Below are positions 1-64,000 of a DNA stretch of 64,000 bases, piece after piece (the stretch's first letter is position 1; each line of letters starts with the position of its first letter). The position numbers and the translations under genes are program-made. This stretch comes from Rhizobium tropici CIAT 899 (GTDB lineage Bacteria; Pseudomonadota; Alphaproteobacteria; Rhizobiales; Rhizobiaceae). The notes under the pieces are model-generated. The model was given only the letters and a program-made list of their open reading frames with translations. It ran no database searches and was not told where the DNA came from. The DNA is taken from positions 1,539,001-1,603,000 of the forward strand of contig NC_020059.1 in the NCBI RefSeq assembly GCF_000330885.1. The letters are read 5' to 3'.

Positions 1-1
1 C

Positions 2-136
2 GTCATTATCCTTCGGCGCCTGCTCGCATGGATCGGAGTCTACACTCTGGTCTGGCATCGCGGCCTCTTCGATCTCGCGCTTTACGTCCTGCTGCTCGGC
101 GCGGTCTCCTCAGTCTCTCGTTGGTACTTCACATGA
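2..136 (+). CDS. DUF1656 small membrane protein (3' end only)
   Basis: The window opens inside a reading frame whose last 44 residues contain a basic stretch, then VYTLVWHRGLFDLALYVLLL and a stop. The WHRGLFDLALY pattern is typical of the DUF1656 (AaeX-like) inner-membrane peptide that accompanies HlyD-type efflux adaptors and FUSC-family pumps. Its TGA stop overlaps the ATG of the next gene as ATGA, which implies translational coupling. The start lies upstream of the window. Family assignment is from recognition; the role in aromatic acid or drug efflux is inferred from context. Confidence 0.7.
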   Translation, partial: VIILRRLLAWIGVYTLVWHRGLFDLALYVLLLGAVSSVSRWYFT

Positions 137-1023
137 ACGCGTTAAAACTCATCGGCCGCGTCGCCGTTACACTCATTTTCGTTATTACCGCTGTCTATGT
201 CGGCCGCCATCTCTGGGGTCATTATATGGACGAGCCCTGGACGCGCGATGCGCGCCTGAGGGCCGATGTCGTCGGCATCGCGCCTGACGTCTCCGGCCTG
301 GTGAGCGAGGTCCTCGTCAAGGACAATCAGGCCGTCAGGAAAGGCGATGTCCTCTTCCGCGTCGATCGCGATCGCTTTGCCATCGCTCTCGAACAGGCGG
401 ATGCAGCGCTTGCAAGCAGCAAGGCGGCTCTCGAACAGGCCCAGCGTGAAAGCGCGCGGCAGGCGCGTCTCGGCGATGCCGCCTCCCTGCAGCAGAAGGA
501 GCAGGCGCTGACCACCGTGCAGCAGGATGAAGCCGCCGTTCGTCAGGCAACTGCCAATCGCGAACTCGCCCAGCTCAATCTCGACCGCTCCGAGGTTCGC
601 GCCACCGTTAACGGCACGATCTCGAACCTCAGCCTGCGTCCGGGTGATTATGTCTCTGCCGGCACGGCCAAGGTCGCGTTGATCGACAGCGATTCCCTGC
701 GCGTCGAAGGCTATTTCGAGGAAACCAAGCTACCGCGCATTCATATCGGTAACGAGGTTTATATCCATCTGATGGGCCAGACTGAAAAGCTGACGGGCCA
801 CGTCGAAAGCATCGCCTATGGCATCGAGGACCGTGAACGCACCTCCGGCAGCCTGCTTGCCAACATCACGCCGACCTTCAGCTGGGTACGGCTGGCGCAG
901 CGTGTGCCGGTGCGTATCGTTCTCGACAAGGTGCCCGACGGCACGAAGCTGATCGCCGGCCTGACGGCAACCGTCGAGGTGCAGGAACAGAGCCAGGCGA
1001 AGATCGCCAGCGCTGCGGAATGA
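133..1023 (+). CDS. HlyD/AaeA-type efflux periplasmic adaptor subunit
   Basis: This is a 296-residue membrane fusion protein. An N-terminal TM anchor (about residues 5-25) is followed by a biotinyl-lipoyl-like domain (IAPDVSGLVSEVLVKD, then GDVLFRVD), an alpha-helical hairpin rich in Ala and Gln, and a beta-barrel domain with LRPGDYVSAG. An upstream in-frame start at 28 exists, but the ATG at 133 overlaps the preceding stop and gives the normal MFS-adaptor N terminus, so I prefer it. Partners would be the DUF1656 peptide upstream and a FUSC-type transporter beyond the window edge. By analogy with AaeAB it exports aromatic acids or similar compounds across the envelope; the substrate is unknown. 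Confidence 0.85.
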   Translation: MNALKLIGRVAVTLIFVITAVYVGRHLWGHYMDEPWTRDARLRADVVGIAPDVSGLVSEVLVKDNQAVRKGDVLFRVDRDRFAIALEQADAALASSKAALEQAQRESARQARLGDAASLQQKEQALTTVQQDEAAVRQATANRELAQLNLDRSEVRATVNGTISNLSLRPGDYVSAGTAKVALIDSDSLRVEGYFEETKLPRIHIGNEVYIHLMGQTEKLTGHVESIAYGIEDRERTSGSLLANITPTFSWVRLAQRVPVRIVLDKVPDGTKLIAGLTATVEVQEQSQAKIASAAE

Positions 1024-1051
1024 TTCTCGCTTAAAGGCAGGGCGGCCGCCT

Positions 1052-1705
1052 TCAGGCCGCTCTGGAACTCGAAGCCGCAACCGGCTTGCGCGCCGCCCGG
1101 CGTCTTTCCATCATGATCGGACGGTAGGATCTGTAGAGGATCATCGCGATCAGCAGGCCGATATAGATGAATTGCTCCACCGAGAGGACTTTGGTCGATA
1201 GCGCAAAGTGCAGGGCACCGCAGGCAGCGATGATATAGACGAGGCGATGCAGCCAGATCCATTTCTTGCCGAGACGCTTGATCGAGAAATTGTTCGAGGT
1301 GACAGCCAAGGCCAGCAGCATGACGAGCCCCGCCATGCCGAACATGATGAAAGGCCGCTTCAGCACGTCGTCGATGACCGCCTGTACGTCCAGCGCCTGG
1401 TCGAGGACCATATAGACGGTCAGATGCATCAGCGCGTAGTAGAAACAGAGGAGGCCGAGCGCGCGGCGATAGCGCAGATAGTTCCAGCCGAAGAGATCGC
1501 GAAGCGGCGTCACCGCAAGCGTCAGCAGCAGGAAGCGGATCGCCCACAGCCCCAGGAAAAGCTCGAAGGTCTTGACGGCATCGGCGCCGAGCTGGTCCGT
1601 CGCCCCGAGATAGAATTCCCAAGCCGCCGGTAAAAGCCCGACAAAGTAGAGCGCCCAGACGGAGGCGGGTTGCCAACGCTTGGGAAGAGCGAAGGAGAGG
1701 ACCAT
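1052..1705 (-). CDS. msrQ: Protein-methionine-sulfoxide reductase heme-binding subunit MsrQ
   Basis: The 217-residue polytopic membrane protein has the ferric-reductase-like heme b fold of YedZ/MsrQ: several TM helices, the pattern RDLFGWNYLRYRRALGLLCF, and histidines in ALMHLTVY, WLHRLVYI and ALHFALS that fit the heme ligands. It passes quinone-derived electrons to the periplasmic molybdoenzyme MsrP. Its ATG overlaps the msrP stop by one base (TGATG on the minus strand), so the two are translationally coupled, the standard msrPQ arrangement. Length is usual for the family. Confidence 0.92.
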   Translation of the reverse strand: MVLSFALPKRWQPASVWALYFVGLLPAAWEFYLGATDQLGADAVKTFELFLGLWAIRFLLLTLAVTPLRDLFGWNYLRYRRALGLLCFYYALMHLTVYMVLDQALDVQAVIDDVLKRPFIMFGMAGLVMLLALAVTSNNFSIKRLGKKWIWLHRLVYIIAACGALHFALSTKVLSVEQFIYIGLLIAMILYRSYRPIMMERRRAARKPVAASSSRAA

Positions 1706-2655
1706 CAGAAATTCACCCTGAGATCCATGCCGCTATAGAGGCTGGCGACCTGATCGGCATAGCCGTTGAAGGGCAGGGTGGGATGACGGTTCGAGCCGAA
1801 GAAGCCGCCTTCGCCGATGCGCCGCTCCGTCGCCTGGCTCCAGCGCGGATGGTCGACGGCCGGATTGACGTTGGCATAGAAGCCATATTCCTGGCTGTTC
1901 GTCGCCTGCCAGGTATTGATCGGCTGCTTGTCGGTGAGCGTAATGCGGACGATCGACTTGATGCCCTTGAAGCCGTATTTCCACGGCACGACGAGCCGGA
2001 TTGGCGCGCCGTTCTGGTTCGGCAGGGTCTCGCCATAGAGGCCGACGGCAAGCAGCGTCAGCGGGTTGCGCGCCTCGTCCAGACGCAGGCCCTCGACATA
2101 GGGCCAGTTCAGGGATTGCAGGAGGCCCGACTGCCCCGGCATTTCTTCCGGCCGCACCACGGTCTCGAAGGCTACATATTTGGCGCTGCCCTGCGGCTCC
2201 ACCTTGTCGAGCAGGGCGGAGAGCTGGAAGCCGTCCCATGGAATGACCATCGACCAGGCTTCGACGCAGCGCATGCGATAGACGCGCTCTTCCGGGGGAA
2301 ATTCCTTGATCAAGGCATCGACATCGAACGTGCCGGGCTTGTTGACCATGCCGTCGACCTTGATCGTCCAGGGACGTGGCTTGAACTTGCCCGAGAGGTT
2401 GGCCGGATCGGACTTGTCGAGGCCGAATTCGTAGAAATTGTTGTAGGTGGTGACATCCTTGATCGGCGTCAGCTTCTCATTGACCGTGTAATTGCTCTTG
2501 GTGGCCGTCAGCGCCTCTGCCAGCGCCGCCTTGCCGCCGATAGCCGCCATGCCGATGCCGGCCGCTGCGGCCGTCAGGAACTCGCGGCGCTTCCGATAGA
2601 CGGAGCGGGGTGTAATCTCGGAGGATGCGATTTTCGGCGGGCGATACGCGGCCAT
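1705..2655 (-). CDS. msrP: Protein-methionine-sulfoxide reductase catalytic subunit MsrP
   Basis: This is a 316-residue molybdopterin oxidoreductase of the YedY/MsrP family that repairs oxidised methionines in periplasmic proteins. Residues 21-50 form a Tat-type signal (RKRREFL followed by a hydrophobic Ala/Gly stretch), as needed for export of a folded cofactor protein. The Mo-coordinating cysteine sits in [17 protein letters not shown] (Cys130), and the C-terminal half keeps [18 protein letters not shown]. It is the first gene of a two-gene operon with msrQ. The upstream gap to ilvD (2656-2994) should carry both divergent promoters. Confidence 0.95.
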
Positions 2656-2994
2656 GGAACAATTCCTTTATGCGATAGCAGCTTCGATATGAGCGATACG
2701 CAACGGACACAGGTTTTGTTACACTCTTAGGCAGGCATTTCTTTGGAAGTGAAAGCAACTTTTTGTGTGCGCTTGCGATCGAGCCGTTTCGTTCCCAACT
2801 TTGGTCGAGCGACTTGTTTGCCCGGACGCGGCCCTTGCCCGGCAGCGTACCGGATTCGCTCGAGTTGATAGTGACAGTACTGCATGATTGGATTAGGACA
2901 ATTCCAAAAAGCGGAGTTGCCGGCGCCCCTTTGGCCTGAAACCTTTGGCCCATGCCCGACGCCGCGCAAATTCCAGGATGACGAGGAAGACACC

Positions 2995-4833
2995 ATGCCA
3001 GCTTATCGTTCCAGAACAACCACCCACGGCCGCAACATGGCCGGCGCGCGCGGCCTTTGGCGTGCGACGGGTATGAAGGACAGCGATTTCGGCAAGCCAA
3101 TCATTGCGGTGGTCAATTCCTTCACCCAGTTCGTGCCCGGCCACGTTCACCTCAAGGATCTCGGCCAGCTCGTTGCCCGCGAAATCGAAGCTGCCGGCGG
3201 CGTTGCCAAGGAATTCAACACCATCGCCGTCGATGATGGTATCGCCATGGGCCATGACGGCATGCTTTATTCGTTGCCATCACGCGAGCTGATCGCCGAT
3301 AGCGTCGAGTATATGGTCAATGCCCATTGCGCCGACGCCATGGTCTGCATCTCCAACTGCGACAAGATCACCCCCGGCATGCTGATGGCCTCGCTGCGCC
3401 TCAATATCCCGACGGTCTTCGTGTCCGGCGGCCCGATGGAAGCCGGCAAGGTCGTTCTGCATGGCAAGAAGGTCGCCCTCGACCTGGTCGATGCCATGGT
3501 CGCCGCGGCTGACGACAAGATCAGCGACGAAGACGTCCAGGTCATCGAGCGCTCTGCCTGTCCGACCTGCGGCTCGTGCTCGGGCATGTTCACCGCCAAT
3601 TCGATGAACTGCCTAACCGAGGCGCTCGGTCTGTCGCTGCCGGGCAACGGCTCGACGCTCGCCACCCACGCCGACCGCAAGCGCCTCTTCGTCGAAGCCG
3701 GCCATCTGATCGTCGATCTCGCCCGCCGTTACTACGAGCAGGACGATGCCTCCATCCTGCCGCGCTCCGTTGCCTCCAAGCAGGCCTTCGAGAACGCCAT
3801 GGCCCTCGATATCGCCATGGGCGGTTCGACGAATACGGTTCTGCACATTCTGGCCGCCGCGCACGAAGGCGAAGTCGATTTCACCATGGCCGACATCGAC
3901 GCGCTGTCGCGCCGCGTCCCGTGCCTGTCCAAGGTTGCGCCTGCCAAGAGCGACGTTCACATGGAAGACGTGCATCGCGCCGGCGGCATTATGTCGATCC
4001 TCGGCGAGCTCGATAAGGGCGGTCTCATCAACCGCGATTGCCCGACGGTTCATGCCGAAACGCTCGGCGACGCCATCGACCGTTGGGACATCACCCGTAC
4101 CAACAGCGAAAGCGTACGCGAATTCTTCCGCGCGGCTCCGGGTGGCGTTCCGACGCAGGTTGCCTTCAGCCAGAGCTCCCGCTGGGATGAACTCGATACG
4201 GACCGCGAGAAGGGCGTCATCCGCTCCGTCGAGCATCCCTTTTCCAAGGATGGCGGCCTGGCCGTCCTCAAAGGCAATCTGGCGCTTGACGGCTGCATCG
4301 TGAAGACGGCCGGTGTCGATGAATCGATCCTGAAGTTCTCCGGCCCGGCCAAGGTCTTCGAAAGCCAGGACGCTGCCGTCAAGGGCATCCTCAGCAGCGA
4401 AGTGAAGGCCGGCGACGTGGTCGTCATCCGATACGAAGGCCCAAAGGGCGGCCCCGGTATGCAGGAAATGCTCTATCCGACGAGCTACCTGAAGTCGAAG
4501 GGCCTCGGCAAGGCCTGCGCGCTGATCACAGACGGCCGCTTCTCCGGCGGCACCTCGGGCTTGTCGATCGGCCATGCTTCGCCGGAAGCGGCCAATGGCG
4601 GTACGATCGGTCTGGTGCGCGAAGGCGACATGATCGACATCGACATCCCGAACCGCACCATCAACTTGCGCGTTGATGACAAGGAACTTGCGGTTCGCCG
4701 CGAAGCTCAGAACGCCAAGGGCTGGCATCCGGCCGAACCGCGTAAGCGCAATGTGACGACGGCACTCAAGGCCTATGCTGCTTTTGCGACGAGCGCCGAT
4801 CGCGGTGCTGTTCGCGACCTGGGTGGCAAGTAA
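2995..4833 (+). CDS. ilvD: Dihydroxy-acid dehydratase IlvD
   Basis: The 612-residue Fe-S enzyme dehydrates 2,3-dihydroxy-isovalerate and -methylvalerate in valine, isoleucine, leucine and pantothenate synthesis. The protein is near-colinear with E. coli IlvD from its first residues ([19 protein letters not shown]), which fixes the start at 2995; an upstream in-frame start at 2884 adds residues with no family counterpart. Cluster-associated cysteines are seen in [11 protein letters not shown] and [23 protein letters not shown] Shine-Dalgarno lies just upstream. It is monocistronic and followed by a RIME-like palindromic element. Confidence 0.97.
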
Positions 4834-4839
4834 CCAAGT

Positions 4840-5005
4840 CCCTTCGCCCCGTGAAACGGGGAGAAGGTGGACTTGAGCGGTCGAGCGGAGCTCGGCCGCG
4901 AAAGGACGGATGAGGGGCTTTCGAGCTTTATCGCCGCGGCGGAGTTTGGCTGTCGCTCCGCTTGCCCCTCACCCTAGCCCTCTCCCCGCAGGCGGGGCGA
5001 GGGGA
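4840..5005. repeat. RIME-like rhizobial intergenic mosaic element
   Basis: Two strong hairpins flank about 100 bases of mosaic sequence. The first (4840-4867) pairs CCCTTCGCCCC with GGGGAGAAGG. The second (4978-5004) pairs CCCTCTCCCCGC with GCGGGGCGAGGGG after the phrase CCCCTCACCCTAGCC. This phrasing is familiar from intergenic repeats scattered through rhizobial genomes (RIME family). It sits between the ilvD stop and the end of the convergent LprI-like gene, where it could also stop transcription or stabilise 3' ends. Membership in RIME1 specifically is from memory and not verified. Confidence 0.7.
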
Positions 5006-5044
5006 CATCTCAGCGAAAACCTTTAAGCCATTCAAACCAAGCCC

Positions 5045-5392
5045 TTACAGCGGTCGATTGATCTGCTTGTAGGCGTCGTTCAGCTCTTTCTGACGCTCCT
5101 GATAGGACGAGGTCAGGCACGCCACATCCGCTCCGCAGGCCTGCCGCTTTTTCAGCCATTCGGTCTGCTGGTCCTGCATTGTGCCACGCGCACCCATGGC
5201 AAGCAGCCCGGAAAGCAAGTCGAAGGTCGTCACCATTCTCACGTCGGCATCGTTGAGCGCCCTCACATCGCAGATCGTCTTCTCGTCCGGCTTCAGGTTC
5301 TGCGCCTCGCAATCGAAGCTGGCGGCGTGAGAGGCGCCGGCCATGCCCAGCGAAACGAGGAAAGTGGCGGCGGCAAGATGGATCGATCGCAT
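5045..5392 (-). CDS. LprI/DUF1311-like secreted protein
   Basis: The 115-residue protein has a Sec signal peptide (cleavage near SHAASF). The mature part has the cysteine and helix pattern of the lysozyme-inhibitor LprI N-terminal family: FDCEAQ, EKTICDVRALNDAD, QTEWLKKRQACG, ACLTSSYQERQKEL. Four cysteines could make two disulfides in the periplasm. The start at 5392 has a GGGAG Shine-Dalgarno. Family members are small periplasmic proteins, some inhibiting lysozyme; here the role is only inferred. It is a single gene, convergent with ilvD. Confidence 0.75.
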   Translation of the reverse strand: MRSIHLAAATFLVSLGMAGASHAASFDCEAQNLKPDEKTICDVRALNDADVRMVTTFDLLSGLLAMGARGTMQDQQTEWLKKRQACGADVACLTSSYQERQKELNDAYKQINRPL

Positions 5393-5566
5393 GTGTAGCT
5401 CCCTTTGGCGATTCCCAACGCGAAATGCATGACAGCACGGTTTTGTTCAGCGAGCCTGTTTTTTATCGCCGCAAACATCCATTTATGCTTCATGCTTCCG
5501 CCCTCTTTTCTTTCTAGCGTCGGGCGCTACAACGTTGTTTAAAGAGAATTAAAAAGGGAAATTTCC

Positions 5567-6970
5567 ATGCATGTCCTCCTGAAGCGCACTGCCGTTTCGA
5601 TGATTGCCCTCGTCATGGCGATGCCGCTTTCCGCTGAGGCTCAAACGGCAAAGACGCTGCCGCAAAGCCAGACGCAGATGCAGCTTTCCTTCGCTCCGCT
5701 GGTCAAGCAGACCTCCGGCGCCGTGGTGAATGTCTATGCCGAGCGTGTGGTGCAGCGTCAGTCGCCCTTCGCCGGCGATCCCTTCTTCGAGCAGTTTTTC
5801 GGTCAGCGCATGCCGAATCGCACCGAGAAGCAATCTTCGCTCGGGTCCGGCGTCATCGTGGAGGCGAATGGCACCGTCATCACCAACAACCACGTCGTCG
5901 ACGGTGCTGACGATATCAAGATCGCGCTTTCGGACGGCCGCGAATTTCCCTGCAAGGTCGTTCTGAAGGACGATCGCGTCGATCTTGCCGTCTTGAAGAT
6001 CCAGTCGAAGAACGAGAGCTTCCCGGTTCTGCCGCTCGGCAATTCCGACGGCATCGAAGTGGGCGATCTCGTGCTTGCGATCGGCAATCCCTTCGGCGTG
6101 GGCCAGACGGTCACGAGCGGTATCGTCTCTGCGCTCGCCCGTAACCAGGTCAAGAACGAGGTTGGCTTCTTCATCCAGACCGATGCGTCGATCAACCCTG
6201 GCAATTCGGGCGGTGCGCTCGTCGACATGACCGGCGAGCTGATCGGGCTGAATACGGCGATCTTCTCCCAGGGGGGCGGCTCCAACGGTATCGGCTTTGC
6301 CATTCCCGCCAATCTGGTCAAAGTCTTTCTCGCCGCTGCCGATCGCGGCGACAAGGCCTTCGAGCGCCCCTATATCGGTGCCTCCTTCGAGCCGGTGACA
6401 TCGGACGTCGCCGAAGCGCTTGGCCTCGACAAGGTGCGCGGTGCGTTGGTAACGAAGGTGGTCGACGGTGGCCCTGCTGCCAAGGCCGGCCTCAAGCCCG
6501 GCGAAGTGATCACAGCCCTGAACAATATCTCGATCGAGCATCCCGATGCGCTCGGCTATCGCCTGACGACGGCCGGTCTCGGCGCGACGGTGGCATTGAC
6601 GGTGCTGGATAACGGCAAAGAACATCAGGCGACGATGACGCTGGCCGCAGCGCCAGAATCGACACCGCGCGACGAGCGGGTGATCGACGGCAATAATCCT
6701 TTCTCTGGCGCGACCGTTGCCAATCTCTCGCCGCGCGTTGCCGATGATCTGCATATGCCGCCGGATTCCACGGGCGTCGTCATCGAGAGCCTCAAGCAGA
6801 ACTCGCCGGCCGACAGGCTTGGATTTGCCGCCCGCGATATCGTCATCTCCATCAATGGCGTGGCGATCAACACGACGGAAATCCTTCAGAAGACCGTCAC
6901 GTCAAACCCCAGCTTCTGGCGCGTCGAGATCGAGCGTGACGGCCAGCGTATCCGGCAGTTCTTCCGATGA
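5567..6970 (+). CDS. DegP/HtrA-type periplasmic serine protease
   Basis: The 467-residue protein begins with a signal peptide (cleavage near SAEAQT). The trypsin-like domain has a complete triad: His109 in TNNHVVDGAD, Asp139 in DRVDLAVLKI and Ser214 in NPGNSGGALVD. Two PDZ domains follow (about 255-345 and 375-460). It should degrade or refold damaged envelope proteins. An AGGGAAA ribosome site precedes the ATG. The stop overlaps the rarA start as ATGA, so the two genes form a coupled operon. Rhizobia carry several DegP paralogues, so I do not assign a specific symbol. Confidence 0.93.
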   Translation: MHVLLKRTAVSMIALVMAMPLSAEAQTAKTLPQSQTQMQLSFAPLVKQTSGAVVNVYAERVVQRQSPFAGDPFFEQFFGQRMPNRTEKQSSLGSGVIVEANGTVITNNHVVDGADDIKIALSDGREFPCKVVLKDDRVDLAVLKIQSKNESFPVLPLGNSDGIEVGDLVLAIGNPFGVGQTVTSGIVSALARNQVKNEVGFFIQTDASINPGNSGGALVDMTGELIGLNTAIFSQGGGSNGIGFAIPANLVKVFLAAADRGDKAFERPYIGASFEPVTSDVAEALGLDKVRGALVTKVVDGGPAAKAGLKPGEVITALNNISIEHPDALGYRLTTAGLGATVALTVLDNGKEHQATMTLAAAPESTPRDERVIDGNNPFSGATVANLSPRVADDLHMPPDSTGVVIESLKQNSPADRLGFAARDIVISINGVAINTTEILQKTVTSNPSFWRVEIERDGQRIRQFFR

Positions 6971-8283
6971 GCAATGACCTGTTTGCACCGCGGATACCGG
7001 AGGAGGTCGCCAACAAGCGGCCTCTCGCCGATCGTCTGCGGCCGCAGACATTGGCCGAAGTCACCGGTCAGGAACATTTGACCGGTGAGGATGGTGTATT
7101 GCGTCGGATGATCGAGGCGGGTTCGCTTGGATCGATGATCTTCTGGGGACCGCCCGGCACCGGCAAGACGACCGTTGCAAGGCTTCTTTCGGGCGAGGCG
7201 GGTCTTGCCTTCGAGCAGATTTCGGCAATCTTCTCCGGCGTCGCCGATCTCAAGAAGGTGTTCGAGGCGGCACGTCTGCGCCGCATGGATGGCCGCCAGA
7301 CCCTGCTGTTCGTCGACGAGATCCATCGTTTCAATCGCGCGCAGCAGGATAGCTTCCTGCCCGTCATGGAAGACGGCACCGTCATTCTCGTCGGGGCGAC
7401 GACGGAAAATCCCTCTTTCGAACTCAACGCCGCTCTTCTCTCCCGCGCCCGTGTCCTGACGTTTCGCTCGCATGACGAGGAAAGCCTGGAAGAGCTGCTG
7501 CGCCGGGCCGAGACGGTGGAGGGCAAGCCGCTGCCGTTGACGGAGGATGCCCGTGCCAGCCTGATCCGCATGGCCGATGGCGATGGCCGCTCGGTGCTGA
7601 CGCTGGCGGAAGAGGTCTGGCGTGCCGCGCGCAAGGACGAGCTTTTCGATCCCGATATGCTGGTCAAGATCGTCCAGCGCCGCGCTCCAGTCTATGACAA
7701 GGCGCAGGATGGGCATTACAATCTGATTTCTGCGCTGCATAAGTCGGTTCGTGGCTCTGATCCGGATGCCGCGCTCTATTATCTCGCCCGCATGTTCGAT
7801 GCCGGTGAAGATCCGCTTTATCTCGGACGTCGGCTGGTGCGCATGGCGGTGGAGGATATCGGGCTTGCCGATCCGCAGGCTCTGGTCATCTGCAATGCTG
7901 CCAAGGATGCCTATGATTATCTCGGGTCGCCTGAAGGTGAATTGGCGTTGGCGCAGGCCTGCGTCTACCTGGCCACCGCCCCGAAATCCAATGCCGTCTA
8001 TACGGCCTTCAAGGCCGCGACCCAGGCCGCGAAGCAGAACGGCTCGCTGCTGCCGCCGAAACACATCCTGAACGCGCCCACGAAACTGATGCGCACGGAA
8101 GGCTATGGCGATGGCTATCGCTACGATCACGACGAGCCGGATGCTTTTTCAGGGCAGAATTACTTCCCGGAGAAGATGGGTCGCCAGACCTTCTACGATC
8201 CGCCGGAACGGGGCTTCGAGCGTGAAATCCGCAAGCGGCTGGATTGGTGGGCGAAGCTGCGCAAGGAGCGTGGCGAGCGCTAG
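6967..8283 (+). CDS. rarA: Replication-associated recombination protein RarA (MgsA)
   Basis: The 438-residue AAA+ ATPase of the RarA/MgsA/WRNIP1 family acts at stalled replication forks. Walker A is GPPGTGKTT (about 61-69), Walker B is LLFVDEIHRFN (about 112-122), and sensor 1 lies in VGATTENPSFELN. The C-terminal part keeps the tetramerisation region (SALHKSVRGSDPDAALYYLARM, here broken as SALHKSVRGS and DPDAALYYLARM). Length is normal. It overlaps the upstream protease gene by four bases, so protease and fork-rescue ATPase are co-translated. Confidence 0.96.
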   Translation: MSNDLFAPRIPEEVANKRPLADRLRPQTLAEVTGQEHLTGEDGVLRRMIEAGSLGSMIFWGPPGTGKTTVARLLSGEAGLAFEQISAIFSGVADLKKVFEAARLRRMDGRQTLLFVDEIHRFNRAQQDSFLPVMEDGTVILVGATTENPSFELNAALLSRARVLTFRSHDEESLEELLRRAETVEGKPLPLTEDARASLIRMADGDGRSVLTLAEEVWRAARKDELFDPDMLVKIVQRRAPVYDKAQDGHYNLISALHKSVRGSDPDAALYYLARMFDAGEDPLYLGRRLVRMAVEDIGLADPQALVICNAAKDAYDYLGSPEGELALAQACVYLATAPKSNAVYTAFKAATQAAKQNGSLLPPKHILNAPTKLMRTEGYGDGYRYDHDEPDAFSGQNYFPEKMGRQTFYDPPERGFEREIRKRLDWWAKLRKERGER

Positions 8284-8315
8284 TCCATATATCACCTGGC
8301 GGTGATGGATTGCCG

Positions 8316-8624
8316 CTATGCTTTTTGCATGCGTGGAACGGTTACCCTGTCCACCATTTTGACGCTTGATTCAGCCAGGCTCTTATGACCTTCCATATCG
8401 ACCACCAGATGCCAATGGCCGGCATCCGGAATGACCAGCCGTATCGGCGATTTCTTGGCGACACCGCCGAGAAACTGATGTTTCAGCGTTTCGGTGAAGC
8501 GCTCGAAATTCGAGCCATTCATCAGCCTGACATTGGCAATGGCCGAGAGCGTGATTTCGATCACTGTTCCGGCGCGCTGTTCCCCGAGATCGTAGTGGCT
8601 ATAGCGGAAGGCAGGCTTCGACAT
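8316..8624 (-). CDS. DUF1883 domain protein
   Basis: I choose the start at 8624, giving 102 residues beginning MSKPAFRYSHYDLGEQ. A longer in-frame version to 8909 adds low-complexity residues with no family match. The sequence (DLGEQRAGTVIEITLS, NVRLMNGSNFERF, GHWHLVVDMEGHKS) matches the small DUF1883 family found in rhizobia and other bacteria. No signal peptide or TM segment is visible, so it is likely cytoplasmic. Function is unknown. It lies at the 3' end of a set of three small minus-strand genes, separated by about 94 bases. Confidence 0.75.
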   Translation of the reverse strand: MSKPAFRYSHYDLGEQRAGTVIEITLSAIANVRLMNGSNFERFTETLKHQFLGGVAKKSPIRLVIPDAGHWHLVVDMEGHKSLAESSVKMVDRVTVPRMQKA

Positions 8625-8718
8625 TGTCTTCTGTTCTATGGATATCTGGCGAAAGCTTACCTTGGGGCGGTTAAGGAAGCGTTCGGCGGGATATTGTCGA
8701 AGCCTGCCAGGGGCAAGT

Positions 8719-8988
8719 TCAGTGCAGGTTTGACGGGGCAGGCGTAAAGCCATCCAGATCGAGAATGGCGCCTTTGGGTGCCAGGCAGATGTCGGCCGGA
8801 TTGTGGTTGCATTCCTCGGCGGCGAAGTGGAGGGCCGCCGCCTCATTGCGGAACAGACCGCCAACGAGGCCTTGCCGGTCCTGAACGATCCAGCTGCCGC
8901 GGCGGTCACGGCCGATGATGAAGCGCGCCGGCGCCGGCGAAATCGCGCTGTGAGCCGAGCGGCGTTGAAGATGCCGTGCGTTTGCCAT
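8719..8988 (-). CDS. Small conserved-looking hypothetical protein
   Basis: This 89-residue protein starts MANARHLQRRSAHSA at 8988 with a clear GAGGAAA Shine-Dalgarno on the minus strand. The core RFIIGRDRRGSWIVQDRQGL then GGLFRNEAAALHFAAEE reads like a small folded domain. I have a vague memory of similar short rhizobial proteins but cannot name a family. No signal or TM segment is seen. It follows the small membrane-protein gene by about 30 bases, suggesting an operon. Function unknown. Confidence 0.65.
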   Translation of the reverse strand: MANARHLQRRSAHSAISPAPARFIIGRDRRGSWIVQDRQGLVGGLFRNEAAALHFAAEECNHNPADICLAPKGAILDLDGFTPAPSNLH

Positions 8989-9020
8989 TGTTATTTCCTC
9001 TTGGATCTCTTCGATTTCAC

Positions 9021-9218
9021 TCAGTGTCCGGTCAGATGCAGCCCCATTTGCAGGGCAGCGGCGATCAGGAGGACAAGCCCGAGGCGCGGAGCGACGGAGC
9101 GAATTCCGTCCAGCAATGCGTCCGAAGAGAAGTGACGCTCGTTGCGCGCAAACGCGACGGCACGAGGGCGTTGGAGAGGGCCGGCGGATAGGCCGACTTG
9201 CCTGTAGCGTGACATCAT
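9021..9218 (-). CDS. Small single-TM hypothetical protein
   Basis: The protein is 65 residues from the ATG at 9218 (MMSRYRQVGLS), preceded by AAAGGAA at good spacing. A basic N-terminal half is followed by one hydrophobic helix (LGLVLLIAAALQMGLHL) at the C terminus, suggesting a tail-anchored inner-membrane peptide. It heads the small-gene cluster 9218 to 8316. No family is recognised. Support is the ribosome site, TM organisation and tight spacing, so existence is likely but not certain. Confidence 0.5.
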   Translation of the reverse strand: MMSRYRQVGLSAGPLQRPRAVAFARNERHFSSDALLDGIRSVAPRLGLVLLIAAALQMGLHLTGH

Positions 9219-9358
9219 GGTTCCTTTCAGCGTCACCAGCACGACGGTCCGATAAGACCATTTCCGGTGCTACGCTGATGAATCTATGAGGGGGTTGCTA
9301 GGTTTTCCATTTGCCTGAAACGGCAAAAATATAAAAATCTCATAGGGATGAAGCGATT

Positions 9359-10300
9359 TCACAATCCCCGGCGATAGGCATGGCGCGAGGCAAACCGGCC
9401 GGTGCCATCGAGCTGAAACGGGGTGATTGCCGCCTGGATGGCCGCGGCTGTCTCAGTGCCGACGCCAACCAATGGCAGGCGAACCTCCGCCTCGATATCT
9501 CTGGCCAGTGACAAGGCATGCTTGATCGTCGCCGGCTCGTTTTCGCGGGCGAGTGCGTTGAACAATGGCTGCAGGCGCTCGTCGATGGATCGGGCAGCGC
9601 TGATGTTGCCGCACGCGGCTGCATGCTGCATGGATCGAAAGAGGCGTGGGACGATATTGGCCGCGCTGGAGAAGCAGCCATGACCGCCCGCAGCCGCGAA
9701 GCCGAGCGCGTTGGCGTCGTTGGATGTGAACAGGCCGAACCCCTCCGGCAGGAAATGTCGCCAGAGATCGATGCGCGAGATATCGCAGCCGTCGTCGGCG
9801 ATCCCGATAATCCCCCGGATTTCGGCAAGCCGCGCGACCGTTGTCGGAGCGAGATCGACGGCTGTACGCGATGGCTGATCGTGGATGATGATCGGCAGTT
9901 CGGTCTTCGCCGCCAGCTGCTCGAAATGGTGGATGATCCCTTTTTGCGTCGGCTTGGAGTAATAGGGCACCGTCACGAAGGCCGCATCTGCGCCAAGGCG
10001 CTGTGCCCGTATCGTTTGCTCCAGGGTCGTCTTTGTGTCGTTGGTTCCGGTCGCGACGATGACCGGCACCTTGTGTTCGGAAAGCTCGACGCAGATCTCG
10101 ATGGCTCTCACGCGTTCGGCCTCGGCCAGCGTCGGGCCTTCGCCGGTCAGCGAACAGACGAGAAGTCCGTCGATCCCGCTCAGCAGCTGCCACTCGATAT
10201 GGGCCATCATGTCGACACCATCGAAAGCGTCGTCGCGAAAAGGCGTGACGAGGGCGGTGATCGCACCGCCGACACGCCTTCGAAAAGTCGGTCTACCCAT
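9359..10300 (-). CDS. DapA-family aldolase homologue lacking the Schiff-base lysine
   Basis: The 313-residue TIM-barrel protein follows the dihydrodipicolinate synthase/N-acetylneuraminate lyase family: GAITALVTPF, TGEGPTLAEAER, VTVPYYSKPTQKGIIHHF, PSRTAVDL, SNDANALGFAAAGGHG. The usual catalytic lysine in GIKEAT is replaced: the aligned segment reads IIGIADDG with Ala168. The usual tyrosine-asparagine of YNVPSRT is His140-Asp141. The PYY tyrosine motif remains. It is therefore unlikely to be the main DapA and may be catalytically altered or regulatory. It lies 12 bases after a small membrane-protein gene, probably in one operon. Confidence 0.88.
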   Translation of the reverse strand: MGRPTFRRRVGGAITALVTPFRDDAFDGVDMMAHIEWQLLSGIDGLLVCSLTGEGPTLAEAERVRAIEICVELSEHKVPVIVATGTNDTKTTLEQTIRAQRLGADAAFVTVPYYSKPTQKGIIHHFEQLAAKTELPIIIHDQPSRTAVDLAPTTVARLAEIRGIIGIADDGCDISRIDLWRHFLPEGFGLFTSNDANALGFAAAGGHGCFSSAANIVPRLFRSMQHAAACGNISAARSIDERLQPLFNALARENEPATIKHALSLARDIEAEVRLPLVGVGTETAAAIQAAITPFQLDGTGRFASRHAYRRGL

Positions 10301-10312
10301 GCTTGTGAAATC

Positions 10313-10540
10313 TCAGAGGTAATGCAGCACAATGAAAAGCTCGAGGGCGCCGAGCAGCAGGCCGAAGGCGAGCATGGCCTGAAAGGTGCGCTTTTCCCGA
10401 ACCTGGCGCGAGCGAGGCTGGTTCTTACGCGGTCTCTTCGTTGTTTCAGCCGATGCCGGAATGCGATGATGCTTCTCGTCGCTGTTATGAACGAGAACAC
10501 GGATGGATTCCGTGAGATTGGGTGCGTGCGTGTCGAGCAT
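10313..10540 (-). CDS. Small C-terminal-TM hypothetical protein
   Basis: A 75-residue protein starting MLDTHAPNLTESIR at 10540, with GGAGA eight bases upstream; an alternative ATG lies at 10555. The middle is very basic (TTKRPRKNQPRSRQVREKR), then one hydrophobic helix (FQAMLAFGLLLGALELFIVL) ends the protein. This looks like an inner-membrane tail anchor with a cytoplasmic basic tail. No family is recognised. It is 12 bases upstream of the DapA-like gene and likely co-transcribed with it. Confidence 0.55.
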   Translation of the reverse strand: MLDTHAPNLTESIRVLVHNSDEKHHRIPASAETTKRPRKNQPRSRQVREKRTFQAMLAFGLLLGALELFIVLHYL

Positions 10541-10721
10541 GGGATCTGTCTCCATATTCCACCGCAAGCGTAGAGCCAGGCCCCATAGGAAATCCATTCG
10601 GGGTTAAGGACGAAGACGTAAGTGAAATATAAAGAACTGATATGCCCGGAGTTCTTCCGGAAACTGGCCCGTGGACCGCTGCCGGAGGATCGAAAAGCTG
10701 TCTGGCGTCGTCGACCGCCGC

Positions 10722-11738
10722 TTAGTCGGCGCCCTGCCGGTTCTTGCGGTCGAGCTCCGTCACCAACGCCAGGATGGTCGTCGAGACCGGCGTCGGTATA
10801 TTCACGAGCTTTCCGAGCGAGACGACGACGCCCACGAGAGGCGTGATTTCTAGCGCCTTGACGGCAAGTAGGTCCTGCAGCATCGAGGTGCGGACGGGTC
10901 CGATCTGACGGGAACGCTCAAGACGTTCTTCGACGGACATGGCGATGTGCGATCCCAAAGCCTCGGCAACGGCTTTTACCTCGCTCATTACTTGGCCGAC
11001 CATGGCCGCAAGTGCTGGATCGTCCATGATATCGGACATCAAACCGCGGGTGAGCGCGCTGATCGGATTGAAGGCGGCGTTGCCCATGAGCTTGCTCCAG
11101 ATATCGTCGCGAATGCGCGAGGAAATCGAAACATTGACGCCGGCCCGCTGCAGCAGTGCTGCGATGGCTTCGATATCGCCCGTCCTCTCGCCGGAAGGTT
11201 CGCCAAGGATGAAATGGCCGGTGTTGGCAAGTTTGACCTCGCCGGGTGCGACGACTTCCGCTCCCTGATAGGCAACGCAGCCGATGACGCGTTCCGGTCC
11301 GATCAGACGCCGGAGATCGCCGTTCGGGTCGAGCTCTTCTATCTGGTGTTCGGCGTAACCGCTCCGGCTATCCCGGTGAAAATACCACCATGGAACGCCG
11401 TTGAGGATCATGACGACGCGGGTGCCGGAATGCAGCAGTTTCGCAATACCCGGAGCCGCTGCGGTGAGCTGATGACCTTTGAGGCCGGTGATAACGAGAT
11501 CTTGCGGCTGCAATTCGCCCGCATCGGAGGTTGCTGTCATCTGCGCGACGAGAGGACTGTCCGCTTCCGCTTCCCACAGGCTTATGCCGCCGGCGCGAAT
11601 GGCCTCCAGATGGGCTCCGCGCGCCACGACGGAAATCTTGGTCTGACTCTCATGAGAGGAGGCGAGCCTGGCCGCGATCGCACCACCGAGCGCGCCGGCG
11701 CCGTAGACGCAGATGTTCTTGAAAGGAGAGGACGTCAT
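10722..11738 (-). CDS. 2-dehydropantoate 2-reductase family protein (PanE/ApbA)
   Basis: The 338-residue oxidoreductase begins MTSSPFKNICVYGAGALGGAIAARLA, a Rossmann NADPH-binding motif. It continues with the ketopantoate reductase pattern, including DDIWSKLMGNAAFNPISALT with the catalytic-type lysine, and ITPLVG near the C terminus. Start at 11738 is chosen because GGAG lies nine bases upstream; an in-frame ATG at 11765 has no such site. Rhizobia have several PanE-like paralogues, so it may serve pantothenate synthesis or another 2-oxo acid reduction. It is divergent from the four-gene envelope operon at 12052. Confidence 0.85.
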   Translation of the reverse strand: MTSSPFKNICVYGAGALGGAIAARLASSHESQTKISVVARGAHLEAIRAGGISLWEAEADSPLVAQMTATSDAGELQPQDLVITGLKGHQLTAAAPGIAKLLHSGTRVVMILNGVPWWYFHRDSRSGYAEHQIEELDPNGDLRRLIGPERVIGCVAYQGAEVVAPGEVKLANTGHFILGEPSGERTGDIEAIAALLQRAGVNVSISSRIRDDIWSKLMGNAAFNPISALTRGLMSDIMDDPALAAMVGQVMSEVKAVAEALGSHIAMSVEERLERSRQIGPVRTSMLQDLLAVKALEITPLVGVVVSLGKLVNIPTPVSTTILALVTELDRKNRQGAD

Positions 11739-12051
11739 GACTTGATACTCCGAACGAAGTCGCATGCCCCTGCCAAGATATGGCGGGGCTACGATTTGGC
11801 GAGTGGTTTATCAGATTGCTGGCAATCGGAACTGAAATCGCCTAGCCCTTGGACACACTACAGGCCTCGCGTAATTTCACCATGCTTGTCACACTTGAAT
11901 CGGAGGCTTTTTCGTTCGGCGTAGGCTTGGGCTAGTCTTTACCACAATCACATCCTAACTTCGGCTAGATCGCTCTGGACCGTGGACAACCGGTGCGATA
12001 TCGATTTCTCAATTGTCCTTTCTAAGTTGATGAATTCGCCGGGGAAGATCG
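11739..12051. other. Divergent intergenic region
   Basis: About 310 bases between the divergent PanE-like gene and the four-gene envelope operon. It should hold both promoters. I see no conserved RNA, repeat or clear operator, only AT-richer stretches. GGGGAAGA just before 12052 may be the ribosome site for the TTG start. Confidence 0.5.
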
Positions 12052-13500
12052 TTGCGTTTCGAAGCCCTCAACCGTCTCTGGGATAGCGTTCGAGAGACCA
12101 GCCATGATTTCCGTGCCTCGACGGACGTTTTTCCCGTCGTCGATATCGAAAAGCTGGGTGCGACCCTCGATCTGAAAGAAAAGGGAGCCGCAGCTGGGCG
12201 TCAGAACCGGCCGCCGCCGGATGCGCAATCGCATGACGAGACGGAGCAGCGCATCGTCGCCTGGGTCGAGGCGGAGAAGAAAAGCTCCTATCAAACCCTC
12301 GAAGACCAGCTCCAGACCTTCGACGGCCGCTTGCGCAACCTCGATTTCGAGGGGCAGTTCGGGCTGATCCGTCAGGCGAATGCGTCAAGCGTCTCGGATT
12401 TCAAGGCGGAAGTGGCAAGCGGCGTCGACGAGCTTCACGGCCTGCGCCGCAAGCTGAAGACGGCCGAGGACGAGATGGTGGGCTTCAAGGCCAGGCACAA
12501 GCTGCAGCGGGCCGCCAAGGTTTCCAGCAGGGCAGCCTGGGGCTTCAAGGTCTCGCTGATCGTCTTCCTCGTGCTCATCGAAATGGTGATGAACGGCAGC
12601 TTTCTGGCCAAGGGAAGCGAGCAGGGCCTCGTCGGTGGTGTAACCGAGGCGGCCGCCTTCGCCTTCCTGAACATCGGCACGGCGTTGATGTTCTCTTTCT
12701 TCTGCGTTCGCTTTCTGGTGCATCGCTCCTTTGCGCTGAAGCTGCTCGGTCTCCTCGGGCTTGTCGCCTATGTCGCCGTGGCTTTGGGCATCAATATTGC
12801 TCTGGCGCATTATCGCGAGGTCTCTGCAACGATCTTGAGCGGGGCCGGCGCTGAGGTCATCCAGCGTCTGAAGGCAGCACCGCTCGGGCTGCAAGAACTG
12901 AACTCATGGATGCTCTTTGCCATTGGTCTGATGTTCTCGCTCGTCGCCTTCATCGACGGCTGCTATCTGACCGATCCTTACCCCGGCTTTGCTGGTGTGC
13001 AGAAACGTCTCGATGCGGCGAGGGACAATTATATCGACCGCAAGCTCGATCTCATCGAAGATCTTCGCGAAATCCGCGACGAGCATAACAGCAAGATCGA
13101 GGAAATCATCCGCGACCTCTCGCTGCGCCGGCAGGAAACGGCTGCCATCATCGCCCATCGTGCGAGGACCGCAGGCCTTTTTGCCGAACACCAGAACCAT
13201 CTCGAGCGCGCCGCCAATGTGCTGCTCACCTCCTATCGCGATGCGAACCGTGCTGCGCGAACCGAGGCGGAGCCACCCTATTTCAAAACCGCTTACAAGA
13301 TGGAGCGCCTGACACCTGTCATTCGCACCGAAGAGGAATGGGACGACAAGGTACTCGGCGCACGCATCCAGAGCGCCCAGGCGGAATTGTCGGAGCAGAT
13401 CAAACGGATCGGCGACGAATTCGAGCGCGCCATCGAGAAATACCATCAGCTCGACAATCTTTTCCCGGAGAGCATCCTTGGCTCGACGCAAGCGGCGTAG
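12052..13500 (+). CDS. Unnamed 4-TM coiled-coil membrane protein (first gene of envelope operon)
   Basis: The 482-residue protein starts at a TTG preceded by GGGGAAG; no in-frame ATG is available near the beginning. A hydrophilic, helical N-terminal region (about 60-150) is followed by four predicted TM helices near 164-184, 199-222, 229-251 and 284-305. A long charged helical C terminus (about 315-475) has coiled-coil character (RKLDLIEDLREIRDEHNSKI). I recognise no named family. It is the first of four overlapping genes, the others being VWA-like, MotA-like and MotB-like, so a scaffold or regulator role in one complex is inferred. Confidence 0.85.
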   Translation: MRFEALNRLWDSVRETSHDFRASTDVFPVVDIEKLGATLDLKEKGAAAGRQNRPPPDAQSHDETEQRIVAWVEAEKKSSYQTLEDQLQTFDGRLRNLDFEGQFGLIRQANASSVSDFKAEVASGVDELHGLRRKLKTAEDEMVGFKARHKLQRAAKVSSRAAWGFKVSLIVFLVLIEMVMNGSFLAKGSEQGLVGGVTEAAAFAFLNIGTALMFSFFCVRFLVHRSFALKLLGLLGLVAYVAVALGINIALAHYREVSATILSGAGAEVIQRLKAAPLGLQELNSWMLFAIGLMFSLVAFIDGCYLTDPYPGFAGVQKRLDAARDNYIDRKLDLIEDLREIRDEHNSKIEEIIRDLSLRRQETAAIIAHRARTAGLFAEHQNHLERAANVLLTSYRDANRAARTEAEPPYFKTAYKMERLTPVIRTEEEWDDKVLGARIQSAQAELSEQIKRIGDEFERAIEKYHQLDNLFPESILGSTQAA

Positions 13501-14296
13501 CCGGCGCGGCGGATCCGCCGGTCTCATCATCGCAACGGTTTGTCTCGCCGTCCTGTCCCTCGGGATCGTCGGCGCCTATGGTTGGCTGCGCTACAAGGCA
13601 AGCGGCAATGTCGCGGTCGACCAGGCGTCTCTCTGCCCGATTGATGGCCCGAAAGCGGAAACGGCCATCCTCCTCGATGTCACCGATCCGATATCAGACA
13701 CGACGGCGCTCGATCTGCGCAACCAGTTCCAGAAGATCGTTGCGGATGTGCCAATCGGCGGCGCGATCGATATCTATGCGCTCACCGAGAAGGAAGGGGA
13801 ACTGATCCAGACCTTCCATGGTTGCAATCCGGGAAGCGGCGCAAATGTCGACGAGTGGACCAGCAATCCGCGTCTGGCGCAGGCGCGGTGGGAGAAGGGC
13901 TTCCAGAAGCCGCTTGCCGATATCGCCGGCAAGCTGACCGCGGGTGAGTCCGGCAGGCTGTCGCCGGTCATGGCAGCCATCCAGAAGATCAATCTGGAGG
14001 TCTTCGCCAATGCGCCGGCCGGCATCCCGAAGCGCCTCTACATCGCCTCCGACATGATCGAGCACACCGCCGCCTTCTCTAATTACAAGGATGGCGTCTC
14101 CTATCAGAGATACCAGAACAGCCCTGCGAACGACCGCTTTCGCACGTCGCTGAGCGGTGTCACAGTCAAGATTCTCGCCTTTCAAAGGCCCAACATGAAG
14201 TTCAGCATGGAGGATCTTGCGAATTTCTGGGCGCAGTGGATCAAGAACAACAAGGGTGATTTTGGCGGCTTCGTGCGGCTGGAGGGGATACGCTGA
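13478..14296 (+). CDS. Membrane-anchored VWA-like periplasmic protein
   Basis: The 272-residue protein starts at a TTG inside the previous gene (23-base overlap) with GGAGAG upstream. A very basic N terminus (MARRKRRSRR) precedes one TM helix (about 14-37), giving an N-in, C-out topology. The exported part resembles a von Willebrand factor A-like fold: a first strand ETAILLDVTDPIS (about 61-73), whose Asp67-Thr69 resembles a degenerate MIDAS, and a later KRLYIASDMIEHT strand. Two cysteines (SLCPID, FHGCNPG) could pair. I do not know a named family. Its stop overlaps the next start as TGATG. Confidence 0.8.
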   Translation: MARRKRRSRRGGSAGLIIATVCLAVLSLGIVGAYGWLRYKASGNVAVDQASLCPIDGPKAETAILLDVTDPISDTTALDLRNQFQKIVADVPIGGAIDIYALTEKEGELIQTFHGCNPGSGANVDEWTSNPRLAQARWEKGFQKPLADIAGKLTAGESGRLSPVMAAIQKINLEVFANAPAGIPKRLYIASDMIEHTAAFSNYKDGVSYQRYQNSPANDRFRTSLSGVTVKILAFQRPNMKFSMEDLANFWAQWIKNNKGDFGGFVRLEGIR

Positions 14297-15234
14297 TGGC
14301 CAATACCGATGCCAGATATCTCATCCGGGATTACGGGCCGATGGTGCTGTTCGCCTCCATCACCGTCGGCGGCATGATCTTCATCTGGTCGGCGAAGCTC
14401 ATGGGCTGGTCGCTGCCCATCGTGACCGGCGTGCCGCTCGTGCTGATGGGGGTCTACTTTATCGTATCGCTCGCCGTTGCCGGGTTCCGGCTGCACAATG
14501 AGCAGGCGGGCGACAACCTCTATTACATGGGTTTTCTCTTCACCCTCTCGAGCCTGGGCGTATCGCTCTATCTCTTTGCTGGCGAAACATCGATCGAGAC
14601 CATCGTCCGCAACTTCGGCATTGCCATCACCTCGACCATTGCCGGCGTGACGCTGCGTATCCTCTTCAACCAGATGCGGCGCGACCCGATCGACATCGAG
14701 CGCAGCGTGCGCCATGAGCTTGCCGAGATGACGCGGCGCGTGCGCACCGAACTCGATTCCTCCTCGCGTGAATTCTCGCATTACCGGCGCGTCAGCAACC
14801 AGATGCTGTCGGAAGGATTCGAGGAGATCGCGCGGCAGGCCGAACGCAATGGTCAGGAAATCAACAAGATTCTCGAAATGCTGGCGAAGCAGGCCGTGAC
14901 GCCGATCAATGACGCGGCGGCGCAGCTGACGACGACGACATCGCAGTTGTCCGACATCATCGGCACGTTCGGCGCCGCCGTCGAAAATGTCGGCAGGAAG
15001 CTGGAGGAAATCCGTTCCCCCGAGGATGTCGTGCGTGCCGAGCTGGCGCCGGCAATCACCGCGATCAAGGAGATGTCGGAGGCGCAATTGCAGCCGCTGC
15101 GCAACATCGAAGTGGCGCTCGGCCGCATGGCGGAGGCGATGGGGCACGCGTCGCCGAGATCATCCGCCGCCGATCGGGATGCGATGCCGACAAATGAAAT
15201 CGTGCCGCGAAAACGCTGGTGGCATCTATGGTAG
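14296..15234 (+). CDS. MotA/TolQ/ZorA-like membrane protein with long coiled coil
   Basis: The 312-residue protein has four TM helices (about 15-34, 41-64, 75-95, 103-124). The last helix, NFGIAITSTIAGVTLRILF, resembles the alanine, threonine and glycine-rich pore helix of MotA, TolQ and ExbB channel proteins. After TM4 a cytoplasmic helical tail of about 180 residues follows, with a tail-like coiled coil (MTRRVRTELDSSSREF, QLTTTTSQLSDIIGTF). ZorA of Zorya anti-phage systems has a comparable long cytoplasmic tail. Homology is inferred from layout and motif, not from a search. It overlaps both neighbours and precedes a MotB-like gene, the usual A-B order. Confidence 0.78.
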   Translation: MANTDARYLIRDYGPMVLFASITVGGMIFIWSAKLMGWSLPIVTGVPLVLMGVYFIVSLAVAGFRLHNEQAGDNLYYMGFLFTLSSLGVSLYLFAGETSIETIVRNFGIAITSTIAGVTLRILFNQMRRDPIDIERSVRHELAEMTRRVRTELDSSSREFSHYRRVSNQMLSEGFEEIARQAERNGQEINKILEMLAKQAVTPINDAAAQLTTTTSQLSDIIGTFGAAVENVGRKLEEIRSPEDVVRAELAPAITAIKEMSEAQLQPLRNIEVALGRMAEAMGHASPRSSAADRDAMPTNEIVPRKRWWHLW

Positions 15235-16241
15235 TAGGAGGCTCGGACAACAAGCCGAAACTGGAGCACAAGGGCTATAATCGTGGCCTCATCCTTGGCC
15301 TGACGATGGCCGAATCCATGCTGCTTTTGGTCTTCTGCCTGCTGCTCGTGGCAGCCGCCTTGATTTCGGCGGAGAGAAGCAAGCGCTACGAGGTCGAGCG
15401 GAAGCTTGAGAAAGTCGAGCAACAGGTCGCAGTGCTGGAGAAGAAGCGGGCGGAGCAGGCGGCCGAGATCGTGCTTCTTCAGTCCAAGGTCGTCTCCGGC
15501 AATCTCACAGCGGCGGACAAGGCGATGGTAGACAAGCAATGGCGGGAGCTGGTGCTGGCGAAAGAAGCGCTAGATAGCGTGACGGACCAGGGCGCAACCC
15601 CGGCCGATCTGCAATCACTGTCCAAGGTCGCGGCCGTTCTGAGGGAACATGACATCTCGCTCGCGACAGCCGCCGATGCGGTCAATAAGCTTCTGGCCAG
15701 CAATGGCGGCGGGAACGGCATGCACGACTGGCCGCCCATCATCAATCTCGACGATGCCAAGAAAAACTATTTCCAATCGGGAAGCGCCGAACTGACAGGC
15801 ACTTTCGCCCAGCTTCTCAGCACGACGATCACAGACGAAATCGCCAGCAATCTGAGCCTCTATGGCGCCAATATCGTCGAGGTGATCGGCCACACGGACG
15901 AGCAGCCGGTGGCGCGCGAAAAATCCAATCTCGACGATACGATCATCAGCGCGATGGACGGCAAGCTGCCGGTATCAGCGCTGCTGCCCGCCGACAATGC
16001 CGGACTTGGCCTTGCCCGTGCCATTGCCGTCGCCAATGTGCTCAAGGCCAATCCGAAACTGAAGGATGCCACGATCCTGCCGATGTCCGCCGCGCAGCTC
16101 ATCCTGCCCGGCGATACCGTCACCTCGGGTCAGCGCGGCGCCGTCGAGGCACGACGCCGCATCGAAATCCGTGTGCGGGGTAGGACGGCCCCCGTTGTCA
16201 TCATCAATGCCGGTGCCGCGCCCTCAACGAACACGCAATAG
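15219..16241 (+). CDS. MotB/ZorB-like protein with OmpA-type peptidoglycan-binding domain
   Basis: The 340-residue protein has one N-terminal TM helix, GLTMAESMLLLVFCLLLVAA (about 28-47), with a buried acid Glu32 where MotB-type proteins carry their ion-conducting Asp. A coiled coil follows (about 52-120). The C-terminal OmpA-like domain (about 185-320) contains NYFQSGSAELTG, VEVIGHTDEQPVAREKSNLDD, GLGLARAIAVANVL and ARRRIEIRVR. An alternative ATG lies at 15228. It overlaps the MotA-like gene by 16 bases. No flagellar or chemotaxis genes are nearby, so a non-flagellar stator-like motor is inferred. Confidence 0.85.
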   Translation: MASMVVGGSDNKPKLEHKGYNRGLILGLTMAESMLLLVFCLLLVAAALISAERSKRYEVERKLEKVEQQVAVLEKKRAEQAAEIVLLQSKVVSGNLTAADKAMVDKQWRELVLAKEALDSVTDQGATPADLQSLSKVAAVLREHDISLATAADAVNKLLASNGGGNGMHDWPPIINLDDAKKNYFQSGSAELTGTFAQLLSTTITDEIASNLSLYGANIVEVIGHTDEQPVAREKSNLDDTIISAMDGKLPVSALLPADNAGLGLARAIAVANVLKANPKLKDATILPMSAAQLILPGDTVTSGQRGAVEARRRIEIRVRGRTAPVVIINAGAAPSTNTQ

Positions 16242-16259
16242 TGCTCGTTCGGCTTGTCA

Positions 16260-17882
16260 TCAGCTTCTGAGGCCGGGTGCTTCATAGCCGGTGCGCTCCA
16301 CGTACTCGGTGTAACCGCCGGCATATTGGTGGATGCCCTCCGGCGTCAGCTCCAGAACGCGATTGGAGAGTGCTGCCAGGAAATGCCGGTCGTGCGAGAC
16401 GAACAGCATCGTGCCTTCATATTGCGACAGCGCCTCGATCAGCATTTCCTTGGTGTCGAGATCGAGATGGTTGGTCGGCTCGTCGAGCACCAAAAGGTTC
16501 GGCGGATCGAAAAGCATGATCGCCATGACGAGCCGCGCCTTCTCGCCGCCCGACAGCACGCGGCATTTCTTTTCCACATCGTCGCCAGAGAAGCCGAAGC
16601 AGCCGGCAAGGGCTCTCAGGGAGCCTTGGCCTGCCTGCGGAAAATCATGTTCGAGCTGCTGAAATACGGTGCGCTCTCCATCCAGCAGATCCATGGCGTG
16701 CTGAGCGAAATAGCCCATCTTCACGCTGGCGCCGAGCGCCACGCTGCCTTCATCCGGCTGCGCCGAGCCGGCGACCAGCTTCAGAAGCGTGGATTTGCCG
16801 GCTCCGTTGATACCCATGATGCACCAGCGCTCGCGGCGGCGTACCATGAAATCCAGTCCTTCATAGATGGTGCGGCTGCCATACGTCTTGTGAACGTTCT
16901 TCAGCACGGCGACGTCTTCGCCCGAGCGCGGTGCCGGCTGGAATTCGAAGGCGACGGTCTGGCGGCGCTTCGGCGGCTCGACGCGATCGATCTTTTCCAG
17001 CTTCTTCACGCGGCTCTGCACCTGCGAAGCATGCGATGCGCGCGCCTTGAAGCGCTCGATGAACTTGATTTCTTTGGCAAGCATCGCCTGCTGCCGCTCG
17101 AACTGCGCCTGCTGCTGCTTTTCGTTCTGAGCGCGCTGTTGCTCGTAGAATTCATAGTCACCCGAATAGCTGGTCAGGTTGCCGGCGTCGATTTCGATGA
17201 TCTTGGTGACGATGCGGTTCATGAACTCGCGGTCGTGCGAGGTCATCAGCAGCGCGCCTTCATAGCCCTTCAGGAAGGATTCGAGCCAGATCAGGCTCTC
17301 AAGATCCAGATGGTTGCTCGGTTCGTCGAGCAGCATGACGTCGGGACGCATCAAGAGGATGCGGGCAAGCGCCACGCGCATCTTCCAGCCGCCCGACAGC
17401 GCGCCGACATCGCCGTCCATCATCTCCTGGCTGAAGCTCAAGCCCGCCAGCACTTCGCGGGCGCGGCCTTCGAGCGCGTAGCCATCCAGTTCCTCATAGC
17501 GCGCCTGCACCTCGCCATAGCGCTCGATGATTTCATCCATCCTGTCGGCCTGGTCCGGATCGCTCATCGCTGCTTCGAGTTCGCGAAGTTCGGCGGCAAC
17601 GGCGCTGACGGGACCGGCACCTTCCATCACTTCCGCGACGGCACTGCGCCCCTCCATCTCGCCGACATCCTGATTGAAGTAGCCGATGGTGACGCCCTTA
17701 TCGACGGAAACCTGCCCCTCGTCGGGCTGCTCCTGTCCGGTGATCATCCGAAAAAGCGTCGTCTTGCCGGCACCGTTCGGCCCGACCAGCCCGACGCTCT
17801 CGCCTCTGTTGAGGGCAGCGGATGCCTCGATGAAGAGGATGCGGTGGCTGTTCTGTTTGCTGATATTTTCGATACGAATCAT
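16260..17882 (-). CDS. ABC-F family ATPase (EttA/Uup/YheS type)
   Basis: The 540-residue soluble protein holds two ABC cassettes and no TM segment. The first has GPNGAGKTTLFRM, LSGGWKMRVALARIL and DEPSNHLD. A charged linker follows (KEIKFIERFKARASHASQVQ, P-site tRNA interaction motif position), and the second cassette has GINGAGKSTLLKL, LSGGEKARLVMAIML and DEPTNHLD. ABC-F proteins act on ribosomes, resolving stalls or modulating translation. Start at 17882 gives the standard N terminus MIRIENISKQ. It converges with the MotB-like gene 18 bases away. Confidence 0.93.
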   Translation of the reverse strand: MIRIENISKQNSHRILFIEASAALNRGESVGLVGPNGAGKTTLFRMITGQEQPDEGQVSVDKGVTIGYFNQDVGEMEGRSAVAEVMEGAGPVSAVAAELRELEAAMSDPDQADRMDEIIERYGEVQARYEELDGYALEGRAREVLAGLSFSQEMMDGDVGALSGGWKMRVALARILLMRPDVMLLDEPSNHLDLESLIWLESFLKGYEGALLMTSHDREFMNRIVTKIIEIDAGNLTSYSGDYEFYEQQRAQNEKQQQAQFERQQAMLAKEIKFIERFKARASHASQVQSRVKKLEKIDRVEPPKRRQTVAFEFQPAPRSGEDVAVLKNVHKTYGSRTIYEGLDFMVRRRERWCIMGINGAGKSTLLKLVAGSAQPDEGSVALGASVKMGYFAQHAMDLLDGERTVFQQLEHDFPQAGQGSLRALAGCFGFSGDDVEKKCRVLSGGEKARLVMAIMLFDPPNLLVLDEPTNHLDLDTKEMLIEALSQYEGTMLFVSHDRHFLAALSNRVLELTPEGIHQYAGGYTEYVERTGYEAPGLRS

Positions 17883-18184
17883 GGTTACGCGTAGCCCGAA
17901 GAAAGTTTTTCGGGGGCCTTATGCCACGGGTTGGGCGCTCTGTCGCAGGTTTTCGGGCGGAGATGTAAGATCGATAGCGAACTGACGTTCAAGGGCGACA
18001 ATTTCCGGTCCGCCTATTTGCCATGCGGGAGAGAAACTTTCGCCGCAGCGACGGATTCTGCCCGCGCGTTCGTTCAAGCAGCATGGCTTCCAGCAGGACC
18101 GGTGCTTGATCGGATCGCCGGCTGTCTTCTGCGTGGTTGGAAGTCGCTATATTCATTGTCATCCGTCTCAGCCGAGTTTTACAG
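17883..18184. other. Divergent intergenic region
   Basis: About 300 bases between the divergent ABC-F and alpha/beta hydrolase genes. I see no RNA gene, clear hairpin or conserved repeat. A possible minus-strand frame at 17989-18204 has no ribosome site or recognisable features and overlaps the hydrolase start. Confidence 0.45.
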
Positions 18185-19312
18185 ATGAAGATTATGAGAA
18201 GCATTCAGGGCCGGGTTTGCGCCCGACTGACGATCGCAGCGCTGATCGCCATCGGCATGTCGGGCGAAGCTCAATTGGCCAGTGCGGCTTCCGAACATCA
18301 GCGGCTCAACGAACCAGTTAAGGAGATCGCGGATCAGCGCCTGCTCCTCGACACGCCTGATGGCAAAGGGGAGTTGCCGGTCTATGCGGATCATGCGATC
18401 GAAGCGGCATCGCCCGATGTGACGAAGGTGCTGATCATAATTCATGGCACGCTCCGAAATGCCGATGCCTACTACGCAGCCGGAGAGGAGCTGCTCGCAA
18501 AGGCCGGCGATATCGCCGACGGTACGATGGTGGTTGCGCCGCAATTCCTGATAAGGCCCGATGTGGATGCGTTTTCGCTGAGTGCGCAGACGCTCGCCTG
18601 GACGCAAAATGGCTGGAAAGGCGGTGAAGCCGCGCGTCAGCCGGCGCCGATCAGTTCTTTTGCCGCGCTTGATGCCCTGCTCAAGCATTTCGCCGATCGT
18701 CGGTTGTATCCGTCTCTGAAGACCATCGTCGTGATGGGACATTCGGCGGGAGCGCAATTGGTCCAGCGTTATGCCGTGGCCGGAAGAGAGATCGAAGATT
18801 TGACGAGCGCCGGCATCTCCGTCCGCTACCTCGTCGCCAATCCCTCGAGCTATCTTTATTTCGACAACGAACGACCGGCCTTGCAAGATCAGCAGGCCGG
18901 ATTGGCGTCATGCCCGAAGGCGGTGCAATGGCGATATGGTCTGACCGGCGCACCGCCTTACGTGTCCACACAGGATCCGAAACTCCTCGAAACCAGATAT
19001 GCCGCGCACAATGTCGTCTATCTGCTGGGGCAGGCAGACACGAACCCCTACACCCATTTCATCGATCGCTCCTGCGGAGCAATGGCGCAGGGACCCTATC
19101 GGCTCGCGCGCGGGCTGACCTATTTCGACTATATGAGAAAGCGGCATCCATCCGACCTCAATCAGAAGGTCGTCGAGGTGCCGGGCGTGGGACATGATGA
19201 CGAAGCGATGTTTACATCGGATTGCGGCATTGCTGTTCTGTTCGATCGCCCGGTGCCGCAAGCCTGCCCGGTTATCGATGCGACTGCAAAACTATCCGGA
19301 GCGGTGCCGTAA
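18185..19312 (+). CDS. Secreted alpha/beta hydrolase
   Basis: The protein is 375 residues from the ATG at 18185, chosen because it gives a proper signal peptide (basic MKIMRSIQGRVCAR, hydrophobic core, cleavage near LASAAS). The hydrolase fold is visible as VLIIIHGTLRNADAYY (oxyanion HG), nucleophile elbow VVMGHSAGAQLV, and a late histidine in VPGVGHDDEAMF. Five or more cysteines in the exported part could form disulfides. It is likely a periplasmic or extracellular esterase-like enzyme; substrate unknown. The gene stands alone between the ABC-F gene and the convergent acyltransferase. Confidence 0.82.
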   Translation: MKIMRSIQGRVCARLTIAALIAIGMSGEAQLASAASEHQRLNEPVKEIADQRLLLDTPDGKGELPVYADHAIEAASPDVTKVLIIIHGTLRNADAYYAAGEELLAKAGDIADGTMVVAPQFLIRPDVDAFSLSAQTLAWTQNGWKGGEAARQPAPISSFAALDALLKHFADRRLYPSLKTIVVMGHSAGAQLVQRYAVAGREIEDLTSAGISVRYLVANPSSYLYFDNERPALQDQQAGLASCPKAVQWRYGLTGAPPYVSTQDPKLLETRYAAHNVVYLLGQADTNPYTHFIDRSCGAMAQGPYRLARGLTYFDYMRKRHPSDLNQKVVEVPGVGHDDEAMFTSDCGIAVLFDRPVPQACPVIDATAKLSGAVP

Positions 19313-19402
19313 GTTTTCTCGAATGGTCGATCCCCATCGCGAGCACATGCAGGTGGTGAGGCTTCTGGGGTTTATCGTGATCCGGCCATCCACTTTCATG
19401 CT

Positions 19403-20401
19403 TCAGTTGCGATAGGCCGGCCGCGGGCGCGACGATCGCATTTTTCGCTGTATCGGGCGCTCGATGCCCAAGTAGAAAACGATAGCAAAGGCCAGCGAAC
19501 CCAATGCGATCGGCATCGGCTGCATATCGTGCGGCACCCCGAGGCGCAAAAGCAGCGCCGTGACCAGGATGCCCGTCAGGACGTGCCAGACATAGATGGA
19601 ATAGGAAGCATCCCCCAGGAAATGCAGGAATGCCAGCTGCGGCACGCCTCGCTCCCGCTCCGCAAAAACTGCGCCGGATAACAGCAGCATCGACGGCAAA
19701 CCCCAGCGCACGGCGCGTTCCAGATGGATCAGCGGGTCACTCGCGACCAGCAGCACGACCCCGATGATCATCAAGCCAATGGCGACGCGAAAGGGCAGGC
19801 GATATCCTTGCTTCCACAGATGCCCGATGACGATTCCAGCGGCAAATTCCAGAATGATCGGCTGCGTAAAAATACTGGCATATCCAGAGGGCAGCAGGAA
19901 ATGCGCAACGACCACGGCCCCCAGGATCACGATCAGGAACCATAGCCGACGGAACTCCGGCAGGAGCAATGAAACCGAAAAGATAAGATAGAAGAACATC
20001 TCGTAGGACAGGGTCCAGCCCTGTTCGACGACGGGTTGGAGCGCTTCATCCTTGACGATAGGCACGAAAAACAACGAGCCCAACAGATTACCGACGCTCG
20101 AATTCGTGTCGAAGAAGAATTGCGGTTTCAACACGGCCACGGCGAATGTTACCGATGTCGCAATCCAGTAAAGCGGCACGATCCTGATGATCCGGCGCCA
20201 CATGAACTCCTGCGGGCCGATCGGTTTTCCAACCGTCGTAACCCACATGATGAAGCCGCTGATGACGAAGAATATATCGACGCCCGCCGCTCCGATCTTG
20301 AAGTTCAGGCCGTATGTTTCGCTCACATGGAAGCAAAGGACGGCGATCGCCGCGATGGCGCGCAGATACTGGATGCTCTTGATATCGTTGCCGGTTTTCA
20401 G
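19403..20401 (-). CDS. Acyltransferase 3 family membrane protein with non-standard start
   Basis: The protein is a multi-TM acyltransferase of the OafA/ExoZ/NodX type, which O-acetylates surface polysaccharides. The family N terminus is SIQYLRAIAAIAVLCFHV, with the active-site histidine, followed by AGVDIFFVISGFIMW. That block lies upstream of the first GTG (20326), so the true start is further out. Between the upstream stop (20453-20455) and this block there is no ATG, GTG or TTG. An AGGAGG site sits seven bases before a CTG at 20401 (and four before an ATC), so I place the start there, giving about 332 residues. Confidence 0.75.
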   Translation of the reverse strand: MKTGNDIKSIQYLRAIAAIAVLCFHVSETYGLNFKIGAAGVDIFFVISGFIMWVTTVGKPIGPQEFMWRRIIRIVPLYWIATSVTFAVAVLKPQFFFDTNSSVGNLLGSLFFVPIVKDEALQPVVEQGWTLSYEMFFYLIFSVSLLLPEFRRLWFLIVILGAVVVAHFLLPSGYASIFTQPIILEFAAGIVIGHLWKQGYRLPFRVAIGLMIIGVVLLVASDPLIHLERAVRWGLPSMLLLSGAVFAERERGVPQLAFLHFLGDASYSIYVWHVLTGILVTALLLRLGVPHDMQPMPIALGSLAFAIVFYLGIERPIQRKMRSSRPRPAYRN

Positions 20402-20774
20402 GATGGTGCCTCCTGCGACTGGACTACTATCGCTGATGCCCTGATGGCCGATTTAGCAATAGAATGCGTCGAAAGGCCGGATACTCATGCGAAATGGCTT
20501 GGAGTACGGCAGATATGGCTGGTGGCAACAATTTCAATCAAAATGGATGATATTCCGCCATTTCGTGTTCGAAATCGGGCATTTCGGATGCGGGGCTATG
20601 GCGCGTATAGTTCAAGGCTTCTCTTGATACGGAGTTCCGATGTACAGCGCCGCCCGAGGGGCATGGGCGGTTTACATAATAGTTTCAGCCCCAAGCAGAA
20701 ACGCCTGGGGCTGATTTTGGCTCCCATATCTGACTAACCAGATCTTGTTTGGTCGGTGCTAGACGGCTTAAAGA
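20402..20774. other. Non-coding region with hairpin
   Basis: About 370 bases between the acyltransferase start and the orphan gene end. It contains a hairpin at 20685-20714 pairing TCAGCCCCA with TGGGGCTGA around a partly paired loop, a plausible terminator for the minus-strand orphan gene, though T-runs are weak on both strands. The rest appears AT-richer than the neighbours, and no gene is supported. Confidence 0.45.
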
Positions 20775-21431
20775 TCACAGATGAGGCGATGGCGCTTCCG
20801 GACCGATTGATAGCCCAAGTTCATTCCGCGCAACCTCAAATTGGTTGTCCAGGAACTCCAGCAGCTTCTCTCCGAGGAGCGCAAGCTCCCTATCCGCTTC
20901 CGACCACTTATAGATAGAGCCATCCTGCAGCGAGAGGACGGCGAAATCGTCAGGCCTATTTTCAAGAGGGTAACGCGTAGCAACCGTGCTGAGCGCTGCT
21001 CTCACCAACTGGCCACTTAGACGAAACTGAGTATTCCAGAGATGGACCGCGGTGCGACGCCCCTCTATTTCAAGGAGAAAGTTGGGCGTGAATTCCACCT
21101 TATAGAGCCCCTTCGGGCTTGGGAAGAGGAGGCCTTTGGTGGTTTCAATTGCGCCGGAGTTCTGCTGCTTCCATTCGAAGAAACGCTTGAGCCCACGCCG
21201 CGCCGACTCTCGCTCGGAAAGTTTTGTAATTTCAGACGTTGAATCGAATACCTGTTGAAAGGAAAGCTCGCCGAACGCGATCTGCTGCACCCTCAATCTA
21301 AGACTCTTATGGTAGTCGTATCCACCTTTGTTGGGCCGATATCGATCTCGCACGAGGCGCTTTTGTGGCTTCGGGTTAGCGTTAAGGAGTTTCAGAAATG
21401 CTGAAAATCCGAATTTAGGAATCTGAGCCAT
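20775..21431 (-). CDS. Orphan hypothetical protein
   Basis: A 218-residue soluble-looking protein starting MAQIPKFGFSAFLKLLNANP with AAGGATG just upstream. It is rich in Arg, Glu and Leu (QKRLVRDRYRPNKGGYDYHK; ARRGLKRFFEWKQQNSG) and contains ALSLQDG-like strands later, but no signal, TM or catalytic motif that I can name. Codon usage and base composition look less G+C-biased than the neighbours. Its flanks are gene-poor with several palindromes, which fits acquired DNA. It may belong to a mobile or defence-related family; I cannot identify it. Confidence 0.6.
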   Translation of the reverse strand: MAQIPKFGFSAFLKLLNANPKPQKRLVRDRYRPNKGGYDYHKSLRLRVQQIAFGELSFQQVFDSTSEITKLSERESARRGLKRFFEWKQQNSGAIETTKGLLFPSPKGLYKVEFTPNFLLEIEGRRTAVHLWNTQFRLSGQLVRAALSTVATRYPLENRPDDFAVLSLQDGSIYKWSEADRELALLGEKLLEFLDNQFEVARNELGLSIGPEAPSPHL

Positions 21432-21563
21432 CGCTCATCCTTTTCGTTGATAAACGCCGAAACCCAACTCGACTCTCGTACGCGACTCTCCATATAATCA
21501 CCTTGCCACAGGGCGGAGAACGTTACTTCGCCTCACGAATGGTTTCAGCTTATTCGTGATCGC

Positions 21564-21593
21564 AAAAGCCGAATCCAGTAGGATTCGGCTTTT
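21564..21593. terminator. Perfect palindromic hairpin with T/A flanks
   Basis: AAAAGCCGAATCC and GGATTCGGCTTTT form a perfect 13-bp stem with an AGTA loop. It has the A-rich and T-rich ends of a bidirectional intrinsic terminator. No plus-strand gene lies just upstream, so it either ends nrdJ transcription coming from the right or an unseen small RNA. Confidence 0.6.
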
Positions 21594-21666
21594 GTATTTC
21601 CAAGCCGCGTCACCGCAGCATCCTTCAATTTACCTCTCCTCAAGATTCTTGGTTTGTTCCTGGTTG

Positions 21667-21697
21667 GATTTTCCGGACAGATTCTGTCCGGAAAATC
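21667..21697. repeat. Perfect 15-bp inverted repeat
   Basis: GATTTTCCGGACAGA is followed by one base and its exact reverse complement TCTGTCCGGAAAATC. A single-base centre is too tight for a good RNA loop, so a protein-binding dyad is possible, though the inner bases could open to form a hairpin. It lies about 105 bases beyond the nrdJ stop. No similar copy was seen elsewhere in the window. Confidence 0.5.
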
Positions 21698-21802
21698 TAG
21701 CTGATATTGAAACCGGATTGGCAAGCTTACGATCCGTGTAGTCCTTATCCGGATGCATTTCCTACCGGGCGGATGGCCGCCCAGAGTAATACCTTGTCGT
21801 GG

Positions 21803-24800
21803 TCAGCTGCAGCCGCTCGTTGCCCCACACGTGTCGCACTTCTCGCAAGTTCCATTCCGGACCATCGTGAAGTTCTGGCACTCGGTGCACATGTTGCCGG
21901 TGTAGCCCTGCATGATGGAGCGGGCGCGCCGTTCTGATTCCAGCTTCTTCGCTTCCGTCTTGGCATTTGCAGCTTCGCTTGCTGCGTTATCGCTGAAGAG
22001 GCCCGTCGCGGATTCGGAGATAACTTCCTCTGCGATCTCTTCGGCCAGTTCCTTGGCACGCTCCTCATAGTCGCGCTTGAAGGCGACGACTTCGGAGGTC
22101 GAGACGGAGCTTGTCGGCTCCAGCTTGCGGACCGTGTTGCCAGCAAAGGCGGTTACGGTCGAGAGCGAGGCGGCGCGGGCAGGGGCAGCCGTTGCTGAAC
22201 CCTTGGCGTCTGCCGAACGCTCGCCCGATGTCGGAACCAGCGTCGGCTTGTAGCCGCGGGTCAGGCCCTTGGAGACGACATCGGCCTTGCCTTCGGAAAC
22301 ACCGCGGCCGAGCGCCGTGTTGTTGAAGTCGGACGTGTCGACATGGGCAAGATCGTGGCGGCCGAGATAGGAGATCGCCAGTTCGCGGAACACGTAGTCG
22401 AGGATCGACGTGGCGTTCTTGATGGCGTCATTGCCAGTCACGATGCCGGCCGGCTCGAACTTGGTGAAGGTGAAGGCATCGACATATTCCTCGAGCGGCA
22501 CGCCATACTGCAGGCCGAGCGAGACGGAGATCGCGAAGTTGTTGATGAAGGCGCGCAGAGCCGAGCCTTCCTTGTTCATGTCAAGGAAGATTTCGCCGAG
22601 ACGACCGTCGTCATATTCGCCGGTGCGCAGGAAGATCGTGTGTCCGCCGATCTTGGCCTTCTGGGTGTAACCCTTGCGGCGACCGGGAAGCTTTTCCTGC
22701 GTGCGGATGACCTTCTCGATGACGCGCTCGACGATCTTTTCCGTGATGGTGACGGCCTGTGCGGCTGCCGGAGCCTGCAGGAATTCCTCCAGCGCATCCT
22801 CGTCGCTGTCATCCTCGATCAGCGAGGCGTTCAGCGGCTGGCTGAGCTTGGAGCCGTCGCGATAGAGCGCGTTGGCCTTGAGGCCGAGCTTCCAGGACAG
22901 CATGTAGGCGTTCTTGCAATCCTCGACGGTTGCTTCGTTGGCCATGTTGATCGTCTTGGAGATGGCGCCCGAGATGAACGGCTGTGCTGCCGCCATCATC
23001 CGGATGTGGCTTTCGACCGAGAGGTAACGCTTGCCGATCTTGCCGCAGGGGTTGGCGCAATCGAAGACAGCCAGATGTTCGTTCTTCAGGAACGGCGCGC
23101 CTTCCAGCGTCATCGCACCGCAGACATGGATGTTGGCGGCTTCGATGTCTTTCTTGGAGAAGCCGAGATGGTCGAGCAGGTTGAAGCTCATGTCGGCCAT
23201 CTGCTCGTCGGACACCTTCAGAGTGCCCTTCAGGAAGTCGGCGCCGAGCGTCCACTGGTTGAAGACGAACTTGATGTCGAAGGCGCTCTTGAGAGCGGCG
23301 TTGACGGCATCGACCTTCTCGGCCGTGAAGCCCTTGGCCTTCAACGTCGACGGGTTGATGGCCGGAGCCTGGTTCAGGTTGCCGTGGCCGACAGCGTAGG
23401 CCTCGATCTCGGCGATCTGGCTTTCGGAATAGCCGAGTGTGCGCAACGCTTCCGGAACGGCGCGGTTGATGATCTTGAAGTAGCCGCCGCCGGCGAGCTT
23501 CTTGAACTTCACCAGGGCGAAGTCCGGCTCGATGCCGGTTGTGTCGCAATCCATGACGAGACCGATCGTGCCGGTCGGCGCGATCACGGTTGCCTGGGCG
23601 TTGCGGTAGCCGTGCTTTTCGCCGAGTTCCAGCGCCTTGTCCCAGGCAGCCTTGGCATGGGCGACGAGATCCTGGTCCGGATTGTCGGAGTGGACCAGCG
23701 CCACCGGATTGACCGACAGGTTCTCATAGCCCGAGGTCTCGCCGTAAGCGGCGCGACGATGGTTGCGGATGACGCGCAGCATGTTTTCGCGGTTCGGCTT
23801 GAACATCGGGAAGGTTCCGAGTTCGGAGGCCATTTCGGCCGAGGTCGCATAGGCGACACCGGTCATGATCGCGGTCAGCGAGCCGGCAATAGCGCGGGCT
23901 TCGTCCGAGTCGTAGGGAATGCCCGACGACATCAGCAGGCCGCCGATATTGGCGTAGCCGAGGCCGAGCGTGCGGTATTCATAGGAAAGTTCGGCGATGC
24001 GGCGCGAGGGGAACTGCGCCATCATCACGGAAACTTCGAGAACGACGGTCCAGAGGCGAACGGCGTGTTCGTAATCGGCAATGTTGATGCGCTTCGTCGC
24101 TGCGTCCTTGAAGGTCATCAGGTTCAGCGAAGCGAGGTTGCAGGCCGTGTCGTCGAGGAACATGTATTCCGAGCACGGGTTGGACGCGCGGATCGGGCCG
24201 GCAGCCGGGCTGGTGTGCCAGTCGTTCATCGTCGTGTTGAAGTGCAGACCCGGATCGGCCGATGCCCAGGCGGCGTAGGAGATGGATTCCCAGAGGTCGC
24301 GGGCCTTCAGCGTCTTGACGACCTTGCCGTCCTTGCGGGCGGTCAGGCTCCAGTCGCCATCATTCTCGACGGCGCGCAGGAAGTCATCCTTGATCGAAAC
24401 CGAGTTGTTGGAGTTCTGGCCCGATACGGTGAGATAGGCCTCCGAATCCCAGTCCGTGTCGTAGGTCTTGAATTCGAGATCCGTATAGCCCTGGCGGGCG
24501 AACTGGATCACGCGCTGGACGTAGTTTTCCGGAACCTGATCCTTCTTGGCAGCGCGGATCTCGCGCTTCAGGGCAGGGTTCTTGGCCGGGTCGAAGCAAT
24601 CGTCATTGTCGCCTTCGCAATTGACCGTCGCCTTCATGATCGCCTTCAGGTGCTTGGCGACGATCTTGGAGCCGGTGACGAGGGCGGCAACCTTCTGCTC
24701 TTCCTTGACCTTCCAGTTGATGTATTCCTCGATATCCGGATGGTCGATGTCGACGACCACCATCTTGGCGGCGCGGCGGGTCGTGCCGCCCGACTTGATG

Positions 24801-25600
24801 GCGCCGGCAGCGCGGTCGCCGATCTTCAGGAAGCTCATCAGGCCCGAGGAGCGGCCGCCGCCGGAGAGCTTTTCGCCCTCACCACGCAGCATCGAGAAGT
24901 TGGAGCCAGTGCCCGAACCGTATTTGAACAGGCGCGCTTCGCGAACCCAAAGGTCCATGATGCCGCCCTCGTTGACGAGATCGTCCTCGACGGACTGGAT
25001 GAAGCAGGCATGCGGCTGCGGATGCTCATAGGCGGACTTGGACTTGGTGAGCTTGCCGGTGAAAGGGTCGACATAATAGTGGCCCTGGCCGGGACCATCG
25101 ATGCCATAGGCCCAATGCATGCCGGTGTTGAACCACTGCGGCGAGTTCGGTGCGACGCGCTGCGTGGCGAGCATATAGGCGAGCTCGTCCTGGAAAGCAG
25201 AGGCGTCTTCCTCCGACGAGAAATAGCCGCCCTTCCAGCCCCAATAGGTCCAGGTGCCGGCGAGGCGATCGAAAACCTGGCGCGCATCGGTTTCCGAGCC
25301 GCTCTGCTGATCCTTGGGCAGATCCTTCATCGCCGCATCGTCGGGCACGGAACGCCACAGGAAGGAAGGAACGTCGTTTTCCTCGACCTTCTTCAGCTTG
25401 GCGGGCACGCCGGCCTTGCGGAAATACTTCTGCGCGAGAATGTCGGCGGCAACCTGCGAGAACTGCGCGGGTACATCGATGTTTTCGAGGCGGAACACGA
25501 TCGAACCGTCAGGATTCTTGATCTCGCTCGTCGCCTTGCGGAATTCGATGTCCGCATAGGGTGACTGGCCGGCCTTCGTAAAACGACGTTCGATGCGCAT
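21803..25600 (-). CDS. nrdJ: Adenosylcobalamin-dependent class II ribonucleotide reductase NrdJ
   Basis: The 1265-residue enzyme reduces ribonucleotides using B12 and needs no separate small subunit. Seen motifs include [40 protein letters not shown] with the active-site cysteine, the finger-loop-like [12 protein letters not shown], and [20 protein letters not shown]. The C terminus carries a zinc-ribbon-like tail ([28 protein letters not shown]), which would hold the redox cysteines. Length matches the long alphaproteobacterial type. The upstream region contains NrdR-box-like sites. It is monocistronic and the largest gene in the window. Confidence 0.97.
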
Positions 25601-25766
25601 GGTCCCAATCCTTCATTCGTTGGTGTGCGCCTGCATGAAAACAGGGCGCAAAAATTCTCATTCCGGCATCGCGAATTCAACGCGCAGCCAGCTTCCGATC
25701 CGCTCTTTGACAGGAGGTGTCACCCGGAGATGTCTTTCCTGTATCTTGTGGTGATGGTGGCTGCAA

Positions 25767-25782
25767 ACACTAAATATAGTAT
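25767..25782. promoter_or_regulatory. NrdR-box-like site upstream of nrdJ
   Basis: ACACTAAATATAGTAT matches the NrdR consensus ACACWATATATWGTGT at about 14 of 16 positions. It lies about 170 bases upstream of the nrdJ start. NrdR represses ribonucleotide reductase genes when dATP is high. NrdR itself is not in this window. Confidence 0.55.
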
Positions 25783-26013
25783 TAACAGCTTGTTGCCGCC
25801 AGTCCCCGCATATATTTTTTCGGCAGTCTCGATACCGGCACAAAAACCCTCACGGCGGGCCACCTGCACAGGTGAAACGCCTTGAATCCAAATCCGATTT
25901 CGAATTGAGAACCAGCCCTCGTAACCCCGCCTGGTCCAGTCGCCGCCGCAACGTCGTCCATTAACTTTGAAAGACCCGATTCCGTCAAGGGGTGGTTTGT
26001 AACGGATTGCTAA

Positions 26014-26029
26014 CCACAATATCTTGTGG
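26014..26029. promoter_or_regulatory. Second NrdR-box-like dyad
   Basis: CCACAATATCTTGTGG is a near-palindrome resembling the same NrdR consensus (core ACAATAT, TTGTG). It is about 250 bases upstream of the first box, further than usual for paired NrdR boxes, so it is less certain. Confidence 0.35.
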
Positions 26030-26375
26030 GCTTGCCTGTGGAAACTGGGGAAACGCCAGTAGAGCAAGAGATTCAAGAACTTGAGGGGGGATGCTCGCCC
26101 TTCGTACGACCGTTGGCGCAACAACTATTATCACCGCCGGTGTCGAAAGCGACAAAATTGTGACCGTGACCTGGATACCATTGGCAGCACGGCAAAATCA
26201 TGCCGTAGAGCATCATGATTCGCGTGGAAACCCTTGAATCCCACGCATTCCCATCAAAGCGACGTCCACTAAATCTAGTGGGCGCCGCAGCGCCCACCTC
26301 TATTACCGTTATTCGAATCGGATTTCGGCATCGCCATCAGATCGGGTCTGATTCGCGCTGCCGATAGCCGGCAGG

Positions 26376-26873
26376 TCAGCCACGATGGCCCTTGGCGATC
26401 GGCTCCTGATAGGTGAAGCCCATGTCCCAGGGGAAGTAGATCCAGGTATCCTGGCTAACCTCTGTGATGAAGGTGTCGATCGTGGGAACACCTGTCGGCT
26501 TGGCGTAGACGCAGGCGAAATGCGCCTTCGGCAGCAGGGCGCGAACTTCGAGGGCCGTTTTGCCGGTATCGGTGAGATCGTCGATGACGAGGACGCCTTC
26601 GCCGCCGTTGACCGACAGCTCCGGTGCGATGCCTTTGAGCAGGTTCATTTCGCCCTGGCTGGAATAGTCGTGATAGGAGGCGACACAGACCGTCTCGATC
26701 AGCCGGATATTGAGTTCGCGAGAGATGATGGCGGCCGGCACGAGGCCGCCGCGGGTGATGCAGACGATTGCCTTGAACTCACGGTTGAGGCCGGCAAGCC
26801 GCCAGGCAAGCGCGCGCGCATCGCGATGGAACTGATCCCAGGATACGGGAAAGGCTTTATCGGGCAGGGACAT
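26376..26873 (-). CDS. gpt: Xanthine phosphoribosyltransferase
   Basis: The 165-residue enzyme converts xanthine and guanine to XMP and GMP in purine salvage. It starts [20 protein letters not shown], aligned with the E. coli Gpt N terminus; a longer frame to 26963 adds unrelated residues. Motifs are [17 protein letters not shown], the PRPP-binding [17 protein letters not shown], and the C-terminal [10 protein letters not shown] that contacts the purine base. It is a single minus-strand gene upstream of the nrdJ leader region. Confidence 0.95.
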
Positions 26874-26997
26874 GGCAGAAAGCTCCGGGGCATGGAATAA
26901 TGACGCACCGGCAGCGCCGGCGACCCTGAGCAGACCCCGCGCTGGGCGCGGACCAAGAACCAAATCCGGAACGCGATTCGCTTGCTATCTGCTTGAA

Positions 26998-27041
26998 CAG
27001 GATCTCATCCGGGAAAAGCCTGGGCTTTTCGGGATCATGCT
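26998..27041. repeat. Short palindromic repeat common in rhizobia
   Basis: The imperfect palindrome reads GATCTCATCCGGGAAAAGCC then GGGCTTTTCGGGATCATGC. The GATCTCATCC...GGGATCATGC framing is a frequent intergenic repeat in Rhizobium and Agrobacterium genomes, in my recollection. It could fold into a stable hairpin. No copy was seen elsewhere in this window. Confidence 0.6.
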
Positions 27042-27136
27042 CCTTAGACCGCGCGAACGGTTCCCTGGCGGGAATTCTGTCATCGGTCGCTGCTTTCTGC
27101 TGGATTTGCTGGCAAAAGGCAATAGCTGCAAGGGGT

Positions 27137-27164
27137 GCAACCGGTGCACATTCACACCGGTTGC
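27137..27164 (-). terminator. Hairpin downstream of universal stress protein gene
   Basis: GCAACCGGTG and CACCGGTTGC form a perfect 10-bp stem with an 8-base loop, about 25 bases past the universal stress gene stop. There is no T-run on the minus strand, so intrinsic termination is only tentative. Confidence 0.4.
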
Positions 27165-27188
27165 CACAGGAATTGAGTTTTCAGCCGT

Positions 27189-28034
27189 TCAGCGGGCCAG
27201 CAGCGTCATCGCCGTCATCGATTGCAGCAGGGTGCGCGTCGTGCCGCCGAAGATCATCTGCCACAGCCAGGAATGCGTATAGGCGCCCATGACCAGCAGG
27301 TCGATACTGTCGTCGGCCAGCCGGTTTTCGATGACCTGCGATGGCGTCGATTTGCCGGTGCAGGCTGCCGTCTCGAACTTGGCGCGAACGCCGTGGCGTG
27401 TCAGCGCCGCGGCTATCCGGACGCCGGTTTCCTTGGACGGATGCGGATCCTTTTCCGACGTGCTGACGGAAAGGATCTCGACCGAATCCGCAGCCTTGAG
27501 GAAAGGCAGGGCGTCGAAGGTGGCACGCGCCACTTCCTTGGAGCCGTTCCAGGCGATCAGCACACGGCGGACGGGCTTCGGCTCCTTCAGAATGTAGGGG
27601 ATCAACAGGACCGGCCGGCCGCTGTCGAACAGGAAGGTTTCGACATCGACCTGAGTATCGGCGTATTTCGAAGGATCCGGCTGCACGGCCACCAGAAGAT
27701 CGGCGCTGCGGGCACTTTCGATCAGCGGTTCGGTGCCGTAGCCGACCGTGCTGGCAAAGCTGTGCCATTCGTAGTCGAGACCGGCGGCTTCCATCTTCGA
27801 ACGGAACACCCGTTCGATTTCGACCGCCTGATTATGGGCGACCTCCTGAAGCGCCTGGACCGCGACAGGGTCCGGAATCTCCATCGGCGCCACCAGCGGC
27901 ACGGTCGAGACGATTTCCGCATGAAGCCCGACGACATGGGCGCCGTGCTCCTTTGCGAGCGCTGCCGAAAACTCCGCAGCAATGCGCGTATTGTCGGGAT
28001 TGTCGAGAACGGTCACTATCGTTTTGTAGGACAT
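27189..28034 (-). CDS. Universal stress protein (tandem UspA-like domains)
   Basis: The protein is 281 residues from MSYKTIVTVLDNPDNT; GGGAG upstream favours this ATG over one five codons earlier. Two UspA-like halves are visible: the first from KTIVTVLD to about residue 145, the second from RRVLIAWNGSKEVARATFDA to the end. The second keeps DLLVMGAYTHSWLWQMIFGG, the C-terminal G-type nucleotide-binding pattern. Such proteins bind ATP or act in stress survival; the specific role is unknown. It stands alone between gpt and the cinA-like gene. Confidence 0.88.
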   Translation of the reverse strand: MSYKTIVTVLDNPDNTRIAAEFSAALAKEHGAHVVGLHAEIVSTVPLVAPMEIPDPVAVQALQEVAHNQAVEIERVFRSKMEAAGLDYEWHSFASTVGYGTEPLIESARSADLLVAVQPDPSKYADTQVDVETFLFDSGRPVLLIPYILKEPKPVRRVLIAWNGSKEVARATFDALPFLKAADSVEILSVSTSEKDPHPSKETGVRIAAALTRHGVRAKFETAACTGKSTPSQVIENRLADDSIDLLVMGAYTHSWLWQMIFGGTTRTLLQSMTAMTLLAR

Positions 28035-28148
28035 GAAGAGATCTCCCATGCGGAAGGGTTGGATCGGATCATGATATCAGCATTCCGCTACAAGATAATG
28101 CTCTGAATGGTCTCAGAGTTCCCCGGAAGTACACGTCCTCGTTGAGAG

Positions 28149-28922
28149 TCAGGCCTCAGCCGACTGATTTTCCTTGGATTTCGACTGCCCGATGGCCTCG
28201 ATCATTGCACGTACTTCCGCTGCGACACTTTCGACTAATTCCGCCGAGCGGCCTCTGACGACGATCTCGGTCGAGAAAAATTGGCCGACATAGCGCGGAT
28301 AGGAACCGATGCTGGTATCCGGATGCGCCTTCTGGATGAGGCCGAGCGGCGTGCCGATCTCGCCCTCGCCATAGGGGCAGGAAATCGCTGTTGACAGCAC
28401 CTTTGCGCCGGTCTTCAGCGTCGGGATGACATTGTCGAGCATCGCCTGGAAAACCTGCGGCACGCCGGCCATGACATAGACATTGCCGATGTTGAAGCCG
28501 GGTGCGGTCGAGACCGGATTGGCAATATGCTTTGATCCCACGGGCATGCGTGCCATGCGCTGGCGAGCCTCGGTGAACTCCATCTCGCGCCGTGCATACA
28601 TTTCACCCATGATCCGCATGGCTTCGGCGTCGTGCTCGCAGGGCACGCCGAAGGCCTTGGCGATGGCATCGGCGGTGATGTCGTCATGGGTCGGGCCGAT
28701 GCCGCCGGACGTGAAGACGTAATCATATTGGCCGCGCAGGGCGTTCAGCGCCGATACGATGGCGTCCTCTTCGTCGGCCACGATACGGACTTCCTTCAGG
28801 TCGATGCCGGCCAGCAGCAGCACGTCGGCGAGGTGGCTGATATTCTTGTCCTTGGTCCGGCCGGAGAGCAATTCGTCGCCGATGGCGAGCATGGCGGCTG
28901 TGACAATGGTTTCGTTCGACAT
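28149..28922 (-). CDS. CinA-like molybdopterin-binding-fold protein (COG1058)
   Basis: The 257-residue protein starts MSNETIVTAAMLAIGDELLSGRTKDKN. It has the MoCF/MogA-type nucleotide pocket (AIGDELLSGRT, VFTSGGIGPTHDDIT) and the CinA N-terminal continuation VYVMAGVPQVFQAMLD. It lacks the C-terminal amidase domain found in full CinA, which fits the short form widespread in alphaproteobacteria. Family members include ADP-ribose or FAD pyrophosphatases; activity here is unproven. Confidence 0.85.
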   Translation of the reverse strand: MSNETIVTAAMLAIGDELLSGRTKDKNISHLADVLLLAGIDLKEVRIVADEEDAIVSALNALRGQYDYVFTSGGIGPTHDDITADAIAKAFGVPCEHDAEAMRIMGEMYARREMEFTEARQRMARMPVGSKHIANPVSTAPGFNIGNVYVMAGVPQVFQAMLDNVIPTLKTGAKVLSTAISCPYGEGEIGTPLGLIQKAHPDTSIGSYPRYVGQFFSTEIVVRGRSAELVESVAAEVRAMIEAIGQSKSKENQSAEA

Positions 28923-29162
28923 GAAGATATCCAGGACAATGCGCATTCGGCGCGTTCAAAAAGGTCCGAGATAGGTAGCGCTGTTTGCGGCGAATGCAAA
29001 CGCTCCTTTTGCTGGGCCGCTGGTCATAACAAGATGTTGCAAGTGAATTTCCGTCTACACAGGATGAACACTGCGTTCTGAGCGTGGGGGCTGCGCCCCT
29101 GTCGCATCGCTGATACAACATTCCTCGACATTCAACGCGTCCAACAAACGGGAGACGTTTTC

Positions 29163-29762
29163 ATGGCTAAGGTTCTGGTTCTCTATTATTCCGCTTACGG
29201 TCACATCGAGAAGATGGCCTATGCCGTCGCGGAAGGCGTAAAGTCGGCCGGTGCCGAAGTCATCGTCAAGCGCGTGCCGGAACTCGTTCCGGAAGAGGTC
29301 GCCAAGGCCTCCTACTTCAAGCTCGATCAGGAAGCCCCGATCGCAACGCCGGACGAACTGGCAGACTATGACGCCATCATCGTCGGCGCCGGCACGCGCT
29401 TCGGCACGGTCGCTTCGCAGATGCGCAATTTCTGGGATCAGACCGGCGGCCTGTGGTTCGGCGGCAAGCTCGTCGGCAAGGTCGGCTCGGTCTTCACCTC
29501 GTCCGCAACCCAGCACGGCGGCCAGGAATCCACCATCCTCGGCTTCATCCCGACGCTCCTCCACCACGGCATGGCCGTCGTCGGCCTCCCTTACGCCTTC
29601 CAGGGTCAGATGGGCACGGAAGAAGTCAAGGGCGGCTCGCCCTACGGCGCCTCCACCATCACCAATGGTGACGGCTCGCGCCAGCCGTCCGAAATCGAAC
29701 TGGAAGCCGCAAAGTATCAGGGCGCCCATGTCGCCAAGATTGCTGCCAAGCTCACGGCTTGA
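29163..29762 (+). CDS. wrbA: NAD(P)H:quinone oxidoreductase WrbA
   Basis: The 199-residue flavodoxin-like enzyme does two-electron reduction of quinones, limiting oxidative stress. The FMN phosphate loop is [14 protein letters not shown], followed by [31 protein letters not shown] and [15 protein letters not shown], all typical of WrbA. Length matches the family. A GGGAGA site precedes the ATG. It is monocistronic, ending at a hairpin terminator before tRNA-Leu on the other strand. Confidence 0.97.
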
Positions 29763-29788
29763 TTTGAATTCTACACATCGATTGAGAG

Positions 29789-29814
29789 AGGCGCGGTGAA
29801 AGCTGCGCCTTTTT
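29789..29814 (+). terminator. Intrinsic terminator of wrbA
   Basis: AGGCGCGG and CTGCGCCT pair around a short TGAAAG loop, followed by a T-run, about 27 bases after the wrbA stop. Confidence 0.8.
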
Positions 29815-29841
29815 CATTGGGATTTTGATGGAATTTGATTT

Positions 29842-29927
29842 TGGTGCGGACGACGGGGGTCGAACCCGTACAGCCAAAGGCCGAGGGATTTTAAGTCCCT
29901 TGCGTCTACCAGTTTCGCCACGTCCGC
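29842..29927 (-). tRNA. tRNA-Leu (TAA)
   Basis: On the minus strand the cloverleaf begins GCGGACG and ends CGTCCGC-A-CCA with a 7-bp acceptor stem. The anticodon arm AGGGA/TCCCT encloses CTTAAAA, giving anticodon TAA. A long variable arm (class II) and a GGTTCGA T-loop are present. The CCA end is genomically encoded. Length is 86 nt. Confidence 0.95.
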
Positions 29928-30015
29928 GTGCCTTTCCCCATCAAGCACTTGAGCGATTCAGTCAAGGATTGTTTTGCAGGAAGGGGCCGATCGGCGTGAA
30001 CCTGACATGCTCGGC

Positions 30016-30357
30016 TCAGCGACCCTTGAGCACGCTGACAAGCGCCGGTGTCACCTTCTTATGTTGGAACATTGCCTTAAAATCAGCATAGCTGATCTTT
30101 CCCGATACCACACCGTTCATCAGTCGCTGACAAAAGAGCCGCTTTGCGTCGCTTCTTTGAGATTTGACGTAGAAAGCGATTTCATCCAGCGTTTCCGGTG
30201 GCAGGCGCTGCGACATGCACTTGTCGATGACCTGTGCTCGTGCCGTCGGGCTTTCCTTCATAATGGGGATGTTCTTCTCGAAGCTTTTTTCCTGCGAGGC
30301 GCAGGAAGCAAGCACCGCAAGAGTGAAAGCGATTATAGCTGGGCGCATAAGGCGCAT
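30016..30357 (-). CDS. Small putative lipoprotein
   Basis: The 113-residue protein starts MRLMRPAIIAFTLAVLASCASQ; the LASC lipobox predicts lipidation at Cys19. The rest is hydrophilic (KNIPIMKESPTARAQVID) with three or so further cysteines (DKCMSQRL, RLFCQRLM). I do not recognise a family. The start is supported by the signal sequence. It sits between tRNA-Leu and ilvA with no co-directional partner. Function unknown. Confidence 0.7.
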   Translation of the reverse strand: MRLMRPAIIAFTLAVLASCASQEKSFEKNIPIMKESPTARAQVIDKCMSQRLPPETLDEIAFYVKSQRSDAKRLFCQRLMNGVVSGKISYADFKAMFQHKKVTPALVSVLKGR

Positions 30358-30713
30358 GACGATGTTCTCCCCTTGAACAAAACTGGGATAAACATCTTTC
30401 GCGCGATTCTCAATCGTATGCGCAAGTATAAGTTAATGCCAGCATGGATAAGCGAAGCCCGCCGGAGCCGACGGATCGGTTTTAGGGCGGGCCTCTAACC
30501 ATCATCATGATGGCTGTGTCATATTGGACGCGGGGGGAGCTTGGCTGTCAATTCACAGATTTAGGGGTTTCCGCAGTCAGGGGCATAAATAGTTAATGAC
30601 TCGTCAGTGCGGCGAATACCGCTATCGCAGGTCCGAAAGCGCGATAAACAGGCTTTCTTTGCTCATCTTTCCTGTGCCATAGCGGAGGCGGATTGAAGAA
30701 GGACGGATAGACC
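30358..30713. other. Divergent intergenic region upstream of ilvA
   Basis: About 355 bases between the lipoprotein gene and ilvA. It should hold both promoters. I see no attenuator-type hairpin series, leader peptide rich in Ile/Leu/Val/Thr codons, or RNA gene. Confidence 0.45.
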
Positions 30714-31964
30714 GTGGACAAACAGACTGTTCTCGAAGCCACAAAGGCCATGCGTGGCCTCTTTCCTGCAACGCCGCTGCAGCTGAACGAGCATCTTTCT
30801 GCCCGCTATGGCGCCGATATCTGGCTGAAGCGTGAGGATCTCACGCCGGTTCGCTCCTACAAGATCCGCGGCGCCTTCAATTTCTTCCGCAAGGTGATTG
30901 CCGAAGGCGGTACGGGAAAGACTTTCGTCTGCGCATCCGCCGGCAATCATGCCCAGGGCTTTGCCTTCGTCTGCCGTCATTTCGGCGTGCCTGGCGTGGT
31001 CTACATGCCCGTGACGACACCGCAACAGAAGATCGATAAGACCCGCATTTTCGGCGGTGAGTTCATCACCATCAAGCTCTTCGGCGATTTCTTCGATCAG
31101 TGCTATCAGGCGGCGCGCGAACATGTCGAAAAGATCGACGGCGTCATGGTGCCGCCTTTCGATCATGCCGATATCATCGAGGGGCAGGCGACGGTCGCTG
31201 CCGAGATCGCCGAGCAGCTGCCTGATGGTATTATCCCCGACCATGTTCTGCTTCCCGTCGGCGGCGGCGGCCTTGCCGCCGGGATCACCGGCTATTTTGC
31301 CGATACGCTTCCCCGTGATGCCTTCACCTTCGCCGAACCAGCCGGCGCGCCGAGCCTGCGCCGCAGCATAGAGGCGGGGCAGGTGGTCACGCTTGCCAAG
31401 GTCGATAATTTCGTCGATGGCGCTGCCGTTGGCCGTATCGGCGAGCTGAACTTCGCCGCGCTCAAGGACTTCGCGGCCGAGCAGGTGACGCTCATTGAGG
31501 AAAACGCCATCTGCGTCACCATTACCGATATGCTGAATGTCGAAGGTGTCGTGCTGGAGCCGGCTGGCGCGCTGGCGATCACGGCACTGGAAAAGCTCGA
31601 TCGCGACAGCATTCGCGGCAAGACCATCGTTGCCGTCGTCTCCGGCGGCAATTTCGATTTCGAGCGCTTGCCCGACGTCAAGGAGCGCGCCATGCGCTAT
31701 GCCGGCTTGAAGAAATACTTCATCCTGCGTCTGGCGCAGCGCCCCGGCGCGCTTCGCGATTTCCTCAACATGCTCGGCCCGGAAGACGATATCGCCCGCT
31801 TCGAATATCTGAAGAAGAGTGCCCGCAATTTCGGCTCCATCCTGATCGGCATCGAGACGAAGAATCCGGATAATTTCAAACAGCTTATCGCGAACTTTGA
31901 AAGTTCCGGCATGGGCTACGAGGACATCACTGAAAACGAGATCCTGGCAAACCTGATCATTTGA
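30714..31964 (+). CDS. ilvA: Threonine ammonia-lyase IlvA
   Basis: The 416-residue PLP enzyme deaminates threonine to 2-oxobutanoate, the first step to isoleucine. The start is GTG at 30714, giving MDKQTVLEATKAMRG. The PLP lysine lies in TPVRSYKIRGAFNFF; the glycine loop is PVGGGGLAAGI; CASAGNHAQGFA is the substrate-binding motif. A single ACT-like domain ends the protein (KKYFILRLAQRPGALRDFLN), as in the short regulated form, so feedback by isoleucine is expected. Ilv genes here are scattered: ilvD lies about 26 kb away. Confidence 0.95.
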   Translation: MDKQTVLEATKAMRGLFPATPLQLNEHLSARYGADIWLKREDLTPVRSYKIRGAFNFFRKVIAEGGTGKTFVCASAGNHAQGFAFVCRHFGVPGVVYMPVTTPQQKIDKTRIFGGEFITIKLFGDFFDQCYQAAREHVEKIDGVMVPPFDHADIIEGQATVAAEIAEQLPDGIIPDHVLLPVGGGGLAAGITGYFADTLPRDAFTFAEPAGAPSLRRSIEAGQVVTLAKVDNFVDGAAVGRIGELNFAALKDFAAEQVTLIEENAICVTITDMLNVEGVVLEPAGALAITALEKLDRDSIRGKTIVAVVSGGNFDFERLPDVKERAMRYAGLKKYFILRLAQRPGALRDFLNMLGPEDDIARFEYLKKSARNFGSILIGIETKNPDNFKQLIANFESSGMGYEDITENEILANLII

Positions 31965-32001
31965 CTTTGCGACCCTGCAACCTTCATGCTAAAGGCGATC
32001 C

Positions 32002-32340
32002 ATGGCTTCGTTCTTTTCAAATATCCTTTCGATTTTCACCGGCGGCGCATCGCAGGCTGGCACGGAAAAGTCCGGCGGCTCGACAGTCAGCGTCGAGCCC
32101 CAGGTGCATGCCGGCTGCACGATCTATGCGACGCCGCAGCGCGAGGGCAATCAGTTCCGGCTTATGGGCCGGATCGAGAAGGATGTGAACGGCGAGATCC
32201 TGGTGCGCAATTTCATCCGCGCCGATGTCTTCACCTCGTCGGACGATGCGGTGGAATCGACCTTCCGCAAGGGCCAGCAGATCATCGACCAGAACGGCGC
32301 CGGCCTCTTCGGCGACGGCGAAAAGGTTCGCCAGGTCTGA
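32002..32340 (+). CDS. HlyU-domain protein
   Basis: The 112-residue protein carries the short HlyU family domain: GCTIYATPQREGNQFRLMG, VNGEILVRNFIRADVFTSSD, and STFRKGQQIIDQNGAGLFGD. The N terminus is a poorly conserved hydrophobic and Gly-rich stretch. Despite the name, this alphaproteobacterial group is not related to Vibrio ArsR-type HlyU regulators in any way I can show, and its role is unknown. It follows ilvA by 37 bases on the same strand, so co-transcription is possible. Confidence 0.8.
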   Translation: MASFFSNILSIFTGGASQAGTEKSGGSTVSVEPQVHAGCTIYATPQREGNQFRLMGRIEKDVNGEILVRNFIRADVFTSSDDAVESTFRKGQQIIDQNGAGLFGDGEKVRQV

Positions 32341-32375
32341 TCTTCGGACGGATCCCCTAGAATGCGTTTGATGCA

Positions 32376-32407
32376 GGGCCGCCTCCCGCATGTGCTTTTG
32401 GCGGCCC
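32376..32407. terminator. Hairpin between convergent hlyU-like and SDR genes
   Basis: GGGCCGCC and GGCGGCCC pair around a 16-base loop in the convergent gap. There is no strong T-run on either strand, so termination is tentative. Confidence 0.4.
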
Positions 32408-32453
32408 CAGAATATTCTTTGAAATCGATAACTGATTGGATTTTCGCAGGGGC

Positions 32454-33230
32454 TCAAGCCGTGCGGAACATCTTCGCGCCGGCGGGGGCGTTGACGGCGC
32501 CGCCGTCGACCGTGATTTCGATCGCCGTGACATTGGCGGAATCGTCGGAAGCGAAGTAGAGCGCGGCCTTGGCGATCTCGTCGGCTTCGCTCATGCGGCC
32601 GAGCGCGCTCAGGCCGCCAAAGCGGGCCTGCAGCGCATCCAGAGCCTCCGGCGTGCTGGCGCGCGGGTCCCAGATCGGTGTCTTGGTGGCGCCCGGTGTG
32701 ACCTGGTTGACGCGGATGCCGCGGGGCGCAAGCTCGGAAGCGAGATTGCGGGTCATGGCGCGAACGGCGCCCTTCGTGCCGGCATAGGCCGAAGCGCCGG
32801 GAATACCGAGAACGGCATGCACGGAGCCGTTCAGGATCACCGAGCCGCCATCGTTCAGATATGGCAGGGCGGCCTGCACCGTGAAGAAGACGCCGGTGAA
32901 ATTGATGCGGACGATGGTTTCGAACTGCTCAAGCGTCGTTTTGCCGAGCGGCGTATCCCCGGCAATGCCTGCATTGGCAAAGACCACATCGAACTTTCCA
33001 AGCTTTTCCGCAGCCTCGGCAAAGGCTTTCTCTAGGGCCGGAATATCGGTGGTGTCGGCCTGCAATGCCAGCACGTCGCCGCCGAGTTGTTCCGCTGCCG
33101 TGGCCAATGTCTTGGCGTTGCGGCCTGTTATGGCGACCTTGGCGCCTTCGGCGAGGAAGAGGCGGGCGGTGGCAAGGCCGATACCGCTGTTTCCGCCGGT
33201 GATGACGGCAACTTTGTTCTTGAGACGCAT
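32454..33230 (-). CDS. SDR family oxidoreductase
   Basis: The 258-residue classical short-chain dehydrogenase has the cofactor motif TGGNSGIGLATARLF, NAGIAG, an active-site serine in ILNGSVHAVLG and YxxxK in ASAYAGTKGAVRAMTRNLA. The NADP preference suggested by TGRNAKTL is weak evidence. Substrate is unknown. It is divergent from a TetR regulator 105 bases away, with a direct repeat in between, so it is probably the regulator's target. This pairing is frequent for xenobiotic-responsive SDRs. Confidence 0.9.
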   Translation of the reverse strand: MRLKNKVAVITGGNSGIGLATARLFLAEGAKVAITGRNAKTLATAAEQLGGDVLALQADTTDIPALEKAFAEAAEKLGKFDVVFANAGIAGDTPLGKTTLEQFETIVRINFTGVFFTVQAALPYLNDGGSVILNGSVHAVLGIPGASAYAGTKGAVRAMTRNLASELAPRGIRVNQVTPGATKTPIWDPRASTPEALDALQARFGGLSALGRMSEADEIAKAALYFASDDSANVTAIEITVDGGAVNAPAGAKMFRTA

Positions 33231-33263
33231 ATTCGTAGCTCCTGTTGGCTTTTGTCACGATCT

Positions 33264-33300
33264 GGATTATGATCGTTATCTATAAGGATTATGATTGTAA
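33264..33300. promoter_or_regulatory. Direct repeat, candidate TetR operator
   Basis: GGATTATGATCGTTA (33264-33278) and GGATTATGATTGTAA (33286-33300) are near-identical direct repeats spaced 22 bases start to start, about two helical turns. They lie between the divergent SDR and TetR genes, covering the likely promoters. Confidence 0.6.
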
Positions 33301-33335
33301 TCCACTTTGTCAAGCCGGGCATGAAAGGATTTTCG

Positions 33336-33917
33336 ATGGGCCGCTCACAATTGGAAAAGCAGAAGACGCACGAACGCATCGTGACGCTGGCTGCCAAGCG
33401 CCTGCGCGAAGAGGGATTGGAAGGGATCGGCGTCGCCGACCTCATGAAGGAGGCGGGGCTTACCGTCGGCGGCTTCTACAAGCACTTCGCCTCTCGCGAT
33501 GAATTGGTCGCAGAAGCCGTCGAATCGGCGATCGGGTCATGGCGGCGGCAGCAGGAGGAAAAGGGGATCGTCCCCGAGACCATCTCGCTGAACGATTATG
33601 TCGATACCTATCTCAGCGAAGGTCATCGCGATCATTGCGGCGAGGGCTGCGCCTATGCGGCGCTGACGGCGGATATGGCGCGTAGCAGCGAGACGGTCCG
33701 CGCCGTTGCGACGGAAGGCCTGCGACGGAATTTCAATGCCATGACGGCGCGCATGCCGGAGCCGGAAACTGCCGAAGCAAGGCGAAAGGCGATTATCGCC
33801 TCCTGCCTGATGACCGGGGCGCTCGGTCTCGCGCGTGTGGCGGATGACGAGGCTCTTTCGAGCGAAATTCTGGAGACCGTGAAACAGTTCGTAAAGGCGC
33901 TGCCGCAGGCACAATAG
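33336..33917 (+). CDS. TetR/AcrR family transcriptional regulator
   Basis: The protein is 193 residues from MGRSQLEKQKTHERIVTLAAK, chosen because AAAGGA lies just upstream and the N terminus fits the family; longer frames start at 33291 and 33321. The helix-turn-helix is IGVADLMKEAGLTVGGFYKHFASRDEL. The C-terminal ligand domain has CGEGCAYAALTADMARS, with two nearby cysteines. It probably represses the divergent SDR gene and itself through the direct repeats between them. Ligand unknown. Confidence 0.9.
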   Translation: MGRSQLEKQKTHERIVTLAAKRLREEGLEGIGVADLMKEAGLTVGGFYKHFASRDELVAEAVESAIGSWRRQQEEKGIVPETISLNDYVDTYLSEGHRDHCGEGCAYAALTADMARSSETVRAVATEGLRRNFNAMTARMPEPETAEARRKAIIASCLMTGALGLARVADDEALSSEILETVKQFVKALPQAQ

Positions 33918-33921
33918 CAAA

Positions 33922-33943
33922 GCGGCCGGTTTTAACCGGCCGC
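33922..33943. terminator. Perfect palindrome between convergent tetR and azoR
   Basis: GCGGCCGGTT and AACCGGCCGC are perfect arms with a short centre in the 50-base gap between convergent genes. It would give a stable hairpin on either strand, a plausible bidirectional terminator although T-runs are weak. Confidence 0.5.
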
Positions 33944-33969
33944 CTGTGATCATCTGAATAAGTAATTGA

Positions 33970-34584
33970 TTAAGCGGCGAGAGCCAGCTCGGAAGCGCGG
34001 GCCTGGGCGGCGCCGATTGCCTTCTCAACAGCTTCCGGACCAAAAGCGATGCCCTCGATGTAAACGGTCTCGACATCGGTGATGCCGATGAAGCCGAGTA
34101 CGGACTTCAGGTAGGGAACGGCATGGTTCAGCGGGGCAGCCGGGCCTTCGGAGTAGACGCCGCCGGAGGCTAGCACGATATAGGCCTTCTTGCCGGTAGC
34201 AAGGCCCTTCGGACCGGTTTCCGTGTAGGTGAAGGTGCGGCCGGCGCGGGCGACGTTGTCGATCCAGGTCTTCAGCGAGGAATAGATGTTGAAGTTGATG
34301 AGGCCGGTGCCGATAACAAGCGTGTCGGCTGCCAGCAGCTCGTCGATCAGCGCGTCGGAAACCTTGACCAGTTCCTGCTGCTCGGGCGTGCGGGCGTCAG
34401 CCGGCGTGCGGATGGCGACCGTGAAGGGGCCGTCGATGTGCGGGAGATTGTCGGCCGCAAGGTCGCGCTTGACGAGCGTCTTGCCCGGATTGTTGGCCTT
34501 GATCTTCTCGGCCAGCTCGGTGGCGATCTTGGTGGAGAGCGAGTCCGGACGCGGGCTGGAGGTCAGAAGCAGAATAGAGGACAT
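33970..34584 (-). CDS. azoR: FMN-dependent NADH-azoreductase
   Basis: The protein is 204 residues from MSSILLLTSSPRPDSLSTKI. It has the AzoR flavodoxin-like fold: SSPRPDSLSTKIA phosphate loop, FNIYSSLKTWIDNVARAGRTFTY with the flavin-contacting motif, and LASGGVYSEGPAAPLNHAVPYL. It reduces quinones and azo compounds. The divergent LysR gene 135 bases away is a likely regulator, a common arrangement. A longer frame from 34602 has no better ribosome site. Confidence 0.93.
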   Translation of the reverse strand: MSSILLLTSSPRPDSLSTKIATELAEKIKANNPGKTLVKRDLAADNLPHIDGPFTVAIRTPADARTPEQQELVKVSDALIDELLAADTLVIGTGLINFNIYSSLKTWIDNVARAGRTFTYTETGPKGLATGKKAYIVLASGGVYSEGPAAPLNHAVPYLKSVLGFIGITDVETVYIEGIAFGPEAVEKAIGAAQARASELALAA

Positions 34585-34680
34585 ATCCGTTTTCCTTTTC
34601 AATAAGTTGCTAAATCGGCTGGGAGAGTCCGATCACGTTCGCCCCACAAATAAGTCATCAGTGCTATCGAGAAAAACTGT

Positions 34681-34702
34681 GATAATATGGATTGGAATTA
34701 TC
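34681..34702. promoter_or_regulatory. Inverted repeat, candidate LysR-type binding site
   Basis: GATAAT, ten bases, then ATTATC form a dyad just upstream of the LysR gene start in the divergent azoR/lysR gap. Spacing and AT-rich arms suit a LysR-type T-N11-A box. Confidence 0.5.
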
Positions 34703-34719
34703 GATAGAATGGATGGCAG

Positions 34720-35688
34720 ATGCTCCCCAATCCCACCCTTGACCAATTGCAGGTCTTTCTGACCGTCGCCGAGTCAGGCAGTTTCTCCGCCGCCTCGCGT
34801 GCGCTTAACCGCGCGCAGTCGGTCATCAGCTACACGATCGCCAATCTGGAGGCTCAGCTCGAAATGCCGCTGTTCGAGCGCTCCGGCTCGCGCCAGCCGA
34901 GGCTGACGGATGCGGGCAGGGTGATGCTGGAGGATGCGCGCCGCATTCTTTCCGATCTGCAAGTGATGCGCGCCAGGGTGAAGGGTTTGAAGACCGGGCT
35001 CGAGGCGGAGGTGGCCGTCGCCATCAGCGTCATGGTGCCGGTTCATGCCACCGTCGACGTGCTGCGCGAATTCCGTGATCGTTTTCCTTACGTCTCCCTG
35101 CGGCTCGACACCGGCGAACTCGGCTCGATGCTCGAGCTTGTCACAAGCGGCAAGTCGACCATCGGTATCGGCGGCTCGGTGGTGAAACAGGATGATGCTT
35201 TGGTCATCGAGCGCATCGGACATTCCTTCATGATGCCGGTTGCTGCCCCCACTCATCCGCTCGCTATGCTCGGACGGCCGTTGACGCTTGCCGATGTACG
35301 CGAAGAAGTGCAATTGGTCGTCACCGACGCGTCAAACCTCACCAATGGCAAGGATTTCAACGTCCTGTCCTACAAGATCTGGCATCTGAGCGATATCGCC
35401 ACCAAACATCAGCTGATCCGGGGTGGTCTTGGCTGGGGCGGCCTGCCGGCCTCGTTCATCATGGAGGATCTGCAGAAGGGCAGGCTGGTGCCGCTGGCAC
35501 TCGATGCCTACGACCAGAGCGAATACCCGCTCTATGCTATCCGCAAGGTGGACAACCCCCCTGGGCCTGCGGCTGCGTGGATGATCGAGGCTTTCCGTTC
35601 GCGCTTGGCGCGGTGCCCGAACCAAGAAGACTTCAAGTCCGCCGTCGAGATGTTCCATCCGGGCGACAAGCGCCTGGCGGCGGAGTGA
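34720..35688 (+). CDS. LysR family transcriptional regulator
   Basis: The 322-residue protein has an N-terminal winged HTH (LDQLQVFLTVAESGSFSAAS, RALNRAQSVISYTIANLEAQ) and a periplasmic-binding-like effector domain. It starts MLPNPTLDQLQVF at 34720. It is divergent from azoR and probably controls it in response to quinones or electrophiles. The C-terminal region includes LIRGGLGWGGLPASFI, a typical LysR pocket strand-loop. The effector is not known. Confidence 0.92.
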   Translation: MLPNPTLDQLQVFLTVAESGSFSAASRALNRAQSVISYTIANLEAQLEMPLFERSGSRQPRLTDAGRVMLEDARRILSDLQVMRARVKGLKTGLEAEVAVAISVMVPVHATVDVLREFRDRFPYVSLRLDTGELGSMLELVTSGKSTIGIGGSVVKQDDALVIERIGHSFMMPVAAPTHPLAMLGRPLTLADVREEVQLVVTDASNLTNGKDFNVLSYKIWHLSDIATKHQLIRGGLGWGGLPASFIMEDLQKGRLVPLALDAYDQSEYPLYAIRKVDNPPGPAAAWMIEAFRSRLARCPNQEDFKSAVEMFHPGDKRLAAE

Positions 35689-35721
35689 AAAAGTCCTCTC
35701 CCCGAATGAGAGGAGAGGACG
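35689..35721 (-). terminator. Intrinsic terminator of cpdB
   Basis: On the minus strand, GTCCTCTCC pairs with GGAGAGGAC around a loop and runs into five Ts, just after the cpdB stop. It lies in the gap between convergent lysR and cpdB. Confidence 0.75.
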
Positions 35722-35734
35722 ATAGCATCCTTGA

Positions 35735-37723
<1,989 letters not shown>

Positions 37724-37860
37724 AAGACACTCCTTCAACGATGGGGCTATGGTCCGTCGATCATCTCTCGGGCGAGGGAGATTAGGACGATTTTCGAAGG
37801 TGTGCACCAGTAATGTGACAGGCTTATTGTGGATCATAGCCGGCTTGTGCCGGCATTCGA

Positions 37861-38238
37861 TCAGCGCTTGAGAACCGGCTTTATGTCCTTGTGGAAAAAG
37901 CGGAAATAGGACGCGACTTTCGCCGACGCGTTGGACGAGCGATCGAACTCGATGCCGATGCGGCCGTTGTGAGCCCAGCGCACGAAACCATCCAAAAGGC
38001 CGATATCGTCGCATTCGACGCGAACCTTGCTGCCAGCGGCGGCATAAAGCGGCGCCTGCAGGTCGAGCGCGATGCCGCTAGTCGAAATGTCGACGACGCG
38101 ACCGGTGACAAGCTTGGTGAAATACCGAACCTGGCCCGTGAGCCGCGCATGGTGGCGCGACGAGCCGCGTGTCTTGATTTTCAGATTGCCCTGAATGGGA
38201 GATTTCGAAGAGAACTGCATGATGTTATCCCGGCTCAT
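37861..38238 (-). CDS. PilZ domain protein
   Basis: About 125 residues from MSRDNIMQFSSKS; alternative starts at 38289 and at the internal Met of NIMQF are possible. The c-di-GMP binding motifs are RHHARL (RxxxR) and DISTSGIAL (DxSxxG), followed by a beta-barrel pattern (GSKVRVECDDIGLLDGFVRW). It is a single-domain PilZ, so likely a receptor acting on another protein. Neighbours give no specific target. Confidence 0.88.
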   Translation of the reverse strand: MSRDNIMQFSSKSPIQGNLKIKTRGSSRHHARLTGQVRYFTKLVTGRVVDISTSGIALDLQAPLYAAAGSKVRVECDDIGLLDGFVRWAHNGRIGIEFDRSSNASAKVASYFRFFHKDIKPVLKR

Positions 38239-38379
38239 CCGTCTTTTCTCGCGTTGAATATCAGATGTGCCTTGCGGGATGTTTAGCATAATCGTTAAAA
38301 TTGTAGCCGGGCGTCCCGAATCGGTACCGCATCGAGATGGCCGCTGCGATCGGCCATGTGACTACGAGAGGTGCGGGAT

Positions 38380-39183
38380 ATGCGTATCGTTTCTTTGAAT
38401 GCATGGGGTGGCCGGCTGCATGAGCCATTGATGCCCTATCTCGTCAATGTCGAGGCGGATGTTCTGTGCCTGCAGGAAATGGTTCGCACGCAGGGAGCGG
38501 ACGCCGATTGGCTGGTCTATCGCGATCACGGCATCGAGCTCCTGCAGCGCGCCAATCTTTTCGAGGAACTGAAGGCTGCTTTGCCGGCTTACGATGCTTT
38601 CTTCCTCCCCGTGGCGCGAGGCGATCTTTTCGAGGGGGACCGGCGATTCGATTCCGAGTTCGGTCTGGCAACCTTCGTGCGCCGGACCTATCCGATCATT
38701 GGCCAGGCAGCCGGCTTCGTTCATGGTGAATTCTCGGCCGACGGCTATGGACCTCATCCGCGTTCGCGCAATGCGCATTGCATCCGCCTGTTCGACTATG
38801 AGCGCGGCTATCCGATCACGATTGCCCATATGCATGGTCTGCGGGATCTGGAAGGGAAGGGCGATACGCCCGCCCGTCGTCATCAGGCAAACGCGTTGGT
38901 CGATCTCATCCGGCAAGTAAAGCACGAGGGTGACAGGCTGGTCGTCTGCGGCGATTTCAACCTGCTGCCCGGCAGCGAGACCTTCGATATTCTCAGCTCA
39001 CTTGGCCTTGCCGATCTTGTCACTTCACGGGGATATGAGGATACACGCACGTCCCATTACAAGAAGCAGCCGCGCTTTGCCGACTACATGCTGGTGACGT
39101 CCAATGTCGAGGTGATCACTTTCGATCCTGTCGCAGAGCCTGAAGTCTCGGATCACCGCGCTTTGCTGCTGGATTTGAAATAG
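38380..39183 (+). CDS. Endonuclease/exonuclease/phosphatase family protein
   Basis: The protein is 267 residues from the ATG at 38380, preceded by GAGAGG. EEP-fold motifs are MRIVSLNAWGGRLHEP, VLCLQEMVRT with the metal-binding Glu, VVCGDFNLLPGSETF and VSDHRALLLDL with the catalytic Asp-His. It has no signal peptide, so it is cytoplasmic. Substrates of such proteins range from phosphodiesters to phospholipid headgroups; unknown here. A GTG at 38371 would add three residues. Confidence 0.88.
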   Translation: MRIVSLNAWGGRLHEPLMPYLVNVEADVLCLQEMVRTQGADADWLVYRDHGIELLQRANLFEELKAALPAYDAFFLPVARGDLFEGDRRFDSEFGLATFVRRTYPIIGQAAGFVHGEFSADGYGPHPRSRNAHCIRLFDYERGYPITIAHMHGLRDLEGKGDTPARRHQANALVDLIRQVKHEGDRLVVCGDFNLLPGSETFDILSSLGLADLVTSRGYEDTRTSHYKKQPRFADYMLVTSNVEVITFDPVAEPEVSDHRALLLDLK

Positions 39184-39189
39184 GAAAGG

Positions 39190-39651
39190 TCACAGGCCGA
39201 CATTCGGCCGGTCGATGATCTCGCGCAGCGCGAAGCTCGAATTGATCTTCACGACATGGGGCAGGGCCGAGAGCCAGTCTCGATGGATGCGTTCGTAGTC
39301 CTCAAGGTCGCGCGCGGCGACCCGCAATATGTAGTCGTATTCGCCCGACATGAGGTAGCAGGACAGCACGTTGGGGCAGCGTTTTACCGCCGCTTCGAAT
39401 TCCGAAAGCGTCTTGGCGAATTGGCCTGATAGTGAGATGTGTACGAAGGCGATCATCTTGTAATCAAGCGCCTTGTGCGAAAGATGCGCGTGATAGCCGT
39501 CGATGACGCCGCTCTTTTCGAGGATATCGAGCCGGCGTGAACAGGCCGAGGGCGAGAGGCCGACCTTTTCGGCCAGTTCCGCGTTGGTGATCCGTGCATT
39601 CTGCTGAAGCATCCGCAGAATCGAATGATCTATGGCGTCTAGGTCGGACAT
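39190..39651 (-). CDS. Lrp/AsnC family regulator, probable ald regulator
   Basis: The 153-residue protein has an N-terminal HTH (LDAIDHSILRMLQQNARITN, AELAEKVGLSPSACSRRLDI) and a C-terminal RAM/ACT-like domain (VLSCYLMSGEYDYILRVAAR). It is divergent from alanine dehydrogenase 152 bases away, the usual setting for AldR-type activators that sense alanine or leucine. Length is normal. Confidence 0.93.
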   Translation of the reverse strand: MSDLDAIDHSILRMLQQNARITNAELAEKVGLSPSACSRRLDILEKSGVIDGYHAHLSHKALDYKMIAFVHISLSGQFAKTLSEFEAAVKRCPNVLSCYLMSGEYDYILRVAARDLEDYERIHRDWLSALPHVVKINSSFALREIIDRPNVGL

Positions 39652-39803
39652 TCGAAGAACTTTCGAAAAAACTCCTGTTCACGCAATAAATCACGAAAAA
39701 TGACCGCAGCGCAAATCGTCTTTGCAAGGACATTGCGAGGCGGTGGTGGTCTGATTTCAGTCGGAGAAAATGAAAGACGCAAAAGCATTCGAGGAGGAAT
39801 GAA

Positions 39804-40922
39804 ATGCGCGTTGGCTGCCCGAAGGAAATCAAGAACCACGAATACCGCGTCGGTCTGACGCCGGCATCCGTTCGCGAATATGTCGCTCATGGCCATGAAG
39901 TCTGGGTCGAAACGAAGGCCGGTGCCGGCATCGGTGCCGACGATCATGCCTACATTGCCGCAGGCGCCAAGATCGCCTCAAGCGCCAAGGATATTTTCGA
40001 GAAGTGCGACATGATCGTGAAGGTCAAGGAGCCGCAGCCCTCCGAATGGGCGCAGCTTCGCGAGGGACAGCTTCTTTACACCTATCTGCATCTTGCGCCC
40101 GATCCGGAGCAGACCAAGGGGTTGCTTGCTTCGGGCGTCACCGCCATTGCCTATGAGACCGTAACCGATGAGCGGGGCGGCCTGCCGCTGCTGGCGCCGA
40201 TGTCCGAAGTCGCTGGCCGTCTATCCATCCAGGCGGGCGCAACGGCTCTGCAGAAAGCCAATGGCGGCCTCGGCATCCTGCTCGGCGGCGTGCCCGGCGT
40301 GCTGCCGGCCAAGGTGGCGATCATCGGCGGCGGCGTCGTCGGCCTGCATGCGGCGAATATGGCGGCGGGCCTCGGCGCTGATGTCAGCATCCTTGATCGC
40401 TCGCTGCCGCGCCTGCGCCAGCTGGACGATATCTTCAATGGCCGCGTCCACACCCGCTATTCCAGCATCCAGGCGCTGGAAGAAGAAGTCTTTTCCGCTG
40501 ATCTTGTGATCGGTGCCGTGCTGATCCCCGGCGCGGCTGCGCCGAAGCTGGTGACGCGCGAAATGCTGTCAGGCATGAAAAAGGGCTCGGTGATCGTCGA
40601 CGTCGCCATCGACCAGGGCGGCTGCTTCGAGACCTCGCATGCGACGACCCATTCCGACCCGACCTATATGGTCGAAGGTGTCGTGCATTATTGCGTCGCC
40701 AACATGCCGGGCGCGGTTCCTGTCACCTCGGCGCACGCCTTGAACAATGCAACCATTTATCATGGCCTGGCGCTCGCCGATCGCGGTTTGCGCGCGATCG
40801 CGGAAGACAAACACCTCCGCAATGGCCTCAATGTCCACAAGGGCCGCATCACCAACCGGCCGGTGGCCGAAGCGCTCGGCTATGAGGCCGTGGCGCCAGA
40901 GAGCATTCTGAACGTCGCGTAA
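39804..40922 (+). CDS. ald: Alanine dehydrogenase
   Basis: The 372-residue NAD enzyme interconverts L-alanine and pyruvate plus ammonia. It starts MRVGCPKEIKNHEYRVGLTP. Motifs are the substrate site KVKEPQPSEW, the histidine region YTYLHLAPDPEQTKGLL, and the Rossmann VAIIGGGVVGLHAANMAAGLG. GAGGAGG is just upstream. In rhizobia this enzyme is linked to alanine catabolism and bacteroid nitrogen export. The divergent Lrp-type gene probably controls it. Confidence 0.97.
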   Translation: MRVGCPKEIKNHEYRVGLTPASVREYVAHGHEVWVETKAGAGIGADDHAYIAAGAKIASSAKDIFEKCDMIVKVKEPQPSEWAQLREGQLLYTYLHLAPDPEQTKGLLASGVTAIAYETVTDERGGLPLLAPMSEVAGRLSIQAGATALQKANGGLGILLGGVPGVLPAKVAIIGGGVVGLHAANMAAGLGADVSILDRSLPRLRQLDDIFNGRVHTRYSSIQALEEEVFSADLVIGAVLIPGAAAPKLVTREMLSGMKKGSVIVDVAIDQGGCFETSHATTHSDPTYMVEGVVHYCVANMPGAVPVTSAHALNNATIYHGLALADRGLRAIAEDKHLRNGLNVHKGRITNRPVAEALGYEAVAPESILNVA

Positions 40923-40939
40923 AACCCATTGCGCGCAGA

Positions 40940-41449
40940 TCAGATGGAAGCGCCGGCATCCGCGTACGCCGGCGCTCCTATTTTATCGATCCGGCACTGA
41001 TAGCAGTTGTTTCGTGCCGAGCGGACATGGACATAGGCGATGTCGGGACGCTCAAGCAGCGAAGCCGCATAGGCTGCGATGTCGCCGGTCGGCGTCACGG
41101 CGCCGGTTCCGTAGACGATGCGATCGTTCTTCCCATAACCGCGCACAATGAAATCCTTGCTGGTCGTCAGCACCGGCGGCAGGATTTCTTCCGCTTCGTA
41201 CCGCTGGCACGGCGTCTTGTGCAGGAAGATCGGACCCGTCTCCGCATAGGGCTGCAATTCCGGGAAGGGGCGATAGGCGAAGACGAACAGTTCTTCGCCA
41301 GCATCGATATTGCGCAGGCAATGCCGGCAGGGATGGCCCGGACCATCGGAAATCATGGTCTCCGGCTGGTGACTATAGGCATCTGCGCCGCCGTTCCACA
41401 GAAGTTCGGCGTCGGAGGTAGGCATGGCTCCAAAGGCGATGGAAGTCAT
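40940..41449 (-). CDS. DUF1203 domain protein
   Basis: The protein is 169 residues from MTSIAFGAMPTSDAELLWNG; AAAGGAG sits just upstream, so I prefer it over 41506. Conserved DUF1203 features are PCRHCLRNIDAGEELFVFAY, GPIFLHKTPCQRYE and the C-terminal VHVRSARNNCYQCRID. Cysteine pairs suggest metal or redox capability. Function unknown. Its 3' end overlaps the ald terminator hairpin on the opposite strand. Confidence 0.85.
   Translation of the reverse strand: MTSIAFGAMPTSDAELLWNGGADAYSHQPETMISDGPGHPCRHCLRNIDAGEELFVFAYRPFPELQPYAETGPIFLHKTPCQRYEAEEILPPVLTTSKDFIVRGYGKNDRIVYGTGAVTPTGDIAAYAASLLERPDIAYVHVRSARNNCYQCRIDKIGAPAYADAGASI
40949..40987 (+). terminator. Terminator of ald
   Basis: AGCGCCGGC and GCCGGCGCT pair, followed by a T-rich tract. 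It lies 27 bases after ald and inside the last codons of the convergent DUF1203 gene. Confidence 0.65.
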
Positions 41450-41529
41450 GGCAAAGCTCCTTTCGAGATTTGCCATGTGATGCGCCGGAGCGACGCGCGA
41501 AGCCACCCGATTCCTGCGGCTATAGCGCC

Positions 41530-42102
41530 CTAGCCCTTCTTGGCGAGCTCAAGCAGTTCCTTATCGCTCAGCGGCCGAACGATACCTTCGCCCGTCGAAA
41601 TCGGTGAGAAGCCGAACATCTGATAGAGCTGCAATGCTCTGGGATGATCGAGATTGTTCGTGGTGGTCACGATGCGTTGCGGGTTCATCGTCCAAATGGC
41701 GTAGAGCGACTGTAGCAGGAACCATTTGCCGATACCGAGGCCAAGCGCGTTTTCGATGAGGCCGAAATGGCTGAGCTCGATCGTCTCGTCGTCCTGGCGG
41801 AAATATTCGAAGAATCCGCCCGGCGCACCGTTGACGTAAAGCACGCTGATATCGTTGCGTTGGTCGTGAAGGACAGCGGCCAATTGCTCGTCGGAGAGGC
41901 GGAGACGCTCTACCCAATGCCAGCGGGCGCCTACCTGACGATAGAGATAGCGGTAGAACGGCAGCGGGATGCCAGGCGCCCGCATGATCGCGGTCTGTAT
42001 ATTGACCGGCACCGGCAGGCTGGCCTTGGGCGGCGCGGTCATTTCCAGACGGGTGATGTGAACTTTGATCGACGAGGGCGTCTTCACGGCCGGGATACTC
42101 AA
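41530..42102 (-). CDS. GNAT family N-acetyltransferase
   Basis: About 190 residues from a TTG at 42102 (MSIPAVKTPSSIKVH) whose first bases overlap the sseA stop as TTGA, indicating coupling; no ATG lies nearby in frame except a weak one further in. The GNAT core has FGLIENALGLGIGKWFLLQS (acetyl-CoA loop), VTTTNNLDHPRALQLYQMFGF and YLYRQVGARWHWVERLRLSD. Substrate is unknown. It is the last gene of the cysK-alaX-sseA operon. Confidence 0.85.
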   Translation of the reverse strand: MSIPAVKTPSSIKVHITRLEMTAPPKASLPVPVNIQTAIMRAPGIPLPFYRYLYRQVGARWHWVERLRLSDEQLAAVLHDQRNDISVLYVNGAPGGFFEYFRQDDETIELSHFGLIENALGLGIGKWFLLQSLYAIWTMNPQRIVTTTNNLDHPRALQLYQMFGFSPISTGEGIVRPLSDKELLELAKKG

Positions 42103-42956
42103 TCTTGACCGGTGACGATGGGCGTATCCGCCCGGCTGCCCCATTCCGACCAGGAGCCGTCATAGAGCTTGTTGTCGCCATGGCCGAGGGATTCGAGCGC
42201 CAGCGTGATGATGGCGGCGGTAATGCCGGAGCCGCAGGTCGTCACCACGGGCTTTTCGAGATCGATGCCGGCCTTCTCGATGGTTTCCCTCAATTCCGGC
42301 AGCGACTTGAACTTGCCGCTCGTGGCGAAGACACCCGATGGCAGACTTTTTGCGCCCGGCATATGACCCGAGCGCATGCCTTCGCGCGGCTCCGGCTCGG
42401 TTGCCGCAAAGCGGCCGCCACTGCGGGCATCGGCGATCTGCAGGGAATGGCTGTCGACGATTTCTCGCATCTCGTCGAGCGAAACGACACGATCGGCATT
42501 GAACGTCGGCTTGAACGTCGCGGGCGCGAAGCTCGGCGTCGCCGTCTCCAGCAGCCGACCCTCGGCCTTCCAGCCATCCAGGCCGCCGTCGAGCACAAAG
42601 ACATTCGGCGCGCCCATGACGATGTGGAACAGCCACCAGACGCGTGGCGAAGCAAACAGGCCTGGACCGTCATAGATCACGATGCGATCGCTCTCGCTGA
42701 TGCCGAGCTTGCCCACCTCTGCCGCGAAGAATTCGGGCGAGGGGACCATATGCGGCAGGCCGGTCGAATGATCTGCAATCTTGTCCTGATCGAAGCGGAT
42801 CGCGCCGGGAATATGGCCGCTGGCATATTCGGCGTCGGCATCGCGCTTCTGTGCCGGCAGATAGAAGGATGCGTCGAGGATACGCAGATCCTTGGCACCC
42901 AGCTCAGCCTGCAGCCAGTCGGCGGATACGACGAAACGGCTCTTGTCCGCTGCCAT
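42099..42956 (-). CDS. sseA: 3-mercaptopyruvate sulfurtransferase
   Basis: The protein is 285 residues from MAADKSRFVVSADWLQAEL; GGGGAG is just upstream, and the frame out to 43220 is not supported. Two rhodanese domains are present: the first with YASGHIPGAIRFDQDKIAD, the second with the active-site loop VVTTCGSGITAAIITLALE. CGSGITA identifies the mercaptopyruvate type rather than thiosulfate sulfurtransferase. It moves sulfur from 3-mercaptopyruvate, a cysteine product, which fits the upstream cysteine synthase. Confidence 0.95.
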   Translation of the reverse strand: MAADKSRFVVSADWLQAELGAKDLRILDASFYLPAQKRDADAEYASGHIPGAIRFDQDKIADHSTGLPHMVPSPEFFAAEVGKLGISESDRIVIYDGPGLFASPRVWWLFHIVMGAPNVFVLDGGLDGWKAEGRLLETATPSFAPATFKPTFNADRVVSLDEMREIVDSHSLQIADARSGGRFAATEPEPREGMRSGHMPGAKSLPSGVFATSGKFKSLPELRETIEKAGIDLEKPVVTTCGSGITAAIITLALESLGHGDNKLYDGSWSEWGSRADTPIVTGQD

Positions 42957-43017
42957 GATGATCACTCCCCTGCTATGGTTTATTGGTCTTGATATCGAGA
43001 TATAGGCGCTTGCCCGG

Positions 43018-43755
43018 TCAATTCTCGTTGGTCGGTACGCCGAAACGAATGCGGAAGCGGCGGTTTTCCTTGCCCTTCTTCTCGATCTTGGCAATGTGGA
43101 TTGCGCCGACCTCCTGCGTTTCCGACACATGCGTGCCGCCGCAAGGCTGGCTGTCGATGGCCGAATCCTCGCCGATGCAGACGAGACTGACCCGGCCCAG
43201 GCCCATCGGCGGGCGCACATTCTTGGATTTGACGATGCCCGGATTGGCGATCAGCTCCCCGTCGGTAATCCAGCGGACGAAGACGGGATGGTTCTCTTTA
43301 ACGAGCGCCATCATCTTCGCCGTCACTTCATCCTTGTCGATCGTCTCGCCCATGTCGAAATCGACCCGGCTCTCATCCTCGCCGACCGCCGCGCCCGTGA
43401 TCGGATAGGGGCAGACCACCGAGAGGAGATGGCAGGCCGTATGCATGCGCATCAGCTTGTAGCGGCGTGCCCAGTCGATATGCAGCACCAGCTTCTCACC
43501 GACGATGGGCAAGGGCTGATTTTCGAGCGGGACATGAATGATGATGTCCTTGATCGGCCCATGCTTCGTTTGACCGAGCATGATCCTCGAGCCGTCGCCG
43601 CGCTCGAGGAAACCGGTATCGCCAGGCTGACCGCCCGAAGTCGCATAAAAGCAGGTCTGATCGAGCTCTATGCCCCCGTCTTCGTGGATCGCGGTAACGA
43701 CGGCTTCCGCGGTCGAAAGATAGAAATCGTCACGATAGAGGGCATGGACGGTCAT
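43018..43755 (-). CDS. Alanyl-tRNA editing protein (AlaX type)
   Basis: The 245-residue free-standing editing domain has the zinc and substrate motifs of AlaRS editing domains: TSGGQPGDTG, RMHTACHLLSVV with HxxxH, and QPCGGTHVSETQEVG with CxxxH. It hydrolyses Ser- or Gly-mischarged tRNA-Ala. It starts MTVHALYRDDFYL, four bases after the cysK stop, so the two are tightly linked. Its place in a cysteine synthesis operon is notable because serine is the CysK-pathway precursor. Confidence 0.93.
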   Translation of the reverse strand: MTVHALYRDDFYLSTAEAVVTAIHEDGGIELDQTCFYATSGGQPGDTGFLERGDGSRIMLGQTKHGPIKDIIIHVPLENQPLPIVGEKLVLHIDWARRYKLMRMHTACHLLSVVCPYPITGAAVGEDESRVDFDMGETIDKDEVTAKMMALVKENHPVFVRWITDGELIANPGIVKSKNVRPPMGLGRVSLVCIGEDSAIDSQPCGGTHVSETQEVGAIHIAKIEKKGKENRRFRIRFGVPTNEN

Positions 43756-43759
43756 ATGG

Positions 43760-44800
43760 TCACGCTGTTGTTTCGTATGGAATGGCGATTTCAGCCCGTT
43801 TTTCCAAATAGCCCGGCAGCGGCAGGCCCTTCGACTTCAGGAAGTCGGGATTGAAGAGCTTGGACTGATAGCGATTGCCGTAATCGCACAGGATGGTCAC
43901 GATCGTATGTCCGGGGCCGAGATCCCTGGCGAGACGAACCGCGCCGGCAATGTTGATGGCAGTCGAGCCGCCGAGGCACAGGCCTTCATATTCGACCAGA
44001 TCGAAGACGTAGGGAAGCGCTTCGGCATCGGTGACCTGATAGGCGAAATCGGGCGTGAAACCTTCCAGGTTCGCCGTGATGCGGCCCTGGCCGATGCCCT
44101 CGGTGATCGAAGAGCCGGAAGATTGCAGCTCGCCGTTCTTGTAGAATTCATAAAGGGCGGCACCTTCGGGGTCGGCAATACCGATCTTGATGTCCTTGTT
44201 AAAGGCATGCAGCCCCATGGCGACGCCGGCGAGCGTGCCGCCGGAACCGACCGAGCAGATGAAGCCGTCGATCTTGCCATTGGTGTCGTACCAGATTTCC
44301 TTGGCCGTCGTCTCGATATGGGCCTGACGGTTGGCGACATTGTCGAACTGGTTGGCCCAAATCGCGCCGTTAGGCTCGGTCTTTGCGAGCTGCTCGGCCA
44401 GCCGGCCCGAGACCTTCACGTAGTTGTTCGGGTTCTTGTAGGGGACAGCGGGAACTTCCACCAGTTCGGCCCCGAGCAGTTTCAGTGCATCCTTCTTTTC
44501 CTGGCTCTGTGTCTCAGGAATGACGATGACGGTGCGGTAGCCGAGTGCCTTGGCAACCAGCGTCAAGCCGATCCCGGTATTGCCGGCCGTGCCCTCGACG
44601 ATGACGCCGCCCGGCCTCAGCAGCCCCTTCTTCTCGGCGTCGCGGATGATGTAGAGCGCGGCGCGATCCTTCACCGATTGACCGGGATTGAGAAATTCGG
44701 CCTTGCCGAGAATGGTCGAGCCCGTCGCCTCGGAGGCGCCCTTGAGCTTGATCAACGGCGTATTGCCAATTGCTTCGAGGACGGACGGATGGACGGTCAT
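43760..44800 (-). CDS. Cysteine synthase
   Basis: The 346-residue PLP enzyme converts O-acetylserine and sulfide to cysteine. The PLP lysine lies in NPGQSVKDRAALYII; EGTAGNTGIGLTLVA is the substrate loop; VGSGGTLAGVAMGL binds phosphate. It is longer than E. coli CysK (about 323 residues) and resembles the CysK/CBS-type group in rhizobia, so I do not choose between cysK paralogues. It heads the minus-strand operon with alaX, sseA and a GNAT gene. Confidence 0.93.
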   Translation of the reverse strand: MTVHPSVLEAIGNTPLIKLKGASEATGSTILGKAEFLNPGQSVKDRAALYIIRDAEKKGLLRPGGVIVEGTAGNTGIGLTLVAKALGYRTVIVIPETQSQEKKDALKLLGAELVEVPAVPYKNPNNYVKVSGRLAEQLAKTEPNGAIWANQFDNVANRQAHIETTAKEIWYDTNGKIDGFICSVGSGGTLAGVAMGLHAFNKDIKIGIADPEGAALYEFYKNGELQSSGSSITEGIGQGRITANLEGFTPDFAYQVTDAEALPYVFDLVEYEGLCLGGSTAINIAGAVRLARDLGPGHTIVTILCDYGNRYQSKLFNPDFLKSKGLPLPGYLEKRAEIAIPYETTA

Positions 44801-45095
44801 TGGAATCTGCCTTCTGTTCGCAACTACTGTAAGAACGGTCTTTTCCCTTCACAAGGCGGGATAGGCAAGAAATTCTGTTCCTTGCTATCTATTCGCCTCG
44901 CAAAATTCGACTTGGCGGGCGTCTTGACCTCCCTCTTTCATTCAAGTCCTCGGTCTCCAATTGGTGACATTGTTTTCCCGATGACGCCGTCAGTCTGGCC
45001 GAAAGCGGCCACAATGATGCGCTATTTCTAAAATGCCACGGACGGCCGCAGTTTAAGCGTTTGATGTAGGCGGCCGCCAGCCAAGGAGAAGAGCC

Positions 45096-45926
45096 ATGAG
45101 CCCGTTCATCGCACGTCCTGAACACGGAGTCGTCTGGATTACCGGCGCCAGTTCCGGTATCGGCCGCGCCCTCGCGCTGAAGCTGGCAGAGGAAGGCTAC
45201 AAGGTCGCCGTTACGGCGCGCAGCCACGACAAGCTTCTGGCGCTGCAGGCCGAGGCAAGCGCGCTTGCAGGCAGCATTGTCGTGCTCGACGGCGATGTGA
45301 CCGATACAGAGGACATGGAGCACACGGTCGCTGCGATCGAATATCAGCACGGCCCCATTGCCCTGGCGGTTCTGAACGCCGGCGTCTATTTGCCGGCACG
45401 TGGCGAAGATCTCAATCACGAAGTGTTCGAACGCAGTTTCGCTGTCAATCTTCACGGTGTCGTCAATTGTCTCGTTCCGGCGGTGCGGCATATGCGGGCG
45501 AGGGGATACGGCCAGGTTGCCCTTGTCTCATCCGTCGCCGGTTATGGCGGACTTCCCGGCGGTGCGGCTTACGGAGCCAGCAAGGCCGCGCTGATCAACA
45601 TGGCGGAAAGCCTGAATTTCGAGCTCGACCGCATGGGCATCCGCATCCAGCTCATCACCCCAGGCTATGTCGACACGCCATTGACGGCGCGGAACAAGTT
45701 CGACATGCCCGATATCGTGTCGGCACAGCATGCGGCTGACGCGATCGCCATCGGGTTGAAATCACCATCTTTCGACATCAGTTTCCCGAAGAGCATGGTC
45801 TATCGGGCAAAGCTGCTGAAATTCCTGCCATACGGCCTCTATTTCAAGGTGCTCAGGTATTTTTTGGGGAGCGGCAGCAAGCGCCGACCGGCCGGGCCGC
45901 ATATTACCGCGCACCCGGCCGAATAG
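45096..45926 (+). CDS. SDR family NAD(P)-dependent oxidoreductase
   Basis: The 276-residue protein has VWITGASSGIGRALALKLA, NAGVYLPARG, active-site SSVAGYGG and YGASKAALINMAESL. Longer than typical SDRs, its C terminus is hydrophobic and basic (FLPYGLYFKVLRYFLGSGSKRR), suggesting membrane association as in lipid-modifying SDRs. An AAGGAGAA site precedes the ATG. It converges with photolyase three bases away. Substrate unknown. Confidence 0.9.
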   Translation: MSPFIARPEHGVVWITGASSGIGRALALKLAEEGYKVAVTARSHDKLLALQAEASALAGSIVVLDGDVTDTEDMEHTVAAIEYQHGPIALAVLNAGVYLPARGEDLNHEVFERSFAVNLHGVVNCLVPAVRHMRARGYGQVALVSSVAGYGGLPGGAAYGASKAALINMAESLNFELDRMGIRIQLITPGYVDTPLTARNKFDMPDIVSAQHAADAIAIGLKSPSFDISFPKSMVYRAKLLKFLPYGLYFKVLRYFLGSGSKRRPAGPHITAHPAE

Positions 45927-45929
45927 CGC

Positions 45930-47387
45930 CTATCCATCATCTTTAAGCGATGCGTGCGCGGCGAGTGCACGCTGCCGCGCCATGGCATGATCGACGATGG
46001 GGCGGGGGTAGTGCCTGCCGAGTTCTATCCCTGCACGCTTGAGCACGTCATCGGGCGCCTCGAACGGCCGGTGGATATATTTGCTGTCGAGCTTGGAGAG
46101 CTCCGGCACGAAGGTTCTGACATAGCCGCCATCCGGATCGAATTTCTCGCCTTGCAGCACCGGATTGAAGATGCGGAAGAACGGTGAGGCATCGGCGCCG
46201 GAGCCGGCCACCCACTGCCAGTTGGCGGTATTGGCGGCCGGATCGGCATCGACGAGCGTGTCGCGAAACCACGCTTCGCCTTCGCGCCAGTCGATCAGCA
46301 GATCCTTGATCAGGAAAGATGCCGCGATCATGCGAACGCGATTGTGCATCCAGCCATGGCGCCACAGCTGCCGCATGCCGGCATCGACGATCGGATAGCC
46401 TGTTTGCCCACGCTGCCAGCTTTTCAGACGCTTGGCATCGGACAGCCACGGGAAGTCGTCGTAACGATCGTTCCAATTGGCTGTCCGAAGCTTTGGGAAA
46501 TGGAACAGCTGATGATAGCAAAACTCCCGCCAGATGATTTCTTTGCGGAAGCGGACGACATTGTCCGTGCCGACCTTGTCAGGCAGCCCGCGTGTTGCGT
46601 GCCACATACGGGCAGGTGAAATCTCTCCGAGCGCCAGATGTGGCGAGAGCAGGGAGGTTGCCGGTTTGTCCGGAAAATCGCGGCCGATCGCATAATCGTT
46701 AAGCGCCCCGTCGACGAAGTCTTTCAGCTTATCGAGAGCCGCAGCTTCGCCTGGCGTCCAAATGTCCGCGAACTCGGATGCCCAGTTCGGCTTGGCGGGC
46801 AGCAGCGACCAAGCATCAAGAGAGTCCGATTGCGGCCAGCGGCCGGGGGCAAGAAGCCTTCGGGGCGCCTCGATCGGAAACGGCGGCTCGCCGGATTGCT
46901 CGAACGCGCGCCAGAAGGGCGTGTAAGTCTTGTAATGGTTACCGGTTCCCGTGCGCAGGCGCGTGGGTTCGTGCAGCAGCTGACCGGCAAAGCTGTTGGC
47001 TTCGATGCCCTTGCTCCGCAACGCCTTCTTGATCTGAGTGTCCACCTCGACACCGGCCGGATCGTATCGACGGTTCCAGACAACGGCTTCGGCCCCCGTT
47101 TCCTTAACGAGTTTTTCGAGCACCGTCAGCGCTTCGCCGTGGCGGAGGATAAGCTTGCTCCCAACTGCATCAAGAGCGATTTGGAGGGCAGCGAGTGAAT
47201 AATGCAGCCACCATTCCTGTGCTCCGCCAAGCGGGCCACGCTCCGTGACGCCTGGCTCGCGAATATAGACGGGAATTAGAGGGCGACTCGATGTTGCCGC
47301 CGACTGCAGCGCGTGGTTGTCGTCCAGGCGGAGATCCTTGCGAAACCATAGCAGGATGGGGTTCGGCTCTTTTGTCGATGTCGTCAT
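45930..47387 (-). CDS. phr: Deoxyribodipyrimidine photolyase
   Basis: The protein is 485 residues from MTTSTKEPNPILLWFRKDLR; a start at 47426 would add 13. The photolyase N domain (LLWFRKDLRLDDNHALQSA, DALGSKLILRHG-like chromophore region) is followed by the FAD domain: LSPHLALGEISPARMW, EFCYHQLFHFPKLRT, TGYPIVDAGMRQLW, HGWMHNRVRMIAASFLIKDL and ADPAANTANWQWVAG. These are class I CPD photolyase signatures, repairing UV dimers with blue light. Confidence 0.95.
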   Translation of the reverse strand: MTTSTKEPNPILLWFRKDLRLDDNHALQSAATSSRPLIPVYIREPGVTERGPLGGAQEWWLHYSLAALQIALDAVGSKLILRHGEALTVLEKLVKETGAEAVVWNRRYDPAGVEVDTQIKKALRSKGIEANSFAGQLLHEPTRLRTGTGNHYKTYTPFWRAFEQSGEPPFPIEAPRRLLAPGRWPQSDSLDAWSLLPAKPNWASEFADIWTPGEAAALDKLKDFVDGALNDYAIGRDFPDKPATSLLSPHLALGEISPARMWHATRGLPDKVGTDNVVRFRKEIIWREFCYHQLFHFPKLRTANWNDRYDDFPWLSDAKRLKSWQRGQTGYPIVDAGMRQLWRHGWMHNRVRMIAASFLIKDLLIDWREGEAWFRDTLVDADPAANTANWQWVAGSGADASPFFRIFNPVLQGEKFDPDGGYVRTFVPELSKLDSKYIHRPFEAPDDVLKRAGIELGRHYPRPIVDHAMARQRALAAHASLKDDG

Positions 47388-47638
47388 GGTCCCGGCCGAT
47401 CGCCCATCCTTTGTTGCGTCTCGCATGCCGCCTTTTAGTGGCGGAAATCATTATACGGTGTCAGCCGTCAATGGTTCCGCTACCGCGCGTTACATAAGCG
47501 AATGCCACACGCAACTCTCGTAGGGAAAACTCGATCTCCTCTGTGGTATAAGGAAGGCTTGTCACTGTTCTGTAATGCAAATTCGCTAGCAGTCCACCCG
47601 ATTGACGTGCCGAGAATGGACAGGCGAGGAAGATTAAA

Positions 47639-48751
47639 ATGGCGGAAATCCGCATCGAACAAGTTCGCAAGGCCTATGGCCGTAATCCGGTCGTTCATGG
47701 CGTCGACCTGAATTTCCGATCGGGCGAATTTGTCGTCATCCTCGGACCTTCCGGCTGCGGCAAGTCCACGTTGCTGCGCATGATCGCCGGGCTTGAAGAT
47801 ATCACCTCGGGCGAGATCAGCATTGACGGTAAGGTGGTCAACCAGCTCGAGCCGCGCGAGCGCGGCTGCGCCATGGTCTTCCAGAACTATGCGCTCTATC
47901 CGCACATGGATGTCGCAGCCAACATGGGCTATGCGCTCAAGGTCGCCGGCGTGCCACGCGCCGAGCGCGAGCGCCGCATCAAGGAAACTGCCAAGATCGT
48001 CGGCCTCGAAGATTTCCTCGCCCGCAAGCCGGCCGAGCTTTCCGGCGGTCAGCGCCAGCGCGTCGCCATGGGCCGCGCCATCATCCGCGAGCCGAAGGTC
48101 TTCCTCTTCGACGAACCGCTTTCCAATCTCGATGCCAAGCTGCGCGTGCAGATGCGTGTGGAAATCCGCCGCCTGCACAAGCGCCTTTCGGCGACGTCGG
48201 TCTTCGTGACGCACGACCAGGTCGAGGCCATGACGCTCGCTGACAAGCTTGTCGTCATGTACAAGGGCAATGTCGAGCAGGTCGGCACGCCACTCGAGGT
48301 CTACAACACGCCGCGCACCCGTTTCGTCGGCTCCTTCATCGGCTCCCCGGCCATGAATTTCCTGGAAGGCACTTTCGCGGCCAATGGCGAGCAATTCATC
48401 TTCGATGGCATTCCGATCGCCATCGACGCCAACATCGGTAAGCGCCATGCCGGCCAGCCGGTCGCCCTCGGCCTCCGGCCGGAACATGCACGCCTCGTTC
48501 CCGCCGGCACGCCCGGCGCAATCCCGGCAACGGTCGATTTCGTCGAAGAACTCGGCGCCGGCCGTGTCATCCATTGCGATATCAATGGTTCAAGCTTCGC
48601 TGTCGCCGTTGCCGATCATACGACAGGCCAGACCGGTCAGTCGGTTGCGCTGGAACTGCCGCAGCAGCACACGCACCTCTTCGCCCAGGATACCGGGCTG
48701 CGGCTCGACGCGGTTGCCTCTGTTACGCCGCTCAAGGTGCTGGCAAGCTGA
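47639..48751 (+). CDS. ugpC: sn-glycerol-3-phosphate ABC transporter ATPase UgpC
   Basis: The 370-residue ATPase has [51 protein letters not shown] and a C-terminal MalK/UgpC regulatory domain ([14 protein letters not shown]). It should energise the UgpAE permease encoded on the opposite strand downstream. Unlike E. coli, the gene is not in the ugpBAE operon but converges on it. UgpC/MalK-type ATPases are often shared among sugar transporters. It ends at a strong intrinsic terminator. Confidence 0.92.
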
Positions 48752-48778
48752 TTTCAAACATAGCTTTTCAGTAGGTAT

Positions 48779-48811
48779 AGCCCGGAAGTTTTCCCGACTT
48801 CCGGGCTTTTT
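48779..48811 (+). terminator. Intrinsic terminator of ugpC
   Basis: AGCCCGGAAGT pairs with ACTTCCGGGCT and runs into TTTTT, 28 bases after the ugpC stop. Confidence 0.9.
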
Positions 48812-48938
48812 ATGTGTCGGAGGTCGACTGAGTTTAAGTGAAGTTGGGTTTGCGCAGGGATATTCCGGCACGATACCGATGAATACTCGATCGCAGGGGA
48901 CTGCCGCGCCCGCAAATCCGGCGCGGCAGGAAACGAGA

Positions 48939-49853
48939 TTACTTCTCGGTTGCGATCAGCCCACGAACGAACCAGCGCTGCATCAGCACGACGACGGCCA
49001 GCGGCGGCAGCATGACGATCAGCGTGCCGGCCATGGCGATGTGCCATTCCGGAAGGCCGCCGATGTTCGGGATGAGCTGCTTGAGTTCGGTCACGGCGGT
49101 TGCATGCGCCGGATCGGTGGTGACGAGCAACGGCCAGAGATACTGATTCCAGGCCCAGAGGAACATGATGGTGCCGAGGGCAGCCATATTGGTGCGCGAC
49201 AGCGGCATCAGAATATCGATGAAGAAGCGCAGCGCACCGGCGCCATCCATGCGAGCGGCTTCCGTCAGCTCATCCGGTATCGTGAGAAAGAACTGGCGAT
49301 AGAGGAATGTACCGGTCGCCGTAGCGATCAGCGGTAGGATCAGGCCGGGATAGGAATTGAGCAGCCCGAGGTTCAGCGAGACTTCGATACCCGTAAGCTT
49401 TGCGATGAGCCAGGTGATGCCGGTGAGGTCGAGCAGCCCCTGATAGGGTGACAGGACGTTGGCGGCAACGGCATAGGTCGGCACGATACGCACTTCGAGC
49501 GGCAGCATGAGCGTTATGAAGATCAGCCAGAAAATAAAGTGGCGGCCAGGATAGCGGAAATAGACCAGGGAAAAGGCCGTTATCGCCGAAATGAGCACCT
49601 TGCCCACCGCAACGCCGGTGGCGAAGATCAGGCTGTTCAGTAGCTTGGGGCCGAGATTGGCGGTCGTCCAGGCCGTCTTCATGTTGACCCAGAAATCCGA
49701 GCCGGGGATCAGCGACATCGGCACTTTGTTGACGTCGGCGATGTTATGCGATGCCGCAATGGCGACGATAGCCAGCGGGCCTACGGCGATGCTGAAGCCG
49801 ATGAACAGGATCAGATGAGTGAAGAAGTTAAGGATGGGGGTGCGCTCGATCAT
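48939..49853 (-). CDS. ugpE: sn-glycerol-3-phosphate ABC permease UgpE
   Basis: The 304-residue MalG-type permease has six TM segments and the EAA loop EAARMDGAGALRFFIDILMP. It follows ugpA by seven bases and starts MIERTPILNFFTHLIL. With UgpA it forms the membrane channel, with UgpB the periplasmic receptor and UgpC the ATPase. The paralogous assignment rests on its location after ugpB and ugpA. Confidence 0.92.
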   Translation of the reverse strand: MIERTPILNFFTHLILFIGFSIAVGPLAIVAIAASHNIADVNKVPMSLIPGSDFWVNMKTAWTTANLGPKLLNSLIFATGVAVGKVLISAITAFSLVYFRYPGRHFIFWLIFITLMLPLEVRIVPTYAVAANVLSPYQGLLDLTGITWLIAKLTGIEVSLNLGLLNSYPGLILPLIATATGTFLYRQFFLTIPDELTEAARMDGAGALRFFIDILMPLSRTNMAALGTIMFLWAWNQYLWPLLVTTDPAHATAVTELKQLIPNIGGLPEWHIAMAGTLIVMLPPLAVVVLMQRWFVRGLIATEK

Positions 49854-49860
49854 GTCAGCC

Positions 49861-50745
49861 TCAACGGTAATGCACGCGCTTCTCGATGAAGCGGAACTGG
49901 AAGATGGTCAGCAGGACGATCAGCAGCATAAGAATGATGCTCTGCGCCGCCGCCCCGGAAAAATCGAGACCTTTGAAGCCGTCCGAATAGATCTTGTAGA
50001 CCATGAGGTTGGTCGAGTTGTGCGGGCCGCCCGATGTCATGATGTCGACGATGCCGAATGAATCCTGGAAGCTTTCGGTGATGTTGATGACGAGCAGGAA
50101 GAAGATCGTCGGCGTGATCAACGGGAACTGGATATCCCGGAAGCGGCGGAGCACGCCGGAGCCGTCAATGGCGGCCGCTTCGATCAGCGAGCGTGGAATG
50201 GCCTGGAAGGCGGCGAGAAAGAAGATGAAGCTGTAGCCGATATATTTCCAGGAGAACGCGGCGATGACCGAGGCCATGGCGGCGTTGCCATCGAGACCCG
50301 GATCCCAAAATCCCGGCCAATAGTGATTGACGATGGACATGAAGCCGGCTTCAGGCGCCAGGATGAAGCGGAAGGCCATGGCCGATGCGGGAGCAGCGAT
50401 GCCGTAAGGCCAGATGAGCACGACACGATAGATTTTCGAGCCCCGCAGCTGCCGGTCGGTCAGTGCAGCGAGGATCAGCGCGACCACCATGGAAATCGCG
50501 GTGCTGATAGCTGCGAAGGCGATGCTGATCGTCACCGAGTTCCAGTAATCGGAATTGGCAAGGATGGATCTGAAATTATCGAGCCCCACCCAGATGTTGC
50601 CGCCGCCCCAGGGCTGCTGCAGCGTTAGGGACCAGAAGATCGCCTGACCTGCCGGCCAATAGAAAAAGGTGAAGATGAGGAGCAGCTGCGGCACTGCGAA
50701 CAGGATGCCGACGCTCCATTTGTTGAAAGTTACTCGCTTTTCCAT
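49861..50745 (-). CDS. ugpA: sn-glycerol-3-phosphate ABC permease UgpA
   Basis: The 294-residue MalF-type permease starts MEKRVTFNKWSVGILFAVPQ and has six TM helices. Its EAA loop is EAAAIDGSGVLRRFRDIQFP. It lies 99 bases after ugpB with a stable hairpin between, then overlaps closely with ugpE downstream. It imports glycerol-3-phosphate and likely glycerophosphodiesters under phosphate limitation. Confidence 0.93.
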   Translation of the reverse strand: MEKRVTFNKWSVGILFAVPQLLLIFTFFYWPAGQAIFWSLTLQQPWGGGNIWVGLDNFRSILANSDYWNSVTISIAFAAISTAISMVVALILAALTDRQLRGSKIYRVVLIWPYGIAAPASAMAFRFILAPEAGFMSIVNHYWPGFWDPGLDGNAAMASVIAAFSWKYIGYSFIFFLAAFQAIPRSLIEAAAIDGSGVLRRFRDIQFPLITPTIFFLLVINITESFQDSFGIVDIMTSGGPHNSTNLMVYKIYSDGFKGLDFSGAAAQSIILMLLIVLLTIFQFRFIEKRVHYR

Positions 50746-50794
50746 TGTCTCTACCGGCTTGAGATCTCGATGCCACGCTTGCCTTCATAACGAA

Positions 50795-50820
50795 CGTCCG
50801 CCGGGAAACCCCGGCGGACG
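50795..50820 (-). repeat. Stable hairpin between ugpB and ugpA
   Basis: CGTCCGCCGGG and CCCGGCGGACG are perfect 11-bp arms around four bases, without a T-run. Such intercistronic hairpins after binding-protein genes usually protect the upstream mRNA or reduce read-through, so receptor is made in excess of permease. Confidence 0.8.
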
Positions 50821-50844
50821 CTGTTCTGTTACGAGCTTTGCGGC

Positions 50845-52197
50845 TTACGGCAGCTGCTTGCCCTTATAGGTGGCTTCGAAGCGCTCGAGCACGGCATTGC
50901 CGTTCTTGGCGAGATTGTCGATGCCTTCCTGGACGCTGACCTTGTTGGCAAAGATGGCCTGCATCTGGTTGCCGAATTCAGCGCGGATCTGCGTGAAATT
51001 GCCGAGACGGATACCGCGGGTAATCTGGGTCGGTTCCGAAGCGGTCAAGCTGGCGATGGCGACTTCGCGGCCCTTATAGGGAGCCTTGTCATAGAAGCCG
51101 GAGGACTTCATGAATTCAAAACCGGAATTGGTAACCGGGATGTAGCCGGTGTTGGTCGACCAGAAGAGAGCGGTCTTGGGGTCGTGGATGAAGTTCAGGA
51201 ACGCAGCGGCGCCCTTGTATTCGTCAGCCGACTTGCCGGAGAGAACCCAAAGCGAAGCGCCGCCGACCAGCGAATTCTTGCGCTCGGTGCCGGCATAGAC
51301 CGGAAGCTCGGCAACATCCCAGTTCATGCCGGCTTTCTGCGTCTTGCCAACCGTGCCATGGTCGCCGACCGAGGTCATGATCATCTGGCAATCGCCCGCT
51401 GCAAAGGCCTGAACCATGTCCTGGCCGAGGTCCTTGGACTTGATCTTGATGAGGCCCTGATCGTACCAGCTCTTGAGGTCGGTCACATATTTGACGAACT
51501 TGGTCTTGTTGACCTCAAGACGGGCGTCGAGGCCATCATAGCCGTTATTCTTGGTGGCGATCGGCTGATTGTGGATGGCGGAGAACTGTTCCATCAGCTG
51601 CCAGCTTTCGTTGCCGGAGATGTTGATGGCCATCGGGCAATCATAGCCGGCACCCTTGAGCGCCTTCATGTCTTCGGCGGCTTCTTCCCAGGTCTTCGGA
51701 GCGGCAGTCTTGCCGATCTTCGCGAAGGAGTCCTTGTTCCAGTAGAGCAGGGCGGTCGAGGAGTTGAACGGGAAGGAGAGCAGCTCGCCCTTCGACGTTG
51801 CATAGTAGCGTGCAATGCCGGGGAAATAGTCGTTCCAGTCGATCTTGTAACCGTTTTCGGACATCAATTTGCCGGCCGGGTAATAGGCGCCGGAGAGCAT
51901 CATGGTCGCGGTGCCGGCATCGTAGACCTGAACGATTGCGGGCTGCTTGCCGGCGCGGAAGGCGGCGATGGTGTTCTGCAGGGCGGCGTCATAGTTACCC
52001 TGGCTGACGCAGGAGACTTCATAATCCTTTTGGGAATCGTTGAAGTTCTTGCAGAGCGTCTGAACGACACGTTCCAGGTCGCCCGACAGACCGAACCAGA
52101 AATCGAACTTGACCGGCGCTGCGGCAGCCGGCATCGCCAGAGCGACGCTCATGACGCCAGCGGCGGCGGCAGAAATGTAATTTTTAAGTTTCGACAT
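50845..52197 (-). CDS. ugpB: sn-glycerol-3-phosphate-binding protein UgpB
   Basis: The periplasmic receptor is 450 residues from MSKLKNYISAAAAGVMSVAL; the signal is cleaved near PAAAAP. A larger frame out to 52431 is not supported. Family matches include IPFWHS-like KFDFWFGLSGDLERVV, VQVYDAGTATMMLSGAYYP, FPFNSSTALLYWNKD, GGASLWVLSGKS and a TGYIPVT motif. Ordered ugpB-A-E on the minus strand. Upstream is a Pho-box-like site. Confidence 0.95.
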   Translation of the reverse strand: MSKLKNYISAAAAGVMSVALAMPAAAAPVKFDFWFGLSGDLERVVQTLCKNFNDSQKDYEVSCVSQGNYDAALQNTIAAFRAGKQPAIVQVYDAGTATMMLSGAYYPAGKLMSENGYKIDWNDYFPGIARYYATSKGELLSFPFNSSTALLYWNKDSFAKIGKTAAPKTWEEAAEDMKALKGAGYDCPMAINISGNESWQLMEQFSAIHNQPIATKNNGYDGLDARLEVNKTKFVKYVTDLKSWYDQGLIKIKSKDLGQDMVQAFAAGDCQMIMTSVGDHGTVGKTQKAGMNWDVAELPVYAGTERKNSLVGGASLWVLSGKSADEYKGAAAFLNFIHDPKTALFWSTNTGYIPVTNSGFEFMKSSGFYDKAPYKGREVAIASLTASEPTQITRGIRLGNFTQIRAEFGNQMQAIFANKVSVQEGIDNLAKNGNAVLERFEATYKGKQLP

Positions 52198-52520
52198 ATC
52201 CCTATTTCCTTTTGAAAGCTCGGAACCGGTGGTCTTGCGCAAGTCCGCGGTAGCGCGGGTTATAGACAAGCTGTGTGACAGTTTGTTGTGGGCAAGAATC
52301 CCGCATTGGCGGGCTTTTTCACAAGGGTTGCTGTCTGTGGAGGAGCGCTCTTTGCAGGATCGTGCACTTGAGATCCCGTTGATAAAGAAATGGGGCTGGC
52401 AGGCGTTTGCCCACGGATTGCTGATCGGCAAAAAGACGCAATACTCCTCCTTGTCTGTGCCTACAGCCGTGTTGCAAGATCGGTGACCGGAAATTCGGAA
52501 GGCATTGGAGGAGTGGGAGC
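52198..52520. other. Divergent promoter region of ugpB and acetyltransferase
   Basis: About 320 bases between the divergent ugpB and acetyltransferase genes. Besides the Pho-box candidate, I see no RNA gene or strong hairpin. TGGAGGAGTGGGAGC before 52521 holds the acetyltransferase ribosome site. Confidence 0.5.
52264..52281 (-). promoter_or_regulatory. Pho-box-like site upstream of ugpB
   Basis: On the minus strand, CTGTCAC, four bases, CTTGTCT. The first half-site is a good PhoB half-box; the second matches poorly. PhoB control of ugp under phosphate starvation is established in other bacteria including rhizobia, so the site is plausible but weak. Confidence 0.35.
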
Positions 52521-53078
52521 ATGGGCCTCAGCGAGCGGCAGAAAATGGCAGCGGGAGAGTGGTACTGCTGCTTTGATCCCGAACTCGACGCCTTGCGCTG
52601 GCGGGCGCGCGAAGCTGTGCATGCACATAATACAATGCCGCCGTCCGAACGCGGCCATCTCGCCCCGGCCTTATCTGCTCTCTTTGCCGAGATCGGCGAA
52701 GGCGTCTTCATAGAGGCGCCGTTTCACTGCTCCTATGGCATCAATATATCGCTTGGCCGCCGGGTCTATATGAATGCCGGCTGTACGATCCTCGACAGCG
52801 CCAGCGTGCGCATCGGCGACGGCAGCATGCTGGGGCCGGGGGTCCATATCTATTGTGCCGAACATCACAAGGATGCCGAACTGCGCGGAGCGGGCATGGA
52901 GATCGCGCGGCCGGTAACGATAGGCAGAAGCGTCTGGATCGGCGGTGGAGCGATCTTGGTCGGTGGCATCACGGTAGGCGATGGCGCGATCATCGGCGCC
53001 GGCGCGGTCGTGACCAGAGATGTTGCCGCCGGGGCGACTGTTGTCGGCAATCCTGCTCGTCCCGTTCGCGCGGGATAG
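52521..53078 (+). CDS. Maltose/nodulation-type sugar O-acetyltransferase
   Basis: The 185-residue protein of the LacA/Maa/NodL group starts MGLSERQKMAAGEWY. The hexapeptide left-handed beta-helix is visible as repeats such as INISLGRRVYMNAGCTILD, VWIGGGAILVGGITVGDGAI and VVTRDVAAGATVVGNPARPV. The catalytic histidine fits IYCAEHHKD. It acetylates a sugar; NodL does so on Nod factors, but nothing here ties it to nodulation. It converges with the membrane-protein gene at 53084. Confidence 0.9.
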   Translation: MGLSERQKMAAGEWYCCFDPELDALRWRAREAVHAHNTMPPSERGHLAPALSALFAEIGEGVFIEAPFHCSYGINISLGRRVYMNAGCTILDSASVRIGDGSMLGPGVHIYCAEHHKDAELRGAGMEIARPVTIGRSVWIGGGAILVGGITVGDGAIIGAGAVVTRDVAAGATVVGNPARPVRAG

Positions 53079-53083
53079 GAAGT

Positions 53084-53395
53084 TTAGTTCGCCGGGCGGC
53101 GTTTTCGCGTCCACCATACGGCGAAGCGGCGGCGCCAGCGGCGCACCATAGGCATGTCGTGCGAGAGCACGATGAAGCCCAGTGGCAGCATCCAGAAGCC
53201 GAGCACCGGCAAGAAGCCGAGCAGTCCGCCGAAAATCAGCGCTATCCCTACGCCGACGCGGGCAAGGCGCGATCGGGGCAGGGGGATTCTCACGGAGCCG
53301 AAAACCAGCTCGCGGGTCGCGGGATCAATGCCAAAACGGCGGGTTTTCCGGCCATTCCGATCGGCATTTGCTGTCGTTTCGCTTTGATCGGTCAT
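53084..53395 (-). CDS. Small 1-2 TM hypothetical protein
   Basis: The protein is 103 residues from MTDQSETTANADRNGRKTRR; the frame extending to 53464 adds unlikely residues. A hydrophilic N terminus is followed by two adjacent hydrophobic segments (VGVGIALIFGGLLGFLPVLG, FWMLPLGFIVLSHDM) and a strongly basic tail (VRRWRRRFAVWWTRKRRP). The GFLPVLGFWMLPLGFIVLS phrase resembles PGPGW-type membrane proteins. Function unknown. Confidence 0.7.
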   Translation of the reverse strand: MTDQSETTANADRNGRKTRRFGIDPATRELVFGSVRIPLPRSRLARVGVGIALIFGGLLGFLPVLGFWMLPLGFIVLSHDMPMVRRWRRRFAVWWTRKRRPAN

Positions 53396-53511
53396 CCACA
53401 GGAAATGGTGGCGGGAGGAAATAATGCAAGAGAATTCATTTTTTTTGAAAAAACCGCTTGGCAAATCGGGAAAGCATTTGTATTACCCCGCTCACACCGC
53501 GCCAAGCGCAT

Positions 53512-53586
53512 TCCCTGGTAGCTCAGCGGTAGAGCATTCGACTGTTAATCGACAGGTCGCCGGTTCGAATCCGGCCCGGGGAGCCA
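53512..53586 (+). tRNA. tRNA-Asn (GTT)
   Basis: The acceptor stem pairs TCCCTGG with CCGGGGA, discriminator G, and an encoded CCA. The D arm is GCTCAGCGGTAGAGC, the anticodon loop CTGTTAA gives GTT, and the T arm is GCCGGTTCGAATCCGGC. One mismatch closes the top of the anticodon stem. 75 nt. Confidence 0.95.
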
Positions 53587-53882
53587 CTTTTTTCCACAGA
53601 ACTGAAGTATATAACGGCGCTGGAGCGCCCGGTTGGATCTAGTTCCGCTTTTGCGGTTCTAAAGGCTGATCAATGCGGCTGGGCTTATAGCAGCGCATTT
53701 TTGCAGTTTTATTGCACCTGGCTCACGGTAGTGATTTCCGCGGAGGCTCGTTCGGTTCGATCACCGCATCCTCGTTGACCTGTCTTTCCCATTCATGCCA
53801 GATTGCCGCGGCTTGTCAGCCAGGCACCAATGCCGGCGGGCAATTCGGGGATATCGGCCAGATTCGGCGGATTGGGGATAAA

Positions 53883-54287
53883 ATGGCTGAGAATACGAGC
53901 TTTCGTGGTGAGGTGGTGCTGGGCTGGATTCTGAGCGCGATCGTTATTCTTGCATTGGCGGCCGATGCGGCTGTCGATCTCTTTGTGCCGTCATTGATTG
54001 GCCCGCAGATGGCGGAGACGGGCTTTCCCGCCAATCTGGCTACGGTGGTGGGTTTGATCATCCTCGTCAGTGTTGTTCTTTACGCAATTCCGCGCACCGC
54101 GGTTCTTGGAGCTATCCTCACGACCGGGTTCTTCGGCGGTGCTATTTGCACCCATTTGCGTCTCGGAGAGATCGGTTCTCCACCACAACTTATCGGTTTA
54201 TTGCTCGGCATCATGGCGTGGGGCGGTCTCTATCTTCGGGATGAACGTATTCGGCGCCTGCTGCCCCTGCGTTCGGTGAGTGGCTGA
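53883..54287 (+). CDS. DoxX-like small membrane protein
   Basis: The protein is 134 residues from MAENTSFRGEVVLGWILSAI; GGGGATAA lies just upstream, so I prefer it over the start at 53712. Four TM helices and the pattern VLYAIPRTAVLGAILTTGFFGGAICTHLRLG match the DoxX-like (DoxX_2) family. Function is unknown, with possible redox or membrane roles. The gene is flanked by tRNA-Asn and a non-coding stretch. Confidence 0.8.
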   Translation: MAENTSFRGEVVLGWILSAIVILALAADAAVDLFVPSLIGPQMAETGFPANLATVVGLIILVSVVLYAIPRTAVLGAILTTGFFGGAICTHLRLGEIGSPPQLIGLLLGIMAWGGLYLRDERIRRLLPLRSVSG

Positions 54288-54597
54288 AAAACGGCTCGCG
54301 CCTCATTTGAAGTTTTTGCGGTGCAATAACAACATCTTGCGCTGCACCTTATCTCGGCGGCAACCGCGAATGATAGCGGGCTAAAGGGATTGTTCCAACG
54401 TGAGATATCAACGACCTGCGAGAGCCTGCGGAGCCGGCTTCCGGGCAGATATATGTGGTATTTCTGAAAAAATAAGTTCAAGGTATGGTTGCTCTCGCGA
54501 ATGTGAGGGCATGTTCATGTGTCGTTAATGCGATGCGGCGCATGAACATAATGCGCGATCCGCGCAGCATAGTCCCCCAATGCTTTAGAGGTTCGAC
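54288..54597. other. Intergenic region
   Basis: About 310 bases between the DoxX-like gene and the His-rich peptide gene. It should contain the peptide's promoter. I see no RNA gene or striking repeat. Confidence 0.4.
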
Positions 54598-54786
54598 ATG
54601 AAAAATCTGATTCTTGCTTCTGCAGTAGCTGTGGCGTCGGTCTTTGCCTTCAGCGTGCCGTCCGAGGCCGCTCCGATGCATCATCGTCATTACCATCAGC
54701 ACCATCATCATCACTGCCATGTGAAGAAGGTAAAGCGCAAGGTTCATGGACGCTGGGTTATCCGCCATGTGCGCGTCTGCCGCTGA
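54598..54786 (+). CDS. Small secreted histidine-rich peptide
   Basis: The 62-residue product starts MKNLILASAVAVASVFAFSV, a Sec signal cleaved near SEAAPM. The mature part of about 38 residues is basic and very His-rich (MHHRHYHQHHHHHCH then KKVKRKVHGRWVIRHVRVCR) with two cysteines. GAGGT precedes the ATG, and a strong bidirectional terminator follows. A periplasmic metal (Ni, Zn, Cu) chelating or buffering role is inferred from composition only. Not in a named family that I know. Confidence 0.75.
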   Translation: MKNLILASAVAVASVFAFSVPSEAAPMHHRHYHQHHHHHCHVKKVKRKVHGRWVIRHVRVCR

Positions 54787-54824
54787 TCGCAAGACGCTTG
54801 GAACCGGCGCAAGTTCCTCTTAAA

Positions 54825-54866
54825 ACAATAGGGCCGCCGCCGGAGTTCCGGTGGCGGCCTTATTGT
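54825..54866. terminator. Bidirectional terminator
   Basis: A near-perfect 19-bp stem, ACAATAGGGCCGCC and so on with GGCGGCCTTATTGT, closes on an AGTT loop, with T-runs on both strands. It separates the His-rich peptide gene from the convergent RDR-repeat gene. Confidence 0.9.
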
Positions 54867-54953
54867 TTGTGTTATTCCTCGAAGTGACCCGCTGCCTACC
54901 TTGTATCCGACGTGAGCTTGGCAGGTATCATTCCGATAAGGCAACCGGCCGCA

Positions 54954-55295
54954 CTAAGGCCGAATCTCGAATATCACGCCGCCATGGCGGCGATGATGAT
55001 AGCGACGGTCGTCCCGCCATCTGTCATCCCAATGGCGGCGGCGATCCCAGCCGCGGTCACCATGCCAGTAACGGCGATCGCGATCACGCCAGTGGGGACG
55101 GTCGCGATCACGCCAGCGGGGACGGTCGTCATCGCCCCATCTGCGCGATCCTTGCTCTTGCACAAGGATAAGATCCGACGCGCGCGATATAGATGGACTG
55201 CTCGGCGGCGCGGCCATCGCGGGGAGGGCGGCGGGTAGCGCAGAGCCTGTGGCCAGCGTCACGCTCAAGGCGAGTGAAGCAAAGTGGTGTTTCAA
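54954..55295 (-). CDS. Secreted Arg/Asp-repeat protein
   Basis: About 113 residues from a TTG at 55295 (MKHHFASLALSVTLATGSAL), chosen because AGGAG lies eight bases upstream; ATG starts further out have none. A signal peptide ends near AMAAPP. The mature region has repeats of basic and acidic residues with tryptophans (DDDRPRWRDRDRPHWRDRDR) and a His/Arg-rich tail (RRYHHRRHGGVIFEIRP). It resembles the RcnB-like or low-complexity secreted proteins common in rhizobia, though I cannot confirm a family. Function unknown. Confidence 0.65.
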   Translation of the reverse strand: MKHHFASLALSVTLATGSALPAALPAMAAPPSSPSISRASDLILVQEQGSRRWGDDDRPRWRDRDRPHWRDRDRRYWHGDRGWDRRRHWDDRWRDDRRYHHRRHGGVIFEIRP

Positions 55296-55436
55296 GATTC
55301 TAACTCCTGTAGTCAGCCATGTCCCTTTCATCGCTAAACGCCAGGGCATCGACTAGGTTCCCCTTTTCGTTGACTGGAGATCCTTGTGATACCCGAACTG
55401 ATCGCAGGAGGAGCGGCTGATTGCAGGTGTTACAGT

Positions 55437-55469
55437 AAAAAAGGGGGGCGGCAGGGAAAGCCGGCCCCC
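55437..55469 (-). terminator. Intrinsic terminator of the porin gene
   Basis: On the minus strand, GGGGGCCGGC pairs with GCCGCCCCCC across TTTCCCT and runs into TTTTTT, about 35 bases after the porin stop. Confidence 0.9.
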
Positions 55470-55503
55470 TTCCTTCTCTGATCGGAGGTCAAGTCTGATC
55501 AGG

Positions 55504-56610
55504 TTAGAAGTTGCGTTCGAAGCGCAGGATGCCCGAAACGGTGTCGTCGTGGGCATAGTCGTAATGAACGTAAGTCAGTTCCGGCTCGACCAGGAGGTTC
55601 TTGACCGGGTTGAACTTCAGGTTCGTGGTTGCTTCGAAGATCTTCGAGTCGCTGTAAGCAAGCTGCAGGTTCCACTTCAGCTTGTCATTGACCGGAACGC
55701 CAACGCCGCCCCAGACAGCCCAGTCACCCCAGCCGCACTTCGATGCATTGACGGTACCGTTCGGTGCCGTGCAGGCGGAGACGTCCTGGTTGGTGCCGGC
55801 ATACTTGTTGAGCTTGTCGCCGTCCGTGTTCCAACCACCCATCAAGAAGGCCGTGAATGCGCCGAAGTCAGCATCGACGCGAGCCTTGATGGCGCCTTCT
55901 TCGACGATCGAGTCGTAACCGCCGACGACCTTGAAGCCCCATGCACCGGATTTGAAGCCGGCACCGGCAACGACGTCAGGAGCGTAGTGGTTCTGCCTGT
56001 CATCCGTCCACCAGCTTGCGCCGTAAGATGCCGAACCGGTCGTAGCGGAGTTGGAATCTTCAAGCGAGATTACGGCCGAGAAGCCGTTGCCGCCGTCATA
56101 TTCATAGGTCAACTGGTTCAGTTCGTACGGGCCGTCATAGATCACGTCGTCGTTGATGACGTCGCCGGCGTAGCCGATGTACAGGTTGTACTGCGAGTCC
56201 TTCTTACCAACCGTAAAGCCGCCGAGGCTGATGTAAGACCACAGCAGGTTGGTGGAGGTGGAGCCGCCATCGTTCCAGTCCCAGCGAACGATGGTTTCGG
56301 TCTTCAGCGGACCGTATTCGGTGTCGGTTGCGGTATCAACGTTCAGTTCGGCGCGGGTATGCCACAGCGTGCCCTGATGACTGTCACGGTTATAGGCGTT
56401 GTACCACTCACCTTCGGTACGTACCTTGCCGCCGATCTTGAGGCAGGTTTCGGTGCCCGGGATGAAGAAGTAGCCAGCACCGTACGCGTCGCAAATGCGG
56501 ACGTATTCCAGCGGCTCCGGCTCAGCTGCTACGATCGCATCAGCCGCGTGAGCACCGGATACTGCTGCCAGCGCAGCAGCGGAGCCGAGAAGAAGGCTCT
56601 TGATGTTCAT
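55504..56610 (-). CDS. RopA-type outer membrane porin
   Basis: The protein is 368 residues from MNIKSLLLGSAAALAAVSGA, a signal peptide cleaved near GAHAAD; GGAG lies upstream, and a start at 56685 is unlikely. It begins EPLEYVRICDAYGAGYFFIP, has CLKIGGKVRTEGEW, alternating beta-strand content and ends ILRFERNF with a C-terminal Phe, all typical of alphaproteobacterial porins. Such genes are highly expressed and multi-copy in Rhizobium. It has a terminator downstream and a long upstream region. Confidence 0.93.
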   Translation of the reverse strand: MNIKSLLLGSAAALAAVSGAHAADAIVAAEPEPLEYVRICDAYGAGYFFIPGTETCLKIGGKVRTEGEWYNAYNRDSHQGTLWHTRAELNVDTATDTEYGPLKTETIVRWDWNDGGSTSTNLLWSYISLGGFTVGKKDSQYNLYIGYAGDVINDDVIYDGPYELNQLTYEYDGGNGFSAVISLEDSNSATTGSASYGASWWTDDRQNHYAPDVVAGAGFKSGAWGFKVVGGYDSIVEEGAIKARVDADFGAFTAFLMGGWNTDGDKLNKYAGTNQDVSACTAPNGTVNASKCGWGDWAVWGGVGVPVNDKLKWNLQLAYSDSKIFEATTNLKFNPVKNLLVEPELTYVHYDYAHDDTVSGILRFERNF

Positions 56611-57594
56611 AATAACTCCAATCTTTCTTGATTGGGCATGAGATATCGCGCCGAAAAACGACGTGCCCAACCCCATCCCGTTCATGTTCCCTATCAGTAG
56701 GTGCGAAGTAATAAGCCTCGCGAACTATTTCCTGAACCTGCTTCGGTGATTTGGCAAGATACTAAGGGTATGGAACTATATGTGTGCTACTTGAAATCCG
56801 ACGCTGTTGCAAAAATGACGCAAATCGCGGAGCCTCCCCGGCCACAACGCCGTTGAATCGCACTTGAATAGGCTTTGTTCCACGAACCAGAAAGCGTTTA
56901 CGTCTCCGCGCGTTAGAGTCGACAGCGGCCCGATGAGGGCGGTGACCCCGAAACATTTTACCGAGCCATGAGTGTTGAAATAATTGTCGGGCGGAAAAAC
57001 TGAACATCATCCTAAAGCGGAGAAGATGGCAGCTCGTCTGGCGTTCCACCTCGTTGCGATTGCAGCTATCTGGCCGTGGTGCGTCCGACGACATTACTGG
57101 GGGCGTAGTCTCGTCGGACGCGGCACTGTCCGGTCTGTGGGTGGCGTACAAACCGGTAGTACTAATTCTAGCATCTACCTTAGGTCCCTATAACCTACCT
57201 GAATGGGCTGGCATCGACCGCACCTCCAGACGGGTGGCGATCCCCCGAGTCGGCGATGTTCTTTTGCTCCCGAACCCGGTTGGTTCGCGATAATTCGGGG
57301 CGATTGGCAGAGCATCCGGGTTCGCCCGTTGTCGGCAGTTGCGCCTCGTGTTGCAGCCGGTCTTTGCCGATGCAAATGAAGGATCGGGTAGGGCGCCTCT
57401 GATTGTCTATATCGGGCGCGTCCCGCGGCGCTGAAACCGAGCCGCTCGTAAAGGACCGGGCCGGCATTTTGCTCGCCCGCGTGAGCAAATATCTTTTCGG
57501 AATGAAAAAAGGGCGGGATTCGGAATGAACCCTCTTGCGGTTTTCTTTGGATCATTCTAAATCCGCGCCACCACAACGCAAATTGCTTTCGGAT
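56611..57594. other. Long gene-poor region upstream of porin
   Basis: About 980 bases between the porin start and tRNA-Cys. The portion near 56611 should hold the porin promoter. The centre has several frames without ribosome sites or recognisable content. Near the tRNA is a possible GNAT remnant (57395-57490, listed). No hairpin of note was seen. Confidence 0.45.
57395..57490 (-). pseudogene. Possible GNAT acetyltransferase remnant
   Basis: In one minus-strand frame the stretch reads HAGEQNAGPVLYERLGFSAA then GRARYRQ, which resembles the C-terminal NxxAxxLYExxGF hallmark of RimI-like acetyltransferases. No acetyl-CoA-binding loop or other domain part precedes it within the short frame. This suggests a decayed gene fragment next to tRNA-Cys. 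The match is short, so chance is possible. Confidence 0.35.
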
Positions 57595-57668
57595 GGCCTC
57601 GTGGCGGAGTGGTTACGCAGAGGACTGCAAATCCTTGCACCCCGGTTCGATTCCGGGCGAGGCCTCCA
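57595..57668 (+). tRNA. tRNA-Cys (GCA)
   Basis: The acceptor stem is GGCCTCG with CGAGGCC, discriminator T, and an encoded CCA. The anticodon loop, GACTGCAAATC context, gives GCA. The T arm is CCCGGTTCGATTCCGGG. 74 nt. Confidence 0.95.
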
Positions 57669-58106
57669 TCCCTTCCAAAACGGATTTATAAATATCTGAT
57701 TTCGTTTTGTGTTTTCAGCTGTGGCAATCGTTGCCCCTGAGCTTTCCTTCGCATACACCGCCTGTAATGATTTTGGCGGTTCCATCCAGCTAATCAAGGC
57801 CTCGAGCAAAGGATCGCTACACTGTGATCAAGCGAGATCGCGGCCGGAGCATTCACTCTAGCGGCTGGGCATGGCGTTTCCCTGCGGTCGAGTGATCTTG
57901 GATTTCGGGTTTATGACGAAGCCGTCAGCCTGACGGTGTCAGTGAATTCGCATCCATCAAAAGCAAAAGCGGTCCAGTCTAGGGAAAAAAACTGGGCCGC
58001 CTTTTGCTGGACTAGAGGTCAATCAAATTCAGCACGCTAATTATAAGTTTGGCTTAGTATTTGTCAACGGAAATAGGACGAGGGACGTTGAGCGTTGCTG
58101 GCGGGC
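57669..58106. other. Non-coding region downstream of tRNA-Cys
   Basis: About 440 bases between tRNA-Cys and the Rap1a-like gene. It contains the long hairpin at 57963-58007, listed separately. No integrase, att-like repeat of the tRNA 3' end, or gene was seen. Confidence 0.45.
57963..58007. repeat. Long imperfect hairpin
   Basis: GCAAAAGCGGTCCAGT and ACTGGGCCGCCTTTTGC form a 16-bp stem with one bulged base and one G-T pair around a 12-base loop containing an A-run. It lies about 100 bases beyond the end of the Rap1a-like gene and 300 past tRNA-Cys. It could terminate the Rap1a-like gene or be a structured RNA. Confidence 0.55.
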
Positions 58107-58547
58107 CTATTCCTCAAGGCACGGAAAGGCGAATTTATAGGCGCGTGCGATCAGAGAACTGGCGGGCCGCTCCAGTTGCCAGGAGTGCTCCGCCATCCAT
58201 TTGCAGGCTATCGTCGTTGCCTTTGTATTGCTGAGTTCGGGCGGCAGACAGAAAGCGCCCACGAACTGTTGAAGGTAGCGCTCGTAGCGCGACGAGTTCT
58301 TAGGCGTCTGCTTCGTGGCCCGGATCGTCAGGTTCTTCGTTCGCTGGGCTTCATCGAGAATGCCCTGGATATAGACCGAAGCGAGCGTTCGGTCCTCTTC
58401 GCACCATTCGTCGAGCTGCTTTCCGGTAACGACATGTCCGATGATCGGGGCTCTGTCCTTCGCCTCATCCTCGCTTGATGTTTCCTCGCTCAACGCGACT
58501 TGGGGCAGGAGAAGGAGAAGCGCTGCGGCGAAGAGCGAAAGCCTCAT
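58107..58547 (-). CDS. Rap1a/Tai-like secreted protein
   Basis: The 146-residue protein has a signal peptide (MRLSLFAAALLLLLPQVALS). The mature part has the Rap1a/Tai immunity-family pattern: EWCEEDRTLASVYIQGILDE, FVGAFCLPPELSNTKATTIA, WMAEHSWQLERPASSLIARA and the final YKFAFPC. Such proteins inhibit T6SS amidase effectors in the periplasm in other bacteria; here no effector or T6SS gene is nearby, so it may be a stand-alone relative. It is a single gene. Confidence 0.75.
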   Translation of the reverse strand: MRLSLFAAALLLLLPQVALSEETSSEDEAKDRAPIIGHVVTGKQLDEWCEEDRTLASVYIQGILDEAQRTKNLTIRATKQTPKNSSRYERYLQQFVGAFCLPPELSNTKATTIACKWMAEHSWQLERPASSLIARAYKFAFPCLEE

Positions 58548-58990
58548 TCGGAAAACCTACATCATCGAGGAAAGACTCGCGGCCAGAAAAACCACCAGCG
58601 GCAGCGACGTTACGACGAAAAGAACGAGAGAAACAGGCATCCCAGCCACCTTCTATTCAAATTTCATATCTGGGCCGAATGGCTTCGGGCCGGAAGGTCG
58701 ATTGGTCACCACACGGGTCCAACGCATTGAAGCGTGGTCGCGCGAAGTTAACATTTTGCTAACGAGTGTCCCGGTCCGGAGCATGGCGGATCCGTAAGAT
58801 GTCGCATATCCCGGATGCACGGCGCTGACTTGTATTTGCGGATGTCAATTGTTGTTCATCGGCGACGCCTCGCCATGAATCTCCACGGCTGTTGCCGCAA
58901 TGCCTTGAAAGCGCAGCGTCAGGCGATTAAGACACGCGTAACAGAAAGTAGAGCCAGCCCGGTCTGGCACCAAGGGCGCAAGAGGATAAG
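58548..58990. other. Divergent promoter region of Rap1a-like gene and pcm
   Basis: About 440 bases between divergent genes. Several frames exist on both strands but none has both a ribosome site and meaningful composition. I see no RNA gene or strong repeat. Confidence 0.4.
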
Positions 58991-59641
58991 ATGGATTTCG
59001 AAGCAGCGCGCGTGAAGATGGTCGAGAACCAGATCCGGACGACGGATGTCACCTCCCATTCCGTGTTGAATGCATTTTTCGCCGTGTCGCGCGAAAATTT
59101 CGTGCCGGAGAAGTCGAAGCTCCTGGCCTATGTCGATTGCGATATCGAGGTCGCTCCTGGCCGTTTCCTGATGGAAGCCTCGCCGCTCGCAAAGCTGCTG
59201 CAGCTCGGCGCCATTACTAAGGATGACAAGGTTCTCGATGTCGGCTGCGGCACGGGTTACGTGTCCGCCGTCCTGTCACTTCTCGCCGGCAAGGTTATCG
59301 CGCTTGAATCCAACGAGGAGCTCGCGGCTCAGGCGAAGGCCAATCTCGCCGCGCTTGGCTACGACAATGTGACCGTCGTTGGCGGTGACCTTGAAAAGGG
59401 TCATGCCGCCGATGCACCCTATGATGTGATTTTCCTCAACGGTTCGATCGAACAATTGCCGCAGGGCCTGCTCGACCAGCTCGGCGAAGATGGCCGCCTT
59501 ATCACCGTTATCGGCTATGGCCATGCCGCGCGCGCGACCGTTTTCATGCGCGAACGCGGTGCGTTCTCGGAAAACGTCTTCTTCAACGCCTCGATCAAGC
59601 CGCTGCCGGGCTTTGCCAAGGCCAAGGAATTCGTCTTCTGA
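58991..59641 (+). CDS. Protein-L-isoaspartate O-methyltransferase family protein
   Basis: The 216-residue SAM methyltransferase starts MDFEAARVKMVENQIRTTDV, typical of the alphaproteobacterial Pcm group. The SAM motif is VLDVGCGTGYVSAVLSLLAG and the following acidic position is ALESNEELAA. The exact PCMT catalytic motif around VSRENFVPE is partly conserved. It repairs isoaspartyl residues if a true Pcm. It ends at a UUCG-loop terminator, so it is monocistronic. Confidence 0.88.
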   Translation: MDFEAARVKMVENQIRTTDVTSHSVLNAFFAVSRENFVPEKSKLLAYVDCDIEVAPGRFLMEASPLAKLLQLGAITKDDKVLDVGCGTGYVSAVLSLLAGKVIALESNEELAAQAKANLAALGYDNVTVVGGDLEKGHAADAPYDVIFLNGSIEQLPQGLLDQLGEDGRLITVIGYGHAARATVFMRERGAFSENVFFNASIKPLPGFAKAKEFVF

Positions 59642-59671
59642 TTTCCTGAAGGTACGATGATTGAGCTTGCG

Positions 59672-59698
59672 ACAGGCGCCTTCGGGTGCCTGTTTTTT
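59672..59698 (+). terminator. Intrinsic terminator of pcm
   Basis: ACAGGCGCC and GGTGCCTGT pair around a TTCG tetraloop and continue into TTTTTT, about 30 bases past the stop. Confidence 0.92.
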
Positions 59699-59893
59699 AT
59701 TGTCGCGCCTTGTGGCAGAATCACGCTTAGCAGAGCGATTCGTCGTGATCGTAACAAAACTGTGCATCACCGGGTTTAGTGCTTTTCAGGTGATTTTGTT
59801 CCCGAAGACAGTCATCTAGGGTGGCCCTGATTCGGGTGCCGCCTGGCGAGTTTATGGTGCGAGTTTCCGGTCGTCGAATATGGGAAAACGGGG

Positions 59894-60748
59894 ATGAATA
59901 TGGCTCAGCCAAATGTAGTGCGTGAACCGTCCATGGAAGAAATTCTGGCGTCGATCCGCAGGATCATCGAAAGCAACGAACCCGTAGGTGCCAAGCCGAC
60001 CCCCATGACGCATTTTGCCGCTTCCGGCATGCGTGACGACGACATTCAATTGACTGTGGATGAAGAATTCGCCGCCGCCGATCGCGCACGCGCTGCCGAG
60101 CAGGATCCGCGTTTCGTTGCGGCAAATTCGCAGGTGCCCGCTGTCGAACCGGAAGGTGCGGGCCGCGGTCTGTCGCTGGCCGATGTTGCCGCGCGCGTGC
60201 GCGCTGCCTCCGAACGCAATACCGCCGCCTTACTGAATGCCGGGCGGGAGCCGCGCGAGCTGCCGCCGGCCATAGCCGCACGCCTTGCCGAGGTGCATGT
60301 CGAGCCGATCGCCGATGTCCCTCTGAGGCAGGCCATTGCAGATGTTGCCGCACCGGTTGTTCAGCCTGTTTTGCGGGCGGTGGCCGAGGGTGAACCTGAG
60401 ATGGAAGCGCGGAGGCCAATGGCTGCTTCTACGGCGCCTCAGGCCGAGGCACCTATTTTTGAGGCGCCGGAACCAGCCGTTGCCACGGAAGTGGAAGCGC
60501 CTCTGTCGTCGGCCCAGGCCGTGTCTGTGTCGCCACTGCTGTCGGAAGCGGCCGGCGCACAGGTTTCCCGCTCGTTCGAGGAGTTGGCTGCCATCGTCGA
60601 TGGCGGTCCGCGCCGCTCCCTTGACGAGCTTGCCCAGGAGATGCTGCGACCCATGCTGCAGGAATGGCTCGACGATAACTTGCCGACCCTTGTGGAGCGC
60701 CTCGTGCGTGAGGAAATCGAACGAGTGGCCCGCGGTTCGCGCCGCTGA
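59894..60748 (+). CDS. popZ: Pole-organizing protein PopZ (DUF2497)
   Basis: The 284-residue protein has the PopZ layout: a conserved N-terminal helix EPSMEEILASIRRIIESNEP, a long acidic Pro/Ala-rich spacer (about 40-220), and a conserved helical C terminus SFEELAAIVDGGPRRSLDEL then MLRPMLQEWLDDNLPTLVER. In Caulobacter and Agrobacterium PopZ forms polar condensates that anchor the ParB-origin complex. The spacer shows the usual low conservation. A terminator follows and separates it from valS. Confidence 0.93.
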   Translation: MNMAQPNVVREPSMEEILASIRRIIESNEPVGAKPTPMTHFAASGMRDDDIQLTVDEEFAAADRARAAEQDPRFVAANSQVPAVEPEGAGRGLSLADVAARVRAASERNTAALLNAGREPRELPPAIAARLAEVHVEPIADVPLRQAIADVAAPVVQPVLRAVAEGEPEMEARRPMAASTAPQAEAPIFEAPEPAVATEVEAPLSSAQAVSVSPLLSEAAGAQVSRSFEELAAIVDGGPRRSLDELAQEMLRPMLQEWLDDNLPTLVERLVREEIERVARGSRR

Positions 60749-60775
60749 CAAGCCTGAGCTTCGGGTAGCCGATCC

Positions 60776-60804
60776 GCCGCTCCGGGCTCCGGGGCGGCTT
60801 TTTT
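60776..60804 (+). terminator. Intrinsic terminator of popZ
   Basis: GCCGCTCCG and CGGGGCGGC pair around GGCTC, followed by TTTTTT, 28 bases after popZ. Confidence 0.88.
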
Positions 60805-60870
60805 ATTGACTTGCCCACGGCCATCCTATTTACAACCCGCATCACCCAGTCCTCTAGATCCGGTCCTAAA

Positions 60871-63714
60871 ATGCTCGACAAAACATATGATTCCGCCACC
60901 GTCGAACCGAAGATCGCCCAAAAATGGGATGAGGCCGACGCCTTTCGCGCCGGCGCGAACGCCAAGCCCGGCGCGGAAACCTTCACGATCGTCATACCGC
61001 CGCCGAACGTGACCGGTTCGCTGCACATGGGCCATGCGCTGAACAACACGCTGCAGGACATCATGGTGCGGTTCGAGCGCATGCGCGGCAAGGACGTTCT
61101 CTGGCAGCCGGGCATGGACCATGCCGGCATCGCCACGCAGATGGTCGTCGAACGCCGTCTCGCCGAACGGCAGCAGCCGGATCGCCACAAGATGGGACGC
61201 GAAGCCTTCATTCAGAAGGTCTGGGAGTGGAAGGACGAGTCCGGCGGGTTGATCTTCAACCAGCTGAAGCGCCTCGGCGCTTCCTGCGACTGGTCGCGCG
61301 AGCGCTTCACGATGGACGAGGGACTGTCTAAGGCCGTTCTCGAAGTCTTCGTCACGCTCTACAAGGAAGGTCTGATCTATCGCGACAAGCGGCTGGTCAA
61401 CTGGGATCCGAAGATGCTGACCGCGATTTCGGACATCGAAGTCGAGCAGCACGAGGTCAACGGCAATCTCTGGTACCTGCGTTATCCGCTGGAACCGGGC
61501 GTCACCTATCAGCATCCGATCGCCTTCGATGAAAAGGGCAAGCCGACGGAGTGGGAAACGCGCGATTATCTCGTCGTCGCCACCACCCGTCCCGAAACCA
61601 TGCTCGGCGATACCGGCGTTGCCGTTAATCCGGAAGATGAGCGCTACAAGCCGCTCGTCGGCAAGCATGTCGTCCTGCCGATCGTCGGTCGCCGCATCCC
61701 GATCGTTGCCGACGAATATCCGGATCCGACGGCCGGAACGGGGGCGGTCAAGATGACGCCTGCGCATGATTTCAACGACTTCGACGTCGGCAAGCGCCGC
61801 GGCCTGCGCGTTGTCAACATTCTGACGCCGGAAGCGACCATCACCATCAAGGACAACGAGGATTTCCTTGAAGGTCTCGACAACCCTGCAGCCCTGCACG
61901 GGGCCTGGGACGAGCTGGAAGGCAAGGATCGCTTCGAGGCGCGCAAGATCATCGTCCGCATTTTCGAAGAATCGGGCCTGCTGGACAAAATCGAGCCGCA
62001 CAAGCACATGGTTCCGCATGGCGACCGTGGCGGCGTGCCGATCGAGCCGCGCCTGACGGAACAGTGGTATGTCGACGCCAAGACGCTCGCCGAACCGGCG
62101 ATCGCCTCGGTCCGCGAAGGGCGCACGAAGCTCGTTCCGAAAAGCTGGGATAAGACCTATTACGACTGGATGGAAAACATCCAGCCATGGTGCGTTTCCC
62201 GTCAGCTGTGGTGGGGCCATCAGATTCCGGCCTGGTACGGACCCGATGGCCAGGTCTTCGTCGAAAAGACCGAGGAAGAGGCACTGCAGGCTGCGATCCA
62301 GCATTATCTGTCGCATGAAGGGCCGATGAAGGCCTATGTCGAGGACCTGTTAGAGAACTTCAAGCCGGGCGAAATCCTGACGCGCGACGAAGACGTGCTC
62401 GACACCTGGTTCTCGTCGGCGCTTTGGCCTTTCTCGACGCTCGGCTGGCCGGATGAGACGCCGGAATTGGCTCGCTACTATCCGACGAACGTCCTCGTCA
62501 CCGGCTTCGATATCATCTTCTTCTGGGTTGCCCGCATGATGATGATGAGCCTTCACTTCATGAAGGACGAGGGTGGTGAGCCTGTCGAGCCGTTCAATAC
62601 GGTCTATGTCCACGCCCTGGTGCGCGACAAGAACGGGCAGAAGATGTCGAAGTCCAAGGGCAACGTCATCGATCCTCTTGAGCTGATCGATCAGTACGGC
62701 GCCGATTCACTGCGTTTCACGCTGGCGATCATGGCGGCGCAGGGTCGCGACGTGAAGCTCGATCCTGCCCGCATCGCCGGCTACCGCAATTTCGGCACCA
62801 AGCTTTGGAACGCGACGCGCTTTGCCGAAATGAACGGCGCCAAGAGCGACCCGCATTTCGTGCCGGAAGCCGCAGAGCTCACCGTCAACCGCTGGATCCT
62901 GACGGAACTGGCGCGCGCGGAGCGTGACGTGACCGAGGCGCTGGAAAGCTTCCGCTTCAATGATGCGGCAGGCGCGCTCTATCGCTTCATCTGGAACCAG
63001 TTCTGCGATTGGTATCTCGAGCTGTTGAAGCCGATCTTCAATGGCGAAGATGAAGGCGCCAAGGCGGAGGCACAATCTTGTGCTGCCTATGTGCTCGAAG
63101 AGACCTACAAGCTGCTGCATCCATTCATGCCCTTCATGACCGAGGAGCTCTGGGCTCATACGGCGGGCGAGGGCAGGGAACGCGACGGCCTGATCTGCCA
63201 TGCGGATTGGCCGGCGCCGTCCTATGCCGACAACGTCGCCGCCGATGAAATCAATTGGCTGATCGATCTGGTCTCCGGCATTCGCTCCGTGCGTTCGGAA
63301 ATGAACGTGCCGCCGGCTGCAACGGCGCCGCTGGTCGTTGTCGATGCCAATAGCCTGACGCGCGAGCGCCTGTTCCGTCATGACGCCGCCATCAAGCGGT
63401 TGGCGCGCGTGGAATCGGTTTCGCTAGCCGATACCGCACCCAAGGGCGCTGCTCAGATCGTCATCGGCGAGGCGACCATCTGCCTGCCGCTCGGCAGCCT
63501 CATCGATCTCTCGGCCGAAAAGGCGCGTCTCGAAAAGGCGATCGCCAAGAACGACCAGGAGATCGCGCGCATCAACGGCAAGCTTTCGAACGAGAAGTTC
63601 GTCGCGAACGCGAATCCGGACGTCGTCGCCGCCGAGCGCGAGCGCCTCGGCGAACTCGAGGGGCAACAGGCGAGCCTCAAGGTGGCGCTGGCCCGGGTAA
63701 GCGAAGCCGGCTGA
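60871..63714 (+). CDS. valS: Valyl-tRNA synthetase
   Basis: The protein is 947 residues from MLDKTYDSATVEPKIAQKWD; a start at 60811 adds residues with no family match. The class I HIGH motif is in PPPNVTGSLHMGHALNNTL (HMGH at about 52-55), and KMSKS is at 591-595. The CP1 editing domain contains TTRPETMLGDTGVAVNP. The C-terminal coiled-coil arm (about 880-947) binds the tRNA elbow. It has its own promoter after the popZ terminator and ends at a strong terminator. Confidence 0.97.
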   Translation: MLDKTYDSATVEPKIAQKWDEADAFRAGANAKPGAETFTIVIPPPNVTGSLHMGHALNNTLQDIMVRFERMRGKDVLWQPGMDHAGIATQMVVERRLAERQQPDRHKMGREAFIQKVWEWKDESGGLIFNQLKRLGASCDWSRERFTMDEGLSKAVLEVFVTLYKEGLIYRDKRLVNWDPKMLTAISDIEVEQHEVNGNLWYLRYPLEPGVTYQHPIAFDEKGKPTEWETRDYLVVATTRPETMLGDTGVAVNPEDERYKPLVGKHVVLPIVGRRIPIVADEYPDPTAGTGAVKMTPAHDFNDFDVGKRRGLRVVNILTPEATITIKDNEDFLEGLDNPAALHGAWDELEGKDRFEARKIIVRIFEESGLLDKIEPHKHMVPHGDRGGVPIEPRLTEQWYVDAKTLAEPAIASVREGRTKLVPKSWDKTYYDWMENIQPWCVSRQLWWGHQIPAWYGPDGQVFVEKTEEEALQAAIQHYLSHEGPMKAYVEDLLENFKPGEILTRDEDVLDTWFSSALWPFSTLGWPDETPELARYYPTNVLVTGFDIIFFWVARMMMMSLHFMKDEGGEPVEPFNTVYVHALVRDKNGQKMSKSKGNVIDPLELIDQYGADSLRFTLAIMAAQGRDVKLDPARIAGYRNFGTKLWNATRFAEMNGAKSDPHFVPEAAELTVNRWILTELARAERDVTEALESFRFNDAAGALYRFIWNQFCDWYLELLKPIFNGEDEGAKAEAQSCAAYVLEETYKLLHPFMPFMTEELWAHTAGEGRERDGLICHADWPAPSYADNVAADEINWLIDLVSGIRSVRSEMNVPPAATAPLVVVDANSLTRERLFRHDAAIKRLARVESVSLADTAPKGAAQIVIGEATICLPLGSLIDLSAEKARLEKAIAKNDQEIARINGKLSNEKFVANANPDVVAAERERLGELEGQQASLKVALARVSEAG

Positions 63715-63835
63715 GAGGCATTCGCACAAACCAATGTTTTCGCTCAAAGGCGGATGTGCGACCAAATGTGAAAAGCGTCGCAATCGAAGCTGAGACATCG
63801 GCGTCGCGTTAGGAAACAGAGATCGAAGAATCGAA

Positions 63836-63868
63836 AAAGGCATGCGGTATTCGCCGCGTGCCTTTTTT
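63836..63868 (+). terminator. Intrinsic terminator of valS
   Basis: AAGGCATGCGG and CCGCGTGCCTT pair around TATTCG and run into TTTTTT, about 120 bases after the valS stop. The remaining bases to the window end show nothing I can name. Confidence 0.88.
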
Positions 63869-64000
63869 CTATTGCCTCGATTCGATGGAATGAACCGGAT
63901 CTATGCCCCAGATCCGCCGCCAGTTTCGCACAGGCGAAACAGACTACCCCTGAAGCTGTTGGATACGCTCGAAAAGCAAAACTGTTGTCATATTGTAACA

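Follow-up and report, generated by a model that had tools for sequence, protein, structure and literature searches.

A putative ZorAB-like envelope motor operon of Rhizobium tropici and the nucleases linked to its relatives

The window (the whole stretch of 64,000 nucleotides from Rhizobium tropici CIAT 899 that was analysed; C1:1539001-1603000 in a genome that totals 6.69 Mb over four contigs) carries an operon of four genes, here called A to D. We read it as encoding a putative ZorAB-like, ion-driven sensor of the cell envelope, which in its complete form would work a periplasmic nuclease on incoming DNA, the window copy being one without a linked nuclease; we place this reading somewhat above even odds (about 55%), with phage defence, one of the roles left open by an earlier sequence-only reading, as the favoured, putative function. 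New points are the module of A and the VWA protein B, its separability from the motor, and the linkage in relatives of a ZorAB-type motor with what are probably periplasmic nucleases. The mainly open-access literature searched yielded no description of the A-VWA module, its separability or the motor-nuclease linkage, and nothing joining Zorya, periplasm and SNase, or ZorB and a periplasmic nuclease.

The operon and its four predicted proteins

The sequence-only reading had described four co-directional genes with overlapping ends, and this layout was confirmed on the + strand at 12052-16241, with overlaps of 23, 1 and 16 bases; all four reading frames are conserved as proteins in other genera. 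On the - strand before the operon lie DapA-like and PanE-like genes, with a RarA-like gene further up, and an ABC-F type gene comes after it (all named by eye). The neighbours of the operon are kept in several congeners (L013-L016), which counts against a mobile role for the window copy.

Gene A (12052-13500, + strand; 482 aa, TTG start) encodes a protein of no known family in which coiled-coil N- and C-terminal parts flank about four TM helices, hydropathy placing hydrophobic segments consistent with four helices at residues 167-306, in agreement with the 4-TM coiled-coil protein proposed earlier. No Pfam family scored above its cut-off, and the best match of the A family in a profile search of the PDB was a designed bundle (E 0.024). 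DUF4407 was considered as the family of A and rejected, with 16.9 bits against a Pfam cut-off of 31.3, and it also failed in HHalign (P 0.63 to three members). Gene B (13478-14296, + strand; 272 aa, TTG start) combines a single N-terminal TM helix (residues 14-32 by hydropathy) with a predicted VWA fold. Its AlphaFold2 model (mean pLDDT 86.8) gave 103 Foldseek matches at E <= 0.001, mostly VWA/integrin I domains among the 50 matches listed, the best being BatB (3ibs; E 1.4e-6, with TM-scores of only 0.39/0.49). In the alignment the cysteines C53 and C116 as well as D67, D70 and D192 are invariant, and the start Met is the sole invariant residue of the TM part. Judged by its modelled fold B is a membrane-anchored VWA protein, much as had been suggested from its sequence.

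Gene C (14296-15234, + strand; 312 aa, ATG start) would encode a 4-TM ZorA-like motor subunit. Hydropathy gives four hydrophobic segments at residues 15-124 and then a long helical tail, the TM part is compact with the TM2-TM3 loop nearly absent, and T83 and T114 are invariant in the 39 rows of the alignment. Because the PADLOC matches (PDC-S06, ZorA) and, among those listed, the PDB sequence matches (apolipoproteins, the ZorA tail and others) fall in the coiled-coil tail, homology was judged on the TM region only. The C family profile matched ZorA in HHalign at P 4.9e-5, with a probability of only 40%, and the best-fitting stator structure was type II ZorA (8vvi_C); the Foldseek E-values were weak (none <= 0.001), and designed helical bundles matched at the same VIA Z. 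HHalign gave no direct profile match to MotA or TolQ/ExbB (the latter at P 0.65), and C was not picked up by PF01618. A flagellar role was rejected, as C lacks a profile match to MotA or PF01618. Profile and fold together indicate that C is related to ZorA, in the sense of homology and not orthology.

Gene D (15219-16241, + strand; 340 aa, GTG start, with a second in-frame start, ATG at 15228) would supply the MotB/ZorB-like partner. It has one hydrophobic segment (residues 33-51 by hydropathy) and carries the motif GLTMAE, whose TM Glu (E32 counted from the GTG start) is the same in all 39 rows of the alignment, and its OmpA-like domain scored just below the Pfam OmpA cut-off (E 6.2e-6; 26.9 bits against 27.2). 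The family profile found PomB at 2.8e-8 and also TssL and MotB. D has the build of a ZorB-type protein, that is, a single TM segment with an acid plus an OmpA-like domain predicted to bind peptidoglycan, its match to ZorB itself (8vvi_A) being weak (E 0.049); the window D has no nuclease domain. A lack of stator homology in C and D had been set beforehand as the point to check; the check was run and found such homology, and the stator-like pair of the sequence-only reading is upheld by the ZorA-type profile and fold of C and by the TM Glu and OmpA domain of D. That reading had also held a classical Zorya system to be unsupported, and PADLOC agrees, finding no Zorya effector on A-D or among the matches listed for ten flanking genes (for one of them the best 25 of 29).

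Conservation of the unit and its separable A-B half

With A alone as query, 20 of the 297 genomes searched in the order and 10 of the 398 searched in the phylum gave relatives, together 26 distinct genomes, of which three (G213, G300 and G560) were left out of the long-stretch fetch; an extra search of 295 genomes gave five matches, two of them strong and three short and weak. B lay beside A in all 20 loci fetched after the A search (about 1.1 kb apart in L040), C and D were present in 12, and eight held A-B only; inspection by eye revealed no other shared effector in 20 loci. Relatives of A number at least 271. The locus set found with A, which keeps the 80 best of 103 relatives, with a bias towards Hyphomicrobiales, has all four proteins at 79 of its 80 named loci, the remaining contig stopping after A. 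Clustering of A at 90% identity gave 50 clusters (42 A-B-C-D, seven A-B and one cut off), and the expected co-occurrence of the four genes elsewhere was found in 42 non-redundant alphaproteobacterial loci. The A proteins of the four-gene and A-B classes are homologous (HHalign E 7.7e-43), and on a quick, unrooted tree with long-branched A-B rows the motor pair needs one change. The earlier suggestion that the extra partners replace nuclease effectors is not supported in that form, as A-B pairs without a motor exist (8/20 loci) and many relatives have all four genes together with a separate or D-fused nuclease.

The A-B pairs without motor genes (L038, L039, L040, L041, L042, L043, L053 and L054) have a longer A (499-552 aa), and the pair in L042 adjoins a type IV secretion coupling protein gene. 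In L114 (11415-12238) and L127 (11349-14798) B, and in L127 also D, is split or shortened, and these copies may be decaying or mis-sequenced.

The distribution is patchy and partly mobile, some copies lying on plasmids and some being associated with prophages. Of 25 same-genus genomes searched, 13 have C, the window genome among them, and so do 2 of 16 further genomes of the order; A is found on 24 plasmid records, 11 of which are typed conjugative. L060 lies in a defence island with a SIR2-STAND protein, a T5orf172 protein and a PtuA-like ATPase, L009 near a complete GmrSD gene and L037 beside an integrase; a phage endolysin is encoded near L011 and a terminase small subunit near L098. These neighbours were picked by eye in the defence scan without a control, and the island evidence amounts to one clear locus. 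Among 50,697 phage records there was no match to the system, and IMG/VR yielded one contig, which agrees with the Faunimonas contig L098 in length and in where the match lies.

Nucleases linked to the operon in relatives

The first leads, confirmed with Pfam, were an SNase gene directly before A in L009 and L047, a D fused to SNase in L037 and a D fused to a GmrSD_C HNH domain in L036. A systematic scan with one SNase profile built from the first three of these loci and an HNH profile from L036 alone gave SNase matches of at least 40 bits at 24 of the 80 named loci. Taking for each cluster the member with the longest flanks (short in some clusters), a nuclease, either an SNase gene within 3 kb or an SNase/HNH domain fused to D, was present in 19 of 42 non-redundant clusters, the representatives having 17 separate SNase genes, one SNase fusion and one HNH fusion. 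Counting any member adds one cluster (L073/L075), and in 23 clusters the member examined had no strong nuclease match within 3 kb. At 3-10 kb a nuclease was found in 0/42 clusters, despite more far-flank sequence (368 vs 231 kb), and under even placement 19/19 near would have a probability of about 1e-8, the clusters being only partly independent. The linked genes lie upstream or downstream of the operon and on either strand. Complete operons accompanied by an SNase include the types of R. johnstonii 3841 pRL11 and Microvirga VF16. An independent genome-wide count with the Pfam SNase model, on genomes picked for bearing the system, found 53 SNases in 20 such genomes, seven of which have a near (<=3 kb) or fused SNase, with about 0.1 expected. 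Public annotation gives 'thermonuclease family protein' for a neighbour in three of six plasmid regions inspected; the other three (Paracoccus/Sinorhizobium) have no annotated nuclease beside the operon, and no nuclease was found at the eight A-B loci. The earlier statement that no helicase or nuclease is attached thus stands for the window (no SNase-profile match in its 64 kb, and no Zor family among the flank matches listed) but fails for many relatives.

Weaker SNase-like neighbours were seen in L060, L139 and L078 (Pfam E 0.0027, 1.4e-4 and 0.001; L139 alone passes the cut-off), which are outside the 19 yet were scored as nuclease-bearing on the tree. In a count that omits five short-flank loci, the nuclease label needs nine changes on the tree against a shuffled mean of 15.3; the nuclease therefore seems to come and go, yet in a clustered manner. 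The R-x7-E motif is present in 28/28 distinct SNases and D-x-x-x-R in 26/28, both of which we take to be catalytic. A hydrophobic stretch (15-residue mean >= 1.45) precedes the nuclease domain in 34 of 35 rows, making it likely that the linked SNases are exported or membrane-anchored. A fused nuclease domain was present in 51 of the 97 D homologues found (27 GmrSD_C and 24 SNase), a biased frequency, as both query proteins were nuclease-bearing and scoring covered only 7,990 candidates; of the 97, 94 have near the N-terminus a motif of the G-x-T-x-(A)-E type. Since homology to MotB/ZorB places the C-terminus of D in the periplasm, the fused nucleases should be periplasmic too.

Other genes were seen near some of these operons. 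The D-HNH operon of L036 has beside it a 746-aa gene (10789-13026) with weak HATPase and TOP6A/Spo11 Toprim matches and no PADLOC match, and about 3 kb beyond the operon of L047 (17308-19999) a gene resembling a protein kinase (Pfam Pkinase under its cut-off) overlaps the end of a gene that by eye resembles a PP2C phosphatase. An annotated excalibur calcium-binding domain gene lies beside the SNase in L198 (275-502; Sinorhizobium CCBAU 05631), and Mesorhizobium SNases have an excalibur-like C-terminal stretch by eye (L121 15840-16673). Directly after D in two plasmid copies is an SH3-domain gene (L009 12458-13210; L199 13634-14392), which may be a further part of this subtype.

In the window cluster all 26 members lack a nuclease match nearby, and all four genes are open frames throughout. 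On the tree the window clade falls, with strong support, inside a group to which the nuclease-bearing plasmid copy L075 also belongs, and it is therefore plausible that the clade lost its linked nuclease. Both observations would also suit a changed role, in which the A-B-C-D set of this clade, lacking a linked nuclease, does no more than sense or block superinfection, for instance by ion leakage through the motor. Against this, a nuclease could act in trans: the Pfam model finds three SNases elsewhere in the window genome, an unlinked SNase lies at C1:2096394-2096774, and one of the three shares 37% identity with the SNase of L009 across residues 30-161; we consider a changed role possible, if on the unlikely side.

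Proposed mechanism and comparison with known systems

In the favoured reading, that of a ZorAB-like envelope sensor, five C would by homology assemble around two D, of which the peptidoglycan domain would bind the cell wall and the TM Glu would couple a presumed ion flow to movement. A, with its four TM helices and coiled coils, and the periplasmic VWA protein B, which as a module also exist without the motor, would here be coupled to it. The complex would watch the envelope, a disturbance such as phage injection would open the motor, and A and B would relay its movement to a periplasmic-side nuclease that may then cut the incoming DNA. In many relatives the nuclease would be an SNase, probably exported, from a gene next to the operon, or an SNase/HNH domain at the C-terminus of D; the window copy would use a nuclease encoded elsewhere or act without one. 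In PMC11890865 the Zorya model has ZorB sensing disturbed peptidoglycan, ion flow moving the motor and a nuclease being concentrated at the site, the motors being proposed to recruit cytoplasmic nucleases; given the D fusions, the simplest reading would be Zorya logic with the nuclease on the periplasmic side. A more specific and tentative version, for which we put the chances a little below even, is a form of immunity at the envelope: a rotary motor, driven by ions and anchored in the peptidoglycan, would work a periplasmic-side nuclease, sometimes within the motor partner, that cuts phage DNA during injection, with A-VWA as a separate sensor module joined to the ZorAB-type motor. If true, the ZorAB engine would be a general adaptor for DNA destruction at the envelope, which would be an unstudied way of destroying invading DNA and would explain what many genes do whose present annotation is hypothetical, chemotaxis or OmpA family protein. 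The fused forms make the idea directly testable, because motor acid, peptidoglycan domain and nuclease share one polypeptide.

B is of the kind of TM-anchored vWA proteins that, in PMC12204202, stand beside TolQ/TolR-like motors as putative force transducers. A motor that, like Tol-Pal, drives B to transmit force to the peptidoglycan or outer membrane, with nucleases that only clear DNA or hitch-hike on shared islands, would agree with a window copy that lies among housekeeping-type genes and has no nuclease. However, presence in 13/25 same-genus genomes is ill-suited to a core maintenance role, and hitch-hiking fits poorly with D fusions in 51/97 homologues found and 0/42 clusters with a nuclease at 3-10 kb, so that we regard envelope maintenance as doubtful. 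Exported SNases (thermonucleases) degrade DNA outside the cytoplasm, and their linkage to the motor here could suit DNA uptake, nutrition or extracellular-DNA processing, with motor and exported nuclease handling periplasmic DNA for use or biofilm control, yet the flanking genes viewed by eye showed neither a pilus gene nor one for an uptake channel, and the patchy, plasmid- and prophage-associated spread suits defence better, which makes this quite improbable.

The ZorAB-like sensor shares with MotAB/PomAB and TolQR/ExbBD a 4-TM subunit and a single-TM acid partner, the OmpA-like domain of D matching PomB, but profile comparison links C directly to none of them, PF01618 misses it, and its TM2-TM3 loop is nearly absent. 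The nuclease domains in the relatives' neighbours and D fusions are those of the GmrSD and thermonuclease (SNase) families, but the fusions join the nuclease to a motor partner with TM Glu and OmpA domain, and the window D has neither nuclease domain. Like the putative vWA force transducers of PMC12204202, the operon joins motor genes to a gene for a TM-anchored vWA protein; it differs from them in that the acid-bearing partner is a separate OmpA-type protein, the TM segment of B has no invariant residue beyond the start Met, a 4-TM protein A but no TPR protein is present, and nucleases are linked in relatives. With the anti-phage system Zorya type II (ZorA-ZorB-ZorE) the operon has in common a ZorA-like subunit, whose TM part is compact and whose cytoplasmic tail is long, and a single-TM partner that carries a TM acid and an OmpA-like domain for peptidoglycan; in relatives a nuclease is linked as well. 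The acid is Glu in D and a conserved aspartate in Zorya (PMC11890865), the present operons have the two extra genes A and B, and the nucleases linked to them are of the SNase or GmrSD_C type and probably periplasmic. As no ZorC/ZorD, ZorE or ZorF/ZorG effector is among the PADLOC matches of A-D or those listed for ten flanking genes, the operon is not Zorya by definition; it would probably work like Zorya.
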